NCBI GenBank assembly: GCA_025399215.1
Contig: MU621259.1
Coordinates: 1-37,789 of the forward strand
Reading direction: 5' to 3'
Source: Globomyces pollinis-pini
Taxonomy: Eukaryota > Chytridiomycota > Chytridiomycetes > Rhizophydiales > Globomycetaceae
DNA length: 37,789 bases
Shown: positions 1 through 37,789 of the stretch, in pieces
Layout: every line of letters starts with the position of its first letter
How positions within the stretch are numbered: position 1 is the first letter of the stretch
The notes under the pieces: generated by a model
Told to the model about the DNA's origin: nothing
The model's input: the letters and a program-made list of their open reading frames with translations, nothing else
Databases searched by the model: none
Position numbers and translations under genes: made by a program

Positions 1-72
1 CTGAAAATACAATAATCCTTTTATCAAACGTCTATATATTTATCTGGTAACAAAAGAGTGACTATTTAATAT

Positions 73-1210
73 TTAATGATGATGCTAAAAACATTAAAAA
101 TTCAACATTACCCCAAATGATAGAAATAAGGGACTAATTAAACCGACAACAAAAAGTCCTATTTGAACTATAGTAAGATGATTTTCGTGAGGTCGATTGA
201 CATGGTCATATGCCCCTTTTTGATAGATTTCAGGTAATATATGTACAGTTGATACATACAAAAATGTCCCACCTGAAAATAATAATACCAGTCCAGTTCG
301 ATACTTGACTAAATGAGAGTCTTCTGAATTCATTAACCCCAGGGTACAATCTAGATATCACCAACTAAGTTATTACATGTTATTATAGATGCTATTGGTG
401 CTGCAAGGGAAAATAAACCCAACTGTGTTAATATTCTAGAACGAGGTAATCCTTTTTGTAATAAATGGCTCGCTGGGTATCAATAAAGGTATACAAATAC
501 ATAAACCAAAGGCAGAAGGAGCTTTATGTAACAATATAGCGAAAAAAATAACAAATTGTAGATTAGATTCTTCTAAAAAAACAAATCAGTATCAAAACAA
601 ATACCTGCAATGAATGCAGCCCCAAGTGCAATCCCATCAGCAGCTGCATGAATCATTAACCCCAATGAAGCAGCAGGAGTAGAATCATGGGATACCAAAT
701 GATCACGTAAATCAGAAACTGATATTGATGCTTGTTGAGTCCAAGAATGATCATGATGTGATGATTGATCAATTAAAAACATAAATCCAAATCCAAATAG
801 TAATGATAATCCAATATCGTTACTATCAATGAATGATTCATCTTCATCTTCATGTCGTTTTGTACGTGTTTTTGATAAATTGATGCTAGTACGTTTACTA
901 ATATCCTGGAAATCAAAATAGTTTAGTTACATGTTCAAATTCCACGGTAGGTATATCATCAAATCGAATTAATTGAAATTTATTGTTATAAACAGTTTCA
1001 ATTCCTTCAGGTATAATAATTAAAAATGCTGCTCCTAATAATAATCCAGCTATTTCATTTAAATTATAGTTTGTTACCACCATAAGTTGAAATTAGATTT
1101 AAATTTTCTTGTGAGAGATGGAACATCAAAGGGATATTTCCAGCTAAGAATGATCCGATTGTCATGAATATTCCTAATACTATCAGACCTCCTAATGATG
1201 CTAGATTCAT
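73..1210 (-). CDS. ZIP-family zinc transporter, ZIP9 (SLC39A9) type
   Basis: A multi-pass membrane protein of the ZIP family that moves zinc into the cytosol, by analogy with Golgi/plasma-membrane ZIP9. Seven exons (1210-1078, 1049-931, 905-605, 572-501, 472-377, 350-112, 84-73) are joined by introns of 28, 25, 32, 28, 26 and 27 bp and encode 323 aa; human ZIP9 is close in length. The spliced reading restores the ZIP9 pattern: YGAGLLLGAA near residue 44, the metal-site motif HAAADG near H170, and HKAPSAFGL near H200. A His-rich loop (SSHHDHSW) precedes the HAAADG helix, and the last three residues are HHH, placed there by the final 12-nt exon. Each exon alone ends at an in-frame stop, so the splicing is required. 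It lies 64 bp downstream of NOL6 on the same strand. Family assignment is strong; location is inferred. Confidence 0.92.
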
Positions 1211-1274
1211 CCTGTTAAAGAAAATTTTTCAAAGTTTGTGGCATGACATTTTTTATTATTATTAAAAGCTGGAA

Positions 1275-4200
1275 TTAAATGATTTCAATTCCAAGAACCA
1301 ATTGATGACCCAAGCGTTGAATTTCACCCAAAATTGCCATTTTATTCACTTGTAATTTCAATTTACCCTAAAACTAATTAAAATATTTGAATTTACCTTG
1401 TCATTCATGGGTTTAAAGTTATAATGAACATTTAATTTGAAAGGAGTTTCTTCAAGTTGTCCAGGTTTCCATACAATCACTATCTTATCTCCACCATACA
1501 TATCATAAAAGAAATATGCAATATCTTTATAATATGTTATTAATTCTTTCATGTAGTGTTCAACAGGATTGATGGTACGTAAATGTTGTAATTGTAAATC
1601 TTCTTTACTTTGTATATTTTTGAATTTTGATTTGTTTTTAGGCGCTACTTGATCATCATAAGATACTGAATCGAAATAATTGATGAGTTTTTCACAATCA
1701 AGATGTATAATGGCATTATATCCAGTTGAAGGAGTGATAAATAATTGCTAAAATGATTAAAAGTTGAATGCTTACAGTCACATCATTGTCAGTTCCAACT
1801 AATATTTGAGATTTAATATGTTGTAATGCTGTCTTTGCCAACAAAACTAACCTTTGAACAATCTTCACTGGTATGTTTAAACTTCCCCATATCGAACTAT
1901 CAGGATCCAAATCGGTAGCAACAAACATGGAAATATGTCCTACTCCGGCATTAGAAAGTGTCAAGAATTTTTCTTTGATTTCATCTGTTAAATCAACACT
2001 AACTTTTTCAGTTCCTAATTGAACTATTAATGGTTCAGAAGACCATTTCCATGATTGTAATAAATCTAAAAATCGAACAAAGCCTGTCCATCCACTTGAA
2101 GGAATACCAAATGTGGTTGGAGTAACAAATATCCTACTACAAATGATTTCAATTAATTCTGGTGCGATTCCGTTTTCGAAGGGTGATAATAATAAATGTG
2201 AGGATACCCATCGTTTAGCCAGTCTGATGGTATTTCCCAAAAATGGATACCTTAAACACAAATTGGATATTTGAGATGCATGTTGTGGTTTATGAATCAA
2301 ATCCCTTTTCACCTTTTTCAAATATGTTTGTAATTGTGGTTTCGATTTATCAGGGCTAGCCTTCAATGCTTTCTCTAGCAAAGAAATAACTCTTGTTTGT
2401 TGTATTTTAGCACGGAAAAAGTGACCAGAAGAATGTGTGATGTCCAAGAAACTTTCATTTCCTTCACCTACACAAACTCTCGCTCTAGTATCGCTACCCG
2501 AATCTGAAATTGCTGTTACAATCCGAATATAAAACGCCTTTTTCATAGTTTCAATTGCTTGAATATCATCTGGCCATTTACCTGATGCTTCAAATTCAAT
2601 GAGAAAGTCAGCAGGATGTGCAAGTGAAGATAGTTGTCCATCCACATTTGGTTGAGGGAAAAACACAGAAGAATATGTTAAAGAATCCGATCGTGGAAGA
2701 ATGTCATGAATGGCAAGTGGAAGGTCAAGAGCACGTAATTCTTTTGACAATGATTCAAATGCGGACATAATAGGTTGGAAACTTTGGCTGATTTCAGGAT
2801 AGGCCACTGGTGATAAAAATTCATTTCCTAGACCAGCCCAGAAAGTAACTCCACTGGCTTTATTGACCTTGAAATGGCGCTCCAATAAATAAGTAGTCAT
2901 TCTTGCGACTAGCAACGAACGCTGAGAAACAGTACCATCACATTCAAAGACAACACTTTCAGTGATAGAACCATCTTGAAATCTTCGAAGCTCGGCCTTA
3001 TTTCCCCATAGAGCTCTAAATTTTGTTATTAAATCTTGATCTTCAGCTGAAGGACCATGTTCAACTTGACGCAAGGAATTTTCTGCATGTAAAACCATAC
3101 CGATTGTAATATCTTGTGGAATATTTAAATCAGGTGTCTGTTCATTGACTGACCACATTGGAACAACAGCAGAGCTGACTGATAAACAAGTTACTCGGTC
3201 AGTAAGCGCTGTGGAGAGGATATGTCCAAGATGACGCAAACTGAAGTGTGTCATGTTATTGTGATCCAATGCCTTCACTTTTGAATATGCAGTTATATGA
3301 GAGTCCATTGCCGGAATACGGAATAGATTATCGTACTTTAACCAAGGCTGGTCTACTTTACGCAGAAATATATCATCGAATCTATCTGTACCAACCTCAT
3401 TGATAAATTCCAATGTCAATCTTGCTTCATATTGAATCTGTAGGTAAGGATAATATATTGATTTACCTCTTGCATAGCCGTTTTTGTTATATGACCTGCC
3501 AAGTTTACCGTACCAGTAGGATCAACAATTGCGACATCAAATTTCTCCAGGAACGCATCAGCAGAGAACTATTGTAAGAAAATTTAAATTACTTCAGAAT
3601 CATCCAGCGCTTCACCATTATCAGTCAAAAACAAAGGCGATTTTGAAAAATCATGCTTGGCTAAACTTAATTTCAAAATAAATTACCAATGAAATCAATG
3701 GTAATTTTCAACATTTGATAACAACTGAAACTTTGACCAATCTTTTTTGTTCCACTCTTTCCAGTAAACCGTAATAGCCAACCCATAATCATTGATATTA
3801 AATACCCATTCAATCCAAAACCATTTCGAGATGAATCACTAAGTCCTCTTTGTGCGATCCATACTTTTGATAATATTATAGCATCCTTGAATGCTGGTGA
3901 TTCTTTGATATGTGAATGTATTATATTCATATGTGAGATATAATATGAATCAGAGAGAACTGCATTATTGTAGTGTGGAGTTGATGGTAATAATTCGTCA
4001 TTGTTTTTGTTTTCGGGACGGACACAATTTTTCTTTGGTGATAGTCTTGGCTTTGCAAAGAAACTAGATGAAATATATGGGAAAATTCTAATTTGCCATC
4101 CTTTTTTTGAAAAGTGAGAATCGCTTTTTTCTTAAATGTTACTAAATTTAGAAATACCTGTAGATTTAATAACTAAGATGGGACGTTTTGGATCATTTTG

Positions 4201-5044
4201 GAATGCCTTGAACTTTAAATCCCATTTCAATGGTTTATTCTCGGATAGTCGAGCAGCCAACACTGCTAGATAATAGGCTCTTTTATAAAAGTATCTATAA
4301 TTCATATGATCCTTTTCTTGAAACAGTTCCTATAGAAAATTTAAAAAAGTCACTGTATTACTGTAGGCATTTCGACAGCTAAATCAACGTTTAAATCCTC
4401 AGGACTTTTTGCCATTGTTTGCAATAAGAAACTTCCTACAACAGCGACATTCTTTGGTGCTTTAAATTCAAATTTGATATTGCTATCGTCTTTTGGAGCT
4501 GGATGTGGAAAAGGTATTTCAACTGATACCGATTTTTTTGCATCTTGTAAACTTTTCACACCAATTGGTTTCATGGTATCTAAGATTCCTTTCAGTGTAT
4601 GCAATGCGGTTTGAATTGGTTTAGTTTTTTGGTAATTAATATTAACTTCTTTTAAAAGTTCATTAATCTATCTATGAATGGATAGTATAAAGTTACCTGT
4701 AATTTGAATAAATTTGATTTAAACAAATCTGAAGTTTCTTTTAATGAATTCATTTCTTCGGTAGTAGGTAATCTATGAAGAGCCTTTTCATTAACCTTTC
4801 TCTTCTTTTTTGATGGTTGAGAATCTTTTGTTTCTTCCACTTCTTCAGTATCTGATTCTGGTTCATCTTGAATATGTAAATCATCATCTGATTCAATATA
4901 ATTGTTTTCATCATCTGAACCTTGAATACTTTCATCTGAATCTATGTATGGATCCTTAAAATGATTTGATTCTTTGACTTTCTTTTCTGTTTTATCCAAT
5001 ACTTTGGTTTTATTAATCTTTGTAATTTCCTTTCGTTTTGTCAT
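1275..5044 (-). CDS. UTP22: Nucleolar protein NOL6/Nrap, yeast Utp22 homologue
   Basis: A component of the small-subunit processome (UTP-C), needed for 18S rRNA maturation in the nucleolus. Nine exons (5044-4697, 4667-4362, 4329-4158, 4130-3687, 3660-3593, 3568-3467, 3437-1776, 1747-1397, 1367-1275) encode 1181 aa, matching human NOL6 (about 1146) and yeast Utp22 (about 1237). The eight introns are 24-32 bp. The N-terminus is acidic and lysine-rich, as usual for this family. The Nrap nucleotidyltransferase-like fold follows, with recognisable blocks such as LRRFQDGSITESVVFE, KRWVSSHLLLSPF and the C-terminal LGEIQRLGHQLV. A run of 19 T (coding strand) ends 6 bp before the ATG. ATG 5044 is the first in-frame start and fits the family N-terminus. 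Confidence 0.93.
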
Positions 5045-5050
5045 TGAATC

Positions 5051-5069
5051 AAAAAAAAAAAAAAAAAAA
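5051..5069 (-). promoter_or_regulatory. Poly(dA:dT) tract upstream of NOL6
   Basis: Nineteen consecutive A on the plus strand, which is T19 on the coding strand of NOL6, ending 6 bp before its start codon. DRS1, the other ribosome-assembly gene here, has a 15-bp tract in the same orientation 21 bp before its ATG. Poly(dA:dT) tracts exclude nucleosomes in fungal promoters. The regulatory role is inferred; a pyrimidine-rich 5' UTR is the alternative. Confidence 0.45.
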
Positions 5070-5127
5070 TTAATTCAATTATAATGGTAGAATCACTCTT
5101 TAGAAATGCTTTGAATACAGAAATGGT

Positions 5128-5340
5128 TTACAATGTAATACATTTTACATAAGAATTGCAATAAATTACCACTGTATCTTTTTGAATAAAATATTCATTT
5201 GAAGATACTTTCGGTAGCACTTGATGATGGAATAACAAATTCACAAACAAGAATATTTCAGTGTTTATTATCCATACAACCCATTGGTTAATGTTAATAT
5301 CGCGTGCGTCGAGTAAATTTTTTGCTTCATCCAAACTCAT
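5128..5340 (-). CDS. Small ORF of unknown function, uncertain
   Basis: A 70-codon frame beginning with a true ATG (5340-5338) that lies only 3 bp from the Chs5 ATG on the opposite strand. It starts with a plausible acidic helix (MSLDEAKNLLDARDI), then a hydrophobic stretch (WVVWIINTEIFLFVNLLF). I do not recognise it. It sits in the 299 bp between the divergent NOL6 and Chs5 starts, so it may be a chance frame in promoter or 5' UTR sequence. I found no convincing ultrashort intron that would extend it. Confidence 0.22.
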   Translation of the reverse strand: MSLDEAKNLLDARDININQWVVWIINTEIFLFVNLLFHHQVLPKVSSNEYFIQKDTVVIYCNSYVKCITL

Positions 5341-5343
5341 CTA

Positions 5344-6150
5344 ATGCCAGAAGTATCGAGTGTTCAGTTTACCATCGGAAAGATAGATGCAGGGTTAGCT
5401 ATTTTACTATCCCCAGATAACCATGTTGTAGAGTTCCCAGCAACCATCTTACCAGTGAGTTATTTTTCTAATACAGACTAGGATAAAGTTCATGTGGGTT
5501 CTATAGTCAACATCACCATCGAAAGAAACAAAGAAGAAGAACAAAATCAAATTGATGATTTCCAAGCATTGCAAACTGAAATTTACCAGACTTACTGTCA
5601 ACCTCCTCAAACTCCTGTCATCCAAGTGAAAAATATTACTCAAACATCAGCTACAATCAAATGGAGCAATTTGGTTTTACATACTGCTTCATTCAAAGGA
5701 ATAGATGTATATCGTAATGGAATCAAGTTGAATAATTTAAAACTTGGCAATCTATCAACACAAGTTAAACTAACTGGATTATCAATCCAAACAAAATATG
5801 AAGTATATATTGTTTTAAGGACTTCGGCAGGATCGTATGAATCTAATAGACTTCAAATTGAAACACATTCCATGGAAAATTTAACAGGTTTATACCCATG
5901 TTTTGGAACATTTTCAAATGATTCTGATATTGATGTATTGATAGATTTAGTACAAAGGATTGGTGCTAATTATTCAAATGATCTGACCAATGAAAATACA
6001 CATTTGGTTTGTACATTACCAAAGGGGCCAAAATATGAAAAGGCAGTGGAATTGAACATCCCATGTGTGACACCAGAGTTTCTTAAAAGTTGTGAGATAC
6101 TTGGTAAAATCCAACCAGCACATATATTTTATGTCAACAAATCCAAATAG
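5344..6150 (+). CDS. CHS5: Chs5-like exomer scaffold (N-terminal domain, FN3, BRCT)
   Basis: The exomer carries selected cargo such as chitin synthase from the trans-Golgi to the plasma membrane with Arf1. Exons 5344-5454 and 5482-6150, with a 27-bp intron, encode 259 aa. Residues 1-75 match the Chs5 dimerisation domain (FTIGKIDAGLAILLSPDNHV, then VGSIVNITIERNKEEE). Residues about 82-162 are a fibronectin type III domain (VKNITQTSATIKW), and about 168-255 a BRCT domain (GLYPCFGTF, then GANYSNDLTNENTHLVC). This is the conserved core; the long charged tail of yeast Chs5 (671 aa in total) is absent. The ATG at 5344 is required because exon 1 holds the conserved first strands. An AATAAA follows the stop at 6166. 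No Chs6-type adaptor is in the window. Confidence 0.93.
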
Positions 6151-7283
6151 TTGATAGGAACTCTAATAAAACACGAGATCATTATCGATGATTATCAAAA
6201 ACTAATTGATTTAACCATTTAGAGCTCATACAAGTAATTTGATGGATAGTGTAATAGAAACACGAGACCATATCTAACATTGGATCAAACAGTCGAGAGC
6301 AAATGACTTGATTTCTTAAGGTTGAATTATTATGGGCATTGTGTGCTAGACCCATGCATGATACTTTTCAATATCATTCGCATTCTTTACACCAACTTTA
6401 TTGAGTTTGAAATAATGGAGTGTTCATCATCTCTTCCTCATACCATACAAAGCAATTTCTTCATCAGTTTCGAGCAAATCACGCATATTGTCTTCTACCA
6501 CTAGAATTCTTTGTTTTTTCAAAGTTCCAGCTTCAAATCTGTCAAATGCCCAACTGAAATTTTCTGCCCTGCGTTTTTAAGTAATTGGTTATAATTCTCC
6601 AAGTGTTTTTGTATATAGTACAAGGCAGTTAGACGAGTGAGAGGTTTTATGTTTTGCTCCAAATCTAACTCTGTTTCAGAACACTTCTCCCTCTTTACCA
6701 ATCCATATCAAATACCACTGGTTAATAAAATCCGAAAGACACCAACAGGAGAACGACTATACAATACCACATTCCATCTTCTTGAAAGTGTAATTCGTTG
6801 TCAGGAGATGGTCTGCTATGGTCCATTGTAAAAAAAGGTAAGAAACGGGTGCTGTAAATCTTGAACCAAATATCGTTACTAGGTAACTGGCTAGAGAATA
6901 TACTATTATAATTCAAGTGATTCTATCACATTAAAGGTTAACTTTCATCTTAGAATACAGTTTTATAATGTCCGGTCCTTACTCTCTGTTAAGGTTAATG
7001 ACAGGTCCTTTATCTCATCATTATTTTCAACTGACATAATACACTTTTCAAAGTGGTTCAGAGTAACTTCATCCTTGACTTTTAGCATGAAAATTGCATG
7101 CTAGTTCAACCAATACCGATAGTGTACAAATACGATGATTATTCACTTTGAATGATTATTCGGGCTGTTAGTTGTTTAATGTTGATTCCAAAGGCAGTTC
7201 TTTAAAGGGTACAGGATTGATTCGGCTGAGTGAAACAAATTAAGAAAACTTTTTGAATCTCTTTTTGACTCTTTTTAAAAATC
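6151..7283. other. Intergenic stretch, 1.1 kb, no intact gene
   Basis: This is the longest gap before the ankyrin gene. It holds an AATAAA just after Chs5, a decayed minus-strand relic (separate entry), and otherwise AT-rich sequence with no frame I can support. The final few hundred bases should contain the promoter of the ankyrin gene, but I see no clear core element. Confidence 0.6.
6428..6831 (-). pseudogene. Possible gene relic, weakly MRS2-like
   Basis: On the minus strand, three overlapping reading frames look protein-like but cannot be joined by ultrashort GT...AG introns. Frame 1 begins at an ATG near 6826 with MDHSRPSPDNELHF and stops. Frame 2 covers LTRLTALYYIQKHLENYNQL to LLKNAGQKISVGHL. 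Frame 3 reads RFEAGTLKKQR, then VVEDNMRDLLETDEEIALYG, and stops at about 6428. The last part resembles the helix before the LLDDDEDMA-type motif of MRS2/CorA-like magnesium channels. The pore motif and transmembrane segments are not present. I read it as a truncated, frameshifted remnant; the family link is weak. Confidence 0.3.
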
Positions 7284-9738
7284 ATGAATGAACAAAACGT
7301 TCCTGAAAAAAAGTTAGGAATGATGAAAACTATTCGAAAGAAAAGTTCAGCTGTATTGAATAGAGTCATGACAATATCAAAAAAACCAAGTACTTTATTA
7401 CAAAGAAAATCAAGAAATAGTTTACTAAGCTCTGCTAGCTCTGAAAGTACTATCTCAGACTTGAATTCAAATTTAAATATCTTGGACATTAATACTATTA
7501 CAAATCTACCGGTTCCACAAACTTTAATTCAATTGAAATTAGAAATGTTTGAATATTTAAAGGTATCCTTATATTATTTAATCCTTATGTAGTCTCAAAA
7601 ATTACCTGAAAACCCAACGGAATTTGAAATTATTCGTCATAATGATTTGATGCAGGATTTTCATATCATTTATCAAGTACTCTTTTATATCTGATTAGTA
7701 GGCAAATAGAATCACTGCAACCCCTAAAAGAGTTTTTGAATTGGCATGTGCGTATGGATTTACACAACTTGTCGAACGATTGGTTGGAGAAGAACACATT
7801 GATTTTGCAAACACTGACGATTCTCTCATTTGTGCTGCTGGTAATGGCCATGCAGGTGTTGTTGAAGTATTACTGAAGGATGGAAGAGTTTGTCCATTTG
7901 GGTCAAACAATTTGGCAATCAAATTGGCTTGCTTCATGAATCACATCAATGTTGTCAAACTTCTCATTGAGGATAAAAGAGTGAATCCAGCTGCAGATGA
8001 TCATATTACATTGCTACGAACGGCAGAAACTGGACATTCTGAAGTATTTAAATTGCTTTTGAACGATACTCGTATTGACCCAACCGCCAAAGAAAATTAT
8101 GCAATAAAGGTTGCCTCGGAATGTGGAAATGTGGAAATCGTTCGTCTGCTTTTGCTCGATGGTAGAGCAGATCCTTCGACTAATGATAATTATCCTATTC
8201 AACATGCAGTAGCAAATGGGCATGCTGGAGTAGTTCGCCTGCTTCTAAATGACCACAGAGTTAATCCTTGTGCGAACTTGAATAGTTGTATTAAAAGTGC
8301 ATGTGCAAAAGAAGACCTTGAAATGATTCGTGTGTTATTATCAGATAATCGGGTAGGAAAAGATGGTAAGAAGTTGCAGATTTAATTTTTCAAGATATTG
8401 TTGAATTGGAGGATTACGACATGGAAAAATCAATGTGTCTGAATTCTGAATTATTGAAGGCTATTAAAGAAAATAGAATGGGTGTTATGTTGTTTCTACT
8501 CGATTATATTGATCCATCGATAAATGACAATGCTGCTATCAAACTGGCTTGCGAAATTGGCAAAATTGGAATGGTTAACTTGCTTTTGGATGATCAACGA
8601 GTAGATCCCTCTGATGATGACAATTTTGCAATCAGAGTGGCTGCTGCAGAGGGCTATAGCGATGTAGTGGAATCTCTGATGAAAGTTCAGCGAGTGAATT
8701 CGCAGATGTTGGATGATAATCAACCTCTGGTTGTTATTCAAGCATTATTACAAGCCAAGAGAGTTGACCCTACTGGTAACAATCACGAAGCTCTTCGAAT
8801 GGCAACTTTAAATGGTCACAGTGACGTTGTTTCTTTATTATTAGAAGATGATCGAGTGGATCCTTCTTTTAATCATAACATTCCACTCTATAATGCAGCT
8901 AAAAATGGCCATGCAGCAGTGGTTGATGTCCTATTAAAATCTCCTAGATTGGATTTGACTGATTATGACAATCGAGCATTTAACGTCGCATGCCAAAATG
9001 GGTATCAGAATGTTGTAAAGTCATTCTTGGCAAGTGGAAAAATTGATCCTACTATTAAAAATAACTATGCCTTAACTCTATCATGCGAAAATCGAAGTAT
9101 TGAAGTAGTAAAAGTTCTATTACAAGACGAAAGAATGCAATTGGCTGATGATGATAACTTTACAATTCAAAAAGCTGCCGGAAATGGTGATATAGAGTTA
9201 CTTCAATACCTATTGATTGAAGCACAATTTGATCCTGCGGCGGAAGATAATTGCGCAATTAAATTAGCGGCAGCAGAAGGACATTTGGATATTGTTCAGT
9301 TACTACTAAATGATTCTAGAGTGGATCCTGCTGCTGATGAAAATGCAGCTTTTGGGTTTGCTTGTAAGAATGGGCATTTGGAAGTGGTGGAGTTTCTTTT
9401 ATCAGACAATAGAGTAAATCCTGCTGGAAAGGATAATTATGCAATTCAAGTAATTCATATAATTGAAAACTTACAAATATTAGGTAGCAGCAGCTAATGG
9501 TCATCTAAATATCGTGCGATTATTACTTAAAGATAATCGTGTGGATCCGTCTGCCAATGAAGACTATGCAATCCATAATGCATCCTTTAATGGTTTCGAT
9601 GCCGTCGTTCGATTACTTCTTCAGCATCCCAGAGTTGACCCTGATCGTGCCAAGATTGATCCTTGGGAGAAGGTTAAAAAAGTAGCTGGTATTCGTAAAC
9701 GAAAATCATACTACTTTCCAACCAATGAACTTTTATAA
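7284..9738 (+). CDS. Ankyrin-repeat protein, about 19 repeats
   Basis: Five exons (7284-7562, 7593-7676, 7702-8365, 8395-9449, 9484-9738) with introns of 30, 25, 29 and 34 bp encode 778 aa. Residues 1-95 are basic and serine-rich with no recognised domain. From about residue 130 to the end there are some 19 ankyrin units of about 33 aa, with the consensus NGHxxVVxLLLxDxRVDP followed by A-x-DNYAI. This repeat style is common in amoebae, oomycetes and early-diverging fungi. One unit near 8690 is shortened (RVNSQMLDDNQPL). The protein ends in a basic tail (KVAGIRKRKSYYFP). No signal peptide, membrane segment or catalytic domain is visible, so it is probably a cytosolic binding scaffold; its partner is unknown. 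Confidence 0.88.
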
Positions 9739-9825
9739 TCGTTAACTTAAATCTTAAATCTTAATATAAACCATTTTTTTGAACCGATTTTTATAAACAA
9801 AACAATTGACGTTGTCCATTAACAA

Positions 9826-10527
9826 TCAGGATTTAAAGATGATTTCGTTAACCAACAGACCAGAATTTATATCCACAAAACGCATTGGTGGTTTAATAAA
9901 GTTTGCCTTTAGTTTTGGTGGTTTTTTTACGACTTGTCCAGCAATAAGGTTCCCAACATTTATAGTTACTTCGGTTGTTAAAGGAACAGGATCCAAAACT
10001 TGCCATTTTGGATCAGAGTCTGGACTAGCTCCAAATTCACGAACAGCAATAACAGCATATACTTTCAAATCGGAAATTGCAAGTTCACTGGCTGATGCCT
10101 TCCAAGTAAATTTTCCACCACCTCCACCACCGAAATTGACAGGTCTATCATTACCATTAATGATCGTAGATCCTGTTGGAGCAGTCACCCCTTCATCATT
10201 ACAATAAGATCCATCCAAATATTTATATTTGATACCCATATTCTGAGCCAATAAAGTTCCCAAATGAATTTCACGAGTGGTTGCTTCTTTACCACGTACA
10301 TACATCAATATACGATCATATGTATCTAAAAATCTTGCATTTTGAACTTGGATATGAAATATACCATTACCTTGATATGAAGTTGTTAATCGATATCCCA
10401 AATTTGGGTTTTGTGATCCCAAAGAATCCGTGATTTTTCGAACATTAATGTTACACATTGGTGTATCCAAGATTCCATATACACCATTGAGTAATAACAA
10501 AACAGTATGGAAAAGATTGATCTTCAT
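9826..10527 (-). CDS. Secreted reeler-domain-like protein (A)
   Basis: A single-exon gene of 233 aa with a hydrophobic signal peptide (about residues 1-18). The body matches the other two members of this tandem trio: LGYRLTTSYQGNGIFHIQVQ, then DRILMYVRGKEA, then FTWKASASELAI and KVYAVIAVREFG. The pattern of an FxGxLMYV strand, an xHLG strand and an FTWKAxxxEL strand is that expected of a reeler (reelin N-terminal) beta-sandwich. A run of six glycines precedes the FTW strand. The C-terminus is a short basic tail with no GPI signal, so it is probably soluble and secreted. Function in fungi is not known. It shares the strand with B, 300 bp away. Confidence 0.8.
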   Translation of the reverse strand: MKINLFHTVLLLLNGVYGILDTPMCNINVRKITDSLGSQNPNLGYRLTTSYQGNGIFHIQVQNARFLDTYDRILMYVRGKEATTREIHLGTLLAQNMGIKYKYLDGSYCNDEGVTAPTGSTIINGNDRPVNFGGGGGGKFTWKASASELAISDLKVYAVIAVREFGASPDSDPKWQVLDPVPLTTEVTINVGNLIAGQVVKKPPKLKANFIKPPMRFVDINSGLLVNEIIFKS

Positions 10528-10827
10528 TTTTAGCTATACTCAACTTAATTGAAAGAAATGAAAAAGAAACGATGTTTATATGATTGGCAAAATACTATTT
10601 GTTTGTTTATTGACTATTCTTTTCTATTGTTTTCTTTTTGTTTGTAATTTATAAGCAAATCAATATAGAATTGTAAAGCTGATCTTATTCAACTGATACA
10701 GTTGTTCTTGTGCGTCTAATGGAAACGCGTGAAAGCCAAATTTGATGGATTCATTACTAATTACAATCAAAGTTTTTTACTCCTGGACAAAATAATTCTC
10801 GAAATGATTTGTTTTTATTATCAACCT
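10528..10827. other. Intergenic, between reeler-like genes A and B
   Basis: Three hundred bases upstream of gene A and downstream of gene B. T-rich tracts lie near 10605-10645. I see no gene or RNA here. Confidence 0.5.
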
Positions 10828-11505
10828 CTATCTAACTAACAACCTCATATTTTTCCCTTGAGTTTGAAATGAAGGTGATAGAATGATAGCTTTGTTGATA
10901 ACAAGTTCTTGAGGTTTTTGCCAAGCTATCAAGTTACCATCATTAGCAATAAAATCAGTTGTTAATGGAACAGGATCCAACATTTGCCATTTTGGTTTTG
11001 AATTTTTAGTTGATCCTAATTCAAGTACAGATATAATTGCGTATACATATAAATCTTTGATTTGTAATTCACTTTCTGTTGCTTTCCAAGTAAATTTACC
11101 ACCTCCTTCAAAATTAACAGATTTATCATTGGCATGGGTAATAGTTGATAATTTACCAGATGTGATATCTTGAGAATCACAAAGTGATGGATCTAAATAT
11201 TTATATTTGCTGTTACTTTGAGTATAGAATTTTCCCAAATGAATGGGACGACTGGTTGCTTCTTTACCACGAACATACATCAATAAACCATTGAAAGAAT
11301 CTAGAAACTTTTCATTGGTGATTTGAATATGAAATACTCCATTGCCTTGATATTCAGTAGTGATTTTGTAACCTAAAGTTGGAGATTGAGGACGCATTCC
11401 TTTTGTTATCTCTCGATTATTCATTCTACACGTTGGTGAACCATTTGGTAAACCAAAAACAATGTTCACTAGAGCAAAGACAATATGAACGAAGTTGATT
11501 TTCAT
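10828..11505 (-). CDS. Secreted reeler-domain-like protein (B)
   Basis: A single-exon gene of 225 aa. A signal peptide (about residues 1-18, MKINFVHIVFALVNIVFG) is followed by a reeler-like domain closely related to protein A. Shared blocks include LGYKITTEYQGNGVFHIQ, LMYVRGKEATSRPIHLGKF and FTWKATESEL. It also shares the post-domain phrase KWQMLDPVPLTTD before a divergent tail (NMRLLVR at the end). Cysteines near residues 26 and 108 are conserved across the trio and could form a disulfide. No GPI signal is present. A and B are the most recent duplicates of the three. Confidence 0.8.
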   Translation of the reverse strand: MKINFVHIVFALVNIVFGLPNGSPTCRMNNREITKGMRPQSPTLGYKITTEYQGNGVFHIQITNEKFLDSFNGLLMYVRGKEATSRPIHLGKFYTQSNSKYKYLDPSLCDSQDITSGKLSTITHANDKSVNFEGGGKFTWKATESELQIKDLYVYAIISVLELGSTKNSKPKWQMLDPVPLTTDFIANDGNLIAWQKPQELVINKAIILSPSFQTQGKNMRLLVR

Positions 11506-11619
11506 TATATAGAGATTTTCTTATACTACAGATGTCACTTTATGTCTCATTGTTTTCATTGAATGTTTACAAAACTAGAATGACGTATGATTATATTACA
11601 GAAGAATTCATTTAGTTCA

Positions 11620-12342
11620 TTATAGAAGAGCAAAGAGGAATGCTGTTAGCCCACCCGCAAAAGTCATGGTAGATGAATAACCTTCTGATATAGCAGTTTG
11701 ACTAGCTTGAGACGAAGTGCCTGTTCCAGTTGAACCACTACCACCAGTAGATCCGCCAGTTCCACTTGATCCTCCAGTTCCTCCAGTACTCCCATGTCCT
11801 TCATGATTATGCCCATCTGCATCATCGTGTAATTTAACTGGTGGGACAATTTGCCATTTGGCTTTCCCAGTAGCACCAGGATCCAAAGATGCAATAACAG
11901 CAAACAAGTTATTATCTTTACCATTCATCTCTTCCGCTGTACCAGTCCAAGTAAATGTTGTATTTAGTCCTACACGTGCAGGTATAGCATGAGTAACGGT
12001 AGCAGATGGGTCACCAGTAACTCCTTGTTTCTGGCATGTTGTTGCATTTTGAAATTTGAATTTCTTCATATCCATTGATGTAAATTTACCAAGTCTTATT
12101 TTTCTGTTTGCAGAATTGGCGACATACATCAAGATACCTTGAAAGTCTTGTCTGTTTGGATTGACCACAGTAAAAGTCATGGTATTAGGACCAGAAACGG
12201 TAGATTTAATTGTATAACCTAATGTAGGAGTTTGAGGGCCCATTCCGGTAGTAATCACGGTTTCATTGATGATACATCCAGGAGCACCTCCAGGTTTTGC
12301 CATAACCCCAGAGAGCAGTAAGGTAGCAATTGCAAAAATCAT
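11620..12342 (-). CDS. GPI-anchored reeler-domain-like protein (C)
   Basis: A single-exon gene of 240 aa. The signal peptide is residues 1-15 (LLLSGVMA then KPGG). The reeler-like domain (about 20-170) has LGYTIKSTVSGPNTMTF, FQGILMYVANS, RKIRLGKF and FTWTGTAEEM. It then runs into a low-complexity linker rich in Gly, Ser and Thr (about 185-215) and a short hydrophobic C-terminus (TFAGGLTAFLFALL). That layout predicts a GPI-anchored cell-surface protein with an O-glycosylated stalk. It differs from A and B, which end without an anchor, so the trio mixes one tethered and two soluble forms. A His-rich segment (DDADGHNHEGHG) precedes the linker. Confidence 0.85.
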   Translation of the reverse strand: MIFAIATLLLSGVMAKPGGAPGCIINETVITTGMGPQTPTLGYTIKSTVSGPNTMTFTVVNPNRQDFQGILMYVANSANRKIRLGKFTSMDMKKFKFQNATTCQKQGVTGDPSATVTHAIPARVGLNTTFTWTGTAEEMNGKDNNLFAVIASLDPGATGKAKWQIVPPVKLHDDADGHNHEGHGSTGGTGGSSGTGGSTGGSGSTGTGTSSQASQTAISEGYSSTMTFAGGLTAFLFALL

Positions 12343-12774
12343 TTACAGAATTTCGTCAGACATGGCGCTTAATATACTGAGTAGGCTCTTCTAGAGGCAC
12401 TTGTTTGAAACTAATGGCTCTATCCAAAGCCAGCGTGAAATAGGCACTTTGGTGACACAGTTCGGAGCAGAATTGAAAAAAAATTATAGATACATGAGCA
12501 GTTTGAAGAGAGGACTTGATAAGTCTGATTGAATTTACGTGAAAGTCTGGTACAGCGAGAATTTTGTCTGTTCTCACTTTGAAACTGTACCCATTCTTCA
12601 TAATGACATCAAGTACCTCCTGTGATTTTAGCCCACCATGATTAATGGAATACTTCATTGACCAACTTGAAGCATCGTGTGTATCCAAACATGTAACGTC
12701 AGATCATAATCAATTAAAAAATCTGAATTCAAATAATAAAAATTCTTCTTTTATATTCAATTATTAATAAATAT
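12343..12774. other. Intergenic between reeler-like C and the TF array, with one weak ORF
   Basis: The minus strand holds an open frame from ATG 12658 to a stop at 12356 (100 aa, KYSINHGGLKSQEVL at the start, ending EEPTQYIKRHV). I do not recognise it, and no splice extension was found. It ends 13 bp upstream of the start of reeler-like gene C, so it overlaps that gene's promoter or 5' UTR. It is probably a chance frame or a gene fragment. The remaining bases are AT-rich and empty. Confidence 0.4.
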
Positions 12775-14671
12775 CTAAACACCAACATCATATAATGCTT
12801 TCACAGCAAGTACTGGATCCGTAAACATTGCCCGTACCCGATATAGATCAGGGTCATATTTTTCAAACAGTGTTGTAGTTTGAAGGTGTAAATGTAGGTA
12901 ATCTGGTATGTTATCATCATGAACTATCATTCGTAATGATGCTGAATGAATCAATCCAGCTAAAATGGAGAAAAATGCGAATACAAATGGTAAATTTTTC
13001 CCTTCTGCATTGTCTTTCAAAAATAAACGGGTTAACTTCGTTATAATAGAGGCGGACTCTCTACATATTAGTATTGAATCATGGTTGGGGTTGTGTTCAA
13101 ATTCGGTAACAAAACGGATTTTGTGTAATAGAATTCTCATCCCATAATAATATAGTTGAACATGTGCTAAAAACCATGGTGGTTGACTGGTTGAAGCAAT
13201 ATCAAAACTATATACATCAGATATATGATTCATCCAAGCCGGCAAAGAGCTGTTCCATTTTGTCAGTGCATTGTCTAGGCTTTCAAATGAATCATCATTC
13301 GATAGCTGGTTTTGGTTCTTTCTAATATATACCAAGATTCTTCTTGCAATGACGGTTAGGTTAAATGAATGGTACCAAAGCGATGTTTTGTAGTAGTCGC
13401 TATATTCTACATAAATAGGATCCAATGAAGGAGGTAGTAGTCTTTTGCCATTGTCTTCTGGTATAATAATTGGCATATGCGACACTAGAGCAAGGAAAAA
13501 ATCTCTTTCTAACAGACAACCCCAAAGCAAATCTTTAATTGTCTATTACTACATTAGCATCATTTAAATATTACAATTGCAACATGAGGCTCCATTTCCT
13601 TCCTTTCGCCAGACTTTGTTATCCAAGACAACGTAGATCCCATATCCAACCTTTGAAACAAGCGAACGGCATACGCTAAATAACTTCCCGAACCAATCAG
13701 CTTATTGTTATAAGATCCAGCATAAACAGCCATTAAAAAAACAGAAGCAACAGTAAATATGTCAAACTCTTCGTTTATACTTTGGTACAACCTTCTACAA
13801 TGAAAGTGATGAGTAACAGCAAGTGATTCTTTTGAATGTATCACAAATCCTTTTTCTTCTGTGGCCGCCAAAGAGTACTACATGTTAATCGAAGTGAATT
13901 ACCATTGCATGTAACATAATAAGTGGTATATCGTCAAAGTTTTTTCTAAACCAGGTTGGAGATAAGAAAGAAAATTTGTGATCAATGAATTTGAAATAGA
14001 CATCGAGCCAAGGGGAGGATACTCCATCAGGAAGTAAGATATTAGGGAATGTATCAGTTGCATCCAGCAGGGCACTGATTTTTAAAGGTGATGTAGTCAA
14101 ACGCTCGTTAGGTCTTTGTGCAGATATGGATTGAGTTTCTGTTTGGTCATAGATATTGACAGTATTAACCGACAATCTACTATGAAGTGGTATATAATTA
14201 GGATTAGTATAATTGATATCATTGTGTATTCCGTTTTGAAAATTCATTGATAATGTGTCATTGCTGTTGGTTGAATTATGTATGAATGTGTTATGTTGAA
14301 TTGTATTGACGGATACACTTGGATTGTGCACGTTAGAGAATGAGTTGCTATTCAACTGAGGTGGATTATTCATATGGAATGTATCAGGGGGAGTCATATA
14401 GGATAAGTTGTGCAAGTCCGGGGACGAATTAACAGAAGAATCTGATTGATTCTTGAGCAAACTTCCCTTTGGAGGACCTCTCTTTCTAATTGGAGTTGTA
14501 TATTTGCACTTTTATGATTAGAGATAGGAGCATTACCTCAATATTCTTTTTTGTACACCAATCACAAGGACTATCCCCAGTACATTTCTTCCTTTTTAAA
14601 GCACAATTATCGCATGCTTTTGTAGTTCTTTGTCTAACTTTTGTTCTCTGATTTTTTGAAGTTTTCTGCAT
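12775..14671 (-). CDS. Zn(II)2Cys6 fungal transcription factor (TF1)
   Basis: Four exons (14671-14537, 14508-13903, 13877-13575, 13542-12775) with introns of 28, 25 and 32 bp encode 603 aa. The DNA-binding cluster is at residues 20-46: CDNC, six residues, C, five residues, CDWC, six residues, C (C-X2-C-X6-C-X5-C-X2-C-X6-C). It is followed by a basic RKRGPPKGS linker. The middle is low-complexity (Asn, Ser, His). The fungal-TF middle homology region starts near PWLDVYFKFIDHKF and includes LLWGCLLERDFFLALVSHMP. The end, DPVLAVKALYDVGV, matches the ends of the other three array members. The intron in the cluster sits just before the sixth cysteine, unlike TF3 and TF4. Confidence 0.9.
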
Positions 14672-15031
14672 CGAATTGAAGGGTTCAACAAATTTCCACT
14701 TTGAAAATCACCAAGTGAAAAAGACGAAAATCGTGGAGTAAAATGAATTTGAAACACAAATCCTAAAGGGGATACTTCACGTCAGCATTGGCACAAACCA
14801 TCATGCCCTGTTTCATTAGTGGAGGGTTTGAATTGGTGGAATGCTTGTCTATTTGTACTTTTCAATGTATTTAAAAAAATAAGCAATTGCGTGTTTGTTG
14901 AGGTCATAGAGGATATACGAATAGTATATTGTAAAGTGTGGTTTTTTAAAAAGCGGTTGAATGAATGAAACTCCGTATGCCAAGGAGGAAAAGGGACATG
15001 TTAGGAAAACACATAGGTTTCAAATAGTTTA
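14672..15031. other. Intergenic between TF1 and TF2
   Basis: Upstream of TF1 and downstream of TF2, 360 bases. It must carry the TF1 promoter. I see no ORF, RNA gene or clear repeat in it. Confidence 0.5.
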
Positions 15032-16700
15032 TTATAGAAGATTTGAGAAAGCAACTGTAGCACTGGCAGGATCCAACAGCCATTTCCAAACGGTATTATT
15101 TCGTTCTCCCAATTTAGATTGATATGATTTGAATATCTCCATCATGTCTATATGTTCTTGAATAATATTTGTAATTGATGGATGTCTACCTTTGTACTGC
15201 ATACTCATGCAATGAACTATACCAGACACTAATGATAGGAATGATGAATATAGTGGAACATTGTTGAGTGTCGGGTTGACCTGCTTGATGCGCATTAAAA
15301 TATTACTGACGGTAGTTGCTGAATTGACACATAACTGTACAATTGAATTGGAGGATACAGTAGAAGTATCTCCTTCAAATGCTTTTACAAATGGCACTTT
15401 GTAGGTCAAGATAATAAGACAGTAGTATAAACAATGTAAAAACCCAACATTCCAATGAATGTGAGTTTGATAAGCAGGATCTTCAAATTCCGGAACCTGC
15501 TGCATCCAAATTGGCAATTTAGAAAACCAGTTATTGAGATCCATCGCCAATTCCCCTTCAGATTGTAATCTAATAGTAACTTCAGAGTTCTTTTGAATAG
15601 CTCTAGCCCTTGTAATGATTTTCCTTGCAATTCTAAGTAGTTCAGCTAAATACACCCAAGATCCGGATTGATACTCATCATTGTAGTATGGTGCATTTGG
15701 ATCTGGTAAGTAAAATGATTGATCAGATGTTAAAGTAAACGGCAGCTTTTGTAATATGGAAAGATAAAAGTCACTACAGTACAATAAAGTCCATAGTGAA
15801 GAACAAAGGCATCTTGAATTTTCTTTATCTGATCCCAAAATATTTCCATTTTCACCCATCCAAAAAATTTCATTGTTCCGATGGATTCCAATACTTTGAG
15901 CAAGTCGAATCACCAAAGCAAGATCGACTTCTCCTGACAGTGCAGATGTTCCATAATACGAAGCATATATAGATACATAGTAAATTCCAGTAATGGTGAT
16001 TGGATTTGGTTCATCAACATGCAAATCTACCAAAGACTATAAAACATTAGATAATCAAATCAAATACCTTGCAATAATTATAGTGTAGTTCTGCAACTGT
16101 ACATGGTTCATCCGCTTTCGGATATTTCAAATAGTAAACTTTTGCACTGACCATAGCATACATGGAATGCAACACAAATATAGGAATAAAATAGTAATTC
16201 CGTTTAAACCAAGAATAAGAGAGTATAGGATGCATAGGATGGTTCAATTGAAAGAAAGCGTCGATCCAATTAACAGACAAACCATTTAGCATTTGAATAT
16301 CTTGAAATGAATCATGAGTCCATTGAGTTAAATCAACATGAGGAAGATTGTGTGATGATTTTTCTTTGGTAAGAGGGAAGACTTGAAATGAATCTGGTTG
16401 AAGTGGTTGAGAGAGTAAGTCCATGATGTCTGGTGAAATACGATCCTGATTAATATTATTTTGACTATGTTGTAGATGAAGTTGTTCACTGTTCATGTTT
16501 GTGTTTATTTGGGTGACCAATGACTTCATTGTCACTGTGTCTTTATAGTTGAGTCTTTTTGTTTCAGTTCCCAGGTGGCCACCAATCTCCTGCTTTTGCT
16601 TCTTGCTTCCATTGAAACTCGTCATTGCTTGACAATGAACGTTTCCGATTGTTAATGGCAAGCAGCAGTCGCCATTTGCTTTTTTGTTCAATCTCCTCAT
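15032..16700 (-). CDS. Fungal TF-like regulator lacking the Zn cluster (TF2)
   Basis: Exons 16700-16068 and 16036-15032, with a 31-bp intron, encode 545 aa. The middle homology region is clear: NWIDAFFQLNHPMHPILSYS, then a conserved YYVSIYASYYGTSALSGEV block, FYLSILQKLPFTL and the array's terminal motif DPASATVAFSNLL. The N-terminus, however, has no CX2C...CX2C cluster. Only 148 bp separate the ATG from the stop of TF3 upstream, and no frame there encodes one. A second frame from ATG 16706 (MNEEIEQKSKW) runs over the start region but stops and cannot be spliced in frame. It may be a paralogue that lost its DNA-binding exon and now acts by dimerising with its neighbours, or one in decay. Confidence 0.75.
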
Positions 16701-16848
16701 TCATGCCATTTTTATTGTAAGTTCTGTTCATTATCTGTTCAGGCTCATTTCATCAATGGGTCTGTTTTCCAAATGGGTAAGGCGACACCAATTTGGCTAC
16801 CAATTGCACATTATATTAATAAATTGACCGATTAACGTTTTATTATCA

Positions 16849-19074
16849 TTACATTAAGTCCTTAAAAGCAATTGTACACTGAATGGGGTCTTTCAACCAT
16901 TCTTGTAGACACAACCTTGGTGTATCCAAGTGTGATAAATCTGATTTAAAGTATTCAATCACTTGAAAGTAAATTTGAAACGCTGTTTCTCGGTCTTCTT
17001 CAACTCCATAGATTCTACAAAGAATTGATTTGACCGCAGTAGCTAACACTGCCAAATATCCAATAAATGCCGGCACTTTTGAATAAGTGGGATTGTTAGT
17101 TTGAAAGGATTTTAAAATGGTGTTGATAGTGATTGCACTTTGATGACATTGTCGGACAATAGTACTATCATTGTTTTCTTCAATAGCCTCCAGAAAAGAT
17201 TTTTGGAATAATAAAATAATCAAACCATGGTATAGACAGTTCAGGTATCCCACAAACCACGATGGTGGGGAGATAGAATCATAATCGTTGGAGTATTCTG
17301 AAGTTGGTATTTTCATGTAGAAAGGAATCATGTTATACCAACTCAATAGATCTTGGTGAATCAATTTTTCCCCATACTTCCAATTTACATCTCCTCGACT
17401 ACTTGAATGTCTTCGAAAGCTCACCACTCTTCTGCCTAATCGTAATAAATCAAAGTAAAAGATTTCAATGTTAAAATGATTTGATCGACAATACGTACTA
17501 AATTCTTGAAATTTCGAATTTGAATTCACTATGTTTCGATAATCTAATGGTGGGGTACGAATTGTTTCATTCAGTATAAAAGGCATCTTTGTAATGATTG
17601 ACAAGTAAAAGTCGGATTCGTATAATGAAAGTGAAATTTCATACTCTAACACATTTCGAAATGATTCATCCAATTCAATTGATTTTCCATTACTTAACGT
17701 CCATGTTATATAATTAAAGTTCATGTATTGAGTGGCCCGTATTATGGAAGCTAGAATTGTACTAGCTTTAAAGTATGACCTACAAAAGTATGAAAAGTAA
17801 ATGCTTTTATAATATCCAGCAATATTTAAAAACATGCTGATATCTTCATCGGTTGTCATGATTATCATTCCATACTTCATATGTAAATCTGCCGTTTGGT
17901 TGAATGAATTTGGTTCTTCCATTTGGCTTAGCTTAGCCAATAATAATGCATACAATATATGATTCAAATATTTTGGTATAATTTGTGAATGCTCCAAAGT
18001 CCAGCGTGGGAGCATTAATGGAAATTGTGGATGAACAAATTGAAAGAAAGCCTCCAACCAATTGATTAGATTCCCATTTAATGGTGATTTGATTGATATC
18101 AAGTCTAGTTTCTCAGGTTTCTCGGCAATTGTTGCAATGAATGCTTGTAAAGGATTAGTGTCTAGTCTATTTGGTGTGGTTATTGTTCCAAAGTTTTGGG
18201 TTCTTTTCATGGAAATATGAAGATCAGATAGAAACTTTGGATCGAGGGATTGATCCTGATTTGGGGTGATATACGAATTGGAAGGGTCGTCCAATATTCT
18301 GTCATTTGATTTATGACTTTGTGTACTTAAAGATGCAACAGAAGTAGAAGAAGCTTGTCTGTGACGAAAAAAGTCGGCACCTGTAATGAAATTGTTGGAT
18401 TGTCCTTGGAACAACAAACTCGGCCTGTTATAGGTCTTATTGGTTAGCTCAGGTGAATACAACTCCTCCACAGTGTGCGACCTTTGAAAATGGCGTGTAG
18501 GAATCTGATTTATCTGCACAGTACTAGTAGACGGTCGAAGCTGTGGTCCAATTTTTTGGGAATCTAAGCATAAAGAACGCGACTTATTTTACCGTCTTGG
18601 ATTGTAAGCATTGAATTGCCAACAGTCGAGCGTGATCCAGCCAATACTCTTGTTGAAGAAAATTCAGGGCTTGAATTAAGATCCAAAAGTATTTTTGCGG
18701 TTTTAGCATTATCTGTGTCAACCTCAGAAACACTCTCATTAGTGATTGGAAGAGTATTGAACATCTTGGTTCTAGTAGGAGAACTAACTGAGGGTCTTGC
18801 ACTTGTTAATGTTCCATATGATGAGGCTCTGATTGATTCTGGTGACTTACAACTGTTGGTTGTTGAAATAGAGTCGGTTGAAACAGTCATTTTTGATGGA
18901 CCTCGCTTCCTTGAAGATTTAGTATAGGTACAAGCTATATTGCGAGCTGTACAACTGCTACATGGATTCATTCCTGTACATTTCTTTCTCTGTAATAATA
19001 AAATTTAACAGTAATACCATTCTGGAGCAGTTATCACACGCTTTGCTGATCCGGGTATGCCTTTGAGTGTTCAT
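16849..19074 (-). CDS. Zn(II)2Cys6 fungal transcription factor (TF3)
   Basis: Three exons (19074-19018, 18989-18593, 18563-16849) with introns of 28 and 29 bp encode 722 aa. Exon 1 is only 19 codons and ends inside the cluster, after CDNCSRM. Exon 2 begins RKKCTGMNPCSSC, completing C-X2-C-X6-C-X5-C-X2-C-X6-C. Then come SRKRGPSK and a long Ser/Thr-rich region. The middle homology region contains NWLEAFFQFVHPQFPLMLP and YESDFYLSIITKMPFIL. The end is DPIQCTIAFKDLM. It is closest in layout to TF4. It is predicted to be a nuclear DNA-binding regulator; the target is unknown. Confidence 0.9.
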
Positions 19075-19284
19075 TAACAGACTTTCGTATGGTAAATTGT
19101 CACTAAAAAGTATATATCCACGTTAACTATCTCCATGTGTTTACCAATACAAATTCTATATCCTAATTACAGTTTACAGGAAATTGCTCAACTTCAGTGT
19201 AAAACTATAAAATACCAAAAAAAATCAATAATCAAAAGTATGTTTAGTTTGATGGCAGTGTATTGTGTAAACTCTATCAAAGAC

Positions 19285-21359
19285 TTAAACAATCTTGGCA
19301 AATGCTTGTAATGATAATTCTTCATTCTGTAACCAAATCTTGATTGCACCAGATCTTTTATCATCATGACTATGGAGTTTTCTAAAATATTCAATCACAT
19401 CAATATGTAAATCAATCATCTGAGCAATTTCATTAATTCTGTTTCCATCAGTTGTTAATTTTCTCAAAATCGAATGAATGGCACCTCCAACAGTTGCAAA
19501 ATATCCCATTGTGGATGGGATATAATCATATTGAGGATTATATCTTTGAAAATATCGCAAAATTTTGTAAATATGTTCTGCAGAGACTTTGCAAATGTAA
19601 ACACATGGAGAACTGTAAAAATGTGTTTGGAATGTTTCAAGAAACGATCGTTGATGGAGTAGTATCATGGAAGTATAGAAGAAGCTATGAAGATACAATG
19701 TCATCCATTCAAAATATTTTAATGGCATCGTACTTTTATCAAAGTTGTCATAGGTTGTTTTCATTTCCATTGGTAAGTGTTCCAACCAATGGTGTAATTC
19801 TTGATTAATTAATCCTTCTGTATATTTCCAATCATCATTTCTATCAAAATTTGTACTCCGTAGAAATTCAAGTATTTTTCGTGATATTGTTAATAGGGAT
19901 GATGTTAATAGTTCAATACTGAAATTGTTGGATCTACTATAATGGCTTTCGGTGACAAAATTAACGTCATTTTCAAGATATATAGGGTTATGCTTTAGTG
20001 GAATAGGTTTCGTTCCACTGGATAATACAAATGGTAATCTTGTTGCTAATGACAGAAAAAAGTCTCGTTCATAAAGTGCCAACCAAAGTTGGTACAAATG
20101 TGCTTCATATATTGCATGATCCATTTGTCGAATTTGCCCATCTGGATTTACCCAAGGCATAGGACTTTCTGTGGTGATGAATTGCAATCCTCTAACTGCG
20201 CCAGCACAGATAGAGGAACCTTTCAAATATGAATGACCATACAGTGATGCATAAATTGATTTGAAGTAAAAAGCAATCAACAAAAAGATATTTGTGTCAT
20301 CTAAACTAGGTAATAGCAACTCTGTATATCTATAATGTAATTCTCCAGAATCACACTTTCTGTTTGGATCAATTAACTGTTGAATTCTTGATATGACTAG
20401 AGCGTACATGATGTGTAGTAGCTCTAATGGTAAATCATCAACATTTTCCATTGTCCATTTCGGTAATAAAACTGGATGGGATGGATGTACATATAAAAAA
20501 AATGCTTCTATCCAAGGTCTATCAGTTCCATCAGGCAATTTAATTGTTGATGCTTTATCAATTTCAATGATAATGTTTGGCATCACTTGTAACACTGTTT
20601 CTAATGGCAATCTTGGATATTTTTGATACTTGAAGAGAGGTAAAAATTCAACATCAACGTTATTAAATAGATTCATGGACTGCATCTGGTTGTTAAAGTC
20701 ACTGGATTGAGATGTTTCAAGATCCTCTGCCGATATTTTTCTTGTCGATGGTCTTCCTTCATAAATCGCGTCAACTGAATTGTTTGAACTTGCTACCGAC
20801 ACAGAATTCGATCGATCATTAATCAATTGATTGAGTTTCAAAATTGGAATCCCAATCAGACTATTACGGTCCACGCTTTCTGAATCTAATGAACTATTTG
20901 CACTAGAAACTTCATTGATAGAGAAACCTTTTTTCATTTCAAAATTTGCTGAATGGAATCGATTTAAATCATTCAAATCTGGCTGCATTGGTGCTTCCGT
21001 TAAATCTTGCAAGATAAAGTTAGATGATTGGATGGGAAGGGTTTCATCTGTAGAGAATGTATATGGTGTTGCTCTTCGGTTGTGTCTCAGCAGTGTTCCT
21101 AATTGCTGTGTAAAAGATATTGGTTTCATTTCATTGTCTAAATTTGTATCTTGTCGCAAATCATTTGAACTTCCCTTATTTGGACCTCGTTTTCTGGATG
21201 GTTTGTTAAATGTACACTCAATTCCCTTTGCTGTACAGTTTGCGCAGGGAATTCCGCCAGCGCATTTCTTTCTCTATATTTAATGAATTTGTTATTGGTT
21301 ACATTTTGAGAGCATAAATCACAAGCTTTTGATGCTCGTGTGGACCTATTTGGTTTCAT
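19285..21359 (-). CDS. Zn(II)2Cys6 fungal transcription factor (TF4)
   Basis: Exons 21359-21303 and 21273-19285 with a 29-bp intron encode 681 aa. The first exon is 19 codons, ending CDLCSQN; exon 2 resumes RKKCAGGIPCANC, giving the same cluster and the same intron position as TF3. It is followed by SRKRGPNKGS. Middle region: PWIEAFFLYVHPSHPVLLPK, YFKSIYASLYGHSYLKGSSI and YERDFFLSLATRLPFVLSSG. The end is NEELSLQAFAKIV. I chose the ATG at 21359 because the apparent upstream start is GTG. It is the most upstream member of the four-gene tandem array. Confidence 0.9.
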
Positions 21360-21591
21360 GAAATTCACCTTTTAAAAGATCCAAGATTTAATTGATTAGG
21401 AGTTATCAGTAACAGAATCTTAACTCAATGATGGTGAATCCACCCCCTTAATTTCTACAGATTCTAGCCACCACATTCCACACTCACCACACAATGGTTT
21501 TATACGAAAGAACTATTTATTATACTGATACTCAATTGATTCAATGTAACTGGTGATTAATTGGTAGTTTATTTTTACGCGAACGAAACGA

Positions 21592-22264
21592 TCAAGTTTT
21601 AATGATTGACATGGCCCACTCCATTCCTTCAGCAATACCATCTCCATCTTTAGCCGAACATGCTTGAATTTGCCATGCGCGGTCGCGAATAGAATTCAAA
21701 TTTAATCCAACCGCAATCTACAATTAAATTAAGCTATTTTACTTCATCCCCTGGTAGAGCAGTAACCAAGTCCTGCTTGTTTGCGTAGACTAACAAAGGA
21801 ACTTTTCCCAACTTTGATTCCGCTAGTAACTGTGAAAGTTGCTCACCACTACATATTAAAGGTTGAGTATTACGTTTCAGCTAATCGACGTTTGTCAGAA
21901 CTGTCAATGACATAAATCTAAAATGAATCTAATGCTACATCATACTAGTATATCAGATCCTTCAAAATAGTTTCTCCAATATGGACGAATTGTTTCTTGA
22001 CCTAATGGATTCAATAACACGGTTTAATACCACCAATATCCCATAAATTCAATTTAAACCCATCAGATTCTACAGATTTTACATTAAATCCTTGAGTAGG
22101 TTTAATATTTTGAATTTCATCCCCTGAAAGTCTGTTTAAAATGGTGGTTTTTCCAGCATTATCCAACCCTAGTACCAGAATTCGAATTTCTTTCCCCGAT
22201 TTTCGTAACTGTCTAAGCAATTTGAGTAGTCCCTTGTATTGTTATTTTTATATTCATTTACCAT
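21592..22264 (-). CDS. ARL3: ARL3 small GTPase
   Basis: An Arf-like GTPase that releases lipidated cargo (from UNC119- and PDE6D-type carriers), classically into cilia and flagella. Six coding exons (22264-22262, 22232-22031, 22001-21946, 21917-21874, 21848-21743, 21717-21592) with introns of 29, 29, 28, 25 and 25 bp encode 178 aa; human ARL3 has 182. Exon 1 is the ATG alone, and splicing restores MGLL, the family start. Motifs: GLDNAGKTT (P-loop), [10 protein letters not shown] (switch I), WDIGGQ (switch II), NKQD and [28 protein letters not shown] and [11 protein letters not shown] identify ARL3 rather than ARL2, which has PTLGF and WDVGGQ. It is divergent from the SNARE gene, with 141 bp between the starts. 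Confidence 0.93.
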
Positions 22265-22405
22265 TTCTAATTTGTAAAGAAAAGTTGATGGAACGCGTCA
22301 ACTGACCAACTCAGTTTCCAATATGATACATTTCATGTCCTATGATAGTAGTTCTATTGAAGATCTTTTGATTTTTAATAGTTTTTTTGGTTAGTTGAAA
22401 CAGTG

Positions 22406-23261
22406 ATGGGAAGATGGCTTTTGTGGTGGCTACTTGCTTTTGTGGATGGAGTTTTTAACACTTTTTCGAATATTCTTATAAATGAATGGGTAACTTAAGA
22501 GAGAATTAATAGATAAAAAGAATTAATCTGGCGAAAACTAATGACTTGTTATCTGATGTTGGTTCCCTGGTACTAGAGAGGAAACAAATAGTAGCAGCTA
22601 ATTTACCTGTGGATGCTGTGGATTCAAAAATTAAAGACTTGTTTAGAAAAATAACGGATATGGTAAATCAAGATGAAGTTAAACTATCTTCAATTGAATC
22701 AACTGGTGAACTGTAATTTGTTATGCAGCTTTTTATTATTAGTTCCACTCAGAAATTAAGAGAAATCGAATCAGAACTTTTGGATCAAAGTAAACAACTG
22801 GATCGATTACAATCTATGTATAATGAAGAAATTGGGTTAGTTTACAAGCCAATGAATAAGATTTCCACATTAGCAAAAAAAGCTTTGGAAACTCCAAATG
22901 AATTCTCTAGATCAAATTCTGAACTAGGGAATGGGGAACTATTGCAATTACACGAAAGGATATTGAATAACCAAGATGCACAGTTGGATTCGTTGGCAGA
23001 ATTACTTGGAAGACAGAAGAAAATAGGAGAAATGATATCCAATGAATTAGATGTTCAAATTGAAATCCTGGATGATGTGGATAACGCAGTGGAGAATACA
23101 GACGCAAGAATGCGACGAGCTAATAATGGTTTGGACAATTTTTTGCAAGCGAGCAATGAAGAATCGAAAGGTGAGGTCTTAATGTTTAACAGTTAGTTTG
23201 TTATTTAATCGGAATACTAAGTATAATCCTTTTTGTGGTGATTGTATTATCGCGTATTTAG
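22406..23261 (+). CDS. Qc-SNARE, syntaxin-8-like
   Basis: A tail-anchored SNARE for endosomal or vacuolar membrane fusion. Four exons (22406-22489, 22513-22712, 22743-23170, 23197-23261) with introns of 23, 30 and 26 bp encode 258 aa; the 23-bp intron is the shortest in the window. A helical N-terminal domain is followed by a SNARE motif at about 161-225, with the zero-layer glutamine at about Q200 (NELDVQIEILDDVD). After the last splice comes a single transmembrane segment (VCYLIGILSIILFVVIVLS). Without that splice the frame ends early and lacks the anchor. The first exon is the least certain part: it reads unusually hydrophobic (MGRWLLWWLLAF), and the true start could be elsewhere upstream. 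Confidence 0.85.
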
Positions 23262-23493
23262 GTCCTTAATCTTAATAAATCCTTATATATATCAAATGAT
23301 TTGAGATTCAAATGAAATCAAATTGAATTGAATTTTTTTATAACACGGACTCTTGTATAAGCAGCACTACCTGACTAGGATACCTCTTTCTTTAAAAAAC
23401 AGTAGAATTTACAGTCAACTGTTATCTAGCATTGGTCACTCATTCTATACCATCCTCAGTACAATTTGAATTCACAATTTTTTTGTTTTTTTC
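23262..23493. other. Intergenic between SNARE and QTRT2
   Basis: AT-rich tandem-gene spacer, 232 bases, with AATAAA at 23274 suitable for SNARE 3'-end formation and a T-rich run (23477-23491) just before the QTRT2 start. No gene is seen. Confidence 0.5.
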
Positions 23494-24957
23494 ATGAACA
23501 TCATCAAAAAGTCATCAGAAAGTGAGGCGAGAATCACCTCGATTTCGATAGGAGATAAAACAAGAACCACTCCATTCGTATTAAATTATACAAAGCAAGG
23601 AGCAGTACCGCATTTGGTAGCGAAAAACAACGTGGACGTTAATATTGCTGCTGAACAGTTTATCGATTTAATTCAACATACATCACATAATAACAGAGAT
23701 GACAAGCCATTGGACTGGAATAGATGTTTTAGAGATTATTTGGGATACAAAGAAAATGCCCTGTTGGTATTGTCTCCTACAGACTTAAATCGAATTGTGA
23801 AGGAAAAAGAATGGGTCAAGGTAACTATTTTTTGTCTTTACCACTTGAAATACTTTAATTATATTTGATTCATAAGATTTGCGTTAATTGTGATAGGGTA
23901 CTGTAAAAGGTATTGGAATGTCCAGCAATGGTTCTGTTCAATTAAGTGTAATTCCAACAATGTTTTCCACACTTATTAATTTGGCAAATCCAGATTTGTG
24001 TATATTGGGAGATCCACAGTTAGCCATATATAATCCCATTCACAATTTTCAAAATTTGGAGTCACAACCTTTAGTACTTAGCAAGAATCAAGAAAGAAAA
24101 GCAAAAAATAGATGGATCGAATGGATATTGAGTTTGATAACCAATCAAAAAGTAAGCTATCCAGTATGGGCCTGTGTACCTGGTGCCAGTGATGTGTTTA
24201 TTAAAGAAAATGCAATAGAAATGACAACACAACTGGACTCGCTAGTATCTGGCTATGGGATTTACTTGCCTACGGTGTCATATCAATCTTTTAATAACCA
24301 AGATCTTAATGTATTAAAAGAAAATGACAAATTTTCAACTATGCGTGATACATTTACTCGTAACTTGAAATCTTTCACGTCAAACATCCCCGAATCGAAG
24401 CCAAGAGCATTGTTTGCTATTCAATCATTCGAGGATGTAGTTATTGCTATTAGGGAAGGGATTGATGTTATTGAAAATAGTTGGCTGGAACCTTTGACTT
24501 TACAAGGTATAATTTCATATTTTTTTTCTAAACTTTCAAAGGAAAAGCACTCTTTGTATCATTCAAAACACCATTGAAGCTATCCAAAATTGGAGAAACA
24601 AAAGATGATGAGAGTATTGTGATTTATCATAAACATTCAATGTTATTTGATATGTCAAAGAAAAAACCACAACAGGAAAATACTGAATTAATCTCCAAAA
24701 CCAATTCAGTATGGCAAAAAGATTTAAGACCATTAGCATTGAATTGTCAATGTTGGACTTGTCAAAAACCACATACGAGAGCATATATTCATCACTTATT
24801 TTGTGTTAATGATATGCTATCCTATGTGATGTTGTATGAGCATAATCTTCATCAATTGAATAGCTTTGTACAAGAAATTCGTGAAAGTATTGAAACTGAC
24901 CAATTTGATACATTTGCTCGTGCTTTTTTAGCTTCCTCAACTTCAAATAAACTATAG
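23494..24957 (+). CDS. QTRT2: Queuine tRNA-ribosyltransferase accessory subunit 2
   Basis: The non-catalytic partner of QTRT1 in the complex that swaps guanine-34 for queuine in GUN-anticodon tRNAs. Exons 23494-23820, 23897-24506 and 24542-24957 encode 450 aa (human 415). The introns are 76 and 35 bp; the first is one of six long ones in the window. The zinc site is clear near the C-terminus: CQCWTCQKPHTRAYIHHLF, with the spaced CxCxxC and the distal His in YEHNLHQLNSF. The TIM-barrel part includes KGIGMSSNGSVQLSVIPTMF and RALFAIQSFEDVVIAIREG. QTRT2 is expected at the outer mitochondrial membrane. QTRT1 is not in the window. The gene is convergent with DRS1, with 54 bp between the stops. Confidence 0.92.
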
Positions 24958-25011
24958 TATTTAACTTAGCTATCACTTTTATTAATAGTTTTGATAATAT
25001 TTAATGATTGT

Positions 25012-27289
25012 TTACTTTCGCTTTTTTCTGCTTCCCATTTCTTGGTCGAAATTGGATCGTTTTTTCTTTCCTCCACCACTGGACTTTTCTGCCGCTGGTT
25101 TGAATGTAGTGATTTTCTTTGGCTTAAGTGATGATTTGACAGAACGAGCGGCAATTTTTTGTTTTGCTTGTTCAACTTTATCTTCTTCTCGTGCTTGCAT
25201 TTGTCGTTTCTTTTTACGAGATAATCCATCTAATTTTCCACGCTTTGGAGTATCTTTGATGATAGGTTCACTTTTTTTTGTTGATTCTAAAATTAGTTTA
25301 AGATAGAATACCTTTAGCGGCAGCCTTTTCGGTCTCAGATTGAAACCAAACTCTTGCAGGACGAGATTTGATTTCATCTTCATACTTTAAGATATTTTCC
25401 GCCTTATTCACTTCCATTTCAGCTTGACTCATCAATTTATCTTCTTTTTCTTCTTCATATATCTCTTTGATAGTTTCTGTTAGCCCTTTTAATACTTCTT
25501 CATATTTTTGCACAACCTTGGAAGGTACAATACGATGTTTCACAACATCCCTTGAATTTTTCAATGCAAGTTTTAATATGATTCTATCTTGTTCTCCTAC
25601 AAGACTCACAGCTCGTCCAGATGCATCTCCTCTGGCAGTACGACCACAACGATGGACATAGATACTATAGGTATTGGGCATATCATAATTGATGACGGTC
25701 TTAATACCTGATATGTCAAGACCACGAGATGCTAAATCTGTACATAAAAGGAAATCGACTTTCTTATCCCTAAATTGCTCCAATGATTCTAAACGCTATC
25801 ACGAATATTAAACAATACAAAAAATACCTGCAGTTGTGTAAGATTACCGTGTAACTCGGCCGCTTTCAAACCCAGTAATCCAAAGACAATCTTCATATGA
25901 TGAGCAGCTGCTTTACTTCGAAAGAAAATAAGAGTTTCGGATGGATAAGTTCTGGAACATAAGGCAGCCAAAATAGCTGGTCTTGCTTCTTCTCGGTGTC
26001 CTCTGATACGAATGAATTCTTGAATCAGCTTGCTTGTCATTGATTGTGCATTATCAACAAACAATCTAATTGGTCTTTGGAGTGATAGTTTAATCAATTC
26101 ATCAATCTAACTATTAGTAAACTGTATTACATTTTCAGTCATCGTTGCTGAAAATAACATAGTCTGACGCTTTTTGGGTGTGTTCTTGATAATTTCATTT
26201 AATTCATCTTTAAATCCATCTTCTAAAATACTACTAATAAGAATGAAGTAAATCTTACCGATCCGCTTCGTCAATAACCAAAATCTCAACATGATCCAAC
26301 GAAAATGATCGAGAATTGTGTATATGATCAATCAATCGACCTATAGATTTAAAAGAACATTCATTTACCTGGTGTGGCAATAACAACATCAGGTAATTTT
26401 CTTAATTCGGCTTCCTGCAGTTTTGTGGACAAACCACCAACACAAAGACATGCCTGAATTGTACTGAACTTTGATAAACTCATGGCAACTGAGTGACATT
26501 GAGCTCCCAATTCTCTTGTAGGAACCAGAATAAGTACACGGATTGCAGGTGTCGATTTTGGTCTAAATAAAAGTCTTTCAAGAATTGGAATCATAAATGC
26601 AGCAGTTTTACCAGACCCAGTTATTGCAGAACCACAAATATCTCGTCCTTGTAAGGCTAGAGGAATGGTTTTAGCTTGGATATCCGTTGGTTTAACCTAA
26701 ACAATTAGCTATGCTCATTAAAATTAAAGAGGGATTGTCGTAAAAATGTAAAACTTACAAATCCCATTGCTGCAATTGCTTTCAAAATTGGACGAGATAA
26801 CGAGAGCGAAGTGAAGGCATCAATTTCGTCATCATTTACAGGGGCAGGTGCTTCTTCAAAATATTCTGCAATTCTTTTATCTTTTAAAACATCTTCTGGG
26901 TCATTTTCATCATCAACCACTGTAATATTTCGTCCCTTTGAAACGTGACGCTCTAGTTCCGCATCATCTACTTCATCGTCTTCATCATCACCAGCATTTT
27001 CAATGACATCTGACTCTAGATTATCATTCAAATGTGCAACATCTTCTCTTCTCTTTTCGATTTTTTCATCCAAAGTTGTTGCAGTTTTTTTGGATTGTTT
27101 GGCAGTTTGCTTTGCATTTGTAAAATCCCAATGATTATTTGGTAATGCCCAATCACCACCTCCATCAGCTTGAAAAGTGAAATTAGAATTGAGTTTCTCT
27201 TTGTTATTTGGAGTAGCTTCTTCTGTAGAGGAGTCTGAGAGAATTGCTTCATCATCGTCTTCAATAGTAGTTAAATTGAGTGGATCCAT
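25012..27289 (-). CDS. DRS1: DEAD-box RNA helicase DRS1/DDX27
   Basis: A nucleolar ATP-dependent helicase needed for 60S ribosomal subunit maturation. Seven exons (27289-26759, 26696-26369, 26340-26259, 26230-26131, 26106-25828, 25795-25312, 25286-25012) with introns of 62, 28, 28, 24, 32 and 25 bp encode 692 aa (yeast Drs1 752). Order: acidic N-terminus; Q motif ([19 protein letters not shown]); motif [22 protein letters not shown] at about 310-313, split by an intron directly after it; SAT; ARGLD; and [10 protein letters not shown]. The C-terminus is lysine-rich ([20 protein letters not shown]), typical of DDX27. It shares with NOL6 a T-tract upstream of the ATG. Confidence 0.93.
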
Positions 27290-27310
27290 TGTTTTAACGA
27301 ATTGAATTCT

Positions 27311-27325
27311 AAAAAAAAAAAAAAA
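27311..27325 (-). promoter_or_regulatory. Poly(dA:dT) tract upstream of DRS1
   Basis: Fifteen A on the plus strand, T15 on the DRS1 coding strand, ending 21 bp before the start codon. It parallels the T19 tract before NOL6. A shared role in ribosome-biogenesis promoters is an inference from two cases. Confidence 0.4.
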
Positions 27326-27366
27326 TTCTTAAATGTTTATTTCGAACAAATGAAATCCAAAAAGTA

Positions 27367-27853
27367 CTATAAATTATCTACATATCCGTAGCTATTGACT
27401 GACCATTTGCCTCTCCCTTTGACTTCAGGTGCAGTGTCAGATATAATTCCCTTGTAGAATTCATAGCTAGATCCTTCCTATCGAAACTAAGATAACTATA
27501 CTTACTTGAGTACGTGGGTCAGGTTCTCCACTATAACAGTCATGGTGGTAAAAGAACCTCATTTTCCGTCCATCTCTTACTATTACATTTTCATGAACCA
27601 TGATAACACGTTTGCATTGTCGACAAGACCAACCTGTTCGATTCGCGACTCCTTTGCTGATTGTCCAATAATCTAGTCCAAATCCCGTTGGTCTGCTGGG
27701 AAAGTTTGCGGATTGTTTAACGGCATTATGGTCAATATTCCACAATTTTTGTTGCACTAACTTTGGACAAGATCCGCCTAGTTTTGAAACCACCTTTGAT
27801 TCCCTTATACTGCTAAGATTCGATTGGCTTTTAGCTTTGTGTTTCTCTTCCAT
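27367..27853 (-). CDS. Small zinc-module protein (LIM/PARP-finger-like), unknown function
   Basis: Exons 27853-27506 and 27477-27367 with a 28-bp intron encode 152 aa. A basic, Ser/Lys-rich N-terminus (about 1-65) is followed by GWSCRQCKRVIMVHENV, then FFYHHDCYSGEPDPRTQ. That gives C77-X2-C80 and H103-X2-C106, a treble-clef-like site. The layout recalls PARP-type fingers (CX2C, about 28-30 residues, HX2C), but the loop is shorter (22), closer to half a LIM domain. The tail after splicing includes APEVKGRGKWSVNSYGYVDN. I do not know the function. The conserved look of the finger and tail and the required splice argue that it is a real gene. Confidence 0.75.
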
Positions 27854-28000
27854 GGCAAACTAAATCATGTTTCAATCCACTCAAACAATAGAAATGGAAA
27901 TCTGACTCATAATGAGTAACATCGAAAGTAATGGATGAGTAGAGAAAGCACTAGATGACTGAAGAAAACAATTTATTAAAACGAAACAAAGATTGCAGAA

Positions 28001-29253
28001 TTAAACCTGTTGACCACAAAGTAAGGTATTGGTAAAATCCATCCAACAGTATGTAGCAGGATAATCTGGCCCGGTTTGTTTCTCTGCAATTTGGGTACCA
28101 ACCATTTCATAAACGCGATCATTATCTCCAATAATAATCACGCTGCAGTTACCTACTTTTCGACACACAGTTGTTATCTGATTAGGCTTGAATTCAGAAT
28201 TTGGAAGGACGTTTGAAAAAGTCGTCCATTTTGCAAATGCACCATTCATGGTAGCCCAAGTAAATCGTAATAATGAGTCGGTAGTTATGGCAAAGACAAC
28301 CATATCGGAATTGAAGCCATTGTCAGTAGTGAAATCAATTGCATCAATATTATCGTTCCACATGTTATATCTTCTCCACGGAGTCCAACCCAAGTCCCCA
28401 TTATTAGGTGCCCATTGAGATTTTACTTGGAACTGATCGAACTTATCCAGTGCAATGACCATCAAAATTCCATCTGAATGAAGAGATGCAGATACCTTCA
28501 CGATATTGGACCCAAGCGCTGAACCTTTATCGTACCAATTCACAGCAGTGCCAAATAGACCAGTCTCGCTGGCGTGATATACATTCCCATCTAATCCTAC
28601 TCCAAACAGATGTAAGTAACCGTCTTTGTTATACCCAGTAGAAATTCCATGCAACGGTGATTCACTATTAATTCCTTTCCATGGCCCCCAAATTTTAGCT
28701 ATATTTCGTGTACGATAAGCTGTTGTTCCATCAACAAGTACAGCAAAAGCAGTCAGCGTTGACAACCGATTCAGAGCAATAGTAAATTCTTGAATGTTCT
28801 GGTCTACAAGTTCCCAACTACTCCAGGAACTGTTAACAGTCGTCTGAGAGCAGGAGTAAAGTGAATCTTGCCGTGAATCATTTGCATTCAATCCACCAAG
28901 ATAAAATATTTCTAATGTGTCATCTGCATTCTTGACAACTTGAACTTGCTTTGCAAAACCCCCAAGAGGTTTCCAGGTGTGCCAACTGCCATTGAGTAAT
29001 TGGTTCTTGTAGTAAACGTCATTTTTAGAACCCAAACTAACCAATACGCCTGAACCATTTTGATACACTCCCGACACAATTTGATTGACTGGTCCTCCAA
29101 TACGATTGTACCCCTGCCAACTATACTGCGAGAACGACGGTCCTGTAGCCACAGATTGAACGTCCAAAGACATTACTATTGTTAAGGAAACCGGTTAACA
29201 GACTTACCTGACTTAACAGCAAGGCCTATAAACCACAAAGATTGAGAGAGCAT
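28001..29253 (-). CDS. Secreted PLL-like beta-propeller protein 1
   Basis: Exons 29253-29208 and 29175-28001 with a 32-bp intron encode 406 aa. Exon 1 carries the signal peptide (MLSQSLWFIGLAVKS). The rest is built of about seven blades with repeated W-rich strands: SWQGYNRIGGPVNQIV, WHTWKPLGGFAKQVQ, WSSWELVDQNIQEF and WTPWRRYNMWNDNIDA. This matches the PLL/DUF346 propeller fold of fucose-binding lectins. A conserved C-terminal Cys pair (YCWMDFTNTLLCG) is shared with protein 2. It is probably a secreted sugar-binding protein; the ligand is not deducible. It is in tandem with protein 2, 148 bp apart. Confidence 0.85.
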
Positions 29254-29401
29254 GATTTGAATTTAAAATTTCAACTTTTTTAAAAAATAAACATTCATTA
29301 GAGATCGCGACTGTTCACGTGATGTTTTTACTACCAAATTTAAACAATCTTAAAATAAACGAAAAGTTTTAATTGTTAAAGGTAAAGGGGAGTTTATTTG
29401 A

Positions 29402-30636
29402 TCAGGTTTGAGTACCGCAGACGATGGAATTGGAATAATCATTCCAACAATAGGTTGGTGGATAGTCAGGCCCAGGAGTAATAGTGGTAGTGTATCTTCC
29501 TTTAAGTTCATAAACATAAGATCCGTCCCCTATAGCTAACAAAGAAATATTAGCATTACGTCTACCGATAATTGCTAGTTGTGGGTCAGCTGATAATGGG
29601 ATGTTCATTGGTTTTAAGAATTTCGTCCAACCAGCAAAGGCACCATTTATGGATCCCCAAGTATAACGCAAAACTTTATCAGTACCGACACCAAAAATTG
29701 CCATGTTACCATTGTTAGTATTGCCAACTACCAGTTGCGTTGGAGAGATGTTGTCATTCCAAAAGTTGTAAGTACGCCATGGTGTCCAGCCGATACCAGC
29801 ACCATTTGGGTTCCATTGAGATCTGAGTTGAATCTGATTGTCCCTACTTAAAGCTAAAACATTGATAGTTCCATCACTATGAAGACCAGCATATACCGTG
29901 GCAATATTCATATCTACCGAATCAAATGATTTAAATTGTTTGAATAAATCATATTCATTTGTATGGTAGACATTATTGTCAATTCCGACTCCAAACACTT
30001 GCAGATATCCTTTTTGGTCGTTAACCAATGCCAGGTTTTTAATATTCTTCGATGTCTCAATTCGTACCCAGTTACTCCAAACAGCATTAGACCTGGTTCG
30101 ATAAGAGACTGAGTTTGTGTTATCAACCATAAAAACCGTCAAATCTCCTCCCACTCTATATCCGCCCACCGCTTCGGACCCAGTTCCATCAAGGACAGTG
30201 CAGGACCAAGTTTTCTGAACTAATGTACAGTGATAGAAAGAAGAGGAGATGCTATTGTTGGTCATTGATCCCACTCCAACAATTTCAACTGACCCACTAG
30301 AGCTAGATGCAATTGACAATGATTGAGCAAATATTCCCGTAGACATCCAAACACCCCATTGATCATCAAGAGTTTGATTCTTGATGATGAGTTTGCCATC
30401 TGGGGAAGAAATTCCCGCCAAATAAGCTACTCCGTCCGGCTTTGTAGCCGCCGCAATTGCTGTCAATTTGGAATCACCTGGTGTTGACAGATATCCTTTC
30501 CAAGTATAAGGGCAGAAAGATGGCCCCAGCGTTGAAGTCGTATAGTTTACAAACTGATTCGGAGAAAGAATTGCTAGATTTTAGATGTATTAATAATACC
30601 AAGCACATTATTGGCAATCAGTAGGATTTTAATCAT
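29402..30636 (-). CDS. Secreted PLL-like beta-propeller protein 2
   Basis: Exons 30636-30600 and 30573-29402 with a 26-bp intron encode 402 aa. The signal peptide is split by the intron (MIKILLIANNVL, then AILSPNQF). The same blade pattern recurs: GPSFCPYTWKGYL, WSNWVRIETSKNI, WTPWRTYNFWNDNISP and FAGWTKFLKPM, ending YCWNDYSNSIVCGTQT. It is a tandem paralogue of protein 1. The GPSF-x2-Y-x-W phrase after the signal and the terminal Cys pair are shared. Both share the phase-1 first intron in or just after the signal peptide. Confidence 0.85.
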
Positions 30637-30790
30637 CTTGTTATTATAAAATTAAGGCAAGCGCGTAAACAACATCTCAATAAAAATAATTTGACCGATA
30701 GTTGAGTCCTCAGTATGTTTACTAAAAAATAAAACTTGAAAGTCTCAATGAGTAGCAAGACTTTTTAATAGCAGATTTATTGGATTACAA

Positions 30791-31657
30791 TTATTGCTTC
30801 TTTTTGATTTTCTCGGTTTTTGATTTCTATATATAAGAATATGATAATGAACCTTGGAGTAAAGCACAATTTGGGCCAAAATCAACCCATTCAAAACTGA
30901 AGCAGCTACATAACCCGCAATCAATTTTGCATCAGGTACTTCTTGCAATGTAGTTCCAATTCTAGCAACTAAACTATAAATAGTAAACCAATAATACCAG
31001 TTCCGGCGAATTGCAAAAAGGTTGTGATGATAGAGAGTTGTCCAGTAGATTTGGCGGTAAAGTTATTATAGATCTGAGGTAATTTAGAACCCACAGAAAT
31101 GAATATAGTCGCTAGCTGTAATGTATTGATTAAACTGTGAGAAACAATATCTTTATCTAATAAAGAATGCACAAGCAAAGCTGTTGTAACTGTGGAAACA
31201 AATGCACCAACATATCGCTTTGAAAAAGTGAAAATCAAGAACATGATGATGTGATTTTGTAGAGCGATAAAAGCACCTTGTAAGGTTGTTAGCTAGAAAA
31301 AAAAGTACCTAGAATATAAGTAATAGTGTAGGATACCTAAGATTAAAGTATGAAAAGCATACCCTCGCCATAAGTAGAGAATGGGTTCCCCAATCTAAAG
31401 TTGTAGGCCAAAGTAATCAAGATAGACAATGTTTCCAGGATAAGAGACAAGAGACTGAGACCTGCAACAGACTGACTACGAATGATGTTGAATATTTGAG
31501 GGAATTTCACCATTACAGCTCCGCCAACAATTCCCACCGACAGACCCTTGGATACCGCAAGCTTATAGCAATGTAAAGATGCAAAATCCAAGGCTAAGAT
31601 AGTTTCTGCACATTTCCTGGTGGTTAAAAGCGCAAGTAATTCTGTAATCGTTTCCAT
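30791..31657 (-). CDS. MPDU1: MPDU1/SL15-like PQ-loop protein
   Basis: An ER membrane protein required for use of dolichol-linked mannose and glucose in N-glycosylation and GPI synthesis. Exons 31657-31363, 31276-30998, 30968-30853 and 30826-30791 encode 241 aa (human 247). The first intron is the 86-bp compound one (separate entry); the others are 29 and 26 bp. The two PQ-loop repeats are visible: VMVKFPQIFNIIRSQSVAGL and GSKLPQIYNNFTAKSTGQL. After splicing, the join YGEG-AFIALQNH aligns with YGEALFLMLQ-type sequence of the family. The last exon gives the KIKKKQ tail, like the Lys-rich end of human MPDU1. The ATG is at 31657; codons upstream of it in frame do not include another ATG. Confidence 0.92.
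31277..31362 (-). other. Compound intron of MPDU1: three tandem ultrashort GT...AG units
   Basis: The 86-nt MPDU1 intron 1 splits exactly into 31362-31337 (26 nt), 31336-31309 (28 nt) and 31308-31277 (32 nt). Each begins GTA and ends AG, and they touch with AG|GT at both junctions. Removal of each unit leaves a fresh GT at the exon edge. The third unit contains CTAAC as a possible branch site. Homology to MPDU1 fixes the outer borders; the inner junctions are read from sequence only. Confidence 0.7.
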
Positions 31658-31699
31658 TGTGGCAATCAATTTCCAACTTTTCTTCAAACCGCGAAGAGT

Positions 31700-34547
31700 A
31701 TGAAAGGCAACAATATTCCTGCCTTGCCAGCAAAGGTTTTATTGATTTACTAATGATTTAATAGGTTTGGATATCGCACTATTAACTATTCCAGGTAGTG
31801 ATTTCTTATGTTGACGTTGCTAACTTTATAGCATATTTCGACCCTTCCTCCTGATATTGTCGCAAGAGTGTTTTCTTACTTACCAATACCTTCGTTAATG
31901 GAAGTAGCTTGTGTTTCTCGAAGATTTAAAGTCATCTGTTATTCTGATGATGTTTACGAATGGAAATTGTCTGCTTTAGGCTTATCAGAAATAGATTCTA
32001 ATTTGGAAAAACAAACGGATCATTTGGCTTCCAGATTAAGACAATTACCAGGTGGGCAATTCTTACCAGCTAGTGGAAGGTATTTGAAGGTAGATCCACC
32101 AACTATTGCAACTCCAACCGCTATCACTCCTTCTTTACCGGACTCAAAAGCTTCACATTTAATTATTGGGGCTGGTGGTTTGAAGGCCGCATTGGCTAAT
32201 GCTAAAAAACCACCAGAACCACAGGTGAAAGATAAGGTTGTAAAACCACAGACAAAGAAGCAAAGACCAGCGCGAGAAGATTTTAAAAAAGCATATATTG
32301 AATTGTATCCATACTATGTAGATTTTGAAGAGAAATCAAAAGACTCTTTACTTTTTAAGGATTACACAGACTTAATTGAAATTGCTGCGTTATTAGCCAG
32401 ACTTGTTTTATTCAAAAAATGTAAATTTTTACAACGGGATACAACACAGATCAACTTTGGCTTGCAAAACACAATTGAATGGTTTGAATCGCTTTTGTTG
32501 GGACAGTTCGACGCAGCATATGACAAAAAGGATATTGAAGATATGAAGAAAAATGCAGACGCTGCGTTTGAATTGAATGGCGGATTGGGATGTGTAAATG
32601 TATTTATCTCAAAAAACCCAGGTAAGTTGATTCATGATTGGCAATACATAAAAACATTACCTATTCTAGTTCTTTATTAACTTTATTAGTGTTTTTTGAT
32701 CACACATTCAATCCTTCTTTGGTAGAATCAAAGCTGCCAGCAACAACAGGTCCCGCTTTAGGCTATGTATTAGCTGATGAATTTGCTAAATTCATGGATC
32801 ATACCTTATCCAACTGTAAAAATCAAGCTGAACTAGTCTCCAAAGTATTCGTACCAGATGTAGATGCAATGGTAACCCTTTTAAAACTAATCATAGACTA
32901 TCTTCATCAATAAGGTTTTGGAAGATAGTATATCAGAATATTTATCTGCGCTGCTGCAAGCTGCCAAAACTCGTGAAGGACTTGGAGTTTACTTACACAC
33001 CATTGCAACCTCAGTGTATTGTTGTTCACAATTTTCAGAATATATTGCGAAAAATCCGTTTCATGTGGATGTAGATATAGAATCAGTTAAAAAACAAATC
33101 AATGACATATTCCAGCCGTACATTAAAACATATTTAGATCAGGAAATGGAGCATCTGAAAAAGAAATTTAAACTTGAAGTGGAAAAATGGGATAATAGGG
33201 GAGTAAGTCGATTTATAGACTAATTCAAACTAGAAGACTAAAAGCAAGAAAGAAAATGATGAGAAAACAAGCAAAAGAAGCATTATGTCAGTTAGATCAC
33301 TAATGAGTGCGCCAGCAGCCCTTTCAAGTCTGGTAATGGGCGGTAAAAAGCAGCATAGTCAACCACTGTTAGGCGATTCTGATACGACTGATGAGCCAAA
33401 CTCACCAGATAAATATACAGATACTGCCACATACGCTTTATCTGATGATTCAATGACTTCTCTTGTTTCGTTGGAATTAGCAATTCATTTAATACACACC
33501 AACAAAGAAAGTCTTGGAAGAGCGTTAGTAATAGCAGCATCTACAGATATGACTAAACTGAGACCCAGTGTACATAAAATATACATTGCGCTTTTGAAAA
33601 CTATTGCAGACAAGCATCTCAAACCAGCTTTTGCGATGTACTTAGTCTTTATTGCTAATACTTTAGTGCAATAGATCGATTAAGCAAATCTGTACCTGCA
33701 GATTTTACCGAAGGCCATAAAATGATCAATATGGATTCTCTTCAATTTTTCGATTTGATCCATATGGGTGACATGATTCAACAAATGGTAGATGTGTATT
33801 ATACAGAAGATATTGTAAGATATTATTTAGTTGCTAATATGATAGAGAATGTGGATTGATGAAAATGATTTTTTGTCGGATTTGATGATTGAGAAAAAAT
33901 CATTTGAGCGTGTATTAGATGATTCGGTTGCAGCCGGAATGGATAAAGCTATTCAAGTTCTAGTGAATCAATGTGAATTTTTGCTTATTTCCACTCACGG
34001 ATTGAACGACTATAATCCTCCTGACTCTGGAGCTGTGATGGATTTCAGACCTACCAAAGCTTGTAAACAAGTCATACAGGTTCTGGATGCACATTCTAAG
34101 ATTTTGAAAGGATGCATCGAAGCTAACACAATGGAAGTTTTCTTGAGTGAAACATCTGTTCGGTTTTTCCAGTAATGAAGCTCCCAGCTAACTATTTTAA
34201 TAGTGTTATTATCAAAAATATTCGTCGATTGCAAGTAAGTCAAACTGGTGCAATGCAACTTATTTGGTAAATCTAAAGCCTCTTATTGTTTTAGTGATCT
34301 AAACATGTATTATGACTGGGCGTATTCATTGAGAGTTACATCCGCAACCAAAATGTTTCAAGCCCTAAAAGAGCTTGGAAAATTATTCTTGGCAGATGGT
34401 AGTGATGAATTACGGGCTCTTGTTCATGATTTACCACGTTTTAATGGCGCTTTAAGGATTGAAGAAATCTATGAACTATTACAGTCTCGTACTGATTATA
34501 AACAAATCCAAAAGCAAGTGGAAGCGAAGGAATGCTGTATTCAATAA
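31700..34547 (+). CDS. RCY1: Recyclin-1, F-box protein of endosomal recycling
   Basis: An F-box protein acting in recycling of plasma-membrane SNAREs from endosomes, with a Sec10-like body. Nine exons (31700-31735, 31832-32621, 32690-32871, 32915-33202, 33234-33637, 33667-33814, 33846-34171, 34204-34266, 34295-34547) encode 829 aa (yeast Rcy1 840). The F-box is at about 15-55 (LPPDIVARVFSYLPIPSLME). The Sec10-like region follows (FFDHTFNPSLVESKL, LEDSISEYLSALLQAAKTRE, YYTEDIRMWIDENDFLSDLM). The last four residues, CCIQ, form a CAAX prenylation box, as in yeast. Introns are 96, 68, 43, 31, 29, 31, 32 and 28 bp. The 12-codon first exon is inferred from the stop codon immediately before exon 2 and from splicing frame, so it is less certain. 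Confidence 0.9.
31736..31831 (+). other. Compound intron of RCY1: three tandem ultrashort GT...AG units
   Basis: The 96-nt RCY1 intron 1 divides into 31736-31764 (29 nt), 31765-31794 (30 nt) and 31795-31831 (37 nt), each GT...AG and directly abutting. Branch-like TACTAAT, ATTAAC and GCTAAC lie near the three 3' ends. The second unit has an in-frame TAA, so it cannot be retained as exon in the needed frame. The 3' border is fixed by the F-box; the 5' border depends on the inferred first exon. Confidence 0.6.
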
Positions 34548-34818
34548 ATAAGTTTTTCATTATATACACGTGAAATTATCATGAATTCGTCATTCCATTT
34601 TATCTCTCTCTAATCATCACATTTACAATCAAAAACTATGCAAAAATGAATAATATTGAAAGTTTCCGTTCAATATATGTATTGATATTTACTCAGTAGC
34701 ATAATTGGAAACTTTAGTGTTTAAAAAGAAAATGAAATGTTGCTGTATACGTCATTCACTTGGATTATCTCCCGATAAGTCTTTGTTATTTGTTACTAAA
34801 GCTTACCTTTTACATTAA
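34548..34818. other. Intergenic between RCY1 and the kinase
   Basis: A 271-base spacer between two plus-strand genes. It has an AATAAA overlapping the RCY1 stop (34544-34549), and otherwise AT-rich sequence without ORFs I can support. Confidence 0.5.
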
Positions 34819-36076
34819 ATGACAACTCCAACCAAATTTCCTAGATCATTTAATAACACGACACGTTTGTTCCATGATAGATCAATTCTAAAGAAAATTT
34901 ACCAAGTAGATGTATGAACTACAATGCAGTATTAATGATATAGTTTACAAATGAAAAGTTTAAAGCTGAAGAATTAGTCAATTCCTTTTGTTGCGTTGCT
35001 CAAGATGTATCCACTCCAGAACAGTACTACTTTGTCAAAGCTATTATACGACCTAAACGAATGAAGTCGGATGTATTCAAAAGTCTTGTTGAAAACGAAT
35101 ACAATTGTCTCAAGAAAATGGAACACTCAAATCGAGTGGTAAATGTCATTGATTTGACTAATGCTGGACCTACACAAGTATTGATTCTAGAATTTTTAGA
35201 TCATCCTTGGAAGAATTTACGTGAATATCTAAAGAAAACTGAGAAGGCAGGAGAAACAATTGGAGAACATATCAAATGGACGATTTTAAGAAACTGTTAT
35301 GATGCATTGATGGAAATGGCATCCGTTGGATTGTATCATCATGATATTAAAGGTAATAATATGCCAAGATTCACTCTTTAGATTCGAATATTATGGTCAA
35401 TACTGAGACGTTTGACATTAAATTGATTGATATGGGTTCATGTACTGCCTGTGCTGAAATCAAAACAACATTTGAAGGGAGTCCATATTATGCTTCACCT
35501 GAAGCTTTAAAAAGCGATCCACTTGGATACAATCTCTCCAAGGCAGAGAGTTACGCTTTTGGAATGCTTGCCTTCTCAATATTTTATGGTGGATATTTAC
35601 CATTTGCACCCTGTGAAGACAGGAATATCATTAATAGCATGATTAAGTTTGAAAACATACTGAACTCCAAGAGACCTTACTTTATTTCAGACTCTTCCAA
35701 AGACTTGATTTTAGGGTTAGTTGCTACAACCGAATCAGAGAGACCAACGCTGGAGGAGATTGGAACTTTGGACTGCTTCAAGCTGAATGCATCTACTGCA
35801 ACTCTTATTGATGATATTGATATCATCCGTGAAGAGAAACTAGCTCTGCCACTAGACACTGAATCGAAAGATACACATGCTCAAGAATCAGCAACACCAG
35901 AAAGCACTAGAGCAGAGTCACAATTAGATTCATTGGGACTACCGTTGACTAGTTTTATATGTCGAAGATTCCGTGCTATCCGACAGATTGGTTGGGTACG
36001 AAAATATATCATCACGCCAATTAGGCAAATGGTTAATCGTGTCCGCTGTTCCTGTATGGCACCTCCTAGGGAATAG
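34819..36076 (+). CDS. Divergent protein kinase, family not identified
   Basis: Exons 34819-34905, 34944-35352 and 35382-36076 with introns of 38 and 29 bp encode 396 aa. The ATP-binding lysine is probably K61 (YYFVKAI), but no glycine-rich loop precedes it. The catalytic loop reads HHDIKDSN, with HRD changed to HHD (D163) and N168 retained. DFG is DMG (182-184), and APE is SPE (EGSPYYASPEAL). The invariant regulatory region YAFGMLAFSIFYGGYLPF is present. The tail (about 290-396) is low-complexity and then Arg/Cys-rich (VNRVRCSCMAPPRE). Catalytic K, D, N and D are all present, so it may be active despite the missing loop. I cannot place the family. Confidence 0.82.
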
Positions 36077-36197
36077 TCCCACACTTATCTTACAACTGAC
36101 TTTTGTTGACCAGAAGTATTTAATAAACAATTTGATCTTTTTTATTTCTCTGACTTGTTTCGGGAAACGAAATATTTTACCAAATCAATTCAATACG

Positions 36198-37261
36198 ATG
36201 ATCAAATTGGTTGAAAAATTAACAAGCAGGGTCGTTCGATTGACTTCAGAGGCTAGTGGACCTTATTCGCAAGGTAAAGATAGTTTTCTGAAGAAAAGTA
36301 TCATATTCATACCTCGTTGGAAATGGTCCCGACAGATTTCTAGTGGATACCGGGACTGGTCATTCAAATTACCTCCAGCATTTGAAGAAATATCTTTTGG
36401 AAACAAATTCGAAAGTCTCCAAAGTGTTTCTTACTCACCGTCATCATAACCATTCCAGTGGATTTAATTTATCAGATTTCACAGTCTATGTTGGTCAGAA
36501 ACATCCATCATACCCCAAGCTCAATATATTGAAAGACAGATCAATATTCAAAACAGAAGATGGACAAACCAGTTTAACGGCTATTCATACTCCTGGGCAT
36601 TCAAAGGATCACTTCAGTTTTTGGTTACCTGAAGAAGACGTTTTATTTGCAGGAGACTCAATAATATCAAGACCAGACAGTCATTCATCAAGTCAAATGA
36701 TCTATGAAGATTTGGATGATTTTCGTGCTTCATTGAATAAAATGGATGCACTTTTCCCTAAATTATGCTTTGCTGGACATGGTGAAGTCAATTGGAATGT
36801 ACTTGGATTATTAGATGATATAAAATCTCGATTATTAGAAATGGATACAGCAATTCTGGATATTCTTTCCCATAATACATTAACCACAGACCAAATCATT
36901 ATAAATTTTTTTGAACTCTATAAAGTTCGAAACGAAACAGATCAGTTCATATTACAAGGTATAAAATAGATTGATGCTCACACAATAAGGTAGTTTACGG
37001 TTACATATGTTAAAATTGGAAAAAGACGGTCTGATACATCGTCGTGATGCTACCAAAGACAACGTTGGTTCAGCTGACAGAATGAAGAAAGGACCGGGAG
37101 GATTAACTATGGAACAGATATTTCAAGAGATTCAAAAGTCAAGAGTGGAAGATTATAAGCAAAACCCATCAAAAGAACCTCATCGAGACATTGCACTACA
37201 TCCTCTTCATTCTCATATCAACATTAGTAAAACTTTAAGTTGGTCAGTAAAGCAAAAGTAG
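36198..37261 (+). CDS. LACTB2-like metallo-beta-lactamase-fold protein
   Basis: Exons 36198-36273, 36299-36958 and 36990-37261 with introns of 25 and 31 bp encode 335 aa (human LACTB2, a mitochondrial endoribonuclease, 288). The N-terminus LTSRVVRLTSEASGPYSQ and VSYSYLVGNGPDRFLVDTG match LACTB2. Metal-site residues: H72, H74 and H77 in THRHHNHSSG, H126 (HTPGHSKDH), D145 (FAGDS) and H186 (FAGHGE). The usual Asp of the H-x-H-x-D-H motif is N76. The winged-helix C-terminus resembles LACTB2 (SLRLHMLKLEKDGLIHRRDA) and is extended by a basic tail. The ATG at 36198 is supported by the conserved N-terminus; I see no clear mitochondrial presequence. Activity is uncertain given N76. Confidence 0.85.
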
Positions 37262-37789
37262 ACAATAATAAAATGACATTTCTCGATCTAGGCAACAGTA
37301 GTATATCCAAAACAGAGAAAGTAAAGCTTCAATTGTTGCCATTCTTTAGGATAGCAATAGCAATGACAAAAACGATTGTAACGATCGTTATTACCCACAT
37401 GGACAGATGTAATCTGGACAGTCTTAAGAAGCTTAATTTTTCATAAAACAAAGTGCATGATCACCGGTAGATTGTATAATGCATTATAAACAACGTTTAT
37501 GCAACGATGTGGTTTCGTATGCTGAGTTTACCATGACTAAAAGGTTTTCGTTTTACTCCAAACCCTATAAACTTATTAAAGACCAACTTAAAGACATCAT
37601 TATCAGTGTCCTAGTCCCGACTCTTATAAATCACCCCTGGTCCAAAAGACAATAGCCCAGAGGCTTTGCAGGAGGTAGATGAAATATGAAACGAAGAGGT
37701 GTTTTGTAATGCTGTGTGGATTGGGGGATACAACAGTCAGAAAGCCAACTCATAGCAAACACTATAAAGGCAAACATACACTGAAATGA
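37262..37789. other. No gene seen; 3' end of window
   Basis: After the LACTB2-like stop, 528 bases remain. They hold a perfect 12-bp palindrome TAACGATCGTTA (37379-37390) and a TATAAA at 37566, but no ORF I would call a gene and no tRNA-like fold. A gene reading leftwards or rightwards beyond the window edge is possible. Confidence 0.45.

Follow-up and report, generated by a model that had tools for sequence, protein, structure and literature searches.

In the MPDU1-like gene of the chytrid Globomyces pollinis-pini (Rhizophydiales), an 86-nt intervening sequence reads as three GT...AG segments laid end to end, which raises the question of whether it leaves the transcript as one intron or as three. 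We addressed this question in the window, that is, the whole stretch of DNA analysed here (37,789 nt; contig C170), and in the genome at large, which comprises 18.5 Mb in 459 contigs. Recursive splicing, known mostly from long introns, is usually regarded as a device for very long ones and is difficult to detect. With an estimated 100 or more chains of tiny introns, a compact genome would open it to direct tests, including how many times one junction can be respliced, in which order units leave, how the exon junction complex and proofreading respond, and by what means units of some 27 nt that lie end to end are defined by the spliceosome.

The MPDU1-like gene and its 86-nt array

The gene lies on the minus strand, with its ATG at 31657 and the stop codon that closes exon 4 at 30791. 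The label MPDU1 is taken from the names of homologues, such as mannose-P-dolichol utilization defect 1, and Pfam places a PQ-loop match (PF04193) in the gene. Exon 1 (31363..31657), whose 3' end is TATGGCGAGG, is followed by unit 1 of the array (26 nt, 31337..31362, GTATGC...CTTAG), unit 2 (28 nt, 31309..31336, GTATCC...TCTAG) and unit 3 (32 nt, 31277..31308, GTACTT...ACAAG), and then by exon 2 (30998..31276), which starts with GTGCTTTTATC and reads GAFIALQN from the join G|GT GCT TTT onwards. An ordinary single intron of 29 nt (30969..30997), called by the gene finder and required by the join to the deposited protein, separates exon 2 from exon 3 (30853..30968), and another of 26 nt (30827..30852, GTTCATTATCATATTCTTATATATAG) precedes exon 4 (30791..30826), which encodes the C terminus ...KIKKKQ. 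The latter intron was placed by hand and is required for the deposited C terminus; the gene finder had missed it, so the sampled set of introns used below is incomplete. Joined in this way, the exons reproduce the deposited 241-aa G. pollinis-pini protein P0001 letter for letter. A search of the whole window against Rfam at the gathering threshold gave no matches to known RNA families.

The preliminary description had divided the 86 nt at 31362..31277 into units of 26, 28 and 32 nt, each GT...AG, and the sequence bears this out, with AG|GT points at 31337|31336 and 31309|31308. Its frame-consistent join also holds: removal of all 86 nt (GAG-G|GT-GCT) restores GEGAFIALQN and yields P0001. The depositor's model likewise drops the full 86 nt and leaves the number of steps unspecified. 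Whether related proteins carry residues at this site had been proposed as a check, and none of 11 homologues aligned with P0001 (12 rows in all, the 11 being picked from 119 other listed homologues) has an insertion at GEG|AFI. Each of the seven ways of retaining at least one unit causes a frameshift or introduces a stop.

The units were said to be of normal intron size, which agrees with the called introns no longer than 45 nt: across 237.8 kb there are 180 of these, ranging from 19 to 39 nt with a mode of 29. They are mutually unlike by eye. The predicted regeneration of a donor also follows from the letters, as removal of any unit would leave the GT of the next one at the exon end. The expectation of about 0.3 AGGT per 90 nt agrees with the base composition; complete tiling into GT...AG units is the better test of chance. 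The proportion that tiles in the same way, into units of 23-39 nt, is 1 of 20,000 for mononucleotide shuffles, 12 of 50,000 for random sequences matched to intron composition and 53 of 20,000 for dinucleotide shuffles that keep the terminal GT and AG; widening the permitted units to 20-42 nt raises the last figure to 119 of 20,000. The MPDU1 locus taken alone thus provides good, not overwhelming, evidence of tiling beyond chance. The rate in ends-held shuffles weakens the weight of this single locus and leaves that of the class untouched, and the question that the locus leaves is settled by the recurrence of such arrays across the genome.

Arrays across the genome and in conserved genes

To sample the introns of this genome, we ran a purpose-written gene finder over 237.8 kb, consisting of the window plus the first 40 kb of contigs C1-C5. 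With a length model it called 103 genes and 274 intron positions, which divide into 257 single introns of 20-42 nt, 14 longer single calls and three arrays. The arrays are that of MPDU1, one at C2:6657-6748 (28+32+32), in a gene whose joined protein matches the deposited model exactly, and one at C4:38789-38848 (27+33), called by the gene finder alone. Arrays thus hold 2 of 233 intron positions in C1-C5, and 3 of 274 when the window, which was picked for its array, is included. No single introns were called at 33 or 36 nt and those of 30 nt were scarce, and array units of 30, 33 and 36 nt exist; the deficit among the single introns may come from poorer detection of introns whose length is a multiple of three, or from selection against such lengths. 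The same gene set holds two internal exons of 5 nt, and a gene resembling dihydroorotase by eye (locus L026; G000:C5:18733-18829, plus strand) has an apparent 5-nt micro-exon, TGATG, flanked by a pair of introns of about 30 nt.

Genome-wide pattern searches counted AG|GT junctions at intron spacing, a multi-junction chain being counted repeatedly. The control was the reversed pattern, which differs in composition context; a search with free spacing gives the better estimate of background. A two-junction pattern matched 412 times (270 reversed), a general three-junction pattern 285 times (69 reversed), the three-junction pattern limited to GTAA 89 times (27 reversed), and the sharpest pattern, TAGGTAT..YAGGTA..YAGG, 107 times (7 reversed). 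For the GTAA and TAGGTAT patterns, 189 of the 196 counted matches merge into 139 loci, some of them accidental, and we estimate that about 100 real array loci remain after subtraction of the 34 control matches. Patterns that require YAG overlook arrays such as that of MPDU1.

With spacing left free at 16-46 nt, the pattern matched 115 times against 43 reversed, a substantial control count. Among the 100 listed matches, 165 of 168 distinct units measure 23-39 nt and 133 of 168 measure 25-32 nt, resembling single introns. The concentration at 23-39 nt suggests that few of these listed matches are accidental, despite the control count. Two other repeats were noted during these searches. A 23-nt minisatellite, CAGGTACTTTAAGGCTTCCGCAA (G000:C2:114761-114856, minus strand), fits the array pattern, looks unlike introns and is probably a false positive, and at G000:C270:11346-11451 (plus strand) near-identical units, GTAATCATTGGTGAT..TAG, some of them 21 nt and hence below the usual intron size, possibly represent either an array or a plain repeat.

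We then considered 52 array loci (12 + 40), drawn from the pattern lists and biased toward at least three junctions. The strict gene finder called arrays in 6 of the 52 and, with a lowered intron penalty, in 43; since the lowered penalty itself favours introns, we relied on a removal test with a control, in which GTW..AG segments of similar length were removed from the same loci. When arrays were removed, an exon crossed the join for 30 arrays in 29 loci, and no exon spanned it in the other 23. Removal raised the gene-model score for 28 of the 30 arrays and lowered it for two, against a rise in 116 of 979 control removals, and 27 of the 30 stood at or above the 95th percentile of the controls from their own locus; the test favours arrays, whose ends were the best of several options, as control ends were not. 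The 30 arrays contain 2-12 units and are 56-365 nt long in total. The test was unable to join certain conserved genes (for example L035 and L078), and a few automatic array boundaries were wrong (for example L036 and L079). Boundaries were set by hand in L029, L032, L033, L035 and L036, and those of seven more loci were taken from a looser run of the gene finder.

Nineteen loci were joined, some with hand-set boundaries, and ten with conserved-looking flanks were submitted to Pfam. A single match spans the join in seven of the ten (PhyH, UQ_con, tubulin, epimerase, aminotransferase, kinase and Ras) and falls short of doing so in three, the MCM match starting at the join and the HD and adh_short matches not reaching it. 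The longest array, with 12 units and 365 nt, interrupts a MARK/SNF1-type kinase at NVKIT|DFGLSN, where the kinase match spans the join and the best solved homologue, MARK3, aligns without a gap at that point. PHYHD1 is interrupted by 10 units (285 nt) at MLIFK|QPDIGGEV, where the alignment with the best solved homologue has no gap at the join; its start was set by hand, the automatic run giving one unit more. Alignments with the best solved homologues likewise show no gap at the join in an HD-domain, SAMHD1-like protein (5 units, 142 nt, VSYY|VYLGATHHRFEH), where the HD match does not reach the join, and in Ran (3 units, 92 nt), where the Ras match spans. In an MCM8-like protein (6 units, 163 nt), whose MCM match begins at the join, a solved homologue covers the join with a one-residue gap nearby. 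Two further genes were placed by Pfam family only (UQ_con and tubulin). The first, UBE2G1-like by eye, has 5 units (155 nt); the second, gamma-tubulin-like by eye, has 4 units (108 nt), and its locus contains another array, of 26+26. From the sequence evidence, the array architecture is almost certainly real and recurrent.

Origin and removal of the arrays

Most likely, the 86 nt of MPDU1 consist of three ultrashort spliceosomal introns, each complete and separated from the next by a zero-length exon, they belong to a class of arrays of 2 to about 12 units, and the units are excised separately. Each unit would be recognised by intron definition and removed individually. Since each AG|GT junction would be the acceptor for one unit and the donor for the unit after it, a valid junction would remain whichever unit was lost, and removal would not have to follow a set order. 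Arrays may grow, at least in part, by tandem duplication of an intron-sized unit through slippage or unequal exchange, a change that would be nearly neutral because each copy removes itself, and old copies would diverge in sequence while retaining their own splicing signals and length. On balance, we favour the broader reading that an ultrashort intron can act as a self-removing repeat unit, with intron positions lengthening as whole introns are duplicated in tandem ("intron minisatellites") and transcripts undergoing as many as a dozen splicing events in succession, through zero-length exons, at one exon-exon junction.

The likeness of neighbouring units bears on how arrays arise. Compared with random pairs, 15 of 100 adjacent pairs (which overlap within chains) lie above the 99th percentile and 27 above the 95th; one pair consists of identical 32-mers. 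None lies above the 99.9th percentile, a cut-off that equals 1.00 as random pairs can share an array. Tandem duplication of units is thus indicated by the sequence for a minority only, and the more diverged remainder may reflect either divergence after duplication or insertion of unrelated introns. That arrays stem mainly from repeated insertion of unrelated introns at AG|GT, for instance by reverse splicing into a splice junction, with removal still proceeding unit by unit, strikes us as possible though unlikely. It would account for the 85 of 100 adjacent pairs at or below the 99th percentile and for the seemingly unrelated units of MPDU1, whereas the 27 and 15 pairs above the two percentiles, and the plainly near-identical neighbours in arrays at C12, C37, C68, C168 and C194, speak for local duplication.

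The reason first offered for stepwise removal was that the spliceosome of this species might handle only about 25-38 nt, and the long single introns bear on this. The 14 calls above 42 nt include one that runs across a stretch of N and one that merges the MPDU1 gene with an adjacent gene; eight of the 14 were tested in Pfam. A match spans the join of single introns of 84 nt (RHD3 GTPase), 82 nt (ESF1 RRM), 113 nt (PCI) and 70 nt (U1-70K N terminus). It also spans that of a 104-nt intron (Sec10), but this one may conceal more structure and was left uncounted. For a 224-nt intron in the ATP synthase alpha gene (G000:C4:34615-34838, plus strand), free of internal AGGT, the Pfam match does not span the join, and solved ATP synthase alpha chains align across it without gaps. 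The join of a 62-nt intron was not spanned by its match, and that of a 76-nt intron had no match at all. The 62-nt intron, in a DEAD-box helicase gene (window 26697-26758, minus strand), is about twice the usual size and contains no AGGT; its join fits a known motif. The proposed limit is therefore wrong, as single introns of 70, 82, 84 and 113 nt, bridged by Pfam, and of 224 nt, bridged by solved homologues, occur here without internal AGGT; longer single introns are spliced in this genome, and a length ceiling fails as the reason for removal in steps. The case for abutting introns with zero-length exons is good without it: such arrays recur at an estimated 100 or so loci, reach 12 units and bear branch-like motifs in units other than the last.

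These motifs were scored with a 7-base branch motif learned from the 257 single introns (approximately [AT][CT]T[AG]A[TC], with its end mostly 4-10 nt upstream of the 3' end). In non-last units a branch point would be needless if the array left in one step, and 64 of them were taken from pairs whose likeness does not exceed the 90th percentile of random pairs. Their best score averages 3.82 against 2.30 in shuffled units (z=6.0), and a strong motif lies 3-12 nt from the end in 42% of them against 16% of shuffled ones (maximum 33% in 200 shuffles). The same holds for 45% of second units, for 61% of single introns, which are the set from which the motif was trained, and for 27% of random genomic GTAW..TAG segments, some of which are real introns. 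In MPDU1, unit 1 carries TTTAATC 4 nt before its 3' end (63rd percentile of single introns), unit 2 a weak ACTTATA at 6 nt (12th percentile) and unit 3 GCTAACA at 10 nt (90th percentile). Branch-like motifs in non-last units thus lend support, short of proof, to the use of internal units.

Removal in one step is a serious rival to splicing unit by unit, though we judge it improbable. It holds that the outermost donor pairs with the outermost acceptor, the inner AG|GT points being leftovers of duplication that are unused or used occasionally. Single introns of 70-224 nt occur, so lengths of 86-180 nt are no obstacle to it, near-identical units would carry their junctions passively, and the deposited models fit it equally well. 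Against it, 73 of 100 adjacent pairs are at or below the 95th percentile of random likeness, yet spacing and branch-like motifs are kept; no internal AGGT occurs in the 711 nt that seven long single introns of 62-224 nt add up to, whereas the 30 arrays, which were selected by pattern, contain 116 junctions in 4,367 nt; and occasional use of the inner sites in MPDU1 would give frame-shifted or truncated products. Of these seven, all but the 224-nt intron were also tested for tiling, and none of the six divides into GT...AG units as the MPDU1 86 nt does. Nor does any of the six decompose into nested introns, where 0-80 of 200 shuffles per intron can be decomposed, a number of introns too small for this to carry meaning.

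Chance, meaning an ordinary 86-nt intron with two AGGT accidentally at unit spacing, could draw on the expected 0.3 AGGT and on the shuffles that tile, and is extremely improbable given the genome-wide enrichment of such arrays and their presence in conserved genes. Inner segments acting as micro-exons or alternative exons are just as implausible: very short exons do occur here, as the two of 5 nt attest, but the 11 aligned homologues carry no residues at the site and every retention disrupts the frame or brings a stop.

Relation to known intron systems

Splicing unit by unit would make the arrays a variant of recursive splicing, which proceeds through ratchet points or zero-nucleotide exons (PMC8605326, PMC6110457, PMC2773006, PMC10156609). 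There, AG|GT is juxtaposed inside an annotated single intron, removal regenerates a donor and nothing is left in the mRNA. Such juxtaposition is found at two points in MPDU1, and regeneration of the donor can be read from the letters in MPDU1 and in other arrays. Known cases fall mostly in long introns, in line with a table of lengths (PMC10156609), and lariat work reports recursive splicing in some introns below 1,000 nt, where conventional lariats are preferred (PMC2773006 / PMC10156609). The arrays differ in that their units are mostly 23-39 nt, each a complete intron, in chains of up to 12, and each of the 30 totals 56-365 nt. Since the long-intron setting of known cases is absent, we regard the arrays as a candidate variant of recursive splicing rather than a proven member.

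Dual-specific splice sites offer a second parallel. In the human polyubiquitin gene UBC, tandem AGGT sites can each be used as 5' and 3' splice site and are tied to tandem repeat expansion (PMC10809524), both of which recall the arrays. In UBC the repeat is the coding ubiquitin monomer and isoforms keep a variable number of monomers (PMC10809524), whereas here the repeat is non-coding and of the size of an ultrashort intron. Dual use of AGGT in the arrays would be allowed by the sequence, the units on both sides showing intron signals.

Among fungi, stwintrons, the spliceosomal twin introns of Ascomycota (PMC5639578, PMC9024468, PMC12403724), are likewise complex intervening sequences removed by consecutive splicing reactions, whose intermediates were demonstrated through cloned amplified products (PMC5639578). 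There, an internal intron splits the donor, branch site or acceptor of an external one (PMC5639578), whereas here no unit interrupts another. We rejected nesting of the stwintron type for MPDU1 and the other arrays inspected, whose units abut at AG|GT with the signals of each unit intact.

Short introns of about 25 nt, for which intron definition has been proposed, are described for Paramecium, in a paper whose text contains no occurrence of "tandem", "adjacent introns", "consecutive" or "zero" (PMC5014332). The words "Globomyces", "tandem" and "stwintron" are absent from the main text of a survey covering 644 fungal genomes. Among the literature matches listed, mostly open papers, we found no account of abutting ultrashort spliceosomal introns, and an earlier mention elsewhere is possible.

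Intron gain through local duplication or slippage is described for Cryptococcus CNN00420 (PMC2395259) and potato RdRp (PMC4974935), and the arrays would share this mode of origin. The Cryptococcus gene acquired additional introns when a repeat that contained an intron expanded (PMC2395259); here, the repeat is exactly one intron, the copies abut and the protein is unchanged. The arrays suggest a stepwise route by which introns could multiply and lengthen, neutral because the copy of a whole intron would be self-removing and would not alter the protein. Annotators of genomes should be aware that one annotated intron can be several.

Elsewhere in the window, positions 12775-21273 on the minus strand hold a run of similar long reading frames that appear, by eye, to be fungal zinc-cluster transcription factors in tandem.
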